From Prosthecobacter dejongeii (lineage in GTDB: Bacteria > Verrucomicrobiota > Verrucomicrobiia > Verrucomicrobiales > Verrucomicrobiaceae), in NCBI RefSeq assembly GCF_014203045.1, contig NZ_JACHIF010000007.1, positions 62,001-126,000 of the forward strand: 64,000 nt of DNA, given 5' to 3'. Below the pieces are notes generated by a model. It saw only the letters and a list, made by a program, of their open reading frames with translations, was not told the DNA's origin and made no database searches. Below, one piece after another: positions 1 through 64,000 of this stretch (position 1 is the first letter of the stretch; every line of letters starts with the position of its first letter). A program made the position numbers and the translations under genes.

Positions 1-1225
1 TTTCCCACAGCAAGAAGGCCAGCATCCACAAACTGATACCCAAAAAGAGAAGCGGTGTGATGGGGTATCCCCAGCAGCGCACCGGGCGTGGCAAGTCAGG
101 CTGTCTCCACCGCAGTACGATGAGCCCAAGCACGGTGGCAAAGGAGCAAAGCTGAATGCTGAACTGCACGTATTTGAGTACGGGCTCGAAGCTTGAAGTC
201 TTGAGCAATGTCACCACGATGCAGATCTGAAATAGCAAGGCGACAATGGGAACTCCGCCCGCAGATTTTTTGGCAAAGGGACGTAGCAGTACTAGATCTT
301 GGCCCATGGCCATGGTGACTCGCGGTCCCACCCATGTCATGGCGCTGATGCTGGAAACGAGTCCGAGACAGATCAACCCTGACATCAGATTGCCCCCAAG
401 TTTGCCAAAGATGAAATCTGCCGCCACATGACCGACCTCGTTTTTTCCTTCCAGGGAGCTCAGGGGTGCCGCATACAAAAAAACGCCGTTCAGGGCTACA
501 TACAGCAAAGTTACCAGTCCTGTGCCCAGAGCAATAGCTTTGGGGACGTTACGCGCAGGATCACGAATCTCGCCCGTGATGTACGTCGCTGCATTCCAGC
601 CTGCATAAGAGTACATGACAAAGACCAGACTGATGGCGAATGACTTGCTGGTGATCAAGGTGCCATCTCCCACTGTGGGTAGGAAGCTCACAGGCTGTCT
701 TTCTGCCAGTAGCATTCCTGCAACAATGAAAATGAGGATCAGGGTGACCTTTCCCCAGGTGGCCATGTTTTGAAATTTCGAGGCCACATGGATGCCGAAC
801 ATGTGAATGATAGTCACCGCCACGCTGACAGCTATCGAAAGATGCAAAGCGGAGGCCCCAGGAAAAATTCCCGTGTAGTATTTGCCGAAAGCCATCGCCG
901 CTAAAGCGATGGGGGCTGCAAACCCGACTGTGGAAGAAAGCCAGCCTGCGACGAAACCCACCGAAGGATGAAATATCCGCGATAGGAAGTGATACTCTCC
1001 GCCAGATCTAGGGAAAGCGGCAGCCAGTTCTCCGTAAGCGAGGGCACCACAAAAAGCACACACCCCTCCAATGGTCCATAATATGACGATGGCAAAGCCG
1101 GAAGGCAGACCACCGACTTGATAACCGAGACTCGTGAAGACCCCAGTACCGATCATATTCGCCACAACGATGGCTGTGGCAGTCAAAAGGGAAACACCTG
1201 GGCGTGAGTGGGGAGCTTCATTCAT
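1..1225 (-). CDS. APC-family amino acid permease, C-terminus beyond window edge
   Basis: The reverse strand is open from the ATG at 1225 to the left edge (408 codons, no stop), so the C-terminus is missing. The translation begins MNEAPHSRPGVSLLTATAIV and continues with the MIGTGVF motif of the amino acid-polyamine-organocation superfamily (unwound first helix that binds the substrate amine/carboxylate). About ten or eleven hydrophobic helices can be followed, including the conserved 'SYAGWNA' stretch of helix 6. Family members are inner-membrane amino acid/H+ symporters or exchangers; the substrate cannot be told. It lies 63 bp downstream of the cytochrome/WD40 gene on the same strand and may be co-transcribed. 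Confidence 0.85.
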   Translation of the reverse strand, partial: MNEAPHSRPGVSLLTATAIVVANMIGTGVFTSLGYQVGGLPSGFAIVILWTIGGVCAFCGALAYGELAAAFPRSGGEYHFLSRIFHPSVGFVAGWLSSTVGFAAPIALAAMAFGKYYTGIFPGASALHLSIAVSVAVTIIHMFGIHVASKFQNMATWGKVTLILIFIVAGMLLAERQPVSFLPTVGDGTLITSKSFAISLVFVMYSYAGWNAATYITGEIRDPARNVPKAIALGTGLVTLLYVALNGVFLYAAPLSSLEGKNEVGHVAADFIFGKLGGNLMSGLICLGLVSSISAMTWVGPRVTMAMGQDLVLLRPFAKKSAGGVPIVALLFQICIVVTLLKTSSFEPVLKYVQFSIQLCSFATVLGLIVLRWRQPDLPRPVRCWGYPITPLLFLGISLWMLAFLLWE

Positions 1226-1288
1226 AGACCTAGGGAGGCGAAGAGAACCCTGATATGCCCGTGATGCAAGGGAACAACCTGCATTGGA

Positions 1289-2602
1289 TCACGGTGCAAT
1301 GCTGCCCGTTTGCTTCCCTGCACCATCCCACAGCCAGACTTTTCCTTCATCGCCGCCGGCGAAGATCTTTTTGGCATCGCCCGTGATGGCCACGCTGTAC
1401 AGCATGTTTCCGGTGCTGTTGAGTTTGGTCTGTTTAGCCGTATCACTCCTCTGTGCTCCGTCGTGCTTTTTTAGTTCCGTATAAATGCTACCGCTGCCTT
1501 TATCCGTGATGGCCACGAGGGCCTTGCCATCGGGTGTCCATGCTAGCGCTGTAAAAACTGTTTTTTTATCGCCCAAAGTCACATCCTGTTCCCGACTTTT
1601 AACGTCCCAGACCTTGATCTCTCGATCTGCTCCCGCTGTGGCCAGTTGGGTGGCATCTTGGTTGAACGCGACGGAAAGAACATGATTCGTATGGCCTTCA
1701 TAACTGGAGATGAGCTTGCCATCTGCCACATTCCAAAGTCGGGCGAGTTTGTCTGCTGCCGCACTGGCTAGGCTTTGGCCCGTGGGGGAAAGTTTCAGGG
1801 AGTAGATGGTGTCATCATGGGCTTTCCACGTGGCGATGATTTTCTTCTCCGTGAGGTCCACACGGTGGATGAAGCCCGCTCCACCCGGTTCTCCATCAGA
1901 GGCGAAGAGCGTGCGTTGATCATTTGTTAGGGCGAGCGCAGTCAGATTGCCGACAAAATTTGCACGTATCTCCCCTTGGCTTTGCTGGGTAGCCGCGTCC
2001 CAGAGCTTGATTTGGCGAAAACCTCCCGTAATCACCGTTTTCCCATCGGCCGTCCAAATCACGGATTGCACCGTTTCATCGTGACCGCTGAGACTGCCCA
2101 TTCGTGGATTCTGCGGCTGAGTCAAATCATGCAAATGCACGCGTGAGCCCGCCGCGATAGCCAGTCGCTTTTCATCCGGAGATATGGCTAGGGCGAGCAC
2201 TGGCTGGTAAGCAGCGGGTAGGGGGGACAAAGCCACTGGAGAGGGTTTGGGCAGTTCATCAAACACCGCTGCATCCCACGCCGCACCCGCTTGGATCCAG
2301 CTTTGCAGCGCCGCGATCTGTTCTTTGCCAAGCTGCTTCTTGGGCGGCATGTGGGGGTCCGCCTCTTCTAGCACCAGTTGATAGAGCGGGCTTTCGGCGG
2401 GCTTGCCAGGCACCACAGAGGTGCCGTTGTCCCCGCCAATAAGCATTTTCTCACGCGTGGTCAGCAGCAGCCCCCCTTTGGCCTTGCCTGGCTTGTGACA
2501 GCCCAGGCATTCATCTCTCAGGACACGCATGGCGCTCTGCGTATCCGCCTGGATTGCAGAGAGGGAAGTCAGGGTGAAGAAAAAGGGCAAGGACCAGCGC
2601 AT
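1289..2602 (-). CDS. Secreted cytochrome c-domain / WD40 repeat protein
   Basis: A 437-residue protein with a signal peptide (residues 1-19). A Planctomycete-type cytochrome domain follows: heme motif CLGCH at residues 32-36 and a distal 'HMPPKKQL' Met segment near residue 84, the usual layout of PSCyt1 domains. From about residue 130 to the end there are WD40 repeats (for example 'SGHDETVQSVIWTADGKTV' and 'EGHTNHVLSVAFNQDATQLA'), predicted to form a beta-propeller. Such fusions are common in Verrucomicrobia and Planctomycetes and are thought to be periplasmic redox or scaffold proteins; the partner is unknown. It lies 28 bp downstream of the topoisomerase gene on the same strand. Confidence 0.8.
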   Translation of the reverse strand: MRWSLPFFFTLTSLSAIQADTQSAMRVLRDECLGCHKPGKAKGGLLLTTREKMLIGGDNGTSVVPGKPAESPLYQLVLEEADPHMPPKKQLGKEQIAALQSWIQAGAAWDAAVFDELPKPSPVALSPLPAAYQPVLALAISPDEKRLAIAAGSRVHLHDLTQPQNPRMGSLSGHDETVQSVIWTADGKTVITGGFRQIKLWDAATQQSQGEIRANFVGNLTALALTNDQRTLFASDGEPGGAGFIHRVDLTEKKIIATWKAHDDTIYSLKLSPTGQSLASAAADKLARLWNVADGKLISSYEGHTNHVLSVAFNQDATQLATAGADREIKVWDVKSREQDVTLGDKKTVFTALAWTPDGKALVAITDKGSGSIYTELKKHDGAQRSDTAKQTKLNSTGNMLYSVAITGDAKKIFAGGDEGKVWLWDGAGKQTGSIAP

Positions 2603-2630
2603 GAGGATATCACCCTCTTATACGCTGGCA

Positions 2631-4658
2631 TCAGGCACTTTCTCCCGTACTTGCTTTGCGTTCGTTCACCACCCGGTCCACGGCATGTTTAGTGACGATG
2701 TTACCCTGAGAGTCACGCCCCTTGATGGCCAGGGCAGCAACAGGGAATTTGAGTGAAAGGGTGCGCAGATAGAGGGCTGGCTTAAGATGCACAAGAAGGT
2801 TCTGCGCATCGCTATCGGCCTCGTTTTCATGACGGGCAAAAAACAGCACTTTGGTGCCCGGATTGCCCTTAGCCAGGGAGTAGGTCTTGTCTCGGGTGAT
2901 GCCGCCAATGCGGAAGCGTTTGGCCAAAACCGGGCCGTTTTTGCCATCGCGATAGATCAGGGTATAAACGGCCTCTTCGTCTTTCTTGAAAAGGTTGATG
3001 TATTCCAGGTTTTTCCCCACGTGGATCTTCGGTGCCATTTTAGCGACCGTCATCGTGCCTTCTTTGGTGAACCAAATGATGTCATCCAGAGGTGAGCATT
3101 TGCACAAAGGCTCACCCTCCTTTTTCAATCCGGTGCCAGCAAAGCCTTCCTTCGCATCCAGATAGAAAGTCTCATTGGCAATGATGACCTGGGCCGCTGC
3201 AACACGGTCAAAGCTGCTCACCACAGTGCGGCGTTCACGGCCTGCTCCATAGGTTTTTTTCAAACGCTCAAAGTGGGCAATAGCGAAGCGGGTGAGCTGT
3301 TTCAGATTTTTCTGCACGCTATCAATGTCTTTCTCCAGGCTACGGATGTGTTCATCCGCTTCGAAGCTGTTGAACTTGGAGATGCGTTTGATTTTGATCT
3401 CCGTCAGTCGCGCCACATCGTCGTCAGTGACCGGGCGTTTGAGGATGCTGAGATGGGGCTTCAGGCCTTTCCAGATGGCGGCCATCACCGCTTCCCAGGT
3501 CTCAGCTTCTTCGATTTTTCGGTAAATTCGGTTCTCGATAAAAATCTTTTCCAGGGAGCTGAAATGCCATTTTTCTTCCAGTTCATTGAGCTGGATCTGC
3601 AACTCCTCTCCAAGGATCTTTTTGGTGTGTTCGGCACTCTCCTTGAGGAGTTCGTTCACATTGGCAAAACGTGGTTTGTCATTCTGGATCACCACGGCAT
3701 TCGGTGCGATGGAGACCTCACAATCCGTGAAAGCATACAACGCCTGGATAGTCGTCTCCACATCGGTTCCCACGGGTAGTTGGACCACGATTTCGACAAA
3801 CTCCGCCGTGTTGTCATCCACTCGGGCGATCTTGATTTTGCCCTTGTCGTTAGCAGCGACGATGGAGTCCATCACCCCGCCTGTGGTGGTGCCAAAGGGG
3901 ATCTCCGTGATGCGCAGCGTGTTCTTTTTCTGGCCTTCTTCGATCTTGGCCCGCACGCGAATGCGCCCGCCTCGCAGCCCGCCATTGTAGTCACTGGCAT
4001 CCATGATGCCGCCCTGGATAAAGTCCGGTACCAGATAGACCTCTTCGCCGCGCAGTGCAGCCACGCTGGCATCGCAGAGCTCAATGAAATTGTGTGGCAA
4101 AATGCGGCAGCTCAGACCCACAGCGATGCCTTCGACCCCCTGCGCAAGCAGCATGGGGAACTTCACTGGCAGAGTGACAGGCTCTTTGTTACGTCCATCG
4201 TAACTGGCGGCCCAGTTCGTGACTTTGGGGCTGAAGACCACATCCAGAGCGAACTTGGACAGGCGGGCTTCGATGTATCGAGGTGCCGCCGCATTATCTC
4301 CCGTGAGGATGTTCCCCCAGTTCCCCTGCATATCAATCAGAAGGTCCTTCTGGCCGATCTGCACCATCGCATCCCCGATGCTGGCATCGCCGTGGGGGTG
4401 ATACTTCATGGTGTTGCCCACCACGTTGGCCACCTTGTTGTAGCGGCCATCTTCCAGCTCATCCATGCTGTGCAAGATGCGGCGTTGCACAGGCTTAAAG
4501 CCATCGTTGATGTGGGGCACGGCACGCTCCAAAATCACGTAACTGGCATAGTCCAGAAACCAGTCCCCGTAGAGATCATCCACCGGTTTGATCTCGATGG
4601 GAGCGCTGTCCGCCAGGATGGGGGAGGTGTCTTCGGTCTTGGTAGATTTCTTGGCCAC
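2631..4658 (-). CDS. parC: DNA topoisomerase IV subunit A (ParC/GyrA family)
   Basis: A 675-residue type IIA topoisomerase A subunit, which cuts and rejoins duplex DNA together with a ParE/GyrB ATPase. The winged-helix 'YHPHGDASIGD' (residues 86-96) and the catalytic tyrosine in 'AAPRYIEAR' (Tyr128) are visible. A coiled-coil/tower region covers about 330-470 and a shortened, GyrA-box-poor C-terminal region follows. The length and the 'GDASIGDAMVQ' sequence resemble the short ParC of Bacteroidetes rather than an 800-residue GyrA. No ParE lies beside it, so its partner is encoded elsewhere. The residue matching quinolone-determining Ser83 of E. coli GyrA is Ala92, while Asp87 is kept as Asp96. 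Confidence 0.9.
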   Translation of the reverse strand: MAKKSTKTEDTSPILADSAPIEIKPVDDLYGDWFLDYASYVILERAVPHINDGFKPVQRRILHSMDELEDGRYNKVANVVGNTMKYHPHGDASIGDAMVQIGQKDLLIDMQGNWGNILTGDNAAAPRYIEARLSKFALDVVFSPKVTNWAASYDGRNKEPVTLPVKFPMLLAQGVEGIAVGLSCRILPHNFIELCDASVAALRGEEVYLVPDFIQGGIMDASDYNGGLRGGRIRVRAKIEEGQKKNTLRITEIPFGTTTGGVMDSIVAANDKGKIKIARVDDNTAEFVEIVVQLPVGTDVETTIQALYAFTDCEVSIAPNAVVIQNDKPRFANVNELLKESAEHTKKILGEELQIQLNELEEKWHFSSLEKIFIENRIYRKIEEAETWEAVMAAIWKGLKPHLSILKRPVTDDDVARLTEIKIKRISKFNSFEADEHIRSLEKDIDSVQKNLKQLTRFAIAHFERLKKTYGAGRERRTVVSSFDRVAAAQVIIANETFYLDAKEGFAGTGLKKEGEPLCKCSPLDDIIWFTKEGTMTVAKMAPKIHVGKNLEYINLFKKDEEAVYTLIYRDGKNGPVLAKRFRIGGITRDKTYSLAKGNPGTKVLFFARHENEADSDAQNLLVHLKPALYLRTLSLKFPVAALAIKGRDSQGNIVTKHAVDRVVNERKASTGESA

Positions 4659-4905
4659 GATAAAAAAGGGAAAGGGGTTGCAACAGGTGCACCAGTCACA
4701 TGCATGCCCCGGGGACGCCTGTCAAAACGGGTTGCGAGAATAGACGCTCCCGTCCGTCTGGCAAGCGTGGGCTCCGGGACGATGTCCTGATGAGCTCTCT
4801 GGCAGTCAAAGTATTGGCCAAATTGTTCCTGCCATTAGGCATCCAACTTCAAATCCCCTCCATGATAAAAGACTTAATAAAAGAGATTTTATGTAATAAG
4901 GATAG

Positions 4906-5752
4906 GTATCTCATGACTGCTCGTTTTTTGTCCTGCACTCTCTAGTTTTTGAAACTTTGCCTCAGAATCAAATCGTCCCTCTGGGGGGAAACTGCTAACT
5001 TCACCGCAGCCGTCGCGGGTGGGGATCTGGGAGTGGCCTATCAATGGGCATTCAATGGCAAACCCATCAGTGGGGCCATCTATCCTACCTTATCCGTGAC
5101 TGGGGTGAATGCCGATCAAGCAGGCACCTACACCGTGACGGCGAGCAAGCCACCGCTCAAAGCTTCGGCATCCGCAATGTTAAACCTAAAGCAGCCGGGA
5201 GTGCTCATCTATAAACTGACCGGAACGGGCCAGACCTATTCTGGCAACGAGAATATGCGAATGGGCGTCGCGGGCTATTTATTGGTCGAAAGGACGGCTA
5301 CTGAGTCAGACCTAGCCGCCATGATTTTAGTCACCCAGGCGGGGAAGCTGAAGCATTTCAGTGTGCAGTATCTTAATGAATTTCGAGCGGATTCCACCGG
5401 ATCAGGACCTGGAGCGACGACGGTTTTTAGCAGTTTGGTGGAGGGGCACCCAGCAGCGGATCGGTCACTGCGTTGGTTTCAAGGAGCGAACAGTTTGATA
5501 CCTCTGCGAAAAGGGCTTGAGAGCATCTTGGCTCCTCGAACTCTAACAGGACAGTGTGACCACATGGAGCCCTCTTTGGCGGGACCGGGCCATGGTGTGC
5601 AGTTGGATCGAATCGCCTTCAAAGGAGTCCTGGATATTCCCTTCACGGCAGATGCGCATCAGAGCTCCGAAGCACTGGCGCGAACGGTGGAGCGAGTCAA
5701 AATATTGCTTCAATTGCAAGGGGCCATTTCATCGGAAACGGCTCCGGAATAA
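4906..5752 (+). pseudogene. Frameshifted remnant of an Ig-like-domain protein
   Basis: The longest open frame here (from a TTG at 4949 to TAA 5750-5752) starts with an implausible peptide, but from 4986 on it encodes the second part of an Ig-like domain ('YQWAFNGKPISGA', 'ADQAGTYTV'). The missing first strand, 'ETLPQNQIVPLG', is encoded in the other frame just upstream and joins the main frame if one G is removed from the six-G run at 4983-4988. The upstream frame is closed by TAG at 4903-4905 and has no ATG, signal peptide or further Ig repeats. This is best read as the decayed 3' end of a larger surface protein; a sequencing error in the G run is possible but would not restore a start. The last 170 residues are unrecognised. 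Confidence 0.6.
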
Positions 5753-5819
5753 TAAGGCGGAGTTGTTTGCACAAAGGTGGCCGCAAGGAATGACCGATGA
5801 GTCCGCGTAATGCTCTCTC

Positions 5820-6707
5820 ATGGTTCGCACTTCTGCCTTTCTTATCGCCGCTTTCATCTGTCTTTCGTGGAATTGGAGCGATGCCAAAGAGCCTTTTAAA
5901 CCCAATTTGGGGCCAGACCTTCCCAGGGTGACGGTCACCTGTGGTGATCTGACTTTGGTGCTGCGTCAGGCCTCTCAATGGACGCCTGCTCGGCTGGACT
6001 ACCATGGCGCTGCCATGACGACAGAACGCAGTGCCTACAGCACTGTCTTTTCTTTTCCTGATGTGGGGTTCATCGGCACGGGTCATTTGGAAAACGAGCC
6101 TGAGCCTTTGAAATCACTAGCGTTCATTTTGGATGGAAAGCGAGTGGAAAAGCCGACGGCAGAAATGAAGGGGCAAACTTTTCGCTTTGAGCGGCATTCT
6201 CGCATTCGTTCATTTGACCTAACCAACATCATCGAAGTCCGCGACAACCGTGTTTATGAAACCACCACCTTTCGGACAGTCGAAGCCCAGCCCTTGAAAC
6301 TGGTGTATCACTTCATGCATGCTTGGGCACCCAGCGTCTCTGCTTTCCTCGCTGGGCGTGACGATAAGCCGGATCAAATCCTCTCAGGCCCTCTCACGGA
6401 TGACCCCGCCACGGCAAGAAAGTTTTTCATCAATGGTCCAGTAGATTGGATGTCCGTTTATGAACCGAAGAGTTCTCATTTTGCCGTGTCGCGTCTCCTC
6501 GAATCCCCGCCTGAAGCCAAGTCCATTCCGATGATTTGGAATGTGCCAAACAGTTACCGAAAATACTACCTGAAGTGTTTTAGCGATGCCACCGTGCCTG
6601 CGGGATTTTCAGGCACCTGGCGCATGGTCACCGCCTTTGGCCAAGCAGACGTTAGCTCATGGGAAAAACCTGCTCGTGCAACTGCTCAAGCTTTGCTTGA
6701 GCCCTAG
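5820..6707 (+). CDS. Secreted protein of unknown function
   Basis: A 295-residue protein with an N-terminal signal peptide (MVRTSAFLIAAFICLSWNWS, cleavage near residue 22). The remainder is a soluble beta-rich sequence rich in aromatic residues with no motif I recognise; there is no lipobox, heme motif or membrane segment. The alternation of short hydrophobic strands and 'ETTTFRTVEAQPLKLVYHF' suggests a beta-sandwich of the kind seen in polysaccharide-associated proteins, but that is a guess. It stands between the Ig-domain remnant and mutM, both on the same strand. Confidence 0.65.
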   Translation: MVRTSAFLIAAFICLSWNWSDAKEPFKPNLGPDLPRVTVTCGDLTLVLRQASQWTPARLDYHGAAMTTERSAYSTVFSFPDVGFIGTGHLENEPEPLKSLAFILDGKRVEKPTAEMKGQTFRFERHSRIRSFDLTNIIEVRDNRVYETTTFRTVEAQPLKLVYHFMHAWAPSVSAFLAGRDDKPDQILSGPLTDDPATARKFFINGPVDWMSVYEPKSSHFAVSRLLESPPEAKSIPMIWNVPNSYRKYYLKCFSDATVPAGFSGTWRMVTAFGQADVSSWEKPARATAQALLEP

Positions 6708-6779
6708 CCTGCGGCGATGAAAGGGGAGAGGAGTGCTTGAGATCGGGTGGGAACACTTCCATCCTATCATTGATTTTCC

Positions 6780-7592
6780 ATGCCTGAGCTTCCTGAAGTC
6801 GAAACCACCCTGCGTGGGGTCTCTCCTTACCTTGTCGGTCGAGTCGTCCGTGAGGTGATCGTGCGTGATCCGCGCCTGCGATGGCCTGTGCCGGCGATCG
6901 TTCATGAACTGGAAGGGCAATGTATCACGTCGGGCATACGCCGGGGAAAGTATCTACTCTTTGGCTCACCTAAAGGGACCTTGCTGCTGCATCTGGGCAT
7001 GTCAGGAAGCCTGCGAGTGACCGACCCTGCGACACCGTGGCGAAAGCATGATCACTTTGCGCTAACGACAGATCGCGGTATGCAGATTCGCTTGCATGAT
7101 CCTCGTCGTTTCGGGGCGGCCTTATTCATCGAAGGCGAGTCAGGGGAGCACCCGCTCTTGGCAGAGCTGGGGCCAGAGCCACTTTCTGCAGACTTCACCG
7201 CTGCTTATCTCAAAAGCCAGTGTCTAGGGCGGAGTGCGCCCATCAAAGCGGTCATTATGGATAGCCACGCCGTGGTGGGAGTGGGCAATATCTATGCCTG
7301 TGAGGCTCTCTTTATGGCGGGTATCTCACCACAAAAAGCGGCGGGAAAAGTGACCTTGCCGCGTTTGGCCAAGCTCGTAGCGGCGATCCAGGGAGTCCTG
7401 GCTGCTTCGATTGAAATGGGCGGCACCACTTTGCGCGATTTTCTCAATGAAAAGGGAGAGCCGGGTTACTTTAAGCAGACCCTCCGTGTGTATGATCGGG
7501 AAGGGGATGCCTGTCACCAATGCAGCAGCGTGATCAAACGCGTGGTGATGAGTAACCGTTCCACTTTCTACTGCCCCACCTGTCAACAGTAA
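6780..7592 (+). CDS. mutM: Formamidopyrimidine-DNA glycosylase
   Basis: Base-excision repair glycosylase/AP lyase that removes 8-oxoguanine and ring-opened purines. The 270-residue protein is of normal length. It starts MPELPEVETTLRGV, giving the catalytic Pro2 and Glu3 after Met removal. It has the central 'RRGKYLLF' lysine, the 'VVGVGNIYACEALF' helix-two-turn-helix segment and a C-terminal zinc finger C-x2-C-x16-C-x2-C ending CPTC. The gene converges on scpA with only 9 bp between the stops and no obvious terminator hairpin. Confidence 0.97.
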   Translation: MPELPEVETTLRGVSPYLVGRVVREVIVRDPRLRWPVPAIVHELEGQCITSGIRRGKYLLFGSPKGTLLLHLGMSGSLRVTDPATPWRKHDHFALTTDRGMQIRLHDPRRFGAALFIEGESGEHPLLAELGPEPLSADFTAAYLKSQCLGRSAPIKAVIMDSHAVVGVGNIYACEALFMAGISPQKAAGKVTLPRLAKLVAAIQGVLAASIEMGGTTLRDFLNEKGEPGYFKQTLRVYDREGDACHQCSSVIKRVVMSNRSTFYCPTCQQ

Positions 7593-7601
7593 GCCGTCCG
7601 G

Positions 7602-8333
7602 TCATAGCACAGGTCGTATCACGACGATGTCTCCCAGCATCTGTTCCTGCTCCACCATAAGATGATTCAGCTTCATCAATTCAAGCATTGCGAGGAAGGT
7701 AACGATGACCTCCACTCGGCTGGCCGCGGAGCTAAAAAGGGAGTCAAATCTTACCCTCTCTCCCATGGGAATCGCTTCTAGGAGGTGCTCGATCTTGTCC
7801 GCAACACTGTAGCGGTCGCTGACGATTTCTCGAATGTCCGTGGAGTTTTCAAAACGCTTCAGCACCTTTTGAAAGGCGCGAATGAGGTCAAAAATGCCGA
7901 CCTGACCCACCACGTCCGGTGCGGGCGCACTGAGGTCGGGTAATTCGGGGGTGGTGGCAAAAAACTCGTCGGCTTTGACTTCCTGGGTTCCCAGGAACTG
8001 AGCCACGTCTTTGAACTTTTTGTATTCCACCAACTGGCGAATGAGTTCCCAGCGCGGATCTTCCTCATCCGCATCTTCATCTGGAGGCTGCTGAGTCTGA
8101 GGAAGAAGCTCGCGACTTTTAAGATACATCAAGTTCGCGGCCATGACGATGAACTCACTGGCCACCTCGATGTTCAGCATCTTGAAGGTGTTGATGTAGT
8201 CGAGGTACTGCTTCGTGATGCGCCCGATGGACACGTCATAGATATCAATCTCATCCTTCTTGATGAGATACAGCAGTAGGTCGAGGGGGCCCTCGAAAAT
8301 TTCCAATTTGACCTTGTAATCCTTGTCTTCCAC
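7602..8333 (-). CDS. scpA: Segregation and condensation protein A
   Basis: The 243-residue kleisin subunit that bridges SMC heads in the bacterial condensin with ScpB. The N-terminus carries the hallmark 'FEGPLDLLLYLIKKDEIDIYD' region, followed by 'ITKQYLDYI' and 'EFIVMAANLMYLKSRELLP' (SMC neck-binding helices). A variable acidic linker leads to a C-terminal winged helix (about 165-243, 'VIVTFLAMLELMKL'). scpB is not next to it in this window. It lies 65 bp downstream of the alcohol dehydrogenase gene on the same strand. Confidence 0.95.
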   Translation of the reverse strand: MEDKDYKVKLEIFEGPLDLLLYLIKKDEIDIYDVSIGRITKQYLDYINTFKMLNIEVASEFIVMAANLMYLKSRELLPQTQQPPDEDADEEDPRWELIRQLVEYKKFKDVAQFLGTQEVKADEFFATTPELPDLSAPAPDVVGQVGIFDLIRAFQKVLKRFENSTDIREIVSDRYSVADKIEHLLEAIPMGERVRFDSLFSSAASRVEVIVTFLAMLELMKLNHLMVEQEQMLGDIVVIRPVL

Positions 8334-8398
8334 CCCGTGAGCTTATGGCAGGGAACCACCCGGAAGCGAGGAGAAAAATAAGGAGCTATATGGGAGCT

Positions 8399-9394
8399 TT
8401 AGGAGCAGGGAATTCTTGCGATGGCCTTGACGGATTCTGTGCCAGGTGTCGTTAAAGTTTCCATCAGAGCAGGTAGATCATTCCAGTCTGCGCGGTGGGT
8501 GAGCCAGGACTGGGTATGGATGTGTCCTTGTTGAATGAGGGACAGGATGCGGGGGAAATCGCTCGCGTGAGCATTTCGACTGGCCAGAAGCGTGAGCTCC
8601 CGCCGATGCAGCAAAGGATCATCCAAAGGAATGGGATCTTTGGTGATGCCCACATACACGATGCGTCCGGTAAAACGTGCGAGGCTGAGCGCCCGTGCCA
8701 TGGATGTGGCATTGCCCGTGGCATCGAACACCACCTGTGCGGCGGGTTCATCTGGCAGTGTTTCCACCACCGTTATTCCTGGATAATGCTGTCTCACAAA
8801 AGCCCGACGGCTGGCGCTAAGCTCCAGCACCGTGAGGCGTGAACTTACCAGACGGGCAAACTCCAACACCGTGAGGCCAATCGGGCCTGCACCAATGATC
8901 AGCACATCATCCTCAGGCAAGATGGCTGCGCGGTTCACTGCATGGCAGCCGATGGCCAATGTTTCTACCAAGGCTAATTGTTCAAAGTCTAGCGTCTCAC
9001 TCACGTGCAATTTGTGAGCAGGCAATACCATCCTTTCCCGCATGCCGCCATCACAATGCACCCCCAGGACGGTGAGAGTTTCGCAACAATTGGTTCGGCC
9101 CTGACGACAAGCATGGCAGTGGCCGCAGTTTAGGTAAGGCTCGACGGAGCAACGATCTCCGATTTTTAAAGTGTGTACATCTGGCCCTACGGCAAGAACT
9201 TCCACGCCCAGCTCATGACCCAGAATGCGAGGATATTCAATGAAAGGCATCTTGCCCAAATAACCGCTGAGATCTGTGCCGCAGATGCCGATGGTCCGAA
9301 TGGCCACGAGTGCTTCTCCTGGACCTGGAGCTGCTGGTTCAGGAAGGTCTATCCATCGAAGAGTCCGAGATTGAGCAAGCTGGAGCGCGCGCAT
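8399..9394 (-). CDS. Zinc-dependent alcohol/polyol dehydrogenase (MDR family)
   Basis: A 331-residue medium-chain dehydrogenase. The catalytic zinc site is visible as 'GICGTDLSGY' (Cys39 region) and 'GHELGVEV' (His/Glu). The structural zinc loop is 'CGHCHACRQGRTNCC', and the Rossmann nucleotide-binding site 'IIGAGPIGLTVLEFA' follows near residue 165. The nearest characterised families are sorbitol/threonine-type dehydrogenases, which oxidise a secondary hydroxyl with NAD(P)+; the substrate cannot be fixed from sequence. Its start lies 51 bp from the stop of the L,D-transpeptidase gene on the same strand. Confidence 0.88.
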   Translation of the reverse strand: MRALQLAQSRTLRWIDLPEPAAPGPGEALVAIRTIGICGTDLSGYLGKMPFIEYPRILGHELGVEVLAVGPDVHTLKIGDRCSVEPYLNCGHCHACRQGRTNCCETLTVLGVHCDGGMRERMVLPAHKLHVSETLDFEQLALVETLAIGCHAVNRAAILPEDDVLIIGAGPIGLTVLEFARLVSSRLTVLELSASRRAFVRQHYPGITVVETLPDEPAAQVVFDATGNATSMARALSLARFTGRIVYVGITKDPIPLDDPLLHRRELTLLASRNAHASDFPRILSLIQQGHIHTQSWLTHRADWNDLPALMETLTTPGTESVKAIARIPCS

Positions 9395-9445
9395 GATTCA
9401 TGCTTTTGCTAACAGGGCTGGCTACCTACGGCAATCAAGATCCGC

Positions 9446-10285
9446 TCACGGCTGCAAAACATAACATCCTTTTTGGACTTCGATAGTCGGTGGGGTGTGG
9501 TTTCGCTCGAAGGCTTCATACCCGGGTCTCAATTCTTGCCAAAAAGCATTAGCCGCATTCTTCGACTCCGCAGCTAAACGCTCCTCAGTGACAGGGAAAG
9601 GAAAGACATGCACGGGCACCTCATCTTGTCCGTTGGTCAAAGCCGCCTGCACGATCAAATAGATCTCCTCAATCAAAGGATCTGTCATGGCAAAGCAGCC
9701 GATGCTCACCTCACCACCATGCACCATGATGAAGCTGCCCGTGCGGCCCTGCATGACATCGTAGGCATTTGGATAACCAATATTAAACGACAAATGAAAG
9801 CTACTGCCTGGATTTAGTCGAGACTTGGTGACTCCGTAAAATCCCTCCGGTGCCTGCCCGTCGCCTTCTTTCAACTTAGGACCTAACGCTCCAGACATAG
9901 CGGCGATTGGATACTTGCGAAAAAGCTTCCATCCACGTTGAGATTCCAGCCAGAGTTCCAATTCACGGCTCTCTTTGAAAACTCGCAAGAAAGTGGAAGC
10001 GCCAAGCTGAAGGTCCCGTTCCATCAACTCTTGAGTCAATGGTTCGAGGACTCTCTCACGTGTGTGTTTCAGTCTTTCATCAGGCTTGAGCAGGCGCCAC
10101 TCCTCAGGAGAGGGCGGTGGAGGGTAGGGGAGTTTCATCGTGCTGGGGCTGCTTAACCAAGTGGAGACTCCTGGCAGCGAAGGGGCGAAAGTGCAATCAA
10201 TGCACATCGTCTGGGCAGGCTTTGCACCGAAAAAGGCCAACACCACCGCCACCGAAAGTAGAATCCAGAAGGTTTTGAGTTTCAT
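9446..10285 (-). CDS. L,D-transpeptidase/YafK-type murein enzyme
   Basis: A 279-residue exported protein (N-terminal hydrophobic segment, residues 4-20). The YkuD fold of the YafK (DpaA) subgroup is shown by 'FIMVHGGEVSIGCFAM', which holds the catalytic His and Cys. YafK proteins cleave the link between peptidoglycan and Braun lipoprotein or make related L,D-bonds in the periplasm. Upstream of the domain is a proline-rich linker ('PYPPPPSPEEW') and a helical segment. A Cys pair ('MCIDC') sits just after the signal region, but the context is not a good lipobox. The gene lies 55 bp downstream of the LacI-type regulator. Confidence 0.85.
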   Translation of the reverse strand: MKLKTFWILLSVAVVLAFFGAKPAQTMCIDCTFAPSLPGVSTWLSSPSTMKLPYPPPPSPEEWRLLKPDERLKHTRERVLEPLTQELMERDLQLGASTFLRVFKESRELELWLESQRGWKLFRKYPIAAMSGALGPKLKEGDGQAPEGFYGVTKSRLNPGSSFHLSFNIGYPNAYDVMQGRTGSFIMVHGGEVSIGCFAMTDPLIEEIYLIVQAALTNGQDEVPVHVFPFPVTEERLAAESKNAANAFWQELRPGYEAFERNHTPPTIEVQKGCYVLQP

Positions 10286-10340
10286 GCAGCAGGGACAATC
10301 GCTGAGCCTTATTCTATAGAGAACTCTTGATCTAAAGTGA

Positions 10341-11366
10341 TCAAAGATCGCCTCGTCGTCGTACGGATTCTCCGGGCCGCCATGTGCCCTCGGTCATGAC
10401 GATCTTAGGATGCTGGGGCAAACCCCGTTCATTCTGTTGTTCCTGGGCGACAAGGAGATCCACCGCTGCTGCCCCGAGGACTTCTGCCTGCTGGTCCACA
10501 CCGGCCACCTGGGGGCGGTCTGCCCGCCACCCTAATGTGACTACGCCCAGATGTTTGGAGTCTGTCATATCCTGTAACCAGTCCGCGACCAGATGTCCGC
10601 CTTCGATGACGGCATCGGGTTTGACTTTGGCTAGCCATTCTAAAAAATTTGAGCGGTTGGGTTCTCGGCGCAGGCCCAGCAGCATTTCCGCCTGTTTGAG
10701 GGGGAGTGGGTGGTGCGCTAAAAAGCTGGCTGACCATGCGCCGAACATCCGTTCATTGATCACACTGCCGCCGTAATAACCGATGCGTCTGTAGCCGAGT
10801 TTTTTCAACTGTCGCATTGCCGTCATCATGCCAAGATAATGATGATGATGCACGCGATGCAGGGCGGGGCGTGCATACCCCAGGCCGATGACTACGCTGC
10901 TGAATTTTTCCCATCTCATGGACACATGCCCACGGCTACGAGAGATAAGCGGGGAAAGAATGAAACCTGGGATTCCGCGTGCTTCCAATATGTCTGATAA
11001 CCTGCGGCCCGTCATTCCTTTGCCCGCTAAGTGAAATTCATCCAACTGAAACCCCAAAGTCTCTGCCCGTGCTTTAGCTCCACTAATAAGCTGGCGAGAC
11101 CAAGCTGAAAGGCCTAGGTCCTGGGGTTCCTTCTCCGCCCAAACAAAGGCTAACGTCCTTGGGGCCTGAGATCGCCGTTTGCGTCGCATGTGCGTCATCA
11201 GTTTAGAGATCTCAGGATCCGGCCGATAACCTAAATTTGCCGCTGCTTCTAAAATACGAGTTCGCAAAGCCGCTGCTACGTAAGCTTCCCCACGGAGGGC
11301 ACGGGACACCGTCATCTTGGAGACGCCAAGATGATCGGCAATGTCCTGAAGGGTCGGGCTACTCAC
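10341..11366 (-). CDS. LacI-family transcriptional regulator
   Basis: A 341-residue repressor of normal length. The N-terminal helix-turn-helix is 'TLQDIADHLGVSKMTVSRAL' (residues 5-24), followed by the hinge and a periplasmic-binding-protein-like effector domain that normally binds a sugar. It is divergent from lspA (about 145 bp between start codons) and followed by the L,D-transpeptidase gene. Typical LacI proteins repress a neighbouring sugar operon, but none is adjacent, so the regulon is probably elsewhere. A short inverted repeat, TTGATC-N6-GATCAA, spans its stop codon at 10327-10344. Confidence 0.92.
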   Translation of the reverse strand: MSSPTLQDIADHLGVSKMTVSRALRGEAYVAAALRTRILEAAANLGYRPDPEISKLMTHMRRKRRSQAPRTLAFVWAEKEPQDLGLSAWSRQLISGAKARAETLGFQLDEFHLAGKGMTGRRLSDILEARGIPGFILSPLISRSRGHVSMRWEKFSSVVIGLGYARPALHRVHHHHYLGMMTAMRQLKKLGYRRIGYYGGSVINERMFGAWSASFLAHHPLPLKQAEMLLGLRREPNRSNFLEWLAKVKPDAVIEGGHLVADWLQDMTDSKHLGVVTLGWRADRPQVAGVDQQAEVLGAAAVDLLVAQEQQNERGLPQHPKIVMTEGTWRPGESVRRRGDL

Positions 11367-11510
11367 ATTTTTGGGGGTGTTTCACAGTAATCTGTTCGGG
11401 GGCAGCACTGCAAGTTCATCTCTGGATCGGGTGGGTGAGTGCTTGAGAAGTCTTCCAGCCTTGCTTATGGGGATCTACTGCCGAATCTCGGCTTCTCATT
11501 TTCCCTCATC

Positions 11511-12005
11511 ATGATCCGTCTGTTGCTTCTTCTTTCTATCCCTTTGTACATTCTCGACCAGTGGTCGAAGCTTTGGATCGTGAAACATTTCGAGCTCCAC
11601 GTCACCGAGCAGGAAGTTATTCCCGGCATTTTTTGGTTGCACCACACGGCCAACACAGGTGTCGCTTTTGGCATGTTCAATGGCACTGAATATGCAAACT
11701 ATGCCTTTGGTGCCATTTCCTTGACGGCTCTCACCTTCATCATCTGGATGTATAAAAAAGGTGCCTTTCCTGGAACACTCAGTCGGACAGCGGTGGCGTT
11801 GTTGATCTCTGGTATCTTTGGAAACCTTACAGATCGTTTACTCCACGGTTATGTTGTGGATTTCCTGCGCTTTGATTTCGGATTTCGTCCATTCAACCCC
11901 TGGCCTTCTTTTAACGTGGCAGACTCTTGCGTCGTCGTGGCAGCCCTTTGCCTAGCCATTGCCTCATTCACAGAAACTACTCCGACCAAGAAGCCCAAAG
12001 CCTGA
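11511..12005 (+). CDS. lspA: Lipoprotein signal peptidase (SPase II)
   Basis: Inner-membrane aspartyl peptidase that removes the signal peptide of diacylglyceryl-modified prolipoproteins. Starting at ATG 11511 (MIRLLLLLSIPLYILDQWSK) gives 164 residues with four membrane helices, the family norm; the in-frame ATG at 11439 would add 24 residues before the first helix and is less likely. The catalytic aspartates lie in 'GYVVDFL' and 'FNVADSC', and 'GNLTDRL' and 'HTANTGVAFG' are the other conserved blocks. Many lipobox proteins in this window are its likely substrates. A clear terminator follows. Confidence 0.95.
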   Translation: MIRLLLLLSIPLYILDQWSKLWIVKHFELHVTEQEVIPGIFWLHHTANTGVAFGMFNGTEYANYAFGAISLTALTFIIWMYKKGAFPGTLSRTAVALLISGIFGNLTDRLLHGYVVDFLRFDFGFRPFNPWPSFNVADSCVVVAALCLAIASFTETTPTKKPKA

Positions 12006-12035
12006 TCCTTCTCCATCGCAGTTCTGATAACTTGA

Positions 12036-12062
12036 ACCCGCTTTGCCAAAAGCGGGTTTTTT
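12036..12062 (+). terminator. Rho-independent terminator after lspA
   Basis: A 9-bp perfect stem ACCCGCTTT / AAAGCGGGT with a 4-nt loop, followed directly by a run of six T, 30 bp after the lspA stop. Confidence 0.9.
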
Positions 12063-12518
12063 GTGCCTATTTGTCGCGGCGCAAGCTTCAGAAGCACTTT
12101 TTCATTTCAGATCACCCTCTTTTTCAGAGCACACGAGGGGGATCAATCTCAATCGGAAGAATTGAGCCACTGACCCAAAAACTCGAATCAAGGGGTGTCT
12201 TTGCATTTCTGAGAAATGGGGTCTTCTCTAAACCATGTAGGACAACTGACACTACGATTCAGAGAGAATGAGGTTAAAATTCATCAGGTAGAAAATTTGG
12301 TTTCACAGTAAAATCCAGAAAATGATAAGGGTTTGATCGTTGGTATCGAAATTTCTTTTGGTATGAAAAAAGTGATGTTTTGATGATTTATTATGATAAA
12401 TCATTGAAAATGAGGTGATTAAGGCCATTTTTAGACTGGGCTTGAAAAGTGAAACGAACTGGCGATCAAACGAAAGCCTCTCAATTTACAGAAATTCTAA
12501 AAAATGATGATTTAATCA
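12063..12518. other. AT-rich intergenic stretch with a perfect palindrome
   Basis: About 450 bp with no convincing gene. Short open frames on both strands lack start context and any recognisable sequence. Base composition is clearly richer in A/T than the flanking genes. At 12384-12403 there is a perfect 8-bp inverted repeat, TGATTTAT-TATG-ATAAATCA, without a T run; it could be a protein-binding site or an RNA hairpin. The promoter of the next gene lies at the right end. Confidence 0.5.
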
Positions 12519-12546
12519 TTGCGGCAATTCTAGTTTTTGATATAAT
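12519..12546 (+). promoter_or_regulatory. Putative sigma-70-type promoter
   Basis: A perfect -10 box TATAAT at 12541-12546 with a weak -35 (TTGCGG, 12519-12524) and a 16-bp spacer. The ATG of the Gln/Ala-rich protein follows at 12573, so the 5' leader would be about 20 nt and there is no Shine-Dalgarno sequence. Predicted only. Confidence 0.5.
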
Positions 12547-12572
12547 TACCATATCAATCACAAGAAACTGCC

Positions 12573-13277
12573 ATGAAAACAGCTTCCACAACTTTCGCCG
12601 CGCTCGCTATCTTCCTGGTGGCTCTTGTTTTCCCCCAGTTTGTTTCCGCCCAGTATGGTTATGCAGCTAGCCACTACGCTGCCCAGCAGGCTGCCTACGC
12701 ACAGCAGCAGCAAGCCGCTGCTTATCATGCCCAGATGCAGCAACAGCAGGCCTGGGCAGCCTATCATGCCCAGCAACAGCAAGCTGCTGCCTATCATGCC
12801 CAGATGCAGCAGCAGATGATGGTCGCCCGTGCAGTGCCTGTAGCTCGCACCGCTCCAGCAGCCGGTTCACTGATTCGATTCGATGGCAAATATGCTGCTT
12901 GCTCCGCAAGCCTCCCTGGGCAGGTCCAATACCTTATCAATGCTGCGAATCATCTGCAAAGCAGCCCTTATATTCGTGGCGCTGGTCATGGCCGTGTTGA
13001 AGACCGCGCCTACGACTGTTCTAGCTCGACGTCTTACACCCTGATCAAAGCTGGATTACTGAAAAGCCCACTGACTTCGGCTGGCTTTGCTAAATATGGC
13101 CAGCCAGGAGAAGGTCGCTTCATCACGATCTGGGTGAAGCCTGGTGACCATGTTTTCATGACCGTGTGCGGCCTTCGTCTGGACACATCAGGTGGCAAGG
13201 TGGGCGAGGGCCCACGCTGGCGCACCAAGGGCCGTAGCTACGCTGGCTTCACCCCTCGTCATCCTTTTGGCCTTTAA
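12573..13277 (+). CDS. Secreted Gln/Ala-rich protein with NlpC/P60-like C-terminus
   Basis: A 234-residue exported protein: signal peptide to about residue 26 (cut after FVSA), then a low-complexity segment (about 27-90) of A, Q, Y, H and M with repeated 'YHAQ' units. A compact domain follows (about 98-234). This domain contains 'AYDCSSSTSYTLIKAG' and 'PGDHVFMTV', the arrangement of catalytic Cys and His in NlpC/P60 cysteine peptidases that cut peptidoglycan stem peptides. Assignment to that fold is by motif only. The repeat segment may bind cell-wall material or space the enzyme from the surface. The gene stands alone in an AT-rich patch. Confidence 0.65.
   Translation: MKTASTTFAALAIFLVALVFPQFVSAQYGYAASHYAAQQAAYAQQQQAAAYHAQMQQQQAWAAYHAQQQQAAAYHAQMQQQMMVARAVPVARTAPAAGSLIRFDGKYAACSASLPGQVQYLINAANHLQSSPYIRGAGHGRVEDRAYDCSSSTSYTLIKAGLLKSPLTSAGFAKYGQPGEGRFITIWVKPGDHVFMTVCGLRLDTSGGKVGEGPRWRTKGRSYAGFTPRHPFGL
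12701..12818 (+). repeat. Imperfect coding tandem repeat (CAG-rich, TATCATGCCCAG units)
   Basis: Three exact copies of TATCATGCCCAG at 12723-12734, 12762-12773 and 12792-12803, separated by CAG/CAA-rich spacers (period 39 then 30 bp). They encode the 'YHAQ' plus poly-Gln/Ala segment of the secreted protein. Such repeats can expand or contract by slippage. Confidence 0.85.
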
Positions 13278-13393
13278 TTATCATTTTTGTGACTCGTTTC
13301 TCAAACTCAAATCAATGAAGCGAGCCAATTTAAAGAATCATCCTTTTCAAATTCAATAAAATCGCAATCCTAGTAAAGCGTCTTCTCAATTTT

Positions 13394-13630
13394 ATGAACG
13401 TTCCTTCGCATTCCAACTTTTCGTGTCGCGATTCTGAAGATCAGATTTCTCTTGGCTGGACATCAATGGGCGCCTTCGGACAGACGACGTCCTCTTTTGT
13501 TAATGCAGAAGTCGTCGCTGATTTTGTGGCAGCCACTCGCCCAGTAACCTCTCCAAAAATTCGTTTTCTGAGTTCCTTTTGGACTTCCCTTTCTGCTCCT
13601 TTTGTTTCGGCCGAAGTTGCCATGGCTTAA
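13394..13630 (+). CDS. Hypothetical small protein (doubtful)
   Basis: A 78-residue open frame beginning MNVPSHSNFSCRDSEDQ with codon use similar to neighbours but no ribosome-binding site, signal peptide or known motif. A 60-residue open frame lies antisense to it (13441-13623, charged, 'REVQKELRKRIFGEV'). At most one is likely to be real and neither is certain. It fills the gap between the NlpC-like gene and the rRNA methyltransferase. Confidence 0.25.
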   Translation: MNVPSHSNFSCRDSEDQISLGWTSMGAFGQTTSSFVNAEVVADFVAATRPVTSPKIRFLSSFWTSLSAPFVSAEVAMA

Positions 13631-13741
13631 ACCGTAGGGTCGGCAGTTTTATGGAGGGCAGCCATTGTTTGGCATAAGTAGGCCTTTCCTTTTGAAGCCC
13701 CCACTTGCACTCGACGCTGCCTGGGGCGACTTCACGGATTC

Positions 13742-14830
13742 ATGACTCCAGTCGCAGATTTTTCCATCACCTCCCAAACTCGTTCCTGGCTGGTACGCAT
13801 TCCTGAAATTTTCGAAGGTCTTTCGAAGGAGATTTTGGGACCCTTTGGTGCCGAATCATGTACTCGTTTGGGGCATGAATACTATTTGATCAAGGCTGCC
13901 AAACCTCAGGCTATCCATCAGTCGGAAGTGGCTAAGTTTGTGCGCTGGAATCTGCCCATGCATCACACCTGGCCCTGCAATCCGCAAAAAATGGAAGGGT
14001 TCATTGAAAAAGCAGCGCAGACACTTTTGAAAAAGTTTGGGGATAGCCAGCCGCAGGGGCTTTTTATCGGCCAGCTCAATCCCACATCGCCAGACAAATA
14101 CTATAAAAGCCTCGCTTCCAATTTGAGGGGGCGAGCTCTTCAGGTCTTTCCCAAGATGGTCGCCGGAAATGTGGAAGAACAAGATCCCACCGCTAGCACG
14201 CTCTATTGCTTAGTTGGCAAAGAAGGGCTTTTCACCGGCCTGCAGTCTCCCCGCCTCTGCAATGGTTTGTTTCCTGGTGGCAGCAAGTACATAGATCAAG
14301 ATTCCCCAGATACCATCAGTCGGGCAGGGGCCAAGATTGCTGAGGCGTTGCATTACCTCCTGCTGCACCGCCCGCCCATGCCTGCCGGCAGTCATTGGAT
14401 GGAGTTAGGTGCCTGCCCCGGAGGCATGACATCTGAGCTCCTCGCCCGTGAACAGCGCGTGACCGCGATTGACCGGGCTCCGCTGGACAAGCGCCTGAAT
14501 GGCCGAGCTGGGTTGAAGTTCATCCATGCCGATGTCGCCACTTTCACCCCCCAAGACGGCACTGTGTATGATGCTCTTTTATCGGATCTTAATGGCCCTC
14601 CATTCGAGTCGCTGGACCACGTCATCCGCCTATCCCGTTCCCTGCGGCCCCGGGGCCTCATCGTTTTCACTCTGAAGGTGCCCCGCATCGAGACCGTGGA
14701 AGAGCCCTGTGATCTCTTCTGCAAGATCGTCAAGACCGCCACTGCGGCAGGCCTCCGCCTCTTTGCGCAGACGCATCTCACCTACAATCGTCACGAGTTT
14801 ACCCTCTTTTTTGAAAAGGGGGGGAGGTAG
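13742..14830 (+). CDS. RlmM-like FtsJ-fold rRNA 2'-O-methyltransferase
   Basis: A 362-residue SAM-dependent methyltransferase. The C-terminal half has the RrmJ/FtsJ fold: motif I 'MELGACPGGMTSELL' (residue about 220), the acidic 'VTAIDRAPLD', 'LLSDLNGPP', and a late Lys in 'VFTLKVPR'. The exact 'LGACPGG' form and the long N-terminal THUMP-like region (about 1-170) match RlmM, which methylates the ribose of C2498 in 23S rRNA, better than RlmE. The N-terminal domain is divergent, so the target base is an inference. No operon partner is evident; a possible TATAAT lies after its stop at 14846-14851. Confidence 0.75.
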   Translation: MTPVADFSITSQTRSWLVRIPEIFEGLSKEILGPFGAESCTRLGHEYYLIKAAKPQAIHQSEVAKFVRWNLPMHHTWPCNPQKMEGFIEKAAQTLLKKFGDSQPQGLFIGQLNPTSPDKYYKSLASNLRGRALQVFPKMVAGNVEEQDPTASTLYCLVGKEGLFTGLQSPRLCNGLFPGGSKYIDQDSPDTISRAGAKIAEALHYLLLHRPPMPAGSHWMELGACPGGMTSELLAREQRVTAIDRAPLDKRLNGRAGLKFIHADVATFTPQDGTVYDALLSDLNGPPFESLDHVIRLSRSLRPRGLIVFTLKVPRIETVEEPCDLFCKIVKTATAAGLRLFAQTHLTYNRHEFTLFFEKGGR

Positions 14831-14841
14831 GGCAGGAGGCT
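14827..14841 (+). repeat. 15-bp dispersed repeat, copy 1
   Basis: GTAGGGCAGGAGGCT overlaps the stop codon of the methyltransferase gene and is repeated exactly at 25896-25910. Confidence 0.5.
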
Positions 14842-14909
14842 AGTTTATAATGGATTTTACTGGTCATTCTTTTTGTTAGGCTGCTTGTGCCTTAGCCTCT
14901 CTCATTTCC

Positions 14910-15464
14910 ATGACATCCAATCTTCACCTTCTTGCTCGTGCCACCCAGGCGCTTTTCGCTACTTGGTTGCTCACGCATTGCGCTAGCATCACGCCCGCAC
15001 CGACGGTAGCATTTACAGATCATCGCCATGCCATGCTCCACGCTGACCTGGAGTATGTGGATGTCGTCACCGGGCAAAAGATCCTTGTCCCTGCGGGTTT
15101 TGTGACCGATCACGCCAGTATCCCGCCAAGTCTGCGCAGATACTTTGAGGCGGGCGGTCAAGCGTATCAATACCCGGCCATCATTCACGACTGGCTCTAC
15201 TGGTCCCAGATCACCAACCGCGCGGAGGCTGACCGCATCTTCGCTGCGGCCATGGAAGATTGTGGTGTGGGTGAAGTGAAACGAAAGGCCATCCATGCTG
15301 GCGTACGCGCCGGCGGAGAGTCCGCCTGGAAGAAGAACCAAAAAGAGCGCGAGCAGGGCCTATTCAAAGTCATCCCTGCAAGTTATCGCGATCCCCGAAC
15401 TTGGCCCGCCAATATTACTTGGCCCCAATTCCGCCAGCACCTTTTTGATTCTGGGGTGCGCTAA
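14910..15464 (+). CDS. DUF1353-type protein
   Basis: A 184-residue protein whose central part, 'GFVTDHASIPP' and 'YPAIIHDWLYW...ADRIFAAAM', matches the pattern of DUF1353, a small family found mostly in phages and prophages and scattered in bacteria. The N-terminus has a hydrophobic segment ending in 'THCAS', which could be a poor lipobox or an ordinary signal peptide. The His/Asp pairs (TDHAS, IHDW) look like a metal or active site, but the biochemical role is unknown. No other phage genes are nearby, so it may be a domesticated cargo gene. Confidence 0.7.
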   Translation: MTSNLHLLARATQALFATWLLTHCASITPAPTVAFTDHRHAMLHADLEYVDVVTGQKILVPAGFVTDHASIPPSLRRYFEAGGQAYQYPAIIHDWLYWSQITNRAEADRIFAAAMEDCGVGEVKRKAIHAGVRAGGESAWKKNQKEREQGLFKVIPASYRDPRTWPANITWPQFRQHLFDSGVR

Positions 15465-15576
15465 GCAGGTTTATCCAAAGCGTGGGCAATCTCAGCTATT
15501 GCATCCGCAGGCTGAAAACGGCAATATTTGACGCCATATCCGCCTCCGCCCTGCGTTATCTCTTTCGTCCCCCCAC

Positions 15577-15948
15577 ATGCCCGAAGCCCCAGTCCTCCTT
15601 TATTGCCGCTGCGCCTATGCTCAGGTCGTTCCCTCTGGGGTTAAAAACGCAGTCCTCGCACAGCTCTGCGATTCCGGTACCAGCTTTGAGACGGTCTCGG
15701 ATCTTTGCGAAATGGCTGCCCATCGAGATCCCCGCCTGCAGCAACTCTCCCAGTGTGGTCACTTGCGCATCGCCGCCTGCTATCCGCGTGCTGTAACCGG
15801 CCTCTTCCATCAGGCGGGTGCACCCTTGCCTGAGGGGACGGAGATTTTAAACATGCGCAGCCAAACTGCCGAGGACATCACCCAGCAGATGCTTCGCCCT
15901 GCGGGTGCTGCGACTCCCACGCCTGCACCAGTCGCCGCCCAAGACTGA
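15577..15948 (+). CDS. Small Cys-containing protein, possible redox partner of the ferredoxin
   Basis: A 123-residue cytosolic protein starting MPEAPVLLYCRCAYAQVVP. It has a CRC motif near the N-terminus, further Cys at 'QLCDSG', 'DLCEMA', 'QCGHLRIAACYPR', and a Pro/Ala-rich tail. The 'IAACYPR...LF' segment recalls the 'AAC-x-PR' segment of heterodisulfide-reductase HdrA-like proteins and related iron-sulfur electron carriers; this is a pattern match only. It ends 24 bp before the ferredoxin gene, so the two are probably one transcript and may work together. Confidence 0.6.
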   Translation: MPEAPVLLYCRCAYAQVVPSGVKNAVLAQLCDSGTSFETVSDLCEMAAHRDPRLQQLSQCGHLRIAACYPRAVTGLFHQAGAPLPEGTEILNMRSQTAEDITQQMLRPAGAATPTPAPVAAQD

Positions 15949-15972
15949 TTTTTCCTCCTGCCTGCCATCGTC

Positions 15973-16845
15973 ATGATCACTCATACCGCCCGCCCCCTGA
16001 AAGTCGTCCTTTATGAAGGAAATGGCGCCCTGCCTCTACCGCCCGAGGCCCGCCTCAAGGTCTTGACTGCTTTGCTCGATAAAGGCTATGCGGTATCCCG
16101 CGTCACCCCTACCAGCGTCACTCCCACATCGTCGGACGATCACACCCTGCTGCTCCTAGGCACCTTTCCCCAGCGCCAGGCCCCAGCCCTTGAGGACGTC
16201 ACTGGCCGCATCCAAATCGAAACCCGCGACATCACGGATCTTGATCCCGAAACCGTCGTCGCGCTGGTGGACAAAACGCGAGGTGACAAGCCCATGAACG
16301 AACCGGGCAAGTGGAAGCCCTGGTTCCCCGTCATTGACTACAGTCGTTGTACGAACTGCATGCAGTGCCTCAGCTTCTGTCTCTTCGATGTGTATGGCGT
16401 TAGCGACGAGAACAAGATCCAGGTCCAGAACAACGACAACTGCAAGACCAACTGCCCAGCTTGCTCTCGCGTCTGCCCGGAGGTGGCCATCATGTTCCCC
16501 AAATACCAGGCCGGCCCCATCAATGGCGACGACGTCAGTGCTGCCGATCATGGCCGCGAAAAGATGAAGGTGGATATCTCCTCCCTCCTCGGCGGCGATA
16601 TTTACTCCGCCCTCAAGGATCGCAGTGCCGCAGCCAAGAGCCGCTTCAGCAAAGAGCGCAGTCCTGACAAAGCTCTCGATGAGCGCAAAAAATGCCTCAC
16701 CAAACTCGTCAGTGATGGCTTTATCCCTATGGATGTCCTCGCCTCCCTCCCCAGCCCTGACGAGATTCTTCGCAAGGCCGAAGTGGCAAAGGCTCGTGCC
16801 GCCGCTGCTCTCGCTGCCCAGCCTAGCCAGCAGCCTGCTTCCTAG
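15973..16845 (+). CDS. Two-cluster 4Fe-4S ferredoxin-domain protein
   Basis: A 290-residue cytosolic protein. The middle carries two cysteine sets: 'CTNCMQCLSFC' (about 120-130) and 'CKTNCPACSRVCPEVAI' (about 155-170), consistent with a pair of [4Fe-4S] clusters of ferredoxin type, though the spacing is not the strict C-x2-C-x2-C-x3-C-P of both halves. The N-terminal 110 residues form an alpha/beta region without cysteines, and the C-terminal 100 residues are helical, charged and Ala-rich. The role is electron transfer; the enzyme served is unknown. It sits between the small Cys protein and the SET gene on one strand. Confidence 0.75.
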   Translation: MITHTARPLKVVLYEGNGALPLPPEARLKVLTALLDKGYAVSRVTPTSVTPTSSDDHTLLLLGTFPQRQAPALEDVTGRIQIETRDITDLDPETVVALVDKTRGDKPMNEPGKWKPWFPVIDYSRCTNCMQCLSFCLFDVYGVSDENKIQVQNNDNCKTNCPACSRVCPEVAIMFPKYQAGPINGDDVSAADHGREKMKVDISSLLGGDIYSALKDRSAAAKSRFSKERSPDKALDERKKCLTKLVSDGFIPMDVLASLPSPDEILRKAEVAKARAAAALAAQPSQQPAS

Positions 16846-16912
16846 ATGGAAACTTTGCCGTTTGCCTGACTTTCCCAGTGGCATCGGCACCACATCCGCT
16901 GCACATCGCCTC

Positions 16913-17560
16913 ATGCCCACAGTCACTCCCCAAAAATGGTGGATCGTCCGCCGCTCTGCCATCCATCAGCGGGGGATCTTTTCCCGCACTTTTATCCCGG
17001 CAGGCACTCCTATCATCGAATACACGGGGGAAAAAATCACCAAGGCTGAAAGCGAGCGCCGGGGCAATGCCCTTGCTGCCCGCGCGGCCAAGACGGGTGG
17101 TGCCGCTGTTTACATTTTCACGCTGAATAAGACCCACGACCTCGACGGCAGCACCTCTGGCAATACCGCCCGGCTCATCAACCACTCCTGCGAGCCCAAT
17201 TGCGAGGCCTTCATCAGCCGTGGCCGTATCTGGATCCACGCCAAGTACGACATTCCCGAAGGCGAGGAGCTTTCTTTCAATTACGGTTTTGCCCTCGATA
17301 CCTGGGAGGACCACCCATGCCGTTGTGGCAAGCCTTCCTGTGTCGGCTACATCGTTGATGAGCAATACTGGCCAAAGTTAAGGCGTATTCTGAAAGCCCG
17401 CGCTCAGCGTGCCGAAAAAATTGCCGCTCTCGAAGCTCGTGCGGCTGAGCTTCAGCAACAACTCGATGAACTTGGCGAGCCTACTTCTCCTACCACCAAA
17501 GTGGCTCAAAAAGAGACCGCTAAAGTTCCCCAAAAAAAGCGCTCCTCTCGCAAAAAATAG
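16913..17560 (+). CDS. SET-domain lysine methyltransferase with post-SET motif
   Basis: Starting at ATG 16913 gives 215 residues; upstream in-frame codons overlap the ferredoxin gene and are not needed. The SET core is complete: 'GIFSRTFIPAG', 'IEYTGEKI', the pseudoknot 'ARLINHSCEPNCE', and 'GEELSFNYGF' with the catalytic Tyr. A post-SET zinc motif 'CRCGKPSCVGYI' follows, as in eukaryotic histone methyltransferases. The tail is a coiled coil (about 165-190) and a Lys-rich end. Bacterial SET proteins, known from Chlamydia and Legionella among others, methylate host histones or bacterial DNA-binding proteins; the substrate here is unknown. The start lies 67 bp after the ferredoxin stop. Confidence 0.88.
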   Translation: MPTVTPQKWWIVRRSAIHQRGIFSRTFIPAGTPIIEYTGEKITKAESERRGNALAARAAKTGGAAVYIFTLNKTHDLDGSTSGNTARLINHSCEPNCEAFISRGRIWIHAKYDIPEGEELSFNYGFALDTWEDHPCRCGKPSCVGYIVDEQYWPKLRRILKARAQRAEKIAALEARAAELQQQLDELGEPTSPTTKVAQKETAKVPQKKRSSRKK

Positions 17561-17782
17561 CTGCCTTAAGAGGGCGGTCATTTGCATATCTTGCGTGAGA
17601 TGACCCAGTAAAAACGGGCCCGCACAGTCTCCTTCGCGGAAGGCCGCAGTGCTGGGTTACACATCCGCTCAGGTCGGCAACACATTTGCACCATTCTGCG
17701 GGCGCCTGCCGGGATTGTGGATTCAGCCTAGGGGGGGCTTACAGCAATCCAAAAAAAATCTTTGTTGATGCGATCCTGATTC
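17561..17782. other. Intergenic region with several inverted repeats
   Basis: No gene was found. The stretch is GC-rich and contains TGACCCAG / CTGGGTTA (8 bp with one G-U) around 17600-17660, the hairpin CCTTC-GCG-GAAGG, and CGGCA / TGCCG further on. It could be a structured RNA, the 3' end of the SET transcript or chance. It lacks the GGAAGGAAGCA motif of SRP RNA and I could not match it to RNase P, tmRNA or 6S RNA. Confidence 0.3.
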
Positions 17783-17810
17783 AAAAAAAGGAGCCGGTGT
17801 AACCGGCTCC
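17783..17810 (-). terminator. Terminator of the ilv operon
   Basis: Read on the minus strand: stem GGAGCCGG-TTACA-CCGGCTCC followed by seven T, 43 bp downstream of the ilvN stop. Confidence 0.9.
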
Positions 17811-17852
17811 TTCAAAGGACTACGTGAGATGAATGCGTCCCTGTCTGGGTGA

Positions 17853-18398
17853 CTAGGTCGTCTCCAGGCCGCGGGCCATCACCACCTTGCCGGTGCGCAC
17901 GGTTTCCACGATCTCGAACTTGCTCAGCAGTCGCACGGCGGCGTCCACCTTGTCGGTGTTGCCAGTGATCATGGCAATGAGGCTGTCTTCCTGGAGGTCC
18001 ACGGTCTTGCCGCCGTAATGTTCCACGATTTGCAGGATCTCGGTGCGCTGGTCTGGACCGGCGGAGATTTTCACCAGCACCATTTCTTTCGCCACCGCGT
18101 CACGATCGGTGTGCTCCACGCAATGGATCACATCAATGAGCTTGTTCACCTGCATGATGATCTGGTGCAGGCCTTCGGGATGACCGCTGATGCCAATGGT
18201 CATGCGGCTGAAGCGGGGATCCCGCGTCTGGGACACAACGAGGGACTCGATGTTGAACCCACGGCGGCTGAAGACGGCGCAGATTCGGCCGAGGACGCCG
18301 GGTTGATTGTTCACATGCACGCTCAGCGTGTGGATGTTGATGATGTCCGCCTGCGGGGCGGGCTTTTTGTCCGTGGTGGCGGGGATGCGGTCGCTCAT
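17853..18398 (-). CDS. ilvN: Acetolactate synthase small (regulatory) subunit
   Basis: A 181-residue regulatory subunit of acetohydroxyacid synthase, first common step of Val/Leu/Ile synthesis. The N-terminal ACT domain ('TLSVHVNNQPGVLGRICAVF', 'RRGFNIESL') confers valine feedback, and the C-terminal AHAS-small domain runs from about residue 100. Length is slightly over the common 160-170 because of about 20 extra N-terminal residues. It is the last gene of a three-gene minus-strand unit (ilvB, DNA methyltransferase, ilvN), 42 bp after the methyltransferase and closed by a strong terminator. Confidence 0.95.
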   Translation of the reverse strand: MSDRIPATTDKKPAPQADIINIHTLSVHVNNQPGVLGRICAVFSRRGFNIESLVVSQTRDPRFSRMTIGISGHPEGLHQIIMQVNKLIDVIHCVEHTDRDAVAKEMVLVKISAGPDQRTEILQIVEHYGGKTVDLQEDSLIAMITGNTDKVDAAVRLLSKFEIVETVRTGKVVMARGLETT

Positions 18399-18440
18399 GG
18401 TACTGATGTGTTTGAAAAAGTTTTTTTGAATTAAAAAAGG

Positions 18441-19226
18441 TTAGGCGGAAGCGCGTTGTGTTTTCAGACGTTTACGGGCGAGCTTGGCGTAGTCAGCACT
18501 GAGCTCAATGCCGATCCACTGGCGGCCCTGGCTTTCTGCGGCGATAGCGGTGGTGCCACTGCCGAGAAAGGGGTCCACCACAAGGTCACCTTCGTCTGAA
18601 GCGCAGGCGATGAGCTTGTGGATCAATGCGAGGGGCTTCTGGCTGGGATGTCCGCATTTCTCCTTGGTCAGCCCTTTTAGACTGGGTACGCGGAGGATGT
18701 TGGTGGCGAATTTTCCCTGATCCAGGTGGGCCTTGCGGGCTTCCTTATTTTTGTAACGTGGGTCCCGTAGGTAAGCGGTGATGGTGTCCGCATCGTAAGG
18801 GATTCGGACCGCACCTTTATTGAACTTCACGGACTCACTTTTCCTCAGCACGAGAATCATCTCGTATTGCGGAGTGAAGCTGTCACGGCGCTCATTGTAG
18901 CCCACCGCACGATCCCAAATGATGAGATCATGAAACTGGTGCTGCTGGCAGAGCCGGGACATGAGGTGGATAAAGGTGTGCTCGCGTTTTCCTAATTGGC
19001 CAAAGATGAAGCCAAGTCCGTCGTCCTTGAGCACGCGCAGGCATTCAGCCACCCAGTTCTCACACCAGGTGAGGTAGTCTTCAGGCGTTTTCCATTGCGT
19101 GTCCCAGGCTTCATCTTCGAGGACATTAAAATAGGGAGGGTCGGCGATCACCGTCTGGGCGATGGCATCAGGCAGCTTTTTCAGCTCTTTGAGGGCATCA
19201 CCTTTGATGACGGTGTTGAGTTTCAT
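18441..19226 (-). CDS. Solitary DNA N4/N6-methyltransferase (beta type) inside ilv operon
   Basis: ATG 19226 (MKLNTVIKGDALKEL) gives 261 residues; the upstream in-frame ATG at 19337 would run into ilvB. The catalytic motif IV 'ADPPYFN' comes first and the SAM motif I 'DPFLGSGTTAIAA' last, with 'HPSQKPLALIHKL' before it: the order of beta-class N6-adenine/N4-cytosine methyltransferases (M.HinfI/CcrM-like). No restriction endonuclease or specificity subunit is near, so it is an orphan enzyme. It lies between ilvB (64 bp upstream) and ilvN (42 bp downstream) on the same strand, so it is presumably transcribed with branched-chain amino acid genes. The recognition site cannot be read from sequence. 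Confidence 0.88.
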   Translation of the reverse strand: MKLNTVIKGDALKELKKLPDAIAQTVIADPPYFNVLEDEAWDTQWKTPEDYLTWCENWVAECLRVLKDDGLGFIFGQLGKREHTFIHLMSRLCQQHQFHDLIIWDRAVGYNERRDSFTPQYEMILVLRKSESVKFNKGAVRIPYDADTITAYLRDPRYKNKEARKAHLDQGKFATNILRVPSLKGLTKEKCGHPSQKPLALIHKLIACASDEGDLVVDPFLGSGTTAIAAESQGRQWIGIELSADYAKLARKRLKTQRASA

Positions 19227-19290
19227 GTGGGCAGGGAAGGGCGGCCAGGGGCCCTGCCGCAAAGGGCAGGGCACAAATAGCCGCACTTCA

Positions 19291-21018
19291 TCACGTGGAA
19301 CCGGTCGGCTTTTCCATCTTATGCTTCGGTGCTTCAATGATCATGTCTTCCAGGGCGGCACCTGCAGGGATCATAGGAAACACGTTTTCATACTTGATAC
19401 ACTCGGCCTCAATGATGCACGGGCCTTCATTGTAATCGAGAGCCTGCTGCAGGATACGCTCCACATCAGCCGGACGGCGGATGTGGAATCCTTTGATGCC
19501 ATAGGCTTCACCGAGCTTCACAAAGTCGGGGTTACCCACCAGATCCACACCGCTTTCACGGTTTTCAAAGAACAACTCCTGCCACTGGCGCACCATGCCG
19601 AGGTAGCTGTTGTTCAGAACGAGGATCTTAATCGGCAGCTTGTGAATCGCGGCTGTGGCCAGTTCAAACAAGGTCATCTGGAAACCGCCGTCACCAGAAA
19701 TGGAAACCACCAGCTTGTCCGGACAGGCCAGCTGCGCACCGATGGCGGCAGGGAAACCGAAGCCCATGGTGCCGGCACCGCCGGAACTGATCCAGTGGTA
19801 GCTGGCGTCGTTCTTGTAGAACTGGGCAGCCCACATTTGGTGCTGACCCACGTCCGTGGTCACGATGGCCTTACCCTGAGTGAGGTTATACAATTCATCG
19901 ATCACCTGCTGCATGCGCAGGCCCCCCTGCTTTTTGTAGCCAAGAGGGAACTTCTTCTTGAAACCATCCACATGCTCCAACCAATCTTCGGTGGGTAGCT
20001 TTTCCACTAGGGGAAGCAGAGCCGTGAGGGCAGCTTTTGCATCGCCCTTGATCGCCACGTCCACCTTGATCATCTTATTAAACTCGGCGGCATCAATGTC
20101 GATGTGGATCAGCGTGGCATTACGGCCAAACTTGTCCGGCTTGCCAATGATGCGGTCATCAAAGCGAGAGCCCACATTAAGAATGAGGTCGGCCTCACAA
20201 ATGGCCTTGTTCGCATAGGCAGTCCCATGCATGCCCAGCATGCCGAGTGACAGAGAGTGGGTCTCCGGGAACACCCCTTTGCCTAGCAGGGTGGTGGTCA
20301 CAGGGCAGCCTAGGGTTTCTGCGAGTTGCAGAAGTTCCTTGTCCGCACGGGCGATCATCGCGCCCTGGCCAGCGAGGATGATCGGACGCTTGGACTGGGC
20401 AATGAGGCGGGCGGCTTCTTTGATGCCTTTGGAATCAATGTTGAAGGCCTCTTCTGGGTGATAGCCCGGTAGGTCCATCGGTTCATCATAATTGCCGGTG
20501 AAGGGAGCCTGGCTCTTATCCTTCGGGATATCAATCAGCACTGGGCCTGGACGACCGGTGGTGGCGATGTGATAGGCCTCGCGGGCGATACGGGGGATGG
20601 AGTTGGTGTCCTTCACCAGATAGTTGTGCTTCACCACGGGGGCCGTGATGTTAAAGATGTCTGCTTCCTGGAAGGCATCCTTACCCAGCATCCAGCTCAC
20701 CGTCTGACCGCAGAGCACGATCATCGGCACGCTGTCCATCTGCGCGGTCATCAAGCCCGTGATAGTATTGCCAGCACCAGGGCCGGAGGTCACCAGAACC
20801 ACAGCAGGCTTGCCTGTGGCGCGGGCGTAGCCGTCGGCCATGTGGACGGCACCCTGCTCATGACGCACGAGGACGAACTTCATATTCGTCTTCATGGTTT
20901 CCAATGCGTCGAAAATCGGGATCGCGGCGCCGCCGGAATAACCGAACACGTATTCGATGCCGAGATCGGCCAAGGTTTTGATCAGCGCTTGTGCGCCATC
21001 CAATTGGGGTGTGCTCAT
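19291..21018 (-). CDS. ilvB: Acetolactate synthase large (catalytic) subunit
   Basis: A 575-residue thiamine-diphosphate enzyme making acetolactate or acetohydroxybutyrate from pyruvate. The N-terminal domain has '[19 protein letters not shown]' with the catalytic Glu, the middle is the FAD/ubiquinone-pyruvate-oxidase-like domain, and the C-terminal ThDP motif runs from '[12 protein letters not shown]' to 'VLNN'. All regions are present and of normal length. It opens the unit ilvB-methyltransferase-ilvN. The 313-bp upstream region is AT-rich and shared with a divergent lipoprotein gene. Confidence 0.97.
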
Positions 21019-21331
21019 AAGGTTGTCAGATAAAATATCTTTTACGAAGGTTAGTTTGAAGGGTTTTTTCGAAAATACAATCTAAAAATGAGGTATTTTG
21101 GGGTTAATTGAGGTTTTTGTCTTGTGGTGGTGGTTTGAAAATTGATGAATTTGGATCAAGTGACGTTTTGTTGGTGTTTGTTAATTTGAAAAAATGGCAT
21201 TTTTTGAACGAATTGGGTGTGTGCCGGGTCGTTACCATCAAAAAGGCTTCTCGAGGTTTTAACGTGCTGATGAAAAAAACTGTTCCTGCATTCAATCTCA
21301 CCTTGAGAAGAATCCTGCCCAGACATACAAA
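21019..21331. other. AT-rich divergent promoter region
   Basis: 313 bp between ilvB and a lipoprotein gene with low G+C. It is expected to hold both promoters, but I see no clear consensus boxes, attenuator hairpin or T-box. A 65-codon open frame on the minus strand (21104-21301) looks like chance in T-rich DNA and has no run of Val/Leu/Ile codons that would mark a leader peptide. Confidence 0.4.
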
Positions 21332-21796
21332 ATGGACTCCATGAGAAACCTCCTAGTCCTAGTCGTTACCAGCCTCCTTCTCTGTCAGTGTAATTCACTT
21401 CAGTACACCGGCACCGCTCCGAATCCGCCCCTGACCAAGCTTGCGATTGTCAAAAATACCAAGCTCCACATGTCCGGCATGCAGCCCGAAGTGGTGAAGC
21501 AGGTGCAGGAGATGGGAATCGCCACCACCCTGGTAGATGCACCCCCTGCGACTAATGAACCTTACCTGACCTTCACTGCCAACTGGGCTTGGGACCTGGC
21601 CATGTACCTTCGTTACTTCAAGGCTGAGCTCCATCAGGGCGGTCAGGTGACGGGCAGCGTGGAATACAAAACCAGTGGCTCAGACATGAGCAAATTCGGC
21701 CACACGGATGCCAAGATCCGCCCCATGCTGAGAAAGCTGATCCTCGGCGAAAACCCACCACCTAAGCCACGCGCCCCTGCTGCCTCCATGCGCTAA
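21332..21796 (+). CDS. Putative lipoprotein, Sbal_3080-like
   Basis: A 154-residue protein, with a second possible start at Met4 (21341). The signal segment 'LLVLVVTSLLLCQCNSLQ' ends in Cys residues suited to lipidation. The middle 'LTFTANWAWDLAMYL' and the preceding 'NTKLHMSG...' follow the pattern of a small proteobacterial lipoprotein family (Sbal_3080), whose function is unknown; this match is from memory of its shape. It ends in a Pro-rich tail and is followed by a strong terminator. Confidence 0.65.
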   Translation: MDSMRNLLVLVVTSLLLCQCNSLQYTGTAPNPPLTKLAIVKNTKLHMSGMQPEVVKQVQEMGIATTLVDAPPATNEPYLTFTANWAWDLAMYLRYFKAELHQGGQVTGSVEYKTSGSDMSKFGHTDAKIRPMLRKLILGENPPPKPRAPAASMR

Positions 21797-21825
21797 TCGC
21801 GCAGTTTACAACCCCCTTTCTATCA

Positions 21826-21857
21826 ACGGCGGTCCTTTTGGAGGACCGCCGTCTTCT
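21826..21857 (+). terminator. Rho-independent terminator
   Basis: Stem ACGGCGGTCC / GGACCGCCGT with a short TTTTGGA loop, followed by a CTTCTTT tract, 30 bp after the lipoprotein stop. Confidence 0.85.
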
Positions 21858-21928
21858 TTAAAGCGCGTGGACAGGAGCGAACTTTCATCTGGCCCGCAGG
21901 CCACCCGCCCGTATTTATAGAGGCAACC

Positions 21929-22081
21929 ATGTCCACCACCCCCGCCTCTCTGCCCTGCGACTTCTGCGGCTACCCCGAAGCCCATCCCGTGGCCGACATG
22001 CACATCTGCGATGAATGCTACATCGCTAAAGGTAGTTGCTGCGCCGGGGAGGAGGAATGCCCTCCAAACAGTCTCCCTTGA
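21929..22081 (+). CDS. 50-residue Cys-rich zinc-ribbon-like microprotein
   Basis: ATG 21929 to TGA 22081 encodes 50 residues with seven cysteines (10, 13, 27, 30, 37, 38, 44). The first four form C-x2-C-x13-C-x2-C ('CDFCGYPEAHP', 'HICDECY'), the pattern of a zinc ribbon or rubredoxin-like metal knuckle; a CC pair and a last Cys follow. 'GAGGCAACC' precedes the start, with a partial Shine-Dalgarno. It sits 51 bp before the large secreted heme protein and after a terminator, so it may begin that transcription unit. Function unknown. Very short, hence moderate confidence. Confidence 0.6.
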   Translation: MSTTPASLPCDFCGYPEAHPVADMHICDECYIAKGSCCAGEEECPPNSLP

Positions 22082-22132
22082 TCGCTGCAAGGCTTGCTCT
22101 GTTCACTGCGTTTTCTACGCCCTATTTTTCTC

Positions 22133-25100
22133 ATGACCACTCCGGCCCGTTTATTGACCCTGCTGTCTCTTTTGTCCCTTCCAGCGCTCCAGGCGGAGCC
22201 GCAGTGGATCTGGTCTTCTAAAAAGGCGGAGGCACAGGAGAAGGCGACTTTTAAACATAGCTTCGACCTAAAACTGACGCCAAAGTCGGCTCTGCTGAGC
22301 GTTACCTGTGACAACGGGGCCACGGTTTTCATCAATGGCAAAAAGGCGGCGGTGAATGAGGACTGGCAGAAGCCCGTGAAGCTGGATGTCATCAAGCTGC
22401 TGGAACTGGGCGCGGCAAACACGATCGAAATTCAAGCCACGAACAAAGGTGGTAGTGCTGGGTTGATCGCTAAGCTGGAACTGGCGAAGCAGCAGGGCGG
22501 GGTAGAGATCATCGAAACGAATGCCCAGTGGCAAGCGACGGTGACTGGCAAGGCCGAGTGGAAACCGGTGGTGGTGGTGGGTGCCTATGGTGTAGGCCCT
22601 TGGGGAAAGGTGTTCGATGGCAAGATAGGCTCCACCCAAGGCGATGGCACGGTGGTAGCAGCGGCAGATGTGACGGTGCCAAAGGGCTTCAAAGTGGAAC
22701 TACTCTATACGGTGCCAAAGGAAGAGCAGGGGTCCTGGGTGGCGCTGACGACAGATGACAAGGGCCGCCTGATCGCCTGTGACCAATACGGCAGCCTCTA
22801 TCGCATGGCGGTGCCTGCGATTGGCAAGACGGAGCTGCTGAAACCTGAGAAACTGAAGCTGGATTTCGGCAAGGCCCACGGCCTGCTTTACGCTTTTGGT
22901 AGTCTCTATGTGATGGTGAACGAAAACGGCAAGGACAATGGCCTATACCGCCTGAAAGACAGCGATGGCGATGACCAGTATGACAAGGTCGAAAAACTGG
23001 TGACCATGGCGGGTGGTGGTGAGCATGGCCTGCACAGCATGGTGGTGAGCCCAGACGGCAAACGCATCTATTTCAATGGCGGCAACCATACCAAGCTGCC
23101 AGACGTGCTGGACAAAAGCCGCCCGGCTAAGGTATGGGACGAGGACCATATCCTCCCCCGCATGTGGGATGCCAATGGCCACGCGCGCGGCATTATGGCC
23201 CCAGGCGGTTTCATCTGCAGCATGACGCCTGAGGGCAAGGATGTGGAGCTATTCTGCTATGGCTTCCGCAACCAGTTTGACATCACTTTCGACCTCAGCG
23301 GTGAGCTCTTTACCTACGATGCGGACATGGAGTGGGATATCGGTTCACCCTGGTACCGGCCGACGCGTGTGAACCACTGCGTGAGCGGGGCTGACTATGG
23401 TTGGCGCAGCGGCAGCGGCAAGTGGCCACAATATTACCCAGACAGTCTGCCCACCACGCTAGACATCGGCCCTGGTAGCCCTACGGGCGTGGTCAGCGGC
23501 AAAGGGGCCAAATTCCCAGCCAAGTATCAGCGCGCGGTCTTTGTCAATGACTGGACCTATGGCACCATGTGGGCCATTAACCTGGAGGCTAAAGGTGGCA
23601 GCTTTCTGGCGGATAAAGAAGAGTTCGTTTTCGGCAAACCCCTGCCGCTCACAGACGTCATCATTCATCCACAGGATGGGGCCATGTACTTTGCCATTGG
23701 CGGCCGGCGCACCCAGTCGGGTGTGTATCGTGTGAGCTATGTGGGAGAGGAATCCACCGCGCCGGTCCAGGCTTTGCCTTTGGATGAAGAAACTCGCATG
23801 CGCCAGACTCTGGAGGCCATGCATCAGGATGGTGGAGATCCGCAGAAGATCCTCGCCGCCGCCTGGCCTTACCTTAGCCACAGTGACCGCCATGTGCGTT
23901 ACGCGGCCCGTGTGGCCATCGAAAGACTGCCGCAGGAACTGTGGCGGGAAAAGGCGCTGAATGAAACTCAGCCCATGGCCATCATTGAAAGCCTCATCGC
24001 CCTGGCCCGTGTGAATGGCCGCAAGACCGAGGCCCCTGTGACCAAGCCTGCTGCCGGGTCTTCATCAGCCCCGATTGGGGCGGTCTCGCCCGACAAGGTG
24101 GAACTGCAGCTCAAGATGCTTGAGACTTTAGGCCGCCTAGAAGGAGCGAAGCTGACTGTGAATCAACAACTCGGTGCGTTGCGTGCCCTTCAGCTCATCC
24201 TCATTCGTCTGGGCAAACCTTCGCCTGAAGTGTGCGAGGGTATTGTGGAAAAATTGCATCCGCTTTATCCAAGTGCTGACGACAGCATCAATCGTGAGCT
24301 TGCCCAGATCCTCATCGTGCTGGATTCTGCCCAGGCCCCAGCTAAGACGCTCGCGCTGATGGCGCAAGCCAAGGATGACTTCCAGGCTGTGGCCACGGAT
24401 GCGGTGCTGAGCCGCAATGATGGTTACGCCAATGCAGCCCGCGCCGCTGCTGGCAGCCGCCCGAATTCTCAACAGATCGCCTACATGTTTGCGCTACGCA
24501 ATGCCACTGCCGGCTGGACGCCAGAACTGCGCAAGACCTTCTTCTCCTGGTTCCCACGCGCCCGCACCTGGAAGGGTGGCAACAGCTTCAAAGGCTTCAT
24601 CGAAAACATCCGCAAAGATTCCTTGGCCACCTTCGTGCCGGAATCCGAACGTGCCGAGATGGATGCCATCAGCAGCAAGGTGGAAGGTGCAGACATCCCG
24701 AACTACGTGGCTCCCAAAGGCCCAGGCCGCGCGTGGAGCGTGGATGAAGTGGTGGCCCTCACCAGCGGTGGTCTCAAAGGCCGCGACTTTAAAAATGGCG
24801 AGGCCATGTACCGCAGCGTCATGTGCGCCACCTGCCATCGCTTCAATGGTGATGGGGGCAGCATCGGCCCGGACCTCACCGGCAGTGGTAACCGCTACAC
24901 CATGCGTGACCTGATGGAAAACATCGTGGACCCGAGCAAGGTCATCTCCGACCAGTATGACAGCCACCAGATCACCAAAAAAGACGGCAGCACCATCCTG
25001 GGTCGTATTGTGGTAGAAGAGAACGGAAAGGTCTTTGTGATGGCCAATCCCTTTGCGCCCAACGACCAGACAGCCATCAATGAGAGTGAGATTGCCCGCA

Positions 25101-25225
25101 AGGAAACCCGCAAGGTATCCATGATGCCTCCAGGCCTCATCAATGCGCTGAATCAAGATGAACTGCTGGACCTCATTGCCTACCTCATCAGCGGTGGCAA
25201 TGAGAAGGACAAGGCTTTCAAATAG
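22133..25225 (+). CDS. Large secreted dehydrogenase-like propeller / HEAT / cytochrome c protein
   Basis: ATG 22133 gives 1030 residues with a signal peptide (MTTPARLLTLLSLLSLPALQ). Domain order: an N-terminal beta-sandwich (about 25-140) like sugar-binding domains of rhamnosidases; a six-bladed glucose/sorbosone-dehydrogenase-like propeller (about 185-540); a HEAT-repeat alpha region (about 560-880); and a C-terminal heme domain with 'CATCHRFNGDGGSIGPDL' and 'MMPPGLINAL'. The last is the PVC 'putative heme-binding' domain. The protein presumably oxidises an external sugar or alcohol and passes electrons to its own heme; no PQQ ligand was checked. It ends 47 bp before the toxin-antitoxin pair. 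Confidence 0.85.
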   Translation: MTTPARLLTLLSLLSLPALQAEPQWIWSSKKAEAQEKATFKHSFDLKLTPKSALLSVTCDNGATVFINGKKAAVNEDWQKPVKLDVIKLLELGAANTIEIQATNKGGSAGLIAKLELAKQQGGVEIIETNAQWQATVTGKAEWKPVVVVGAYGVGPWGKVFDGKIGSTQGDGTVVAAADVTVPKGFKVELLYTVPKEEQGSWVALTTDDKGRLIACDQYGSLYRMAVPAIGKTELLKPEKLKLDFGKAHGLLYAFGSLYVMVNENGKDNGLYRLKDSDGDDQYDKVEKLVTMAGGGEHGLHSMVVSPDGKRIYFNGGNHTKLPDVLDKSRPAKVWDEDHILPRMWDANGHARGIMAPGGFICSMTPEGKDVELFCYGFRNQFDITFDLSGELFTYDADMEWDIGSPWYRPTRVNHCVSGADYGWRSGSGKWPQYYPDSLPTTLDIGPGSPTGVVSGKGAKFPAKYQRAVFVNDWTYGTMWAINLEAKGGSFLADKEEFVFGKPLPLTDVIIHPQDGAMYFAIGGRRTQSGVYRVSYVGEESTAPVQALPLDEETRMRQTLEAMHQDGGDPQKILAAAWPYLSHSDRHVRYAARVAIERLPQELWREKALNETQPMAIIESLIALARVNGRKTEAPVTKPAAGSSSAPIGAVSPDKVELQLKMLETLGRLEGAKLTVNQQLGALRALQLILIRLGKPSPEVCEGIVEKLHPLYPSADDSINRELAQILIVLDSAQAPAKTLALMAQAKDDFQAVATDAVLSRNDGYANAARAAAGSRPNSQQIAYMFALRNATAGWTPELRKTFFSWFPRARTWKGGNSFKGFIENIRKDSLATFVPESERAEMDAISSKVEGADIPNYVAPKGPGRAWSVDEVVALTSGGLKGRDFKNGEAMYRSVMCATCHRFNGDGGSIGPDLTGSGNRYTMRDLMENIVDPSKVISDQYDSHQITKKDGSTILGRIVVEENGKVFVMANPFAPNDQTAINESEIARKETRKVSMMPPGLINALNQDELLDLIAYLISGGNEKDKAFK

Positions 25226-25272
25226 CCCCTTCCAGCGTGGACAAATTCGTCATGATGCCTTAGGCTGGTGTC

Positions 25273-25542
25273 ATGACGGCTGCCGTTGAGCACATCAAAA
25301 AGGAGATCCGCAGTCTCGGTCCTGATGAGATCGAGGCCCTCCTGCGCGATCTTCAAAATGAGTACGTTCTGCCTCCAGCCGATGATGAAGCCGCCTCCAT
25401 CGAAGCCGAATGGGACGCCGAAATAGACCGCCGCATGCAGGATGTCATCCAAGGCCGTGTGGAACTGATTTCCGCAGAGGAATCAGACCACCGCATGGAT
25501 GCCCTCTTTGCCAAACGCGGGTTTGAGCGTCACAGCGCATGA
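25273..25542 (+). CDS. Addiction-module antitoxin (TIGR02574-like)
   Basis: An 89-residue acidic protein. The sequence 'AVEHIKKEIRSLGPDEIEALL...EAEWDAEIDRRM...' with 'GRVELISAEE' is typical of the short 'putative addiction module component' antitoxins that pair with RelE/ParE toxins. Its TGA overlaps the toxin ATG (ATGA at 25539-25542), the usual translational coupling. The partner toxin is interrupted, so the antitoxin is probably a relic or acts alone. Confidence 0.85.
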   Translation: MTAAVEHIKKEIRSLGPDEIEALLRDLQNEYVLPPADDEAASIEAEWDAEIDRRMQDVIQGRVELISAEESDHRMDALFAKRGFERHSA

Positions 25543-25859
25543 CCGCTTGGAGGATCCATCCGGCAGCTGAACAAGAGTTGGAGAATGTGGTTGATCATTA
25601 CCTCGGCGTTGATGCCAAGCTGGCCTATTCATTCGACGAACACTATCGCCATTACCGAAATTAAATCTGTCAGAATCCCTTCATGTTCAATGTCCGCAGG
25701 AAGGACGTCCGGCGCGTTAATTTGACACCACGATTTGGGGAATACTACATCGCTTACATGGTCTGGAATGAAAAGGTGGTTATTCTTGCTGTCGCCCACG
25801 CCAAACGCCGTCCCTACTATTGGCGAAATCGCATTGTTGAAGGAAAGGATTTGTTGTAA
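25539..25859 (+). pseudogene. RelE/ParE-superfamily toxin with internal stop
   Basis: From ATG 25539 the frame runs 107 codons to TAA 25857-25859 but contains TAA at codon 42 (25662-25664). Before it is 'WRIHPAAEQELENVVDHYL'; after it 'FNVRRKDVRRVNL', 'YYIAYMVWNEKVVILAVAHAKRRPYYW', the conserved strands of a RelE/ParE toxin. Around the stop the +1 frame reads 'AITEIKSV', which fits the family helix better, so two compensating indels (about 25650 and 25672) are an alternative to one nonsense change. Either way an intact toxin is not made from this frame. Confidence 0.8.
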
Positions 25860-25895
25860 TCCAAGCTCAATAAGAACTGATTTATTTCGGCTTTA

Positions 25896-25910
25896 GTAGG
25901 GCAGGAGGCT
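25896..25910 (+). repeat. 15-bp dispersed repeat, copy 2
   Basis: GTAGGGCAGGAGGCT in the gap between the toxin relic and the prenyltransferase-like gene; identical to 14827-14841. Confidence 0.5.
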
Positions 25911-25918
25911 TTAACTGG

Positions 25919-26803
25919 CTACAAAGCCAGATGCCCGAGGGCGAGCAGGCCGTAGTAGGTGTACTCGGGGTCCAGGGTGTCGTCGGTCCAGTTGCCGTGG
26001 AAGCCGCCCTCGGCGCTCCAGAGGCTGTCCACAAAATCCAGACAAGGTTCGCGGACGCGTTCGATGGCGGCGTCATTACCGGAGAGCGCATGCAGGGCCA
26101 CAGCGGTGGAGAGGAGATCCGGGATCGGTGCCCCAGGGATAGCCAGGAAGCCGCCGCCAGGGAGGCATTGCCTGACGAGCCACTCGACGCTGGCTATGGG
26201 CGCAGGCATTTGCAGATGCCGGTAAAGGGAAAGCATGGCCGAGGTGGCCGTGGTGGAACCGAGGCGAATGCCGGGCTCATTGGACCACGCGCCGTCGGGC
26301 GTCTCCAGGCTGTCCATGCACAGCGCGATGTTCATCGCATCTGGTGGCAGCAGGCCGAGATCCTGATAAGCACCCCAGGCGATGAGGCAGCCGTAGGCAC
26401 TGCCATTCTTTCGGTTAGGGGCCTGGTGATAACCGCCATCCGGCGTGCGGTATTTTTCAATGCGCGCTGCCAGCGAAGTGCGTGCGGCTTCCGGTAAATC
26501 ATCCATACCGATCGTGGCCCAGCAGCGGGCTAGGCAGCAGAGGTGCACGAAGTCATGCCCCTCGCCATCACCATGCTTGCCTAACCATGAGCGTGTCAAT
26601 TCGATGGGCAGCTTTTCTTGGAGAGCCAGCACCCCTTCCAGGCCAAAAACGGTGTAATAGAGATCCGGCTTGCCATCGCGGTCCATCACACCGCCTTCAG
26701 GATGAAAGCGAGAGCGGAGAAACTGTGCGACGAGTTCCGTGGAATCCCCCAAGAGCTTTGGAGCCACACGAGCTACCTGGAGCATTTCTAGCCGGAAAGA
26801 CAT
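25919..26803 (-). CDS. Prenyltransferase/squalene-cyclase repeat protein
   Basis: ATG 26803 (MSFRLEMLQVAR) gives 294 residues; the longer ATG at 26851 would overlap the upstream gene. The protein is a run of alpha-alpha repeats with the hallmark 'GGF/GGY' turns: 'RTPDGGYHQAPN', 'ETPDGAWSNEPG', 'CLPGGGFLAIPG', 'WSAEGGFHGNW', as in protein geranylgeranyltransferase beta subunits and terpene cyclases. No signal peptide. The zinc ligands of true prenyltransferases and the DxDD motif of cyclases are not evident, so catalytic activity is uncertain. It sits 10 bp downstream of the regucalcin-like gene, surely one operon. Confidence 0.75.
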   Translation of the reverse strand: MSFRLEMLQVARVAPKLLGDSTELVAQFLRSRFHPEGGVMDRDGKPDLYYTVFGLEGVLALQEKLPIELTRSWLGKHGDGEGHDFVHLCCLARCWATIGMDDLPEAARTSLAARIEKYRTPDGGYHQAPNRKNGSAYGCLIAWGAYQDLGLLPPDAMNIALCMDSLETPDGAWSNEPGIRLGSTTATSAMLSLYRHLQMPAPIASVEWLVRQCLPGGGFLAIPGAPIPDLLSTAVALHALSGNDAAIERVREPCLDFVDSLWSAEGGFHGNWTDDTLDPEYTYYGLLALGHLAL

Positions 26804-26813
26804 AAGTGTGTAA

Positions 26814-27665
26814 TTATCCGGCAAAGGCCACGCTCGGCACACCCTGGGCACCTGGACGGCAGATGAAAAGGCGGCCTGCTGCTGCTTCTTTAAGGTCTCC
26901 CTTTACCCCGGTCGTGACATAAAGATCCCGCAGATCCGGTCCACCAAAAGCGCAAGCGGTGGTTTCCACGCAAGGGAAGTCCACTTGTTGTACAACCGCC
27001 TGGGTCTTGGGGTCAAAACACACGACTTTGCCACCGTGACAGAAGGCAATCCAAAGACGGTCCTCACTGTCAATCGTCATGCCGTCTGGGCTGCTGGAAT
27101 CAGCACTGGTATCCCAGATGACACGCTCGTTGCTGATGGCAGAGGTGCTTCTATCGAAGTCAAACGCGCGGATCTTTTTGCTCGGTGTATCAATGTAAAA
27201 CATGGTTGTACCGTCGCGGCTCCAGACGATGCCGTTGGAGTTTGTCACCGGGCCAAATTTCTTTTCCACCGTGAGGTCCGTGTGCAGGCAGTAAAGGGAG
27301 GCTTCCTGGCGCTTCTTCAGATTGATGGTGCCTGCCCAGAGACGGCCTTGTGGATCGCACTTGCCATCGTTGAAGCGGTTGTCGGCGAGTTCAGGTTCAG
27401 GGTCGGCAATCGGTGTGCTGATGCCTGTCTCTTCATCCAGGAAGAAGAAGCCTTGGTCGCCAGCCCACACAAGCCCGCCCTGCTCACGCGCCACCACGGT
27501 GCCGACACGCTGGCCCACATCCCAGATCTTTTCTTCACCTGTCACCGGATTGAAAGCGATGATCTTGTGCGTCTCGATGTCCACATAGAGCAGACGGTTC
27601 TTGTCCCACAGCGGGCCCTCGCCCCAGACAGATGTGTATGCGCCAACGATTTCAGGTATGATCAT
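26814..27665 (-). CDS. SMP-30/regucalcin-like lactonase
   Basis: A 283-residue six-bladed propeller of the SMP-30/gluconolactonase/LRE family. Landmarks are 'EGPLWD' (metal-binding Glu near residue 16), 'NRFNDGKCDPQGRLWAGT' (Asn/Asp ligands), 'NSNGIVWS', and 'SSPDGMTIDSEDRLWIA'. These metal-dependent enzymes open sugar lactones such as gluconolactone. It is cytosolic (no signal peptide) and stands first in a two-gene unit with the prenyltransferase-like protein. Confidence 0.9.
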   Translation of the reverse strand: MIIPEIVGAYTSVWGEGPLWDKNRLLYVDIETHKIIAFNPVTGEEKIWDVGQRVGTVVAREQGGLVWAGDQGFFFLDEETGISTPIADPEPELADNRFNDGKCDPQGRLWAGTINLKKRQEASLYCLHTDLTVEKKFGPVTNSNGIVWSRDGTTMFYIDTPSKKIRAFDFDRSTSAISNERVIWDTSADSSSPDGMTIDSEDRLWIAFCHGGKVVCFDPKTQAVVQQVDFPCVETTACAFGGPDLRDLYVTTGVKGDLKEAAAGRLFICRPGAQGVPSVAFAG

Positions 27666-27707
27666 GGAGCCGAGGAGATAGCGAGGGGGCAGGGGAGGTC
27701 AAGGGAA

Positions 27708-27755
27708 GGTCAACGGGTCAACGGGTCAACGGGTCAACGGGTCAACGGGTCAAGG
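27708..27755. repeat. 8-bp tandem repeat GGTCAACG x5 plus one imperfect copy
   Basis: Five perfect head-to-tail copies of GGTCAACG (27708-27747) and a sixth GGTCAAGG, upstream of the regucalcin-like gene. The array lies 40-90 bp from its start, so a copy-number change could affect expression. Confidence 0.95.
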
Positions 27756-27829
27756 CGCGATTTGTGACCAGGGTTTTAAACTTCCTCTTTGACATTCTTG
27801 ACTATTGACTGCCTTGCCCTGCTCCCACC

Positions 27830-30229
27830 TCACCTCAGATAGATGAACTCATTCGCCATCATGAGCGACTGGCAGAGCAATTCCCACACGCGGATTTGCC
27901 GCTGGTCATGGTCGTTGATGCTGGAGGCGAGCATTGCATCTGCTGCGGTGAGGAAGTCCTGGGCCTGGGCCAGATCTGTGAAGTTCATTTCACGCGCGTA
28001 AGCGAGACGGATGGCCTGGGCGAGGCGCTGTTCCACTGTGGGGCCTTCTTTCGTCACGCGCTGGGCCAAGGCACGAGCGCTTTGTTCCGCGATGGGGCTA
28101 TTCATCATCAGCAGTGCCTGTGGCGACACGACGGTGCTGTTGCGCTGGCCTGTGGAAACGGTGGGATCTGGGTAGTCGAATTGCTGGAAAAGATCGTAGA
28201 GATTGTTGCGGATGATCGGTAAATATAAGGCGCGGCGCTTGCTGTCGTACTTCGTTGCATCCTTGGAGGTGTGGTTGAAGACGAACTGGCGATTTCGCAG
28301 CGGCACGGTCTTGCCGCCCATGCTCAGATCCAATTCACCCGACACGCTCAGCAGGGCATCGCGAATTTCTTCGGCCTGGAGACGGCGAATGGGAAAATGA
28401 TGGAGAAGTCGGTTTTCAGGATCTACTTCCTGACTTGGCGCACTGGCTTGCTGATAAACAGCACTGGTTAGGATGAGGCGATGAAGGTCCTTCAAACTCC
28501 ATCCATTCTGGGGCAACCATGTGGCGAGCCAATCGAGAAGTTCAGGATGGGTGGGGGCATCACCCAAGAGGCCAAAGTTGTCAGGCGTGCGGGCTAGGCC
28601 ATGACCGAAGTGCCAGGTCCAGACTCGGTTCACAATGACTCGAGCTGTGAGCGGATGTTCAGGCTTAGCTAGCCACTGTGCCAGTTCCAGGCGACCACTT
28701 TTTTCTTTGGGAAAACTAGCCTTTGGCTCTAGGCTAGCCTGCATGACTTTAGGAAAGCCTCGTTCTATAGGTTTACCTAGCGTGAGGTGGCTCCCACGGA
28801 TGTGAATAGGAACAGTGGTCTTGATTTTGGAGTCGTCCTTGACCCCAACCACCGTGGGAAGATCGGGCAGATTTTTCTCCACTTCTTCCACAGCGGTCAT
28901 GACTGCTTCCACCTTGGCCTTGGCTTCCTGTGTGGGTGTTTTTTTTGCTGCAGCCACGGCCAGAGAAAGTTCCTTCTTTTTGTTAGCCAGGGCACGTTCG
29001 GCAGACTTCACGTACGCAAATTCGTCCAGGCCACCAATGGGGGTCTCGTGCCAATAAGAGATAGCTCCGTTCATCTCTTCAGTGAAGGAGCGGGTACTCT
29101 TGAAGATGGCCGCGAGGGCGTAGTAATCCTCGTGGGAGATGGGATCGAACTTGTGATCATGGCACCGCACACAGCCCAAGGTCATTCCAAGAAAAGCTCG
29201 CCCGGTGGTTTCGATCTGCTCATCCACCACGTCCATGATCAGCTTTTCCTTGTCAGCCTCGGCCAGAACTTTGGCCCCTAGATTGAGGAAGGCGGTGGCG
29301 GTGGCCTGTTCATGGCGATCTGCCAAGGTTTTAGCGGGCAGGAGATCTCCAGCAATCTGTTCGATCAGAAAGCGATCAAAGGGTTTGTCTGCGTTGAAGC
29401 TGCGCACCACATAGTCGCGGTAACGCCAGGCCGTGCCGAGGGCGATGTTTTCATCGAGGCCGTTAGAGTCGGCATAACGGGCCACATCCAGCCAGTGCCT
29501 TCCCCATTTTTCTCCGTAGTGCGGACTGGATAATAGACGATCTATGAGGGCGCGGATGGCTGTGTCACGATTTAGTGCCACGGCCTTTTTAAATTCGGTC
29601 ACTTCGCCAGGTGTTGGCGGCAGACCGATGAGGTCGTAGCTCATGCGGCGGATCAGCGTCACGGCATCCGCTGGTGGTGAGAGATGTAGATTCTTCTCGG
29701 TGAGTTTTGCTTTGATGAAGGAGTCCACCGGATGACCCTGAATTGTAGCAGGGGTTATCTTGGCGATGGGGCGGAAAGCCCAGTGCAGGCGGCCTTTTTC
29801 CAAGTCGATCTTTCGGGGCCTCTGAGCCACCACCTGAGTTCGGGGATCTGGTGCACCGCGCTGCACCCATTCTTCCAGTACTTTGATTTCGGCTGACGGC
29901 AGCGCGCTCTTCGGCGGCATCTGCATATCACGATTTTTGTAACGGATGGCCTCGATGATCAGGCTTTTGTCCGGATGACCTGCGACTAGGCCTGGGCCAT
30001 TGTCACCGCCTTGTAGCAGGGCCGCCTTTGAGTCCATGGCCAGACTGCCTTTGGTTTTGCCACTTTCTGTGGAGTGGCATTCATAGCAGCGTTCAATGAG
30101 AATGGGGCGGACTTTCTGTTCAAAAAAGTCCAGATCAGCGGCCGTCGGCTCATTGGCCGACAGCACTCCCAGAGGCAAACCTGCCAGGAGTGCCGCGAAC
30201 AAGCGGGATGCAGAGGCGATGTAATGCAT
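27830..30229 (-). CDS. Secreted DUF1549/DUF1553 protein with PSCyt1 heme domain
   Basis: ATG 30229 (MHYIASASRLFAALLAGLP) gives 799 residues with a signal peptide; an ATG 24 bp upstream is also possible. A PSCyt1 domain follows, with the heme site CYECH and a distal 'DMQMPPKSALP'. Then come DUF1549 (about 150-360, 'PTPGEVTEF', 'WARHWLD'-like 'WGRHWLDVARYADS', 'MTLGCVRCHDHKFDP', a second heme-like site) and DUF1553 (about 500-790, 'ARVIVNRVWTWHFGHGLARTPDNFG', 'RLLHHFPIRRLQAEEIRDALL'). This architecture is a signature of Planctomycetes and Verrucomicrobia; the reaction is unknown. It is usually paired with a DUF1501 gene, which is not beside it here. Confidence 0.9.
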   Translation of the reverse strand: MHYIASASRLFAALLAGLPLGVLSANEPTAADLDFFEQKVRPILIERCYECHSTESGKTKGSLAMDSKAALLQGGDNGPGLVAGHPDKSLIIEAIRYKNRDMQMPPKSALPSAEIKVLEEWVQRGAPDPRTQVVAQRPRKIDLEKGRLHWAFRPIAKITPATIQGHPVDSFIKAKLTEKNLHLSPPADAVTLIRRMSYDLIGLPPTPGEVTEFKKAVALNRDTAIRALIDRLLSSPHYGEKWGRHWLDVARYADSNGLDENIALGTAWRYRDYVVRSFNADKPFDRFLIEQIAGDLLPAKTLADRHEQATATAFLNLGAKVLAEADKEKLIMDVVDEQIETTGRAFLGMTLGCVRCHDHKFDPISHEDYYALAAIFKSTRSFTEEMNGAISYWHETPIGGLDEFAYVKSAERALANKKKELSLAVAAAKKTPTQEAKAKVEAVMTAVEEVEKNLPDLPTVVGVKDDSKIKTTVPIHIRGSHLTLGKPIERGFPKVMQASLEPKASFPKEKSGRLELAQWLAKPEHPLTARVIVNRVWTWHFGHGLARTPDNFGLLGDAPTHPELLDWLATWLPQNGWSLKDLHRLILTSAVYQQASAPSQEVDPENRLLHHFPIRRLQAEEIRDALLSVSGELDLSMGGKTVPLRNRQFVFNHTSKDATKYDSKRRALYLPIIRNNLYDLFQQFDYPDPTVSTGQRNSTVVSPQALLMMNSPIAEQSARALAQRVTKEGPTVEQRLAQAIRLAYAREMNFTDLAQAQDFLTAADAMLASSINDHDQRQIRVWELLCQSLMMANEFIYLR

Positions 30230-30283
30230 GAGGTGTCGTAAAAAGCTACGCACCCTTTCCCCCGCTTCTTGCGTGCCAGGACT

Positions 30284-30802
30284 TTAGCGGTCTTTCAGCC
30301 GGGTGAAGACTTTAGCATCGCCAAACAGCTTATCCCATGCCGGAGATTTCTCCAAAAGCGCCTTTTGAGTCGCGGCTGCGCTGGCAGTATGACCGCCTTC
30401 CGTGTTTAAAGGGCGGATGGATAATTGACCATCTCCAGTCTTTTCCACGAGCAGAAGCGTGTAATGAGGCGTGTCGTTTTTCGGCAAGCCATCTTCGAAG
30501 GTAGCCGCCAACCGTACCTGCCAGATGTCCTTACCACCGACCTTTAATGGCCTCACTTCAAAGTAGCTACTTCCTTTAGCGCCAACGGGATAGTTCAACA
30601 TGAAGGCGTCCGCGCCGACCGGTGCTAATACCGCAAATTCGCGTCCTCGGGCATCCCCCGTTTCATCTTCAGTCATCCATACTCCAGCGACTTCAGGGTC
30701 CGTGGCAACGAACCCTCCCGTGAAAATGGGTTCTTTAAAAAGACATGAAGAAAGGCTGATGACAAGGGCTACAGCAGCGAGGGCATGGAGAATGTGTTTC
30801 AT
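30284..30802 (-). CDS. Lipoprotein of unknown function
   Basis: ATG 30802 (MKHILHALAAVALVISLSSC) gives 172 residues with a clean lipobox 'LSSC', so it is lipidated by Lgt/LspA. The mature part is a soluble beta-rich region ('GVWMTEDETGDARG', 'YTLLLVEK') with a helical end. I do not recognise a family. Upstream of the DUF1549/1553 gene on the same strand with a 54-bp gap. Confidence 0.75.
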   Translation of the reverse strand: MKHILHALAAVALVISLSSCLFKEPIFTGGFVATDPEVAGVWMTEDETGDARGREFAVLAPVGADAFMLNYPVGAKGSSYFEVRPLKVGGKDIWQVRLAATFEDGLPKNDTPHYTLLLVEKTGDGQLSIRPLNTEGGHTASAAATQKALLEKSPAWDKLFGDAKVFTRLKDR

Positions 30803-31055
30803 GGGAGAGGGAGCCCGAGCAGGGCCTGTTTGTGGAGACTCCGTTCGCCCCAAGAGTATTCAAAAGTTTCAGTTTTGAGCACAAACGGGCACGTGCATTT
30901 AGCAAGGTTTCTGAACCCATTTTTCATGCAGAATGCTTTGTTAGGGCCCCTAGCAACGAAGTCTTCCCTGGTAAACGGCACTTGGCACAGTGTTTGCCCT
31001 GAGTTGTTGCCTGTGGTGAATCACCACCCCCCTCAAAACTAACCTGAATACACTC

Positions 31056-31358
31056 ATGAAACGCATCCTCTTCAGTCTTATCGCAGCTTCATCGCTTGTG
31101 TCCTGCGCGACCGGCCCCAATGCCCAAACGGGCACCGTGGTGGGCGCGCTCGGTGGCGCAGCCGCTGGTGGCATCATTGGCAATCAGAGCGGTCGTGGTC
31201 TAGAAGGTGCCGCTATCGGGGCTGGCCTGGGTGCCCTGGCTGGCAATGCGATCGGCAACTCTCAAGATCAGCGCAACTATGAGCGCGCCCGTTATTATCA
31301 CAACGGTCGTTACTATCACAACCGTGGTTATCGCAACAGCCGCTACTACTATTATTGA
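31056..31358 (+). CDS. Glycine-zipper lipoprotein
   Basis: A 100-residue protein: signal peptide and lipobox 'SLVSC' (Cys17), then a glycine-zipper pair of short helices ('GTVVGALGGAAAGGIIGNQSG' and 'GAAIGAGLGALAGNAIG') of the YMGG/SlyB/OmpA-like type. It ends in a Tyr/Arg/Asn-rich tail ('RYYHNGRYYHNRGYRNS'). Such small lipoproteins sit in the outer membrane and are often stress-induced. The tail is unusual in composition. It converges on the antiporter gene with a 10-bp gap. Confidence 0.85.
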   Translation: MKRILFSLIAASSLVSCATGPNAQTGTVVGALGGAAAGGIIGNQSGRGLEGAAIGAGLGALAGNAIGNSQDQRNYERARYYHNGRYYHNRGYRNSRYYYY

Positions 31359-31368
31359 TCCTGACGAG

Positions 31369-33060
31369 CTAGAGAACACGGCCCTGCTCCACAACGGCGC
31401 GGGCTGCTTCGATTTCGTCATTGATCACCACAGTGGCCCCGAAACGCTTCAACCTTTCAACATCTGAAGCAAAGCGTGCTCTCGCGAGCACCGGAATATC
31501 TTTCCGGTGCTCGCGGATCAGGGACAAAGCCTCTAATGTTAAAGTGGCATCTGGGAATGTGAATGCGACCAATCGCGCATGGGCTAAACGAGTCAGCTCC
31601 CAAGTTTCCGCATGGGCAGCATCGGCAAAAAGTACGGCCTGACCTTGGCGTTTCAGTTGCCGTACCGTTTCTGCATTTAACTCAACCACCAATGTTTCTA
31701 CACCCTCGTCGTGGAGAGATTTATTGAGTTGCTGGCCCACTGGACCAAAACCACAAATGATGGCGTGGTTGTGCATAATACTCATTTTTTGGCGCATGGG
31801 AGCGGACTCTGGCAGCGCAGGTTTCTTCTTCCCCCACCCCAGTTTTTCTAATTTTGCGCCCACGGGCCCACCAGCACGCATGAGGGCAGGTAGCAGCCCC
31901 ATACTGAGGGCGGCACTGGCGATAAACGTCTGCTGTAGGCCTGCATCCCAAAGGCCTGCTCCACCCGCCTTTTGCAAAAGAACCAAAGAGAATTCACCTG
32001 CGCTGCATAAGCCAATGCCTGCCATGAGAGCCTGCCGATGTACGAGCCCAAGTTTGCGGGCGATAAGCGTGATGAGCCCAGCCTTAGCTACCATCATCAT
32101 CACGGTCAAGGCCAATATAGGCTTCCAGTAAACGGCCGCGACGTGCAGATCAATCATGAGTCCAACCGACACGAAAAAGAGTGTCAAGAAGAGGTCTTTA
32201 ATTGGCATGATGTCAGCCAGGATGCGGTGTTTAAAAATAGATTCACTGACGGCCAGCCCCGCCACAAATGCGCCCAATGCCAGACCGAGCTGTAACAGGC
32301 CGCCGATGAAGGCCAAGCCAATGCAGGAGCCAATAACACTGAGGGTGAAAAGCTCGCGGTTGCGGGTGCGAGTCACTGCGTTCAGCAGGGCCGGAATGAC
32401 CCATCGTGCAGCTACACCCGCCAGCAGGACAAACAATCCACCACGCCCCAAAAGAGAAGCAACGCGCTGCCACACACTTTCTTCGGCGGATCCTTCATGA
32501 AGCAAAAGGGGAAGGATTAGAAAGAAGACGATGATGAAAAGGTCCTGAAAAATGGCTACTGCGAGTGCCATGCGCGCTCCTGTGCTGGATTCTAATCCTA
32601 GGTCTTGAAAGCTTTTGAGACTGACTGCCGTTGAGCTCATGGCAAGAGCAACGGCCAACAAAACGGAGCCCGTGATTGAGATCCCTCCTACCCATGCGGC
32701 CAATCCGCCTAGAGTGCCACAGAGTGCCATCTGCCAACCACCGCCTACAAAGGCAAGCCGTCGGACATAGCGCAGATCGCTGAGGGAAAACTCCATGCCG
32801 AGTGTGAACATCAGCAGCATGACACCGAACTCAGACATTTGGGCAATGCGTGCCTCGGATTCCCCACCGCCTAATAGATCCAGCACCCCGCTATTCGCCA
32901 CAATGACCCCGCAGATGAAGTAGCCTGCTAAAAGAGATTGTTGCAGCCTCAAAAGCAACAGAGATACCACGACGACAGTCGTGAGCATGACTGCCAGAAG
33001 CGTAAAGAGTGGCGGCAGACCCTCGGCAGCAGCGAGCAGGGGAGACAGGCGGGGGAGCAT
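31369..33060 (-). CDS. Kef-type K+/H+ antiporter with TrkA-N domain
   Basis: ATG 33060 (MLPRLSPLLAAAEGL) gives 563 residues; the longer reading adds 46 soluble residues and is not needed. Residues about 15-410 form 11-13 membrane helices of the CPA2 family, with 'AMSSTAVSLKSFQDLGL' and 'AGLAVSES' conserved blocks and 'SAGEFSLVL'. From about 430 a Rossmann RCK/TrkA-N domain starts 'HAIICGFGPVGQQL' and binds NAD(H) or a nucleotide that gates transport. Members exchange K+ or Na+ for H+ in the inner membrane, often against electrophile or pH stress. No KefF/G partner is seen. Confidence 0.9.
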   Translation of the reverse strand: MLPRLSPLLAAAEGLPPLFTLLAVMLTTVVVVSLLLLRLQQSLLAGYFICGVIVANSGVLDLLGGGESEARIAQMSEFGVMLLMFTLGMEFSLSDLRYVRRLAFVGGGWQMALCGTLGGLAAWVGGISITGSVLLAVALAMSSTAVSLKSFQDLGLESSTGARMALAVAIFQDLFIIVFFLILPLLLHEGSAEESVWQRVASLLGRGGLFVLLAGVAARWVIPALLNAVTRTRNRELFTLSVIGSCIGLAFIGGLLQLGLALGAFVAGLAVSESIFKHRILADIMPIKDLFLTLFFVSVGLMIDLHVAAVYWKPILALTVMMMVAKAGLITLIARKLGLVHRQALMAGIGLCSAGEFSLVLLQKAGGAGLWDAGLQQTFIASAALSMGLLPALMRAGGPVGAKLEKLGWGKKKPALPESAPMRQKMSIMHNHAIICGFGPVGQQLNKSLHDEGVETLVVELNAETVRQLKRQGQAVLFADAAHAETWELTRLAHARLVAFTFPDATLTLEALSLIREHRKDIPVLARARFASDVERLKRFGATVVINDEIEAARAVVEQGRVL

Positions 33061-33140
33061 ACCCTTGTCATGGACAGGGCAAAGGCTCGGCTCAAGTAGG
33101 AATCTGTGCCTTGCAAATATTCCTGACCAAAAGCCTCTGT

Positions 33141-33938
33141 TTACTGAGTGGCGAACTTCGTCAGCAAACCGCGTTTGCGAGTGAGTTGGAGGATCCACAA
33201 GAAGAGTCCGCCTGCGGCCGAAAGGTAGATGATGTTCAGCACAAAAGCCTGGGTGAGCAGTGTGAGATTCATCGTGCCAGTCCGCATCACTTCGCGCATG
33301 CCTTCAAAGATATAAGTCGCTGGGAAGGCCCAAGCGATGGGCTGAGACCAGGATGGCATGTCAGAGACTGGGTAAAAGACGGCTACGGCTGGCTGGATAA
33401 AAAAGGGAACTGCCCAGGCTAGAGATTCAGCGGCCTGTCCCCAGCGCAGGATCAGCGCTGTGGAGATCATACCCAGGGACCAGCCAAAGAGCATCAAATT
33501 GAGGAAAAACGGCACCAGCCACCACTCCAGAACGAAGACGTTAAAGGAGTAACCAAACCAGGCGATCAGGCCCAGGACGACCCCCGTAACCATGATGCGC
33601 AGCACGCCCACAGCAAAGGTGGCACCCAGGTATTCGCTCGTGCGGACCGGGGCGACAAAGACGTTGAGCAGGTTGCGCGTCCAGACGTCTTCCAGGAAGG
33701 AAATGGCCACGCCTTGCTGAGCACGGAACATGATGTCCCAGAGGATCATCGCCCCCAGCAGGAAGAGGATGTAGTTGCCGAATTCGTGGGTGGTGTTGCG
33801 CTGCAAAAACAACGTCAGGTTTCCCCATACCAACAGGTCCACCACGGGCCAAAACACCATTTCCACCAGGCGGACCGGGTTTCTCGTGTAGAGAAAGATG
33901 TAGCGGAGCACTAAGGCCCAAATGACGCGCAAATTCAT
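33141..33938 (-). CDS. ABC-2 type exporter permease
   Basis: A 265-residue membrane protein with six hydrophobic helices and the ABC-2 signature region 'YPVSDMPSWSQPIAWAFPATYIFEGMREV' (split here, residues about 200-228), as in NodJ/CcmB-like permeases. It follows the ATPase gene by 62 bp on the same strand, so both subunits of one exporter are encoded together. The substrate (polysaccharide, lipid or drug) cannot be told. Confidence 0.88.
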   Translation of the reverse strand: MNLRVIWALVLRYIFLYTRNPVRLVEMVFWPVVDLLVWGNLTLFLQRNTTHEFGNYILFLLGAMILWDIMFRAQQGVAISFLEDVWTRNLLNVFVAPVRTSEYLGATFAVGVLRIMVTGVVLGLIAWFGYSFNVFVLEWWLVPFFLNLMLFGWSLGMISTALILRWGQAAESLAWAVPFFIQPAVAVFYPVSDMPSWSQPIAWAFPATYIFEGMREVMRTGTMNLTLLTQAFVLNIIYLSAAGGLFLWILQLTRKRGLLTKFATQ

Positions 33939-34000
33939 AATCCTGTTAATCTCGAAATCTTGTTAATCCTTGTCGTTAAAACAGCCTCGCTGACTCAGCC

Positions 34001-34756
34001 TCAGGCCTCAAGGTCTCCGCTGCGGGCAATTTTGATGAACACGTCCTCTAGGGAGTTTTCAGAGAACTTTTTCACGATCTGGTCCGGCGTCCCTTCCGCT
34101 ACGATCTTGCCTTTGTGCAGGAATATCACGCGGTCGCAGACTTCCTCGATGTCCTTCATATTGTGGCTGGTGTAGAGGATGCCGATGTTACGCTCGCTCT
34201 GCACCCGGCGCACGACTTTGCGCACCTTGTCGGCGATGTCAGGGTCCAAGCTGGCGGTGGGCTCGTCCAGCATGAGGAGTTCCGGGTCATTAAGAAACGC
34301 TTTGCAAAGGTTTACTCGGGTGGATTCTCCGGCAGAAAGCTGGCCCGTCACTCGGTCACGCAGGTGAGCCACTTCCAGCAACTCTAACAATTCAGCGATC
34401 TTCTTTTTCGGCTTGGGCACCCCGTAAATCTGGGCAAAAACCGTCAGATTTTGCCATACTTTTAAGTTTCCTGGCAGGCTCACGTAAGCAGAGGAAAAGT
34501 TGGTTTTTTTCAGGATCTCGATGCGATGGGCCTCCAGTGTTTTGCCAAAGGCAAAAAGGTCACCGGACGTCGGTAGGGTGAGACCCAGCATGCAATTCAT
34601 GGCGGTGGTCTTGCCCGCACCATTGGCACCTAGAAGTCCCAGGATTTCCCCCCGACGTAGCTTGAAGGAAAAACGATCCAGCGCCTTCACTCCTTCAAAT
34701 TCTCGGGTGAGTTCACGGGCTTCCAAAATGACTTCGCGCGAGTCGGTGTCTGACAT
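34001..34756 (-). CDS. ABC transporter ATP-binding subunit
   Basis: A 251-residue ATPase. Walker A 'GANGAGKTT' (43-51), Q-loop region, signature 'QLSAGESTRV' (LSAGE in place of the usual LSGGQ), Walker B 'LLMLDEPTASLDPD', and the switch His in 'YTSHNM' are all visible. It pairs with the ABC-2 permease just downstream and drives export. The gene is divergent from the cellulose-synthase-like gene; there is no proof they share a substrate. Confidence 0.93.
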   Translation of the reverse strand: MSDTDSREVILEARELTREFEGVKALDRFSFKLRRGEILGLLGANGAGKTTAMNCMLGLTLPTSGDLFAFGKTLEAHRIEILKKTNFSSAYVSLPGNLKVWQNLTVFAQIYGVPKPKKKIAELLELLEVAHLRDRVTGQLSAGESTRVNLCKAFLNDPELLMLDEPTASLDPDIADKVRKVVRRVQSERNIGILYTSHNMKDIEEVCDRVIFLHKGKIVAEGTPDQIVKKFSENSLEDVFIKIARSGDLEA

Positions 34757-34832
34757 GGGGTGCCCAGATTCGCTGGAAAGTCCAGAAAAGCAAGGAGCAG
34801 CCCGATCCTAGATTTCTTCATCAAAAACTTAC

Positions 34833-37016
34833 ATGTTGAGTGTGTTACACGGATTTGACGACCGATTTGATTGGAGTCGAATCTCAAATTCAGATACGGA
34901 TAATCTTTATCTCATGTTCAGTCACTCCCGCGAAGTCGTCACTTATTTGTCTCAAAAGCGTCTTCGTGTCAGACTGGCAGGCGCAGCCTATGCGCTGGTG
35001 GCACTGCCTTACTTGGTTTGGCGCTTTACTGTGTTTAATGAAAACGCGCTGGTAATGTCGTGGATCTTCTATCTGGCGGAGTTTTATGGGATTGTTCTTG
35101 GCCTTACCCTCATTTACAGCGCTTGGCAGCAGCGGGAGAGAGTGATTCCGAAAATAACACGCCCCTTCACTGTAGATGTGATGGTGCCTGTATACACCGA
35201 GCCTGCGGAAATGATTGATCTCACCGTGCTTGGGGCAAAAGAGATCGCTTATCCTCATGAAACTTGGTTACTCGATGACGGGCGGCGGCCCGAGATAGAA
35301 GCCATCGCCAAAAAGTATGGCGTGCATTATGTGACACGGGCGGATAACCGAGGTGCAAAAGCGGGCAATCTAAACAACGCCATGAAACTCAGCCGAGGGG
35401 AGGTGATTGCTGTTTTTGATTCTGACCACATTGCCCAGAGGGAGGCCTTGGAAAAACTATTGCCATTTTTGGAAGATGAAAAGGTGGGATTGGTCCAGGC
35501 ACCTCAATGTTACTACAATGAAGATTCCTTCCTCTACCGAGAGAATTATGTGGGCGGCGGACGGTGGCATGAACAGGCTTTTTTCATGGATGTGATGCAG
35601 CGGAGTCATGATACGTATGACGCATGCACGGGTATCGGCACGGGCGTTTTGTATCGGCGATCTGCATTGGATCTGATCGGCGGTTTTCCTGAGCAGACCA
35701 TTACAGAGGATATTCACACCTCGTTATTGATGCACAAAAATGGCCTGAAAACCGCCTATGTAAACGAGCCTGTGGCCTGGGGAGTGGCAGCATCGGATGT
35801 CTCTGAATTTAGCAAGACACGACGCCGTTGGGCCCATGGAAACCTGCATGTTTTCTTTGTGGAGAATATCCTTTTCTGCCGTGGGCTGCCATGGCGAAAG
35901 CGGTTGGCCTATTTGATGATGGGCCTGCATATGCAGGAGGGCTGGCAGCAACTCGCCTTTCTGCTGCTACCAGCTTACAGCATGATTTTTTATGTCACTC
36001 CTTTTGATCCTTCGCTTTTCAATACATTGATCATCATGGGGCTGCCTCCCCTGATGGTTTTGCTTTTGATGGTCACGGGGGCTGGTTACCTGCCTTTTCT
36101 GCCCACGCAGATTTTCACCACTGGAAAGCTTTTTCCCCAGCTCATCGCCACTCGCGGACTGGTGGGTAAAAGTTTAGGCTGGCAGGTTTCACTGAAAAAC
36201 GTGTTAGGCCGCGTGTCTTTCAGCATGCTAGCTCCACATTTTGTCATCCTCACGATCGGCAGTTTGGCCTTGGTGTATGCCCTGCTGCGAGTCACGGGGT
36301 GGATACCCATGCTCACACCTCCTGTGGGGGGACAGATTATTTTGAGTTTTGCCTGCTTCTGGGTGGTGTTTAATCTTTGGCGCTCATGGCGCTGGATTCG
36401 TGACACGATCGGGCTCACGTTGAGGACGCATCGGGAGTATCAATTCGAAGCAAAGCTGCCTGTCCTTGATGAGGACAATCATTGGTTAGGTGTCACCGAA
36501 CGGCTAAGCACCACTGAAGCTGAAGTGACATGGATTAAAGAGGGGGCGCAATGTGTGGGGCAGCGGTTGCGTCTGGTCTCACCAGGTTATGTCATCGCGG
36601 TCACTGTTCATAAGGCGCATTCCGGAGGAGGGATGACCTTTGAGTGCGAGGATGAAGACGGGCTTGATCGTCTTCGACGAGGTTTATATTCGGTGGACTG
36701 GCACCGGAAACTCCGCTTGGCGCAGTGGGCCTCTGAGGCATATCGCCAGGGGCTCGGAGGACTTTGGCAGGCTGTCCTGTTGTGCCATGGTGTGGAAAGG
36801 GTGTGGGCCATGCTCTTGCCTGGTCGAGAGCCCCAAAGTGCCACATTACTGGTGACAACCCTCTTGCAAATGGGACAAGAAATCGAGATTCAAGTTCTTA
36901 ATAGTGGAGAAATCAATACGCAACGCTGGACGATCCGAGAGGAGATCCGACCGGAATTTCTCATGCCTCGGGGCTTGAACGATCAGAACTTTGCCTTTTT
37001 AAAGATTGACCGATAA
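34833..37016 (+). CDS. Cellulose-synthase-like GT2 glycosyltransferase with PilZ-like tail
   Basis: A 727-residue inner-membrane polymerase. The first ATG (34833) and MFSHSREVV at 34914 are both possible starts. Two helices precede the GT-A domain (about 110-330) with the processive-synthase motifs: 'LLDDGRRPE' (first Asp), 'AVFDSDH' (DxD), 'TEDIHTSLL' (catalytic TED) and 'KTRRRWAHGN' in the position of the BcsA QRxRW. Four or more helices follow, and the last 200 residues carry 'LRTHREYQ' and 'RLST' segments consistent with a PilZ c-di-GMP domain, though the full RxxxR...D/NxSxxG motif is weak. It probably makes a cellulose-like beta-glucan, switched by c-di-GMP. A BcsS-like barrel follows 45 bp later. 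Confidence 0.85.
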   Translation: MLSVLHGFDDRFDWSRISNSDTDNLYLMFSHSREVVTYLSQKRLRVRLAGAAYALVALPYLVWRFTVFNENALVMSWIFYLAEFYGIVLGLTLIYSAWQQRERVIPKITRPFTVDVMVPVYTEPAEMIDLTVLGAKEIAYPHETWLLDDGRRPEIEAIAKKYGVHYVTRADNRGAKAGNLNNAMKLSRGEVIAVFDSDHIAQREALEKLLPFLEDEKVGLVQAPQCYYNEDSFLYRENYVGGGRWHEQAFFMDVMQRSHDTYDACTGIGTGVLYRRSALDLIGGFPEQTITEDIHTSLLMHKNGLKTAYVNEPVAWGVAASDVSEFSKTRRRWAHGNLHVFFVENILFCRGLPWRKRLAYLMMGLHMQEGWQQLAFLLLPAYSMIFYVTPFDPSLFNTLIIMGLPPLMVLLLMVTGAGYLPFLPTQIFTTGKLFPQLIATRGLVGKSLGWQVSLKNVLGRVSFSMLAPHFVILTIGSLALVYALLRVTGWIPMLTPPVGGQIILSFACFWVVFNLWRSWRWIRDTIGLTLRTHREYQFEAKLPVLDEDNHWLGVTERLSTTEAEVTWIKEGAQCVGQRLRLVSPGYVIAVTVHKAHSGGGMTFECEDEDGLDRLRRGLYSVDWHRKLRLAQWASEAYRQGLGGLWQAVLLCHGVERVWAMLLPGREPQSATLLVTTLLQMGQEIEIQVLNSGEINTQRWTIREEIRPEFLMPRGLNDQNFAFLKIDR

Positions 37017-37061
37017 AGAATTTGCTGATCTTCTGGTAAAGACACAGTTGTCATTCACTCT

Positions 37062-37814
37062 ATGAAAAAAATCACCACAATCCTTGCTGCTCTCTCGATG
37101 GCATTGGCTGCGAATGCTGGAGAGGCACCACCTCCAGCGAAGAACTCCCAGCCTGTTACGCCGGCGCTGGATCCACATGGCAATGTCATCTTCGCCGGTT
37201 TGGACGTGCGTGAGTACTCTTGGTATACCCATCTGGGTTACATGTATGCCTTGAATGGAGATCTTGGCACTAGCGGCCTGTTCCTCCGTGCTTTCTCAGG
37301 TCTGGGCGAATACGAATATGACCAGCGCGCTCTAGCCAATTCTGAAGTTCAGGGTCGCATTTTCGATGCCGATCTTAGCCTAGGCTACCGTTACTTGACG
37401 GGCAATTTTGTCATCGGTGGCTTCGCAGGCCTGCATGTGCACGACCTCAACCTGTTTGATCGCGACCCGACCAATGACGGTGGCGGCACGGATGTGGGGG
37501 CTCGTTTCGGTCTGGATGTAACTGGCACCACCGGTCCTATCTATTGGAGTGCTATCGGTCAGTATTCCACGGTGGAGCAGGCTATTTGGTCACGTGCTCG
37601 CGTGGGTTATACCTTCGGCAAAGTCGTCATCGGTCCTGAAGTCGTTTATCTTGAAGATGACCGCTTTGACGAATATCGTCTGGGTGGTTTCGTGAAGGTG
37701 CAGATCCTGGCAAACATGAGCATCACGGGTGCTGCTGGTGTGGCCAACTATGATGGTAATTTCGGTGATGACCAGTCCTTCTATGGTTCTCTGGGCCTTG
37801 TCTTCACCTTCTGA
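37062..37814 (+). CDS. BcsS-like outer-membrane barrel protein
   Basis: A 250-residue protein with a signal peptide (MKKITTILAALSMALAANA) and alternating amphipathic strands ending in 'LGLVFTF', the C-terminal Phe typical of outer-membrane barrels. The blocks 'ALNGDLGTSGLFLRAF', 'DPTNDGGGTDVG', 'WSRARVGYTFGKVVIGPE' follow the cellulose biosynthesis protein BcsS family (recognised by eye). The gene is 45 bp downstream of the cellulose-synthase-like gene and closes with a terminator, which supports a role in export or anchoring of the polymer. Confidence 0.75.
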   Translation: MKKITTILAALSMALAANAGEAPPPAKNSQPVTPALDPHGNVIFAGLDVREYSWYTHLGYMYALNGDLGTSGLFLRAFSGLGEYEYDQRALANSEVQGRIFDADLSLGYRYLTGNFVIGGFAGLHVHDLNLFDRDPTNDGGGTDVGARFGLDVTGTTGPIYWSAIGQYSTVEQAIWSRARVGYTFGKVVIGPEVVYLEDDRFDEYRLGGFVKVQILANMSITGAAGVANYDGNFGDDQSFYGSLGLVFTF

Positions 37815-37844
37815 TCTTAGCTTCTTCTGAGGATTTGTTAATCG

Positions 37845-37876
37845 AGCCGATGGCGATTGCGCCATCGGCTTTTTTT
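37845..37876 (+). terminator. Rho-independent terminator of the GT/BcsS unit
   Basis: Stem AGCCGATGGC / GCCATCGGCT with a 6-nt loop followed by T7; 30 bp after the barrel-protein stop. Confidence 0.9.
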
Positions 37877-37981
37877 GTGTTCGCTAAGTGAGACAATTGT
37901 TCTTCGCTTTCTGGTAAGGTTTCGGAAAAAATAAAATGTGTGTCCAAACAACCGGCCTGCCAGCCTTTTGAAATTTCAACC

Positions 37982-40024
37982 ATGAAGAAACTGCTCTGTC
38001 TCGCCCTTTTCCTTACTGCCAGCCTTCACGCCGCCAACGAATCTCAGGTGCTTATTTATGGGGCTACCCCTGGCGGATTCTGTGCTGCCATCGCCGCTGC
38101 GCGTGAAGGGGCCTCCGTGATCCTACTGGAACCGACGGACCACGTGGGCGGCGTGAATACTGGGGGGCTGAGTTTCAGCGATTCCAACCAGACCGTGCGC
38201 AGCACCGTTATGGGTCTCTTTGATGAATGGCATAGCCGCATTGAAAAAGACTATCAGCAGCGCGGTGTCACGCTGCCTTACAAGGTAAGCGAAAAGGACA
38301 ACAAAGTGTGGACGTACGAACCCAGCGTGGCCATGCGCATCACCCAGCAGATGCTCGATGAGGCCAAGGTGAGGGTGTTAACTAAACAGGTATTGAAAAG
38401 GGTGATCAAAGACGGTCCTCGCATCACACTGCTGCAAACTTCAGAAGGGGAATACAAGGCCCGCGTTTTCATTGATGCGACGTATGAAGGGGATCTGCTG
38501 GCCGCAGCAGGAGTTAGTTGGACCATTGGCCGAGAAGGCCGCAAGGAATACGGGGAATCCCTAGCTGGAAAGCAGTACCCTAAAAGCACCATGCCGATCT
38601 CAGGGTTTGATGCCGCAGGCAAACCGCTGCCCCTTATCACCACTACCGATGCTGGGCCTCAGGAAGAGGGAGACAAGAACGTCATGGTGTACAGCTTTCG
38701 CCTTTGCCTGACCAAGGACCCTACCAACCGGGTGCCTTTCCCGAAACCGGCCAATTATGACCCGGCCCGCTTTGAGGCCGTGCGCCGCTATTACGCTGCT
38801 GAAAAGCGCCCGCATCTGCTCTGGGATCTCTATGCCCTGCCTAACCAGAAGTTTGATGCAAATAACGGCATAGGTAAACAATTCTCCATGGGGCTCGTGG
38901 GTGCCTGCAATGGCTGGAGCGAGGCCGACCAAGCCGGACGCGAATTAAGCTGGGAAGCTCACAAGCAGTACACGCTGGAGCTTTATCAGTTTCTCACCAC
39001 CGATCCTGCCGTGCCGGAGCACCTGCGTGTGCAGCTCAGCGAATACGGCCTGTGCAAGGATGAGTTCGAAGCCTATGGCCACTGGTCTCCGCAGCTTTAT
39101 GTGCGGGAAGGCCGCCGCATGAAGGGGCTGTATGTCGTCAACCAGAAGGACATCCTGGACCAGCCGGAAAAGGAAGATCCCGTGGTCGTCTCTTCCTTTC
39201 CCATTGATTCCCATGACTGCCAGCGCGTGGCCTTGAAGGATGGCGGTGTGGTCAACGAAGGTACCATTTATCCGGTGCGTATGACTGGCCGTAAGCATGG
39301 TTATGCCTACCATATTCCTTATCGAAGCCTCCTACCCAAAGGCGAGGAGTGCGACAACCTGCTGGTACCAGTCGCGCTTTCCTGCACCCATGTGGGCATC
39401 TCCTCCATCCGTGTAGAACCCACGTGGATGATCCTGGGACAGAGTTCGGGCATTGCAGCAGCGCTTTCTGCCAAGCAAGACGTCGCCGTACAGGACCTGC
39501 CTTACCCGGCCCTCAAGGAGCGCTTACTTGCACAAAAACAAGTACTGGATTTGCCTGTGCTGGCTCCTCTACCGCCGCTGCCCATGACTCCGATGAATGT
39601 GGACCCCTCGACCTTGAAAGGGATCATCTTAGACGATGCCAATGCCGAACTAAAGGGTGCGTGGAGCCACTCCACGGGATTTAAGCCGCATGTGGGCCGC
39701 GGCTATCAGCATGATGAGCAGAGGGGCGATGGCCAGGCTTCCGCTCTTTTCCGTTTTGAAGTACCTGAAACGGGCAAATACGATCTGCGCATGGCCTACT
39801 CGGCCCATGAAACGCGAGCTAAAAAAGTGCCGGTGGAAGTCGTGAACGAAGGCCTCAGCGTGAAACTCACTGCAGATCAGACCTTGCCGCTGCCTCAGGG
39901 CGAGGTTTTCCGCAGCTTGGGAACGGTGGAGCTTTCCAAAGGGGAAACCACCCTCCAGATCCGCAACCAGGGCACAGAAGGTTTTGTGATCTTGGATGCC
40001 CTGCAGTTGCTGAAGGTGGACTAA
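37982..40024 (+). CDS. Secreted FAD-dependent oxidoreductase with golvesin-like C-terminus
   Basis: ATG 37982 (MKKLLCLALFLTASLHA) gives 680 residues with a signal peptide; an in-frame ATG 42 bp upstream is less likely. The FAD motif is 'VLIYGATPGGFCAAIAAAREG', followed by 'DHVGGVNTGGLSF' and, near 500, 'IRVEPTWMILGQSSGIAAA' of the FAD-binding family PF12831. The last 130 residues form a beta-sandwich ('GFKPHVGRGYQHDEQRG', 'KYDLRMAYSAH') like the carbohydrate-binding domain of golvesin and xanthan lyase. A periplasmic oxidation of sugars or polysaccharide is inferred. A shorter relative without this tail lies at 56883. Confidence 0.87.
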   Translation: MKKLLCLALFLTASLHAANESQVLIYGATPGGFCAAIAAAREGASVILLEPTDHVGGVNTGGLSFSDSNQTVRSTVMGLFDEWHSRIEKDYQQRGVTLPYKVSEKDNKVWTYEPSVAMRITQQMLDEAKVRVLTKQVLKRVIKDGPRITLLQTSEGEYKARVFIDATYEGDLLAAAGVSWTIGREGRKEYGESLAGKQYPKSTMPISGFDAAGKPLPLITTTDAGPQEEGDKNVMVYSFRLCLTKDPTNRVPFPKPANYDPARFEAVRRYYAAEKRPHLLWDLYALPNQKFDANNGIGKQFSMGLVGACNGWSEADQAGRELSWEAHKQYTLELYQFLTTDPAVPEHLRVQLSEYGLCKDEFEAYGHWSPQLYVREGRRMKGLYVVNQKDILDQPEKEDPVVVSSFPIDSHDCQRVALKDGGVVNEGTIYPVRMTGRKHGYAYHIPYRSLLPKGEECDNLLVPVALSCTHVGISSIRVEPTWMILGQSSGIAAALSAKQDVAVQDLPYPALKERLLAQKQVLDLPVLAPLPPLPMTPMNVDPSTLKGIILDDANAELKGAWSHSTGFKPHVGRGYQHDEQRGDGQASALFRFEVPETGKYDLRMAYSAHETRAKKVPVEVVNEGLSVKLTADQTLPLPQGEVFRSLGTVELSKGETTLQIRNQGTEGFVILDALQLLKVD

Positions 40025-40045
40025 CCACAAGGCGATCATGAAAAA

Positions 40046-40086
40046 CCCGCATTGTCGCCACCCCGGTTAGGGCGGAACAATGCGGG
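40046..40086 (-). terminator. Terminator after the RRM protein gene
   Basis: Long stem CCCGCATTGT / ACAATGCGGG (10 bp) with a second inner pairing of CGCC/GGCG; followed on the minus strand by TTTTT. 37 bp past the RRM-gene stop; on the plus strand there is no T run. Confidence 0.85.
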
Positions 40087-40122
40087 CTCAAAAACAGTCT
40101 ATAAAAGGCTGTCGGTCAGATG

Positions 40123-40452
40123 CTAGTAACGGCCACCGCCGCCGCCACCACCATAACCACCTTTGCCGCCACGGCTGCCGCCGCCGGAATAGGCTGGACG
40201 ATCTTCTTTCGGGCGAGCTTCATTGATGGTCAGAGAGCGACCACCAAAGTCTTTGCCATTCAGAGCCGTGATGGCTTCATTCATGGCCATTGCGGAGTCC
40301 ATGGTCACAAATGCAAAACCACGCGGGCGACCGGTGGCATGATCCATCGGCAGGTGCATATCGGTCACGGTGCCGTAATCATTGAAGAGAGCGCGGAGTT
40401 CAGACTCCATGGCTGTGAAGGGCAGGTTGCCCACATACATTTTGGTATTCAT
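40123..40452 (-). CDS. Glycine-rich RNA-binding protein (RRM)
   Basis: ATG 40452 ([12 protein letters not shown]) gives 109 residues; an upstream ATG adds 13 residues without RRM features. One RNA-recognition motif: RNP-2 'MYVGNL' (residues 5-10) and RNP-1 'RGFAFVTM' (about 44-51). A Gly-rich tail '[18 protein letters not shown]' follows. Bacterial members, best known from cyanobacteria, bind single-stranded RNA and are often cold-induced; it is a likely RNA chaperone. Solitary gene. Confidence 0.95.
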
Positions 40453-40681
40453 AACGTTAACTTGATGCCGTTCTTCCTTGCGGGACATCAACCAAGCTCC
40501 GTTATCGGATTTCAGAACATCACCGAATCCAAAGAATCACCTGATGAACAACTTAGCTTAGCCTTCACCAGGGTAACTTGCACGGCTCCATTCGTCCTGA
40601 ATGCTGCAATAGCAAACGATAGTTAGGATAGTTTCAGCGCTCCAACTTGACGAGGGCTCTCTCTCAGAGCAGGCGTTAAGG

Positions 40682-41710
40682 GTGCGCACATTGCTTCCTT
40701 CCCACCGTCCTGCCCTCATTCTTGCCCCTATGCAGGACGTGACAGATTTGCCGTTCATGCGGCTGATCGCGCGCTACGGTGGCCCTGATCTCTATGTTAC
40801 GGAATACTTCCGTGTTACGCCGGATTCCAAGCTGGATGCCACCATCTTGAAGTCCATTACCCAAAATGATACGGGGATTCCTGTGATTGCACAGATGATT
40901 GGCCAAGACATTCCAGCCTTGATCCGTACCGCTAAAGCTTTGGAACAATACCCGATTGCAGGGATAGATCTGAACCTAGGATGCCCAGCGCCAGTCGTTT
41001 GCCGCAAAGATGCTGGCGGTGGGCTTTTACGCCAACCAGAACGTGTAAACGAGATCCTCAAAGTCTTACGCGAGACCATCCAGGGCCGTTTCACGGTGAA
41101 ATGCCGGGTGGGTTTTACTGACAAAGCCGAGTTTCCGCGCTTGTTGGAGGTCTTCCAAAATCACGCCATAGATGGCCTCACCGTCCACGGTCGCACGGTG
41201 AAAGATGCCTACAAAACGGCAGTTCACCCTGAGTGTGTGGCTTTGGCGGTCCAGACGATGCCCTGTCCCGTGATTGCGAATGGCAATGTGGTGGATGTTC
41301 CCACGGGTGTGGCCTACCTCCGCCATACTCAGGCCGCAGGTCTAATGCTGGGGCGTGGTGCCATCCGGCATCCCTGGCTTTTTGACCATCTCAGAGCTCA
41401 TTGGGAGGGGCGGGAAGTCACTCCGCGCACGGGACGTGACATGATGGATTACATCCAAAATCTCTATGATATGACGGCCGCGTTTCACCCGCACTATGAG
41501 ACGAACTCACATGTGCAAAAGATGAAACGTTACATGGTTTATATCACCACGGGCATTGCGGACGGGCAGTTTGAATACCGTATCCGCCGTGTCAGCACAG
41601 AGCCGGAGTTTTTTGCTGCCTGCCATGAATATCTGGACAACGACTTGCCACTACCCGTGCGACCTCCTGAGACTTCGAGTGTTTTTTGTGGCTTTGCAGA
41701 GCTGAAATGA
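40682..41710 (+). CDS. dus: tRNA-dihydrouridine synthase
   Basis: A 342-residue FMN enzyme that reduces uridines in the tRNA D-loop. The start codon is GTG (40682). The TIM barrel shows 'LILAPMQDVTD' (FMN), 'GIDLNLGCPAPVVCRKDAGG' with the catalytic Cys, 'VKCRVGF', 'LTVHGRT' and 'NGNV'; the C-terminal helical domain binds tRNA. Length fits DusA/B/C. Which uridine it modifies cannot be said. Read by itself, about 110 bp before recR. Confidence 0.93.
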   Translation: MRTLLPSHRPALILAPMQDVTDLPFMRLIARYGGPDLYVTEYFRVTPDSKLDATILKSITQNDTGIPVIAQMIGQDIPALIRTAKALEQYPIAGIDLNLGCPAPVVCRKDAGGGLLRQPERVNEILKVLRETIQGRFTVKCRVGFTDKAEFPRLLEVFQNHAIDGLTVHGRTVKDAYKTAVHPECVALAVQTMPCPVIANGNVVDVPTGVAYLRHTQAAGLMLGRGAIRHPWLFDHLRAHWEGREVTPRTGRDMMDYIQNLYDMTAAFHPHYETNSHVQKMKRYMVYITTGIADGQFEYRIRRVSTEPEFFAACHEYLDNDLPLPVRPPETSSVFCGFAELK

Positions 41711-41823
41711 GGCGGCTCATTTGGCTAAGGAAGCTTCAGGGATAGTTGAAGTCGGTGGGTTTCGCAGATTCTCCTTTGCGCCATTGCGTCTTTGCATGAC
41801 TCATAAGCGTCTTTAGATCAATC

Positions 41824-42429
41824 ATGCCTTCGCTCGACTATCCGCCCCCCCTCCAGCGTCTCATCGCGCAGATCCGGACTCTGCCGGGACTAGGGCCTCG
41901 TAGTGCTGAGCGCCTAGTGCTTTGGCTCATGCAGGATGGGGGGCGTATTGAACCCCTGGTGGACTGTCTTCAGGATGTCGGGCAGCGTGTGGAAGCCTGT
42001 GAACAATGCGGCTTTTTCATTGAGCGTGACGAAGCGTGTGTGCTCTGCCATAGCCCGAAGCGAAACCCGCGTCTTATTTGTGTGGTGGAGCAGGCGGTGG
42101 ATGTGTTGCGGCTAGAGCGTTCAGGTGCCTTCATGGGGCATTACCATGTGTTAGGGGGAAAGCTCTCACCTCTGGACAATGTGACTCCAGACGACTTGCG
42201 CATCGAACCGCTGATTCATCGGGTAAAAACGCATCCCGTGGAGGAAGTGATTTTGGCCGTGGGCAGTGATGTCGAAGGGGAGGCTACGGCCAGTTATCTC
42301 AGTGATCTCTTGCGCATGGAGGGGCTCACCGTTTCGCGTCTCGCGCAGGGAATGCCTGCGGGTGGTGGACTGGATCATGTGGATGAGCTGACGCTTTATC
42401 AAGCTTTGCAAGGGCGACGGCAGATTTAA
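41824..42429 (+). CDS. recR: Recombination protein RecR
   Basis: A 201-residue DNA-repair clamp working with RecF/RecO. It has the N-terminal helix-hairpin-helix ('LPGLGPRSAERL'), a C4 zinc finger ('CEQCGFFIERDEACVLC'), the Toprim domain ('VVEQAVDVLRLERSGAFMGHYHVLGG' in two pieces) and a C-terminal Walker B-like region. Length is canonical. Confidence 0.97.
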   Translation: MPSLDYPPPLQRLIAQIRTLPGLGPRSAERLVLWLMQDGGRIEPLVDCLQDVGQRVEACEQCGFFIERDEACVLCHSPKRNPRLICVVEQAVDVLRLERSGAFMGHYHVLGGKLSPLDNVTPDDLRIEPLIHRVKTHPVEEVILAVGSDVEGEATASYLSDLLRMEGLTVSRLAQGMPAGGGLDHVDELTLYQALQGRRQI

Positions 42430-42500
42430 GGGGAGCCGTCTGAAGTTCCTTCTCAAAGAGATTTGTCAGGGCTGTGATTTTCACTACCTTAAAGACATCC

Positions 42501-43232
42501 ATGAAGATGGTTCACACACCCCAGGGAGAAGTCTGGCTGCATGAGCCGCCGGTGGAGATGCTGAGGGCCATCCGCGCTTTCCTGCCCTTTGGTGCGGTGC
42601 GTTATGCCAACACTCAGAATGGTGCCGATTATGGCCTCGTCATGCAGTGCGGTGAGCGTGAGGTTTACGGGGTGAAACAGCAGCCGGTGGATTGCGATGA
42701 AGCGCAGAGCCGGGTGTCCTTTAAAGCACACTCTCTGCTCATTGCCCACAGTTTGGCAGGTTATCGCACGTTCGGTTTCTCCGGCCTATTCATACCATGC
42801 CCCTATCTCCGCACCAAGGAGAGCGGGCGGCATGAGTCCGGCATTGCCTACTTTGGCTACCCCTCATCACGCGGTCATGAGTCGCAGGAATACCCTTATG
42901 AACCCGCCTTTGATGGCAATTTCGGTCACGGTTTCACCACACTGATGAAGTCCTTCATCCGAACCTTGCAGCAGAGTTCTCATGACATGGGCATCACCCT
43001 AGGCCGCCCGATCGGGCTAGACATCCGTTCCCGTTTGCAGATGGGTTCCGTAGGCTTTGGGTTCATGATTTTGGGGCAGCACATCATCTGCCTGAAAACG
43101 GCGATCTCTGAGCAGGATCCCGTGTGGACAGTGCTGCGCAGCACGGGAATCAGTGACGTCTATCACCTGCCTAGCCAGCCTATTGCTATCCGTGAAGAGG
43201 ACCTTCACTTGGCTAAGCCTCAGGCGAGTTAG
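42501..43232 (+). CDS. Protein of unknown function
   Basis: ATG 42501 (MKMVHTPQGEVWLHEPP) gives 243 residues; a GTG at 42474 would add nine. A soluble, His- and Arg-rich sequence with 'FGHGFTTLMKSFIRTLQQS' and a run of short strands. No signal peptide or known motif. It starts 71 bp after recR and converges on the glycoside hydrolase (11 bp between stops). I do not recognise the family. Confidence 0.65.
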   Translation: MKMVHTPQGEVWLHEPPVEMLRAIRAFLPFGAVRYANTQNGADYGLVMQCGEREVYGVKQQPVDCDEAQSRVSFKAHSLLIAHSLAGYRTFGFSGLFIPCPYLRTKESGRHESGIAYFGYPSSRGHESQEYPYEPAFDGNFGHGFTTLMKSFIRTLQQSSHDMGITLGRPIGLDIRSRLQMGSVGFGFMILGQHIICLKTAISEQDPVWTVLRSTGISDVYHLPSQPIAIREEDLHLAKPQAS

Positions 43233-43243
43233 TCAGAGCAGAC

Positions 43244-45388
43244 TCAGGGGGCCTTAGTCGGCACCGCAAACCTGGAATCGTCCCATTGGAAGGGTTTCTT
43301 TTGGCCTAACAAGAGATCGTAAATTGCGTAATTGGTTTTCATCATCTCTTCCAGCATGTCCTTCCACGGGCGGTCCGCGACACTGATGAGACCGGTATTG
43401 TAGCTTTCACCGTTGTATTTGCTAAACCACCGCCCTGTGGTGGCCTGATCCACGAGAGTGAACCATTCAATACCGACGACAAAACCCAGCACAGCGCTTT
43501 GTTCAACGTAATTGCGATAAGCGAGGCCACGCTCACGCTGACTGCTGACTTCACGGCCGCCGATGAGGCCGCTGTCTTTGGGCGATGACCAGAAGAACTC
43601 ACTCAGCATCATCGGTCTGCCTCCACTCCATTCGTGGATGCGGCTGAGTTCCGCCTTATCCACGCCATAGGTGTAGTAGTTGTAGGAGACGACATCCACA
43701 TGCCGTCCCATGATGCGGCAGAGCGTCTCATCTTGAATGGTGATGGGCTGCAGGCGGCTGCCGAGAAGCAAGTGATTGCGGTCATGCCGGCGGTAAAGCC
43801 GCTCGATTTGGGCAAAGTAGGTCTCCAGGAATTCGGCCATAAAGGCACGCACATCCGCCTTGGCTTGATCGGTGCTGACGGCGAGCCCGGCATCCAACAA
43901 GGACTCAAAACTGGCAGCTTGGGATTGCCAGGCTTGGTTGTAAGCATCGATCGTGGCATGCTTCTTTTTCAGAAAGGCCACCAACTCTCTTTTGCATGCA
44001 TGTTTGCCCGTGAGGGAAGGAATAACGCGGGGAAGTTCATCATAACGTGGTTCATTGACAATGAAGTAGCCAATGAGCAGAGGATCCTGCGCATGGGCCG
44101 GCAGTTCGCGCGCAAGATTTTCGGCGATCTTGGCCTCGGTGGCAGGTTCATAGGGATCCCAGACCTCATGTGCACCTGGTATGCGTGGCAGGCCTTCCCA
44201 TTCATTGATAGGCAAATGCGCTACATAAGGGAAGCTCGCCTTTTCACAGGCGGTAGGCGGTTTTGGGCTGAAAGCGCCTATAGAGTTGAAGCCCCACTGC
44301 CGAACACGTGGGATCATGCGTGCGGCGTGTGTATCCAGGTCGTAAGGAGCACCGAATTTCTTGATCGTGTTCGCTAGGTAAAAGGAAAAATGGGCATGGT
44401 CATCCCCGGGTCTAAAGGCGGATGTAAACTCGCTTTGGGGTGAAGGCAGCCATTCATAAATGCTCTCACGACCCTTGATGTAGGTGTAGTCATCATTCGG
44501 CGCAAAACCGCAGATGCCGAGATGGAAAAAGGCCTGACCCTCTGGATCTACCAGCCAGGTTTTGCCGCCTTTCGCCTCCACATGAAAGAAGCCCGTGGCC
44601 TTCAGGCTCAGCTTTTCACCGCTTCCTGGCAGGCCGCCAAATTTGTCCGTCGCTGGTGGTTTCAACCCGGTATAGTAAGCTTCATCTGCGGCCACATCCG
44701 CCTTTAGATCGGATTCGTTCAACAGTTTGTTAGGAAAAGCGTCTTTGATGGATTGGCCGAAGGCATCCACCAATTTGGCCGAAGCGGCGAGTTCCGTGGT
44801 GATCTTGAAGGTGGCCGTGGGGCTATCCGGTAAATAAGGCACGAGGCACATCCAGTGGTAAACGGCCCAGTTCCACTCACGGTTGTCTGTGAGCTGTTGG
44901 AAGGCAAAGTCAGGCGTGGTGATGTCCAGGCTTTGGCCCTGGGCATTTTTGACCTGGAAGGTCGTGCTCCCCAGGCTGGCAATCTGAGGAGTTTTGGGTT
45001 TCTCAGCAGGGAACGTGCCTGCTGTTTCGCCCACCTTCCAAGTGCCACCTTTGGCGAAACCAATGTCGATCAAGGTGGTGACCTTCCAAGAAGCCACGTC
45101 TGCGGGGATCTGGCTGAAAGTGAGGGTGATCTCGTCCTTCGCCACCGTCATTGTGCATTGCGCTCCCCCTTCATATTGTACTGTGGCAGTGCCACCGCTG
45201 GCACTGGCTTGCGTTTGTTTATGCACAGGCTGGCTGCTGGCATTGACGAATTCCGGATACGTTAGTACGAAGTTCCCCAGGCTGCCCGCCACCACTTCAA
45301 TGCCAGCGGGTGTGGTCTTCAGTTCGGCTGCCAAGCTGGGCAGTGTGGTAGCAATCAGGAACAATGTAAGCAGGTGGCGAAGCAGCAT
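43244..45388 (-). CDS. Secreted glycoside hydrolase (GH-A clan, agarase-like)
   Basis: A 714-residue exported enzyme (signal peptide MLLRHLLTLFLIATTLPSLAA). The first 230 residues are a beta-sandwich. From 'FFHVEAKGGKTWLVDPEGQAFF' on, a TIM barrel runs to the end. The barrel shows 'IGYFIVNEPRYD' (acid/base Asn-Glu) and 'MMLSEFFW' (likely nucleophile Glu), the GH-A clan pattern; the 'WLVDPEG...FFHLG' lead-in is like GH50 beta-agarases and relatives. A beta-galactosidase or beta-agarase activity on algal polysaccharide is inferred; substrate unproven. Confidence 0.8.
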   Translation of the reverse strand: MLLRHLLTLFLIATTLPSLAAELKTTPAGIEVVAGSLGNFVLTYPEFVNASSQPVHKQTQASASGGTATVQYEGGAQCTMTVAKDEITLTFSQIPADVASWKVTTLIDIGFAKGGTWKVGETAGTFPAEKPKTPQIASLGSTTFQVKNAQGQSLDITTPDFAFQQLTDNREWNWAVYHWMCLVPYLPDSPTATFKITTELAASAKLVDAFGQSIKDAFPNKLLNESDLKADVAADEAYYTGLKPPATDKFGGLPGSGEKLSLKATGFFHVEAKGGKTWLVDPEGQAFFHLGICGFAPNDDYTYIKGRESIYEWLPSPQSEFTSAFRPGDDHAHFSFYLANTIKKFGAPYDLDTHAARMIPRVRQWGFNSIGAFSPKPPTACEKASFPYVAHLPINEWEGLPRIPGAHEVWDPYEPATEAKIAENLARELPAHAQDPLLIGYFIVNEPRYDELPRVIPSLTGKHACKRELVAFLKKKHATIDAYNQAWQSQAASFESLLDAGLAVSTDQAKADVRAFMAEFLETYFAQIERLYRRHDRNHLLLGSRLQPITIQDETLCRIMGRHVDVVSYNYYTYGVDKAELSRIHEWSGGRPMMLSEFFWSSPKDSGLIGGREVSSQRERGLAYRNYVEQSAVLGFVVGIEWFTLVDQATTGRWFSKYNGESYNTGLISVADRPWKDMLEEMMKTNYAIYDLLLGQKKPFQWDDSRFAVPTKAP

Positions 45389-45515
45389 GATAGGCAGTCA
45401 TTGATGCGGGAGGCCGTTTTGCCAAGCATTCTCGCAGGGGAAGGGTATGATTCTTTTGGGCAGGGGACCTAGCCTGATAGAAAAGAGGTAGCGACCCTGT
45501 TTGGAGCTGTGAGAT

Positions 45516-46676
45516 ATGATCATCCCCCACCGCGCACTTTTCGTCAGTCTGTTCGTTTTTGTTGCCAGTCTCACTGTCCTCACAGCAGAACAGCCGGTGC
45601 CGACGATTACCTCTGCGTTGAAGCCCTTCGTCGAGAAACAAGAACTCGCCGGGGCGGTGGTCTGGGTAGGAGCGGTGGATAAAAGCGCGAGCCTCGGCTC
45701 CGTTGGTTTTGCCGACATTGAGGCTCAAGTGCCGATGAGGGAAAATACACTTTTTTGGATTGCGTCCATGTCCAAGCCGATGACTGGAGCCGCCGTGATG
45801 ATGCTGGTGGATGAGGGCAAAATTCATTTGGATGACCCGGTAGAAAAATACTTGCCGGAGTTCAAAGGCCAGCATCTCGCCCTCCTGAAAGACGGTAAGC
45901 AAACAGGAACCCGAGCCCCGGCCAGACTTATCACCATTCGCGATGTGCTGAGCCACACCAGCGGGCTGCCTTTCAAATCTCCCGAAGAGCAACCGACCCT
46001 GGATGGCCTGCCTCTGGAAAAGGCCGTGAAAACCTATGCATCGCACCCGCTGGTGTTCGAGCCTGGAAAAGACTTTCTCTACAGCAATGCGGGCATCAAT
46101 ACAGCGGCGCGCATTCTGGAAGTGGTCTCCGGCATGGCCTATGAAGACTTTATGGCGAAGCGCCTGTTTGAACCTCTGGGCATGGTGGACACCACCTTTT
46201 GGCCTAACGAATCACAGGTGGCAAGATTGGCGAAATCTTATAAGCCGGGCAAGGACGGCATGGGATTGGAGCCTTTGCTGATCGGTCAGCTCCATTATCC
46301 TTTGGGGGACCGTAGCAAGCGTTTCCCCATGCCTGCGGGGGGCCTGTTTTCCACGGCTGCGGATGTGGGCACCTTTGGCCTCATGATCCTCAATGGCGGA
46401 GAATGGAAAGGTCGCCGTTATCTGTCCCAAGCGGCCGTGGAAGAACTGACACGCCGCCAGACCCCGCCCGAGCTTAGCCGGGCCTATGGCCTCGGCTGGG
46501 CTGTAGATGCGGATGGCGCTGGCCATGGCGGTGCCTTTGCTACGAATCTGAGCGTGGATAAAAAGCACGGTCTTGTGCTGGTGTTCATGATCCAGCACTC
46601 GGGCTTTCCAGGAGAAGGAAAAAAAGCCTTGGGAGCATTCAAAGCGGCAGCAGTGAAGGCCTTTGCGAACCCCTGA
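45516..46676 (+). CDS. Serine beta-lactamase-fold hydrolase (class C-like)
   Basis: A 386-residue exported protein with the penicillin-binding/AmpC fold: 'WIASMSKPMTG' (SxxK, Ser84 nucleophile), 'DFLYSNAGI' (YxN) and 'GHGGAF' in place of KTG. The replacement by HGG is usual for the esterase/D-aminopeptidase-like relatives rather than true beta-lactamases, so drug resistance should not be assumed. It diverges from the glycoside hydrolase (127-bp gap) and converges on the Nudix gene with a 1-bp gap. Confidence 0.88.
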   Translation: MIIPHRALFVSLFVFVASLTVLTAEQPVPTITSALKPFVEKQELAGAVVWVGAVDKSASLGSVGFADIEAQVPMRENTLFWIASMSKPMTGAAVMMLVDEGKIHLDDPVEKYLPEFKGQHLALLKDGKQTGTRAPARLITIRDVLSHTSGLPFKSPEEQPTLDGLPLEKAVKTYASHPLVFEPGKDFLYSNAGINTAARILEVVSGMAYEDFMAKRLFEPLGMVDTTFWPNESQVARLAKSYKPGKDGMGLEPLLIGQLHYPLGDRSKRFPMPAGGLFSTAADVGTFGLMILNGGEWKGRRYLSQAAVEELTRRQTPPELSRAYGLGWAVDADGAGHGGAFATNLSVDKKHGLVLVFMIQHSGFPGEGKKALGAFKAAAVKAFANP

Positions 46677-46677
46677 A

Positions 46678-47250
46678 TCAGCCTCGAAGCTGAGTTGCAA
46701 GCCGCAGCAAAGCCAGCACGCTGACGCTGTCGCGAATGCGGCCATCCAAGGCCATCTGGATGGCTTCTGTCAAAGGCAGGCGCTTCACGGCGAGCTGCTC
46801 CGTCTCTTCCGGCTCCGCCTCGCCAAAGGTGAGATCACGGGCAACGAAGATGTCGCAGACCTCATTGGTCGTTGAATTCGAAAGCTGAAGATTCATCAGC
46901 AGCGGTTCGATGGTGGCGGCACGAATGCCTGTTTCCTCCAGGAGTTCACGCCGGGCGCATTCGGCGGGTTCTTCGCCGGGTGGGCAGCCGCCTTCGGGGA
47001 TCTCCCACTCATAACGTTCATGGCTATAGCGCCACTGGCCCACCAGCCAGGTGTTTCCTTCAGCATCCACTGGCACCACGCCAATGGCGCGATTTTTATA
47101 CTCTACCACGCCATAAATGCCGCGGCCACCGCTGGGGTTGATCACTTGGTCTTCACGCACACGAATCCAGGGATTCACATATCCCTCACGGCTGCTGAGT
47201 GTGGTCCAGGGATTGGTGGTTTCGATGGAGTCGGAAGTGGGTTGGTCCAT
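46678..47250 (-). CDS. Nudix hydrolase, ADP-ribose pyrophosphatase-like
   Basis: A 190-residue Nudix protein. The Nudix box 'GGCPPGEEPAECARRELLEETGI' fits G-x5-E-x7-REUxEExGU (shown as two parts: GGCPPGEE and RRELLEETG). A preceding 'WEIPEGG' and an Arg/Tyr-rich strand resemble ADP-ribose or nucleoside-diphosphate-sugar pyrophosphatases. Cytosolic, single domain. It follows the ClpP-fold gene, but a terminator between them makes it a separate unit. Confidence 0.92.
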   Translation of the reverse strand: MDQPTSDSIETTNPWTTLSSREGYVNPWIRVREDQVINPSGGRGIYGVVEYKNRAIGVVPVDAEGNTWLVGQWRYSHERYEWEIPEGGCPPGEEPAECARRELLEETGIRAATIEPLLMNLQLSNSTTNEVCDIFVARDLTFGEAEPEETEQLAVKRLPLTEAIQMALDGRIRDSVSVLALLRLATQLRG

Positions 47251-47257
47251 GGCAGAA

Positions 47258-47285
47258 AATGAGCCTGGTTTAATCCAGGCTCATT
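47258..47285 (-). terminator. Rho-independent terminator
   Basis: Perfect 11-bp stem AATGAGCCTGG / CCAGGCTCATT with 6-nt loop; on the minus strand the stem ends in TT followed by further T (TTTT). It lies 37 bp after the stop of the ClpP-fold gene and just before the Nudix start. Confidence 0.85.
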
Positions 47286-47321
47286 CACTGATTAACCAGC
47301 ATTCAGAGGTGGCTCAACCTT

Positions 47322-48710
47322 TTACTGAAGGCGGAAATAACCATCCGGATTATACATCCAGTAGGCATCGAGCGGGTTCAGGCGGGGCAAGACAGCGACA
47401 GGCTTGCCGCGTTCGTCGGAGCTTTCGACGACACCGTTGTCCAGGTGGCCGGGGGGCAGGATACGAATGGGCATGCCTGTCTGTGACTGGGCTGGCTGGG
47501 TGGTATCCGGATGGCGCAGCAGGGCAGTCTCTTCGATCTCTTCGACAATGGTGTCCACCCATTTCAATTTCTGGGCATTGTCAGCAAATTCATTCCAGTC
47601 ACCAGTGGATGATTTTTTGTACATCTTGGTGATGAATTCGTCGCGGGTAAGACCCATTTTTTGCGCCACGGGATCTGCCAGGCGCTTCCACCATTCTTCC
47701 AGTTCCTTCACGCTTTCGCGGTGCTGCGTCAGATTCCCCATGATGCCGGCGGAAAGCTGATGGTGCAGGATGATCGCATTCGGATACGCGAAGGATTTTT
47801 TCGATAGAGTGGTGATGCACGCGGCCATGCTGGCGGCAAAGGATTTAACCACCGTGTAAACCGGGGCCTTGGAACCGTGCATGGCCTTGATGATCTTATA
47901 GCCAGCCATCACGCTACCGCCGGGGCAGTCATCAATGACGATGAAGATCGGAGCTTCCTCGTCGCGATTGTTAAAGTAGGCGATTCGATCCGCCAGACTG
48001 TCAGCGGTCTTGGAGGTGATAACGCCGTTTAGGGCGATGGTGCGATCGGAAAGGATGAGTTTGTTGCCCTGCACGGGCTCTTTCAGGTAAGCCGGAGCTT
48101 TGCCTGCATAGGTGCGCGATTCGGTCTCCTTTTGCTGGAGTTCCATGGCGAGCGTGAGTGCGGAGGTCTTGCGCTTGATGGCGTTTTCTTCGCGGCGCAT
48201 GGCGTAGCCTTCGGTGTCCACCTCGTTCTTCGCGATGGAGGCCTCCATGCTGGTGCGCTCGCCTTTGCGGCGGAGTTCCATGATGTCGGCATAGTCCTTG
48301 TCTCGCTGCTCGGCCTCGGCCAGATCCGACTTGGCCTTCATCTCCTCCAGCTTGATCTGGATCTCGGCCAGGGCGCGTTTTCTGACCGCCAGTTTTTCAT
48401 CCAGCTTCGTCTGCTCCAGGGCCATCTGGGCAGCGATTCTTTCGCGCTCTGCCACCAGCTTGGCGGTTTCCGCCTTGATGGATTCCAGCGGATCGGGCTT
48501 GGCGGGTTCTGGTGTTTTTTCCGCGACTGAAATTTCAATTTTCTGGCCTGAGATGACTGCGGGCTTGCCGTCTTTCGCAGTAGTTTTTTCGTCCTTCGGT
48601 GCGGTGGGCTTTTCCTCCTTGGCCGCTGGCGGTTTCGGGGGAAGGGGATCACCCAGGGCGAGGCCCGTCAACAACAATGAAAAAAGGGCAGGGGTCGTGC
48701 ATTTCATCAC
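47322..48710 (-). CDS. Exported ClpP-fold serine protease with coiled coil
   Basis: A 462-residue protein with a signal peptide (residues 1-20), a Lys/Pro/Glu-rich linker (21-75) and a long coiled coil (about 75-200). A ClpP/crotonase-like domain follows (about 215-395). The domain keeps the ClpP blocks: 'IDDCPGGSVMAG' (oxyanion region), 'SFAASMAAC' with Ser294 as nucleophile, 'IILHHQLSAG' with His317, and 'GDWNEFADNAQKLKWVD' with Asp371, a complete-looking triad. Cytosolic ClpP has none of the extra parts, and no Clp ATPase is nearby. It likely works in the periplasm without an unfoldase; substrates unknown. A 67-residue Pro-rich tail follows. Confidence 0.85.
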   Translation of the reverse strand: MMKCTTPALFSLLLTGLALGDPLPPKPPAAKEEKPTAPKDEKTTAKDGKPAVISGQKIEISVAEKTPEPAKPDPLESIKAETAKLVAERERIAAQMALEQTKLDEKLAVRKRALAEIQIKLEEMKAKSDLAEAEQRDKDYADIMELRRKGERTSMEASIAKNEVDTEGYAMRREENAIKRKTSALTLAMELQQKETESRTYAGKAPAYLKEPVQGNKLILSDRTIALNGVITSKTADSLADRIAYFNNRDEEAPIFIVIDDCPGGSVMAGYKIIKAMHGSKAPVYTVVKSFAASMAACITTLSKKSFAYPNAIILHHQLSAGIMGNLTQHRESVKELEEWWKRLADPVAQKMGLTRDEFITKMYKKSSTGDWNEFADNAQKLKWVDTIVEEIEETALLRHPDTTQPAQSQTGMPIRILPPGHLDNGVVESSDERGKPVAVLPRLNPLDAYWMYNPDGYFRLQ

Positions 48711-48816
48711 GGATGACTATACACCGCCCACGCCCGGATTGTTCAAGAATGTTTTGTCTGTTCCTTTGACGTGGTAGGGCCGGGACGGTCGTCACCCGCC
48801 CCAGCCTCTCCCAGAT

Positions 48817-49497
48817 TTAATTTACCTGGGCTCGGATGGCCTTCACCACTTCGGCTCCCAGGGCCTCCGATCCGGCAGGAGTGAAATGGACGTTGGCAGG
48901 CTGGATTTGCAGCTCCTTCATCCTTGGCTGGGCGAAGGCGTACAGATCGTTCACCGGGATACCGTTTTCCTTCATCACCCGTATGGCCGCTTCGTTGTAG
49001 CGGATGACGTCGGCATTGTCGCGATAGACCTTCATGGGTTCTGCGGGTGCTGGCGTGGTGGTGGCAAAGACGAGCTTGGCCCCAGTAGCCTTCAGTTTGC
49101 CGACGATTTCGCGGAGCTGCTTTTCATACACTTCCACAGTGGCCTGGGGCGGGTCGGTGGCCAGGTCGGAGGTGGCCTTGCCATCGGCTTTTACATGCTT
49201 GAGGTCGTGCAGGCCCCAGTTGAAATGGATCACGTTCCATTTGCCACCGTCAATCTGTAGCCAGCGGCCAATGTTGGCCACGCCCGAGTTGGTGCCGCCA
49301 CAGTTCTCAGCCTTGCCGTTTTTGGCCATGGGCCGCAGGACCGTCATCTCATCCGCCAACAGTTTTTGCACCACCGGGGTGTAGCCCATGGAGATAGAAT
49401 CGCCGAGAATGAGCACACGGGGCTTTTCAGCCGCATGAGCAGAGGTGAAAGCGAAGGCCGTCGTGGCCAGTAAAAAGAGAAAGCTGGTACGTTTCAT
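48817..49497 (-). CDS. Secreted SGNH/GDSL hydrolase
   Basis: A 226-residue exported esterase. Block I 'LILGDSISMGY' holds the nucleophile Ser, block II-III 'FNWGLHDLKHV' follows, and block V 'NVHFTPAGSEALG' holds the His. SGNH enzymes deacetylate polysaccharides, xylan or lipids; a role in polysaccharide breakdown fits the neighbouring sulfatases but is inference. The usual Asn of block III appears displaced (Gly-Leu-His-Asp), which is a small oddity. Confidence 0.88.
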   Translation of the reverse strand: MKRTSFLFLLATTAFAFTSAHAAEKPRVLILGDSISMGYTPVVQKLLADEMTVLRPMAKNGKAENCGGTNSGVANIGRWLQIDGGKWNVIHFNWGLHDLKHVKADGKATSDLATDPPQATVEVYEKQLREIVGKLKATGAKLVFATTTPAPAEPMKVYRDNADVIRYNEAAIRVMKENGIPVNDLYAFAQPRMKELQIQPANVHFTPAGSEALGAEVVKAIRAQVN

Positions 49498-49531
49498 GGA
49501 CTCGTCCTAACGACGGGCTGCTAGAAACATT

Positions 49532-50224
49532 TCAGCCCTTCTTCGCCGGGTCTGGGGCCACGGTGCTCAGCCACAGTCCCTCCGGGGTCACCTTCACCTG
49601 ACGGATGGCCTTCAGCACCGTGCCGATAGGTTCTACCTTGCGATAAGGGGCCACCCACTGCCAGATCTCCATGCCGGTGATGAATCCATCGGGCACTTCT
49701 TTGCCAGGCACTTTCACGTCCACCACTTTGGCATCCACGCCTTCTTCATGCACATGCACGTAGTAGGTGAGCTGGCCGATGAGATAGCGCTTTTTGTCTT
49801 CCCAGAATTTGATGTTGTTCAGCGGCAGGCAAACCTGGCTGGTGATGGCATCTTTGTCCGGCATAGTGCCTTCGATACGGATGAGATCCGCATAGCTGCC
49901 GTAGCCGGTGTCTGGGGCGATGCTGATGATGCCATTGAGGTCCGCGACCGTCAGGGATAGTTCCGTAGGCTGGCCATTTTTTGAGGCTTCGGCAAAGTCG
50001 CTCAACCGCTTTTCCAGGGCCGTGCGGGCTTCTGGAGTCAGCTCTACGGGCGGCAGTTTGACAGGGGCATCTACCGTGATTTTGGCGATTTCCTTGTCCT
50101 GGGTGAAAAGCGAGTAGGCGCTCCAGGCGATCATGCCGCCAAAGACCAGGGCGGCCATGATCATGATGGCGCAACCGTAAAAGGGATTGAAGGGGGCCGT
50201 GGGGACTTTTTGAATGCGGGACAT
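49532..50224 (-). CDS. Membrane-anchored protein of unknown function
   Basis: A 230-residue protein with one N-terminal transmembrane helix (about 14-38, 'CAIMIMAALVFGGMIAWSAY') and a periplasmic domain of mixed alpha/beta ('LPPVELTPEARTALEKRL', 'TADLNGIISIAPDTGYG'). No known motif. Its stop lies 34 bp upstream of the SGNH gene start on the same strand. Confidence 0.7.
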   Translation of the reverse strand: MSRIQKVPTAPFNPFYGCAIMIMAALVFGGMIAWSAYSLFTQDKEIAKITVDAPVKLPPVELTPEARTALEKRLSDFAEASKNGQPTELSLTVADLNGIISIAPDTGYGSYADLIRIEGTMPDKDAITSQVCLPLNNIKFWEDKKRYLIGQLTYYVHVHEEGVDAKVVDVKVPGKEVPDGFITGMEIWQWVAPYRKVEPIGTVLKAIRQVKVTPEGLWLSTVAPDPAKKG

Positions 50225-50276
50225 GGTCGGGGGAGGGGAAACCTTGGCTCAACCTCAGGGCATCGCCAAGCATGAA

Positions 50277-50495
50277 TCAGGGCTCTTTGCCTGCCTCTTC
50301 GCGTGCTTCTTCAGGAGTCAGCAAGACGGCACCTTTGATGAGGCGGCAAAATTCTTTTTTGCTCACCTGCTGCTCGGCACCCTGTTTAGTTTTCAGGTCT
50401 TTCATCCCTTTGTAAACAATGAATTGGCGGTCCCAGTGCACGATGCGCAGGTAGAGGTCGCCTTGTTTCCAGATCTGATTCTGTTCCAGTTTCAT
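50277..50495 (-). CDS. Small hypothetical protein
   Basis: 72 residues, charged and soluble, MKLEQNQIWKQGDLYLRIVH. The layout of short strands ('IWKQGDLYLRIV', 'RQFIVYKGM') and the KKEFCRLI helix suggest a small folded domain; no family recognised. 52 bp before the membrane protein gene on the same strand. Confidence 0.65.
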   Translation of the reverse strand: MKLEQNQIWKQGDLYLRIVHWDRQFIVYKGMKDLKTKQGAEQQVSKKEFCRLIKGAVLLTPEEAREEAGKEP

Positions 50496-50660
50496 GCATT
50501 TCCTTACATGGGGCTCAGGCCGCAGGCCAGAGGATTTGTCTGGTCTGTTTCCGGGCGTTCTGTTTCAGTGGAGTAGCCCTGGGCTAGGCTTATTCGAATG
50601 CCTTGAAATGACCCGCCTGTGCCGACGTTCAATGGGCTGCCCAATTCCCCTCCAACCGAT

Positions 50661-52100
50661 ATGTCCAAACTCGCCGCCACTTTTTTGACGCAGATCGTCC
50701 TCGGCTTTGCCCTGGCCACCAGCAGCCTGTGCGCCGCCGAACGGCCTAATATCATCTGGATCATGGCAGATGACCTAGGCTATGGCGACTTAGGCTGCTT
50801 TGGCCAAAAAGTCATCACCACCCCGAATCTGGATCGCATGGCGAAAGAGGGGATGAAGTTCACCCACTTTTACGCAGGGGCCACGGTTTGTGCGCCTTCA
50901 CGCAGCGTGCTAATGACGGGGCTGCATCACGGACACACCCGAGTGCGCGGCAATTCCGGTAAAACCAATCCTGGTGCTCAGGCCCTCAAGGAAGGTGATG
51001 TAACCGTGGCGAAGGTGCTTCAGGAGGCAGGCTACAAGACCGCCCTCATCGGCAAATGGGGCCTGGGTGATGAAGGAGCTGCCGAGACGGGACTGCCACG
51101 CAAGCAGGGCTTTGACTACTTCTACGGCTACCTGGACCAGACCCACGCGCACAATCATTACCCTGATTATCTCTGGCGCAATGAGACCAAGGAGCCGCTG
51201 TCGAACATCGTCACCCCCCTAGGTGAAAACGGAGGTGGCTATGCCACCCAGCCTATTCATTTCTCAGACGATCTCTTTGCCGATGAGGCGCTGAAGTATG
51301 TGGAAGAAAACAAGGCCGCGCCTTTTTTCCTCTACTGGAGCATGGTCGTCCCTCACGCCAATAACGAGCGCACCCGCGAACTTAAGGATGGCGCTGAGGT
51401 GCCTGACTATGGACCCTATGAAGGCAAGGACTGGCCCAATCCCGACAAAGGCCAGGCGGCAATGATCTCCCGCTTGGACGGCTATGTGGGGCGAATGTTG
51501 GACCTGCTCAAGGCCCAGGGGCTAGCTGAAAAAACACTGGTCATTTTCACCAGCGACAATGGTCCCCATGATGAGAGCAATCACGACCTCGCCCGCTTCA
51601 ATCCCTCCGGCCCCTACACTGGCATCAAGAGAAGCCTCACCGATGGGGGCATTCGCGTCCCGCTCATCGCCTGGTGGCCGGGCAAAGTGAAGGCCGATGT
51701 GGAAACGGGCCATGTCGCCTCTTTTGCCGATTGGCTGGGCACAGCCGCTGACTTAGCAGGTGCCAAGGCACCGGAGAAGATCGATTCCATCAGCTTTAAG
51801 CCAACTTTGTTAGGCCTGGAAGAGCAGGCAAAGCATGAGTTTCTTTACTGGGAGTTTCATGAGGGCGGTTTTAAGCAGGCGGCCCTTTATCAGGGGCGCT
51901 GGAAGGGCATCCGCCAGGGTGGGCCAGAGGCCCCTATTATGCTCTACGATCAGCAAAACGATGTCGCAGAAACCACGAATGTGGCCAGGGAACATCCCGA
52001 GATTGCTGAGAAAATCAGCTCCTACTTGAAGACAGCCCGAACAGAATTGCCCGAGTGGGAACCTCGCTGGAAGGCTGACGGGAAGAAGAAAAAGAAGTGA
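50661..52100 (+). CDS. Secreted sulfatase, canonical Cys type (1 of 3)
   Basis: ATG 50661 (MSKLAATFLTQIV) gives 479 residues; signal peptide to about residue 25. Alkaline-phosphatase-fold S1 sulfatase: 'IMADDLGYGDLG' (Asp37/38 metal ligands) and 'TVCAPSRSVLMTG' where Cys77 would be converted to formylglycine. 'FTSDNGPHDE' is the second metal-site block. It hydrolyses a sulfate ester of a carbohydrate; the natural substrate is unknown. It starts the sulfatase row, 25 bp before the next one. The formylglycine maturase is not in this window. Confidence 0.93.
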   Translation: MSKLAATFLTQIVLGFALATSSLCAAERPNIIWIMADDLGYGDLGCFGQKVITTPNLDRMAKEGMKFTHFYAGATVCAPSRSVLMTGLHHGHTRVRGNSGKTNPGAQALKEGDVTVAKVLQEAGYKTALIGKWGLGDEGAAETGLPRKQGFDYFYGYLDQTHAHNHYPDYLWRNETKEPLSNIVTPLGENGGGYATQPIHFSDDLFADEALKYVEENKAAPFFLYWSMVVPHANNERTRELKDGAEVPDYGPYEGKDWPNPDKGQAAMISRLDGYVGRMLDLLKAQGLAEKTLVIFTSDNGPHDESNHDLARFNPSGPYTGIKRSLTDGGIRVPLIAWWPGKVKADVETGHVASFADWLGTAADLAGAKAPEKIDSISFKPTLLGLEEQAKHEFLYWEFHEGGFKQAALYQGRWKGIRQGGPEAPIMLYDQQNDVAETTNVAREHPEIAEKISSYLKTARTELPEWEPRWKADGKKKKK

Positions 52101-52125
52101 TCGTCCGCCATCAGTATTTCTCCCC

Positions 52126-53724
52126 ATGAAAGCTGTCTTCTCCCTGTTCTCTGCGGCTTTGTGGCTGCCTTTGGTTCTGCCTGCCGCCGAGGCAAAGCCG
52201 CCTAACATCATCTTCATTCTCGCCGATGATCTGGGCTATGGCGACATCGGGGCTTACAAAAAGCAGCCTTCCAAAATCCCCACACCGAATGTGGATCGCA
52301 TTGCCAAGGAGGGCATTCGTTTCACTGATGCTCATTCACCGGCCTCGGTCTGTTCACCCACCCGTTATGCCTTGATGACGGGGCGTTACGCCTGGAGGTC
52401 GAAGTTGCAGCAAGGTGTCGTGGCCCCCTGGGGCGCTCCTTTGCTCCAAGACGCGCAATATACTGTGGCTGAATTGCTGCGTGAGCATGGTTATACCACA
52501 GGGCTCATTGGCAAATGGCATCTGGGCATTCAGTGGCCGACGAAGGACGGCCAGCCTGCCGCTGCTGGTGAGGACAGGCTGAGCAATGTGGACTTCACCC
52601 AGCCTTTCAAAGGCGGTCCTTTGGACCACGGTTTTGATCATTATTTCGGTGTGGATGTTCCGAACTACCCTCCCTACTGCTTTTTGAAAAACGACCGTAC
52701 GGTGGGGATTCCTACACTGCCTGATACCGGGCGTGTGGATGGCTTTAATCGCCCTGGTCCCATGATGCCCGGATGGAAGCTGGTGGACATCCTGCCTGAA
52801 CTGAACCGCCAGGCCGTGAGCTTTGTGGAAACTTCCGCCAAAAGTGGCAAGCCCTTCTTTCTCTACTACGCGCTCACCTCACCCCATTATCCCGTCGTGC
52901 CCGCGAAGGAGTTTCAGGGCAAGACGACCGTGGGTGATTATGGCGACTTTGTTTTCCAGACGGACTGGTGCGTCGGCCAGATTCTTGAGGCTTTGGAGCG
53001 CGAAGGTATTGCCGACAATACTCTCGTCATCTTCACCAGTGACAATGGGCCGGAAGTCACTGGGGAGGTGAAGCCCGGCGTCTATGATCGTGTGCAACAA
53101 TACAAGCACCACAGCCTGGATGGTCTCCGCGGGGCTAAACGCGACCTCTGGGAAGCCGGGCACAGGGTGCCCTTCGTCGCCCGCTGGCCCAAAAAGATCG
53201 CCGCTGGCAGCGTGAGTGATGAAACCATCTGCCATGTGGATTTCATGAGCACCGCCGCAGCCATCGTAGGTGCTGAATATCCTGCCGATACCGCAGTGGA
53301 CAGCCACAACCTGCTATCCATTTTATGGAATGAAAAGCTCGGGCGGCCCGTGCGTGAAGCCACGGTTCATCACAGCGGCTCTGGCCGATTTGCCATCCGC
53401 AAAGGCGACTGGGTGCTCATCGCCCACATTATCGGAGATGACAACCGCCGCGCAGGAGAGCCAGAGTGGATGAAAAAGCAACGCGGCTACACCGCTCATG
53501 ATCAGCCTGGAGAACTCTACAATCTCAAAGATGACCTCATCGAGAAGAATAACCTCTATGCTTCCAAACCCGAGATTGTGACCGAACTGCGCACCCTGCT
53601 GGAAAAATACGTGGCCGAAGGCCGCTCCACACCAGGGCCTTCCCAGGCCAATGACGTGCCGGTGAGCATCAACAAACCTCTGCCAAAACAGCCTGGTAAA
53701 AAAGCCCAGGCCGCCCGCTCATGA
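52126..53724 (+). CDS. Secreted sulfatase, canonical Cys type (2 of 3)
   Basis: 532 residues with signal peptide (MKAVFSLFSAALWLPLVLPA). S1 sulfatase: 'ILADDLGYGDIG', formylglycine site 'SVCSPTRYALMTGRYAW' (Cys76), 'FTSDNGPEVTG'. Clusters with arylsulfatase A-type enzymes. The final TGA overlaps the ATG of the next sulfatase by four bases, showing translational coupling. Confidence 0.94.
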   Translation: MKAVFSLFSAALWLPLVLPAAEAKPPNIIFILADDLGYGDIGAYKKQPSKIPTPNVDRIAKEGIRFTDAHSPASVCSPTRYALMTGRYAWRSKLQQGVVAPWGAPLLQDAQYTVAELLREHGYTTGLIGKWHLGIQWPTKDGQPAAAGEDRLSNVDFTQPFKGGPLDHGFDHYFGVDVPNYPPYCFLKNDRTVGIPTLPDTGRVDGFNRPGPMMPGWKLVDILPELNRQAVSFVETSAKSGKPFFLYYALTSPHYPVVPAKEFQGKTTVGDYGDFVFQTDWCVGQILEALEREGIADNTLVIFTSDNGPEVTGEVKPGVYDRVQQYKHHSLDGLRGAKRDLWEAGHRVPFVARWPKKIAAGSVSDETICHVDFMSTAAAIVGAEYPADTAVDSHNLLSILWNEKLGRPVREATVHHSGSGRFAIRKGDWVLIAHIIGDDNRRAGEPEWMKKQRGYTAHDQPGELYNLKDDLIEKNNLYASKPEIVTELRTLLEKYVAEGRSTPGPSQANDVPVSINKPLPKQPGKKAQAARS

Positions 53725-55529
53725 AGCTGATCACCCTCTGCCTTTTCCTGTTCGTAAGCCTCCTAAAAGCGGGGGATCGGCCTAACATCTTATGGATCAC
53801 GAGTGAGGATAATAGCCCTTACCTCGGTTGTTATGGCGACAAGCTGGCCGTGACGCCGCATCTAGACAAGTTGGCATCTCAGGGACTGCGTTATCGTCAT
53901 GCCTATTCGAATGCACCTGTTTGTTCAACCGCGCGCACCACCCTCATCACGGGTATGTATGCCAGCACCCTGGGGGTGCACAATCACCGCAGTGCCGTGG
54001 CCATTCCGCCTGTGTTCAAGCTTTATCCAGAACACCTCCGTGCCGCAGGTTACTACTGTACAAATAACAGCAAGACCGACTACAATGTGGCCGACATTGG
54101 TAAGAAGCTTTGGGATGAGAGTAGCAACAAAGCGCATTATAAAAATCGTGCGGAGGGGCAGCCCTTCTTCGCCATTTTTAACTTCACTACCAGCCATGAA
54201 AGCCAGGTTGCCCCTAAGCCCGGCAAAACCAGCTTTCGCATCGCGCCGGAGGCCATGCCCCTGCCGCCTTATCACCCGGATACGCCAGAGATCCGCCGGG
54301 ACTGGGCCAACTATTATGACCAGATGACCCTGATGGATACGCAGGTGGGGCAAGTGCTGGAGGAATTGGAGAAGGCGGGTCTCGCTGATGAAACCATTGT
54401 TTTCTACTATGGCGACCACGGCGGTGCTCTGCCGCGTGGGAAACGGAATATCCACGATTCCGGCACTCGTGTGCCTTTGATCGTTCGCATCCCTCAGAAA
54501 TGGCAGCATCTGGCTCCTGCCAAGCCGGGGGAATGGGTGGACGATTTGGTCAGTTTTGTGGACTTCCCAGCCACCGTTTTTAGCCTCTGCCAGGTCCCCA
54601 TTCCAGCTCATTACCAGGGGCAGCCTTTCTTGGGTAAAAAGAAGGCCTCCCCCCGCGATCACGTCTTCCTTTACCGGGGGCGCATGGATGAGCGATACGA
54701 CACCATTCGTGCTGTTCGCGATGCGGACTTCCGCTACGTGCGCAATTACTCCCCACATCGCCCTTGGGGGCAGCATTACAGTTATCCGTTCCAGGTGCAG
54801 CCTAGCATGCGTTCCTGGTATGCCGAATTTGCCGCAGGCCGCTGCAATGACGTTCAGTCGGTCTATTGGAAAGCGAAGCCCAGTGAGGAGCTGTACCAGC
54901 CTATGGTGGATCCCTTCGAGCTGACTAATCTAGCCCAACAAACGATGCATCAAGATCGGCTGGTCAAGATGCGTCAGGTATTGCGTGAGGAAATGCTGAG
55001 TACTCGCGATACAGTCTTCATTCCTGAAGGCATGTACAGTCAGCTCGCAGGCGACCAGACAATCTATGACTATGCTCAGAGTGATGCCTATCCTCTGGAA
55101 CGGCTCATGGATCTGGCGGGTGCGGCTACAATGCGAAATGCAGCCAATCTTCCAGCATTCATGGGAGCGTTGGGGGATCCGCATCCGCTCATTCGTTATT
55201 GGGCTGCCACCGGGTGCTTGATCCTCCAGGAGAAAGCAGCTCCCGCTCAAAAGATTTTGACCTCATTGCTCCAGGACGATTTTAAAGATGTGAGAGTGGT
55301 TGCCGCAGAGGCTCTCGCCTATTTAGGCGAGAAAGATTCTTCTTTAGCCGCTGTGAAAGGCGTGATCGAAACAGGCTCCCTTTACGAATCACTGGCTGCG
55401 CTTAATGCCCTCGACTTCATGTGGAAAGCAGGACATGTCACGAGAGATGAAGCGAGAGCAATGGTCAAGAACCTGAAGACCAAGGAGCCTAACGATCGCA
55501 TTCCAAAATACCTTCTATCTGAAGACTGA
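53721..55529 (+). CDS. Secreted sulfatase with HEAT-like tail and odd active-site motif (3 of 3)
   Basis: 602 residues with signal peptide (MKLITLCLFLFVSLLKA). The N-terminal 420 residues are an S1 sulfatase resembling heparan N-sulfatases: 'WITSEDNSPYLGCYGD' and 'YYGDHGGALPRGK'. The maturation site reads 'APVCSTARTTLITG' (Cys68), with Thr where the C-x-P/A-x-R rule expects Pro or Ala. The last 150 residues are HEAT-like helices ('DPHPLIRYWAATGCLIL', 'DVRVVAAEALAYLGEK'). Its start overlaps the previous gene. Confidence 0.9.
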   Translation: MKLITLCLFLFVSLLKAGDRPNILWITSEDNSPYLGCYGDKLAVTPHLDKLASQGLRYRHAYSNAPVCSTARTTLITGMYASTLGVHNHRSAVAIPPVFKLYPEHLRAAGYYCTNNSKTDYNVADIGKKLWDESSNKAHYKNRAEGQPFFAIFNFTTSHESQVAPKPGKTSFRIAPEAMPLPPYHPDTPEIRRDWANYYDQMTLMDTQVGQVLEELEKAGLADETIVFYYGDHGGALPRGKRNIHDSGTRVPLIVRIPQKWQHLAPAKPGEWVDDLVSFVDFPATVFSLCQVPIPAHYQGQPFLGKKKASPRDHVFLYRGRMDERYDTIRAVRDADFRYVRNYSPHRPWGQHYSYPFQVQPSMRSWYAEFAAGRCNDVQSVYWKAKPSEELYQPMVDPFELTNLAQQTMHQDRLVKMRQVLREEMLSTRDTVFIPEGMYSQLAGDQTIYDYAQSDAYPLERLMDLAGAATMRNAANLPAFMGALGDPHPLIRYWAATGCLILQEKAAPAQKILTSLLQDDFKDVRVVAAEALAYLGEKDSSLAAVKGVIETGSLYESLAALNALDFMWKAGHVTRDEARAMVKNLKTKEPNDRIPKYLLSED

Positions 55530-55646
55530 AAGCTGAGGCTAGGCTCTCAGCGTATCGAGTTTTATCCCGCAACAGCCTCAGACATCCACAGTATCTGAAA
55601 GGAACATCTGTTCGCACTTGCCCGTTCTATACGTATCTCTGTTCGC

Positions 55647-56813
55647 ATGAAATTTGTCCCTTTGAGATTGCTTTCCGTTTCCGCCGCCCTGGTGCTGGTC
55701 TCGGTTTCCTTTGGTTTTGCGCAGGCACCGGGTGACTGGGCTCATTCAAGAGGGAATGAGGCGATGACGGGAGTTACGCCCACCGAGCTGCGATTTCCTC
55801 TGGAACTAGCCTGGGAATTTAAGCTTCAGGAAAAGCCCAAGGGCCAGGGGGAGATGCTTGTCAGCTCGGCTGTCGTGCGCGGGGGGAAAGTCTATGCGGG
55901 TTGCAAAGATGGTAAATTTTATGCACTGGATTTAGCCACGGGCGCTAAAAAATGGGAAGTGACTGCGAAAGGTGCTTTCGATGGTGCGGCGTCATTTGCA
56001 GGTGAACTCGTGGTCGCTGGTTGTCAGGATGGTTTTGTTTATGCCTGGAATGCGGAAACGGGGGCGGAGGTTTGGAAGTTTGAGACCGAAGCCGAGATTC
56101 ATGCGGCCTCAAATACTTGGACCGATCCCAAAACCGGTGAACAGAAAATCCTCATCGGAAGTTATGACTATAATGTGTATTGCCTGGATGCGAAAACGGG
56201 CAAGAAGGCCTGGTCAGCCGAGACGGGATATTACATCAACGGAGGCTCTGCGGTGGGAGATGGGATGGTGGTATTTGGTGGCTGTGACAGTGTTCTTCAT
56301 GTCCACGATGTCCAGACAGGTGTAGAGAAGCGCCAGATCGAAGTGGGCTCCTACATCGGTAATAATGTGGCCATTTCAGATGGGGTGGTGTATGTCTCCC
56401 ATTACGGAAATCGAGTGGGGGCTTACAGCCTCAGCGATGGTGCTAAGGTGTGGGAGTATGGTGAACGTGAATTCGAATTTTACGCCGCTCCTGCGATCTG
56501 GGAAAAAGCCGTTTATGTAGGCGGACGTGACAAGAGATTTCACGCCATTGACCGAGTGACTGGGGCTAAGCTGTGGGAATATCGCTGCCGGGATCGCATA
56601 GATAGCAGTGCTGTTGTCTGTGCAGGTAAAGTGGCCCTTTTTGGTAGCGACGACGGTTATGTGTATGCCCTAGATCTGAAGGATGGCAAAGAGCTCTGGC
56701 AGTATGAAATCGGTGCGCCGGTAAAGACCTCTCCAGCAGTAGCTGGGGACTATGTGATTTTTGGCGCTGATGATGGGGTGCTGTATGCTTTTAAAAACGC
56801 AGCTATGAAGTGA
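55647..56813 (+). CDS. Secreted PQQ-type beta-propeller (BamB-like)
   Basis: 388 residues with signal peptide. Blade repeats 'YALDLATGAKKWEV', 'YAWNAETGAEVWKFE', 'YCLDAKTGKKAWSAE', 'GAYSLSDGAKVWEYG', 'HAIDRVTGAKLWEYR' and 'YALDLKDGKELWQYE' give a seven- or eight-bladed propeller like BamB or quinoprotein-type binding proteins. No catalytic PQQ residues can be named. Starts 118 bp after the sulfatase row and may be transcribed with it. Confidence 0.85.
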   Translation: MKFVPLRLLSVSAALVLVSVSFGFAQAPGDWAHSRGNEAMTGVTPTELRFPLELAWEFKLQEKPKGQGEMLVSSAVVRGGKVYAGCKDGKFYALDLATGAKKWEVTAKGAFDGAASFAGELVVAGCQDGFVYAWNAETGAEVWKFETEAEIHAASNTWTDPKTGEQKILIGSYDYNVYCLDAKTGKKAWSAETGYYINGGSAVGDGMVVFGGCDSVLHVHDVQTGVEKRQIEVGSYIGNNVAISDGVVYVSHYGNRVGAYSLSDGAKVWEYGEREFEFYAAPAIWEKAVYVGGRDKRFHAIDRVTGAKLWEYRCRDRIDSSAVVCAGKVALFGSDDGYVYALDLKDGKELWQYEIGAPVKTSPAVAGDYVIFGADDGVLYAFKNAAMK

Positions 56814-56882
56814 ACGAGTAAGCTGGTGAGTGGAGCTGACCAGTGAGATCTCAAGGGTGAAGACGTTCGCTTCTTTAATCCT

Positions 56883-58604
56883 ATGAACTTCACCATCTCT
56901 AAATACCTTTGTGCAGTCCTAACCAGCCTGGTCCTAGGCCTCAGTTCGATAGTGATTGGAGCAGATGTCATTCGGGCTGATGTGTGCGTTTATGGTGGGA
57001 CCAGCGGTGGAGTCGCTGCGGCTGTGCAGGCAGCGCGTATGGGGAAGAAAGTGGTTTTGGCTGAACCTGGGCGTCATTTGGGTGGAATGACTTCGGGCGG
57101 ACTCAGTGCCGTGGATATTGGTGAGCCACGTAGCGTAGGTGGCATTGCTCGGGAGTATTTCACCCGACTGGCAGCCACCGTTGGGACCACTCTTTCATGG
57201 GACAAACCTTTCAACAATAAAGGAGGAGGCCCTGCCACAGGTGGAGCCTACGCAATCGAGCCTCACAAAGCCGAAGCAGTCTTCGATCAGATGGTTAACG
57301 AAGCGGGTGTTCAGCTTCATTTCCAGGCGAAGTTAGCCAAGGTCCTCAAAAAAGACGCGCGCATCACCGAATGGGAAGCGGAAGATGGGACGATCTTCCG
57401 GGCCTCCATGTTTATTGATGCCACGTATGAGGGGGATCTCATGGCTAAGGCGGGTGTCAGTTATACGGTCATGCGTGAGGGCAATGCGAAGTACGGAGAG
57501 ACCTACAATGGCATCTATTATGATGCCAAATACACGCCTCGTTTAGATCACCTCCAGCCAGGTGAAAACGGACGTGTCAAAGGTGGGCAAGGGGTGTGGG
57601 ACCGTGATTTTCCTCTAGACCCTTATCAAATCAAAGGCGATCCCAACAGTGGTCTGTTGCCGCTCATTCAGGCCGGTGACCCTGGGTTGGTCGGGGCTGC
57701 GGCTCCAGGCGTCCAGGCATATTGTTTCCGTTTGTGTTTAACGGATGATCCGGCCAATCGCCTCCCCATTCAGCCACCTCCCGATTACGATCCTAAAACG
57801 TACGAACTCGTGGTTCGATTCATAGATGCCTGCAAAGCCAATGGCGACGATATGGACCTTCGCTGGTTTTCCAAGTATGATGCATTGCCTAACCATAAAT
57901 GGGATTTTAACACCGCCACTTTTGGAGGTAACTTGCCTGGGGCGAGTCGTGAGTGGCCGGAGGCCAGTTATGCACGCAGGGGGGAGATCGCCAAAGAGCA
58001 TGAAAACTACCATCGTGGTCTATTGCACTTTTTAGCCACCGACCCACGCGTTCCTCAAAAAGTACGTGCTGACATGCAGCGTTTCGGGCTGCCTCGGGAT
58101 GAGTTTACAGACACTGGAGGCTGGCCTCACCAGATCTATGTCCGTGAAGCACGCCGGATGATCAGTGACTTGGTGATGACAGAACACCATACCTTTGGGC
58201 GACAAACAGCCCCCAAGTCTGTGAGTCTTGGGAGTTACGGCACAGATACGCATGAGATTCGGCGCATCGTGAAAGACGGTGTGGTGACTCGCGAAGGAAA
58301 AACGGCCGGGGGTAGGGGAGGTTTTGGGCCTTACCCGATTGGCTACGACTGCATCGTGCCAAAGCAGAAAGAGTGTGAAAATCTTCTGGTGACTTTTGCT
58401 CTCAGTTGCAGTCACACAGCCTTTAGCAGTCTGCGAATGGAACCGGTCTTTATGGTGACCAGTCAAAGTGCCGCTACGGCTGCCGTTTTAGCTTTGGACG
58501 ATGACTTGCCCGTGCAAGCATTGGACTATGAAAAATTACGCTTTCGATTGGAAAAAGATGGTCAGGTTTTGACCTGGAAATTTAAGGACAGAGGGAGCCA
58601 CTGA
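56883..58604 (+). CDS. Secreted FAD-dependent oxidoreductase
   Basis: 573 residues with signal peptide. FAD motif 'VCVYGGTSGGVAAAVQAARMG', then 'HLGGMTSGGLS' and a C-terminal 'LRMEPVFMVTSQSAATAA'. It is related to the product of 37982-40024 but lacks its golvesin-like tail. The neighbours (three sulfatases and a propeller) suggest a role in the same sugar pathway. A bidirectional terminator separates it from the convergent oxidoreductase gene. Confidence 0.88.
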   Translation: MNFTISKYLCAVLTSLVLGLSSIVIGADVIRADVCVYGGTSGGVAAAVQAARMGKKVVLAEPGRHLGGMTSGGLSAVDIGEPRSVGGIAREYFTRLAATVGTTLSWDKPFNNKGGGPATGGAYAIEPHKAEAVFDQMVNEAGVQLHFQAKLAKVLKKDARITEWEAEDGTIFRASMFIDATYEGDLMAKAGVSYTVMREGNAKYGETYNGIYYDAKYTPRLDHLQPGENGRVKGGQGVWDRDFPLDPYQIKGDPNSGLLPLIQAGDPGLVGAAAPGVQAYCFRLCLTDDPANRLPIQPPPDYDPKTYELVVRFIDACKANGDDMDLRWFSKYDALPNHKWDFNTATFGGNLPGASREWPEASYARRGEIAKEHENYHRGLLHFLATDPRVPQKVRADMQRFGLPRDEFTDTGGWPHQIYVREARRMISDLVMTEHHTFGRQTAPKSVSLGSYGTDTHEIRRIVKDGVVTREGKTAGGRGGFGPYPIGYDCIVPKQKECENLLVTFALSCSHTAFSSLRMEPVFMVTSQSAATAAVLALDDDLPVQALDYEKLRFRLEKDGQVLTWKFKDRGSH

Positions 58605-58633
58605 ATCATTCGTTTCGGCTCTCGATGCATAAC

Positions 58634-58668
58634 AAAAAGCAGGAAAGGCCAGCGCCCTTCCTGCTTTT
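58634..58668. terminator. Bidirectional terminator
   Basis: AAAAAGCAGGAAAGG / CCCTTCCTGCTTTT stem (one mismatch) with A/T runs on both sides, between two convergent genes. Confidence 0.85.
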
Positions 58669-58685
58669 GGGAATCAATCTGCGAA

Positions 58686-59723
58686 TCAGCCCAGATCGGC
58701 GATTGCCACAGGCTTGCCGCCTAGCTCAGCGCTTTTGTCAGAGGCGAAGATAACTTCAAATGTCCGGAGCGATTCGGTGAAACTCGTCAGAGGCATGTCC
58801 TTGTTCTCATCCAGCGCATCAAAGAAAGCCTGGAATTGAGTTTGGTAGGGATGGTCGCTCACATCACCAGAGTCCAGCATGTGCATGGACAGATTTCCCC
58901 AGGCTTTTTTGTCGGTCTTCAGTTTGTTGGAATGCAGTTTGTTATCCAGGAGGCTTCCCTCGCTGCCGACTAGATGTGTGTGGAAGTAGTAAGGTTGCAG
59001 GCAGTCCACTACGGCTGCAGTTTTGCCTACCGTGCCGTTCTTGAATTTCACCAGTGTCACACTGGTCGTGTCATACTCATAAGGGGCAAAGATTTCACTT
59101 TTTGACTTGGTGCTAAAGCTGGTCACGCTCTCCACTTCGCCAGGCATCACCATCAGCAGTGCGTCTAGTGCGTGGCAGCCTGCGGTTAGCAAGGCACTGC
59201 CGCCATCCTTTTTGCCGATGTTCCAGCGGAATTGGCCGTACCAGGGGCCAATGCCGTGATAATAGTCCACCTCGCCATAGTGAACCTCTCCCAGAAGACC
59301 TTCGTCAAGGATCGCTTTGGTGGATTGGAACTGACCTGAGAAACGGCACTCAAAACACACACAGCCCTTCACGCCATTGGCTTTGGCTGCCGCGACGATT
59401 TCTCGCACTTCCTGTAAGGAGTTCGCCATTGGTTTTTCCAGAATCACATGCTTTTTCGCATTGGCAGCGGCCACCGCTTGGTTGCGATGCTGGCTAGGGT
59501 AGCTAGTGATATCCACGACATGGATGTCTGGGTTTGCCAGCATGGCATCCAGATCCTGATAGGCCGTGATGGTGCCGCCATGTTTCGCACTCAGTTCCGC
59601 GCTGTCTAGGGGGCGGGAAGAATAAATAGCCGTCACCTGCGCCTGTTTGCTCGCATTGATCGCATCAATGTGCGCCGTGGCTGCCCAACCGTAACCGATG
59701 ATACCGACATTGTATTTTTTCAT
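58686..59723 (-). CDS. Gfo/Idh/MocA-family oxidoreductase
   Basis: ATG 59723 (MKKYNVGIIGYGWAATAH) gives 345 residues; a longer ATG at 59747 precedes it. The N-terminal Rossmann fold has 'VGIIGYGWAATAH' (NAD(P) motif) and 'VILEKPMANS' with the conserved Glu-Lys-Pro, and the C-terminal domain contributes 'GCHALDALLMV'. Such enzymes oxidise sugar hydroxyls. Cytosolic; it may process sugars released by the secreted enzymes. Confidence 0.92.
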   Translation of the reverse strand: MKKYNVGIIGYGWAATAHIDAINASKQAQVTAIYSSRPLDSAELSAKHGGTITAYQDLDAMLANPDIHVVDITSYPSQHRNQAVAAANAKKHVILEKPMANSLQEVREIVAAAKANGVKGCVCFECRFSGQFQSTKAILDEGLLGEVHYGEVDYYHGIGPWYGQFRWNIGKKDGGSALLTAGCHALDALLMVMPGEVESVTSFSTKSKSEIFAPYEYDTTSVTLVKFKNGTVGKTAAVVDCLQPYYFHTHLVGSEGSLLDNKLHSNKLKTDKKAWGNLSMHMLDSGDVSDHPYQTQFQAFFDALDENKDMPLTSFTESLRTFEVIFASDKSAELGGKPVAIADLG

Positions 59724-59872
59724 GGGAAAGAAGTCACATAGCTCCAAAATGACAGGAGGTATGTCAAATCATATACCTATCCCAGCCTGCAAGACTTTCA
59801 CTCACCCATGCCTGAAACACGTACTTCTGTGTGTTGATGGGCAACGTGAGTTCTTTTGCCCGCGCCTGTGCC

Positions 59873-61564
59873 CTATGGGTTTCTTCTCCAACGCAGCATG
59901 ACCGTTCCTAAGACTAGAAAAAAGCAGCCCGCGGAAAAGACATCTCCATAGCGTGCATAAAACGTTATTTCACCAACCTTTGGCACTTTCACTTCGCCTG
60001 GTAAAAAGCCTTCAATGAAAGTGTTTCCTGTCTCTGGATCTGCTAGGCGGGATTTCACTTGGCCATTGATGTCAATGAAGCAGCTTACTCCCGTATTGGC
60101 GGCCCTCACCATGGGGCGGCGGAGTTCGATGGCGCGGAACTTGGCATTGGCCAGGTGTACCTCCGTCTCCACACTGTTAAGGAACCATCCATCATTCGTG
60201 ATATTCACCAACATCTGCGCGCCAGGTCTCACAAATCGCCGAACGAGTCGTCCCACCGTATCCTCGAAGCAAATCATGGGAATCAGATCTACTTCTGGCT
60301 TGGCCAGACGCAGAGGTTCAGTGGTCACTCCAGGTTGAAAGTCTCCTTGAAGTACGCCTTGGAGGAAAGAAAATGGTGGCACATTTCGGTAGGGCAGATA
60401 CTCACCAAATGGCACTAGGTGCACTTTGTGATATTCCTGCCGCTGCTCATACTTCTCGCGGAACAAAACGGCGGAGACATGCCCTACTCGAGGGGCTTCA
60501 TAGATTTCGGTGCCCGTTAAGAGGCTATAGTCACCTGCGCCTAACAAATCATTGAAAAAAGACTCGTGTGCAGGTAATCCATCCACGGCTTCAGGCATCC
60601 CATGGAGGTGGACGGGCAGCGCACTTTCTGGCCAGATGACCAGGTCTGTGTGAGTTACGCCGTCTCGAGCTTCAGCATTCAGCCTGGTGAAGTCATACAA
60701 ACGCTTGTAAACCTGCGGCCCTAGCGCCCCGGACCACGCATCTACCTGCGCTACGTTGGGCTGCACCAGCACGGTGCGCACGGTGACGATCTCGGCTTCC
60801 TTATTTGGAATCAGCCGCATCATGCCGTAGCCTGCTACGCTGAGTAAAAGCACCATCGCGAAAGTGAAGTCCAGTCGGGAACGGCAGGTGCCCTCACCAC
60901 GATATACCGATACTATCCGTGCCATGGCATTCCAGGCCGTACAGACCACAAAGACGGGCAGGAAAGATAGCCCCATGACGCCGACCAGATCTGCGGCTTG
61001 TATCAGGACTTGGTTCTGATGTAATCCTACGCCCAAGCCATTCCAGCCGAATCCCGAGAATAACAAAAAGCTGCGCACCCACTCTAAACCTGCCCATGCT
61101 GCTGCAGCCAGGAGCGAACAACGCAGCGAATGTAAAGTGCTCATTTGCCAGGGGCCCATGGCCAACTGTTGAGGATTGGGCCGGGCAAACCGTGCGACGA
61201 ACCAAGCCCAAACGCCAAAATACAAAGCACAATACAGTGCCAAGCCGATGACAGCAGCCATGCCCAGCAACTCAGCACCCCATCCGCACCAAGTGTCATC
61301 TCTAGCCCCCGCGCGCACTCGCGACGAATGTCGCAACCAGCTTAAGTTGGGTATCCAAAAAGCCACGCCGGTCAAATAACCCCATAGAAAAGGACTCCGT
61401 GGCCCTTCGCTTCCGGGGCGCACGACTGGCCATAGCAGAAATAAAAGTGGCAGCAGCCATGCCCAAACCATGACTTCCAGGTTCCATCCTGGATAAGCCA
61501 GTGATAGCGCCACGCCGCTGATCAGCGGCAGAATCAAAGGAAGGGCACGGGAAATAGAGAACAT
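59873..61564 (-). CDS. lnt: Apolipoprotein N-acyltransferase
   Basis: ATG 61564 (MFSISRALPLILPL) gives 563 residues; the reading from 61624 adds 20 polar residues. Six N-terminal membrane helices are followed by a nitrilase-fold periplasmic domain with the triad in 'IWPESALP' (Glu), 'EYHKVHLVPFGEYLP' (Lys) and 'IPMICFEDTVG' (Cys). It adds the third acyl chain to the lipid-modified Cys of lipoproteins, complementing LspA in this window. The protein is a little longer than E. coli Lnt. Confidence 0.94.
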   Translation of the reverse strand: MFSISRALPLILPLISGVALSLAYPGWNLEVMVWAWLLPLLFLLWPVVRPGSEGPRSPFLWGYLTGVAFWIPNLSWLRHSSRVRAGARDDTWCGWGAELLGMAAVIGLALYCALYFGVWAWFVARFARPNPQQLAMGPWQMSTLHSLRCSLLAAAAWAGLEWVRSFLLFSGFGWNGLGVGLHQNQVLIQAADLVGVMGLSFLPVFVVCTAWNAMARIVSVYRGEGTCRSRLDFTFAMVLLLSVAGYGMMRLIPNKEAEIVTVRTVLVQPNVAQVDAWSGALGPQVYKRLYDFTRLNAEARDGVTHTDLVIWPESALPVHLHGMPEAVDGLPAHESFFNDLLGAGDYSLLTGTEIYEAPRVGHVSAVLFREKYEQRQEYHKVHLVPFGEYLPYRNVPPFSFLQGVLQGDFQPGVTTEPLRLAKPEVDLIPMICFEDTVGRLVRRFVRPGAQMLVNITNDGWFLNSVETEVHLANAKFRAIELRRPMVRAANTGVSCFIDINGQVKSRLADPETGNTFIEGFLPGEVKVPKVGEITFYARYGDVFSAGCFFLVLGTVMLRWRRNP

Positions 61565-61782
61565 GGAAGATACTACCAAGACATGTCCACCGCTGCCGCT
61601 CTGTCCACGGCTTATTCCTGACAATGCAGTCTTCTAGGTGATGCCTCAGGCCCATTAGGCTGATCATGGGCCAATCCGCTTTTAGACAGGCTCTTGGTCA
61701 ATGGGTTTCCTGAAAGCCGCGATTGGAAAAAGATGTCGATTTTCGCAAACGCGGCTCAGCACGTGGCCTGGTTTAATCGACG

Positions 61783-62310
61783 TTAATTGGCAGGGAAGGG
61801 ACTGACCGCCAGCTTCTTGAAATCGGCCGTGATTTTGGCAACGGCAGCTTTGGGGCCTGTGAGTTTGATGAAAATGGGTGCGTCTGGTCCGGGGATGATC
61901 GCACCGAGGAGGGTGTAGTCTGCTTTAGCGGTCTTGGGACCGAACATGGCACCATCCATGTAGGTGCCAGTGGCAGTGACTAGAGATACTTTAGTGCCAT
62001 TGGCATCCAGTTCTTCCGTGGAAGAGGTTGGTGGGCTTTCAAATTGACCGAGCCAGCGATCAATATTGGCTTTGGTATCGCCACCCTGTCCGCTACCGAA
62101 GTAATAGAAGACTGCCTCTAGGGGCTTATCGGTGCCTTCGACGGTGATTTGGAGCGTGGCCGCGCGCATGGGACTGCTAGTCGGCACGGCGGTCCAGAGA
62201 TTTGAAGGAAGTGTGAAACTAAGATTTCCGGCGGAGACTTTGCCCTCTTCAGCGCGAAGGCTGGTGGTGGCAAGGCTGAGAAGAGCAAGGGCGGTGAGCA
62301 GGCGTTTCAT
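61783..62310 (-). CDS. Secreted protein of unknown function
   Basis: 175 residues with signal peptide (MKRLLTALALLSLATTSLRA). One beta-rich domain ('NLSFTLPSNLWTAVP', 'DKPLEAVFYYFG', 'APIFIKLTGPKAAV'), resembling small exported proteins in this phylum; no family assigned. Same strand as and after the cupredoxin gene; its start follows a hairpin at 62341-62362. Confidence 0.7.
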   Translation of the reverse strand: MKRLLTALALLSLATTSLRAEEGKVSAGNLSFTLPSNLWTAVPTSSPMRAATLQITVEGTDKPLEAVFYYFGSGQGGDTKANIDRWLGQFESPPTSSTEELDANGTKVSLVTATGTYMDGAMFGPKTAKADYTLLGAIIPGPDAPIFIKLTGPKAAVAKITADFKKLAVSPFPAN

Positions 62311-62337
62311 GGTGGGTCGTATGGCTGGTAGAAATGG

Positions 62338-62362
62338 AAAGGGCGGACTCGTGAGTCCGCCC
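62338..62362 (-). terminator. Probable terminator of the cupredoxin gene
   Basis: Perfect 9-bp stem GGGCGGACT / AGTCCGCCC with a 4-nt loop, 16 bp after the cupredoxin stop on the minus strand, followed by only three T. Confidence 0.6.
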
Positions 62363-62378
62363 CGTAAATGCTATGAAT

Positions 62379-62843
62379 TTATTTGGTGACGTGCAAGACT
62401 CCTTTCATGAGCAGCCAGTGACCTGGGAATGTGCACATGTAAGGATAGTCGCCCGCCTCGGCTGGAGCGGTGAATTCGATGGTTTCAGTGCCGTTTGGCA
62501 TGACCAACTTGGTATTGGCAATGATGTCGTCTTTAGAAGCATCTGGAACATAGCTCTTAGCCATGGCCTGAGGATCGGTCATCATGGCATTGGCCTGTGC
62601 GCCGACCGCTTGGTCCTTGCCTGGCTTGACGAGGATGAAATTATGGGGCTGTGGGGCCACGCTGCCTGTGTTATTGAGGGTCAGCTTGACTTTCTGTCCG
62701 GCTTTCACCGAGAGATCGGTTTTGTCGTAACCCAAGGGATTGCTGGCGTGTGGCTTGAGCTCGATGGTGGCGACGTCAGCCTCCTGAGCTGAGACATTGA
62801 GGGAGAGGAGAGCGAGGGCGGTGAGGGCAGCTAGTTTCTTCAT
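62379..62843 (-). CDS. Periplasmic cupredoxin (azurin/plastocyanin-like)
   Basis: ATG 62843 (MKKLAALTALALLSLNVSA) gives 154 residues with a signal peptide. Type 1 copper ligands are in place: His in 'PQPHNFILV' and Cys-His-Met in 'YMCTFPGHWLLMKG'. Spacing C-x4-H-x4-M fits azurin-like proteins. It shuttles electrons in the periplasm; nearby cytochrome and FAD enzymes are possible partners (inference). An in-frame ATG 60 bp upstream would add residues before the signal peptide. Confidence 0.92.
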   Translation of the reverse strand: MKKLAALTALALLSLNVSAQEADVATIELKPHASNPLGYDKTDLSVKAGQKVKLTLNNTGSVAPQPHNFILVKPGKDQAVGAQANAMMTDPQAMAKSYVPDASKDDIIANTKLVMPNGTETIEFTAPAEAGDYPYMCTFPGHWLLMKGVLHVTK

Positions 62844-62984
62844 GGTATGGTTTAACGGGGGTAGTACGCTAATCGGGCGTGGAAGATCTAGATTTTCAAC
62901 CAATTTCGGTAGGTTGGCTTGAACTTTGCGATTTGCGTCAAGGAAAGTTTCAGCGACGTATTAGCGTATAGTCTCTAACATCCA

Positions 62985-64000
62985 ATGAATCCCTTTCACG
63001 AAACTGCCACTGCCGCGCATCAGATGAGCCGCCGCCACGTCCTCCGTGGACTTGGGACGATGATGTCTCTGCCTTTCTTGGAATCTCTGGGAGGAAAAGC
63101 TTTCGCCGCTGCCGCTAAAGAGCCCGTAAAGGCACCGATGCGCGCCGCCTGGCTTTACATTCCGAATGGAGTCAATGTGAAAGAGTGGTTTCCTACAGGA
63201 GAAGGCACGAGCTATGAACTGAGCCCCACGCTGAAGGAAATCGAGCGGCATCGCCAAGAATTCATGGTCGTTTCCGGTTTGGCACAGGATAAGGCTCGCT
63301 CTCATGGCAATGGTGGGGGAGACCATGCGCGGGCTACTTCGACTTTCTTGACAGGTTGCATGCCGAAAAAGACCGCTGGTTCCGATATTCAGTTAGGAGT
63401 TTCGGTAGATCAAATTGCTGCTCAGAAAATCGGTCACCTCACACGGCTGCCATCTCTGGAACTGAGCACGGATGGACAGCGCAGTTCTGGCCGCTGTGAC
63501 AGTGGTTACTCTTGTGCTTATCAGTTTAATCTGGCTTGGAAAAATGAGACGATGCCAATGGCACCGGAAATGGACCCCCGGTTAGTCTTTGAACGTCTTT
63601 TTGGTTATGGCGCCGCTGGAGCCAAAGGCGCAGAGGGGGCACGCCGCCAACGTCTGCAGAAAAGCATTTTAGACACTGTTTTGGGCGAGGCAAAGTCTCT
63701 CCAGGGTAAGGTCAATGGTAATGATAAACGGAAGCTGGATGAATACTACAGCAGCGTGCGCGACATCGAGTTGCGTATCGAGCGGGCGGAAAAATTCACG
63801 GCTAGCTTGCCGAAAGATTATCCTGTGCCCGAAGGCATCCCAGAATCTTACGAAGAGCATATTCACATGATGTTCGACCTGCTGACCCTCGCTTTTCAGA
63901 CTGACACGACTCGCCTTTGCACCTTCATGCTCGCTCATGACGGCAGTAACCGGAGCTTTCCTCAGATCGGTGTGCCTGATGCTCACCACTATCTGTCTCA
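62985..64000 (+). CDS. DUF1552 secreted protein with Tat-like signal, cut by window end
   Basis: From ATG 62985 the frame is open to the right edge (338 codons). N-terminus: 'QMSRRHVLRGLGTMMSLPFLE' pattern (SRRxxLRG twin-arginine-like motif) with a leader about 43 residues long. The mature part contains 'GGDHARATSTFLTGC', 'ELRIERAEKF' and 'TTRLCTFMLAHDGSNRSFP', typical of DUF1552 (related to the DUF1501/sulfatase-like superfamily). In this phylum DUF1552 genes usually follow a DUF1592/1588/1585 cytochrome gene; here the upstream gene is the divergent cupredoxin. Function unknown. Confidence 0.88.
   Translation, partial: MNPFHETATAAHQMSRRHVLRGLGTMMSLPFLESLGGKAFAAAAKEPVKAPMRAAWLYIPNGVNVKEWFPTGEGTSYELSPTLKEIERHRQEFMVVSGLAQDKARSHGNGGGDHARATSTFLTGCMPKKTAGSDIQLGVSVDQIAAQKIGHLTRLPSLELSTDGQRSSGRCDSGYSCAYQFNLAWKNETMPMAPEMDPRLVFERLFGYGAAGAKGAEGARRQRLQKSILDTVLGEAKSLQGKVNGNDKRKLDEYYSSVRDIELRIERAEKFTASLPKDYPVPEGIPESYEEHIHMMFDLLTLAFQTDTTRLCTFMLAHDGSNRSFPQIGVPDAHHYLS

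Follow-up and report, generated by a model that had tools for sequence, protein, structure and literature searches.

A likely exported ClpP-type protein of Prosthecobacter dejongeii with a long helical domain and altered AAA+-facing features

Among compartment proteases that depend on ATP, ClpP is the textbook case; it is under the control of AAA+ motors in the cytosol. In Prosthecobacter dejongeii, one gene within the analysed 64,000-nucleotide stretch of contig NZ_JACHIF010000007.1 (the window) encodes a ClpP-like domain behind a signal-like N-terminus, which raises the question of whether a ClpP-type active site could serve outside the cytoplasm, away from such motors. We consider it rather probable that the product is exported to the cell envelope and acts there as a ClpP-type serine peptidase, independently of AAA+ unfoldases.

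The open reading frame with its GTG (48708–48710) spans 47322–48710 on the minus strand and has 462 codons. An ATG lies directly 3' of the GTG and is the likely start of the gene, with the GTG as the alternative (Table 1). Residues are numbered on the protein P0001, with the GTG counted as 1. A scan of the locus for promoters and terminators returned counts near the level of shuffled sequence.

Table 1. Features of the protease gene, its product and the neighbouring genes.
Feature	Position	Strand	Basis and remarks
Gene for likely exported ClpP-type protein	47322..48707	minus	ORF list; 461 aa from ATG 48705–48707
Signal-peptide-like N-terminus MKCTTPALFSLLLTGLALG	48651..48707	minus	Crude hydropathy rule; possible signal peptidase I cleavage directly after
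Variable Pro/Lys/Ala-rich linker	48492..48650	minus	Alignment of members; pLDDT <50 in family-only model
Long charged helical region, residues ~74–201	48108..48491	minus	Two predicted helices, short break between
ClpP (peptidase S14-type) domain, residues ~218–394	47529..48059	minus	Pfam, phmmer, hhalign, model superposition
Ser294, nucleophile by alignment	47829..47831	minus	Invariant in 54/54 members
His317, catalytic base by alignment	47760..47762	minus	Invariant in 54/54 members
Asp371, third triad residue by MAFFT alignment	47598..47600	minus	52/54 members; hhalign differs
Gly370, at ClpP oligomerisation-sensor Arg position	47601..47603	minus	Gly in 44/44 + 10/10 further members
Conserved C-terminal tail motif LPRLNPLDAYWMYNPDGYFRLQ	47325..47390	minus	Alignment; beyond ClpP domain
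NUDIX hydrolase, downstream	46678..47250	minus	In 7/30 neighbourhoods; 8 loci in second listing
SGNH/GDSL hydrolase, signal-like start	48817..49497	minus	Between protease and P0002 genes; there in 7/30 neighbourhoods
P0002, 230 aa, upstream neighbour	49532..50224	minus	One membrane-spanning-like segment + probably extracytoplasmic domain

Family assignment, distribution and structure models

The initial annotation had claimed a ClpP-type domain, and this was confirmed by profile searches. Pfam CLP_protease matched residues 218–363 with 76.4 bits against a curated cut-off of 20.2 (E = 3.5e-21). The sole further Pfam matches at E ≤ 1 were NfeD1b_N (18.2 bits, cut-off 40) and SDH_protease (15.8 bits, cut-off 31.3), each below its cut-off. 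No crotonase family was named among the Pfam matches at this threshold; crotonase-type hydratases were the competing assignment given in the annotation. The NCBIfam models for ClpP (best 63.8 bits, cut-off 228) and SppA_dom (26.5 bits, cut-off 155.45) also scored below their cut-offs. In a phmmer search of the PDB, the best 60 of 106 matches were ClpPs throughout, and a profile comparison of the family with ClpP (hhalign) gave a probability of 99.0. The same 6.0 Mb genome also encodes an ordinary ClpP in a gene of its own, and the two proteins share 30% identity over the domain. The curated cut-offs support a ClpP-type protein and not a crotonase or an SppA/NfeD-type protein.

A search across genomes, as the annotation had proposed, recovered full-length relatives (E ≤ 1e-40) in at least 34 of the 286 genomes of the class, with at least 41 copies; both counts are lower bounds because at most five candidates per genome were scored. 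The next matches after these relatives were ClpP-domain matches with E-values of 2e-14 or weaker. A phylum sample, which overlaps that of the class, held a relative at E ≤ 1e-20 in 33 of 387 genomes. Within the order, the protease was present in 23 of 29 genomes outside genus g5 and in none of the 23 sampled g5 genomes. Six genomes (G210, G098, G251, G150, G183 and G256) carry two adjacent copies, and two non-adjacent copies were found in G139. The nearest named relatives came from Prosthecobacter and other Verrucomicrobiaceae.

Sequence comparisons were based on 44 members (ORFs of at least 200 aa, E ≤ 1e-20), to which ten were added later (six of the 16 added rows were duplicates); the alignments leave out G366 of family f88, G492 as one genome of family f102, and G256. 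In a tree of the 44 members, the families f1, f13 and f35 each formed a clade of their own and family f2 did not form a single one; the tree tool flagged long branches at the root of the f35 clade. Two contigs of 'Myxococcales' metagenome-assembled genomes (L040 and L041) carry members that group among Verrucomicrobia sequences, and therefore point to transfer or misbinning. A relative with 97% identity gave dN of 0.013–0.015, dS of 0.40–0.45 and dN/dS of about 0.03, indicating that the gene is under purifying selection. Since 54 relatives were checked and dN is low against dS, the observation is more than chance. Judged from its sequences, the family is a genuine branch within the ClpP superfamily and is conserved; we found no published description of it.

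Structure prediction of the ClpP domain, which the annotation had also proposed, returned a ClpP fold, with ClpPs present in the alignment of the model. An AlphaFold2 model built from the family alone (mean pLDDT 56.6) consisted of two long helices and a ClpP-like core. Its best Foldseek matches were ClpPs, superposed loosely (TMt ~0.5, rmsd ~9), and it was too weak past residue 309 for use at the active site. A model of the domain, for which 13 viral-contig ClpPs were added to the alignment, reached a pLDDT of 69.6 and a pTM of 0.63, with pLDDT below 50 at residues 114–119 and 162–170. It superposed on ClpP with Z-scores of 21.9–22.6 and rmsd of 1.8–2.5 over 164–169 residues (best 50 matches); because ClpPs were in its alignment, this is not independent evidence of the fold. 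The predicted Ser, His and Asp (model residues 90, 113 and 167, the last at pLDDT below 50) lie within the superposed stretch 15–189.

Predicted catalytic residues and the features that face AAA+ partners

A Ser294/His317/Asp371 triad had been read from the single sequence, and the quoted residues are correct in the P0001 numbering. Ser294 lies in FAASMAA, His317 in LHHQ and Asp371 in TGDW. Ser and His are invariant in all 44 aligned members and in the ten further ones, and the FAASMAA and LHHQ flanks are nearly invariant across the 44. Asp371 is found in 42 of the 44 and in each of the ten; the two exceptions, L042 and L020, carry Asn. A full-text search of open-licence literature found no paper on Asn in a ClpP1 triad. 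In the MAFFT alignment, Asp371 falls on the Asp of ClpP, with the same eight residues to a conserved Ala; hhalign places a five-residue insertion such that Asp371 misses it. As the two methods disagree, the assignment of Asp371 is less certain than those of Ser294 and His317.

The members were further compared with 14 ClpPs, comprising the genome's own cellular enzyme and 13 from viral contigs. For the latter, 45 of 80 loci were examined; seven contained stops or unknown residues and were discarded, and from the other 38 we retained 13 with less than 72% mutual identity; the 44 members were trimmed to start 20 residues before SDR. The axial-gate motif ER-YDI-SRL was present in all 14 ClpPs (with Leu for Ile in one) and in none of the 44 members. 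In the full-length member sequences it was not found upstream of the ClpP domain, and its one occurrence in 60 rows (duplicates included) lies downstream, near the Asp. Two aromatic residues, which we take to line the AAA+ docking pocket of ClpP, are likewise replaced. The Tyr of the -YIN- strand, present in 14/14 ClpPs, is Val in 42 members and Ile in two; the Phe of DTMQF, also in 14/14, is Gly in 27 members, Ser in nine, Ala in seven and Thr in one.

The features of ring assembly are altered as well. The sensor Arg before the catalytic Asp is conserved in 14/14 ClpPs and is Gly in every member, the ten further ones included, and the acidic residue that precedes it (Asp or Glu in 14/14 ClpPs) is Asp in four of the 44. 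The handle strand is retained in altered form, with NxT in 44/44 members and Gly in 39; NxT recurs in nine of the ten further members and one has NLR. In ClpP, the Asp/Glu–Arg pair is the oligomerisation sensor that helps to keep the active form, the handle and its QxT motif join the two rings, and N-terminal loops control the pore, as described in a review (PMC9035409). Because the sensor Arg has become Gly and QxT has become NxT, the protein would probably form a ring or oligomer unlike the ClpP tetradecamer.

Taken at the level of the alignments, the parts that face ClpX and ClpA in ClpP are gone and the catalytic parts kept. Independence from ClpX/ClpA, as suggested at first annotation, is made likely by the loss of the docking and gate features across 44 members compared with 14 ClpPs. 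Outside the cytoplasm an AAA+ partner would be lacking, and this would fit such a loss.

Signal-like N-terminus, helical region and C-terminal tail

The N-terminus, MKCTTPALFSLLLTGLALG followed by DP, looks like a signal peptide on inspection, and a crude rule agrees. This rule chooses the start codon with the most hydrophobic following stretch and is based on hydropathy, not on a trained predictor. Under it, all 44 members have a hydrophobic signal-like N-terminus; 42 combine a hydrophobic core with a positive n-region, 44 have an AXA-like site and none has a lipobox. A further hydrophobic 19-mer occurs in seven members and is in each case the segment around the catalytic Ser. As a control we used 153 neighbouring ORFs of at least 250 aa, which include some real exported proteins and some spurious ORFs. 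With start choice, 42/44 members and 79/153 control ORFs passed all criteria. Without it, the figures were 36/44 members (first ATG) and 45/153 controls (first start), eight members failing when the first ATG was taken. The ten further, non-duplicate members have signal-like starts as well. Export of the ClpP-type protein, as originally annotated, is thus likely on the sequence comparison, the rule being crude and lenient.

In G150 and G183, both of family f35, one copy of the tandem pair (L046, L047) carries a lipobox-like FAGC, recognised by eye, and the other has an ordinary signal-like start. The sequences suggest that the f35 tandem pairs may combine a lipid-anchored and a soluble subunit.

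The initial annotation had described a coiled coil of 120 residues. Two long helices are indeed predicted; heptad periodicity in this protein did not exceed that of shuffled sequence. The Lys/Glu/Ala-rich stretch is about 125 residues long, and the family-only AlphaFold2 model places helices at model residues 73–134 and 140–200. In 43 of 44 members a Pro-free run of 65–128 aa was found (median 125; 128 was the most examined). Heptad periodicity over residues 71–205 was matched or beaten by 1341 of 2000 shuffles, and a second test on this protein gave 73 of 100. Among 43 members in that test, the share of shuffles that reached the observed value was ≤5% in 8, ≤20% in 23 and >50% in 8. As the heptads here do not rise above shuffled sequence, we refer to a long domain of helices, which may form a hairpin, and not to a proven coiled coil. 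Self-assembly through a coiled coil, which the annotation had thought possible, gains no support from these heptads.

Beyond the ClpP domain, most members end in a tail with the consensus ~LPRLxPxDxYxxYNPDGYxR, which follows a variable linker. Its Asp448 is kept in 44/44 members, and the motif is looser in the f35 copies. The tail found no alignment to ClpP in the MAFFT comparison. It could have a docking role or a self-regulating or self-inhibitory one.

Neighbouring genes, known systems and alternative readings

The gene for P0002, upstream of the protease, encodes a candidate partner. The P0002 family has no Pfam family, and its weak Pfam and PDB matches were taken as chance; members from f2 have a second membrane-spanning-like segment. 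Both genes occur in 23 genomes of the order; in 16 of these, spread over five genera and two families, P0002 lies near the protease on the same strand. The protease and P0002 matches are less than 230 bases apart in 12 of these 16 cases (all f2) and about 0.8–1.0 kb apart in three cases of genus g1. Co-occurrence is uninformative, because P0002 is present in 29/29 genomes of the order outside g5 regardless of whether they have the protease (23/29). Adjacency is therefore the sole informative part of the link, and it could partly be inherited linkage, because an mnmA-like gene (recognised by eye) lies nearby in nine loci. P0002 also has a life of its own, as it occurs in 64 of the 286 genomes of the class, 41 of them without the protease.

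An obligate partnership was rejected: P0002 is missing (E ≤ 1e-4) from 11 of the 34 genomes with the protease and is present regardless of it. Next to the protease cluster, inspection by eye picked out a pair of sulfatase-like genes, one following the other (50619–53724, plus strand), and clusters of this type recur in 5 of 30 neighbourhoods.

The protein resembles ClpP in its predicted fold, in the order of Ser, His and Asp, in a PGG motif and in a handle strand with N/QxT. It differs from ClpP in its signal-like start, in the helical domain of about 125 residues that stands where ClpP has its N-terminal gate, in the loss of the docking aromatics and sensor Arg, and in the extra conserved tail. 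In the part available of a survey of serine proteases in prokaryotes from 2008, the S14 architectures are Clp alone and Clp–NfeD only (PMC2605481). Full-text searches of open-licence literature turned up no study of the present family or of any ClpP that is exported or periplasmic. COG3904 is a periplasmic ClpP-like family.

Under the reading that we favour, the signal peptide would be removed and the ClpP domain, presumably in the periplasm and without ATP, would then cleave peptides or unfolded proteins through Ser294, His317 and Asp371. The helical domain sits at the place of the ClpP axial gate and probably replaces it for access, assembly or both. Proteins of the envelope that are misfolded or undergo processing may be the substrates, and a functional link to P0002 is conceivable. 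We entertain, tentatively, a more specific form in which the protein builds an ATP-independent compartment in the envelope, with the helical domain taking over the choice and delivery of substrates from both gate and unfoldase and with tethering by P0002 or a lipoprotein paralogue.

A rather unlikely alternative is a membrane-linked peptidase of SppA/NfeD type, which would act on signal peptides or the tails of membrane proteins and dock through P0002 or the f35 lipid anchor. NfeD1b/PH1510-type proteases act at the membrane, and SppA is a membrane-anchored enzyme of the envelope with a Ser–Lys active site, as is general for S49 peptidases, which use a Ser–Lys dyad. SppA shares the ClpP-superfamily fold with our protein, and NfeD1b/PH1510-type systems share the pairing of a ClpP-type domain with a membrane protein from another gene. 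The weak NfeD1b_N and SDH_protease matches, the same-strand adjacency of P0002 and the lipobox-like copies in two tandem pairs would agree with this reading. However, by sequence the protein is closer to ClpP than to S49: a His occupies the position it has in ClpP, and the SppA_dom score is far from its cut-off. The distribution of P0002, absent from 11 of 34 protease genomes and present in 41 without the protease, also argues against this reading. In NfeD1b, the ClpP domain lies at the N-terminus and the partner is an SPFH protein (PMC2636767). The NfeD1b_N match here is below its cut-off and no Band_7 (SPFH) gene lies near the locus; the nearest on this contig is more than 90 kb distant, and others are on different contigs.

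It is unlikely that the protein is a catalytically silent ClpP-fold scaffold, forming an envelope ring or platform on which the long helices do the binding, spacing or anchoring. Such a role would agree with the two members that have Asn for Asp and with the lost sensor Arg, which in ClpP helps to keep the active form (PMC9035409), but a scaffold would have no need of a Ser and a His kept in 54/54 members within near-invariant flanks.

We regard it as very improbable that the protein is a ClpP paralogue that stays in the cytosol and has an unusual extension at its N-terminus, its signal-like start being an artefact of start choice. The GTG/ATG ambiguity, the ClpP family match and the leniency of the signal rule speak for it; against it stand the excess of members over controls that pass without start choice, the lipobox-like starts of two members, the missing ClpX-facing features and the separate, normal clpP.

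Descent from a phage head-maturation protease is the least credible reading, despite PHROGs head-maturation families matching the ClpP domain at 20.6–62.6 bits and partial phage matches of 25–35% identity among the best 15 listed, since 80% coverage was reached in 0 of 153 matching phage records and 0 of 72 plasmid records, a scan of viral contigs gave 93 stretches that fitted the pattern of the family alignment, none of them a relative, and export suits a capsid protease badly. Phage head-maturation proteases work without an AAA+ partner; the present protein differs from them in its signal-like start and in having no full-length phage relative. In tblastn searches for a phage or plasmid origin, matches were partial only, with 23–35% identity among the best 15 listed of each.

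The exported, unfoldase-independent peptidase thus remains our preferred reading of an active site that is conserved across several bacterial families. If the protein is exported, with its active site kept and its motor-facing features lost, it would show how a ClpP-type site is gated without ATP. If this is true, the family would bring a further proteolysis system to the little-known cell envelope of the Verrucomicrobiota.
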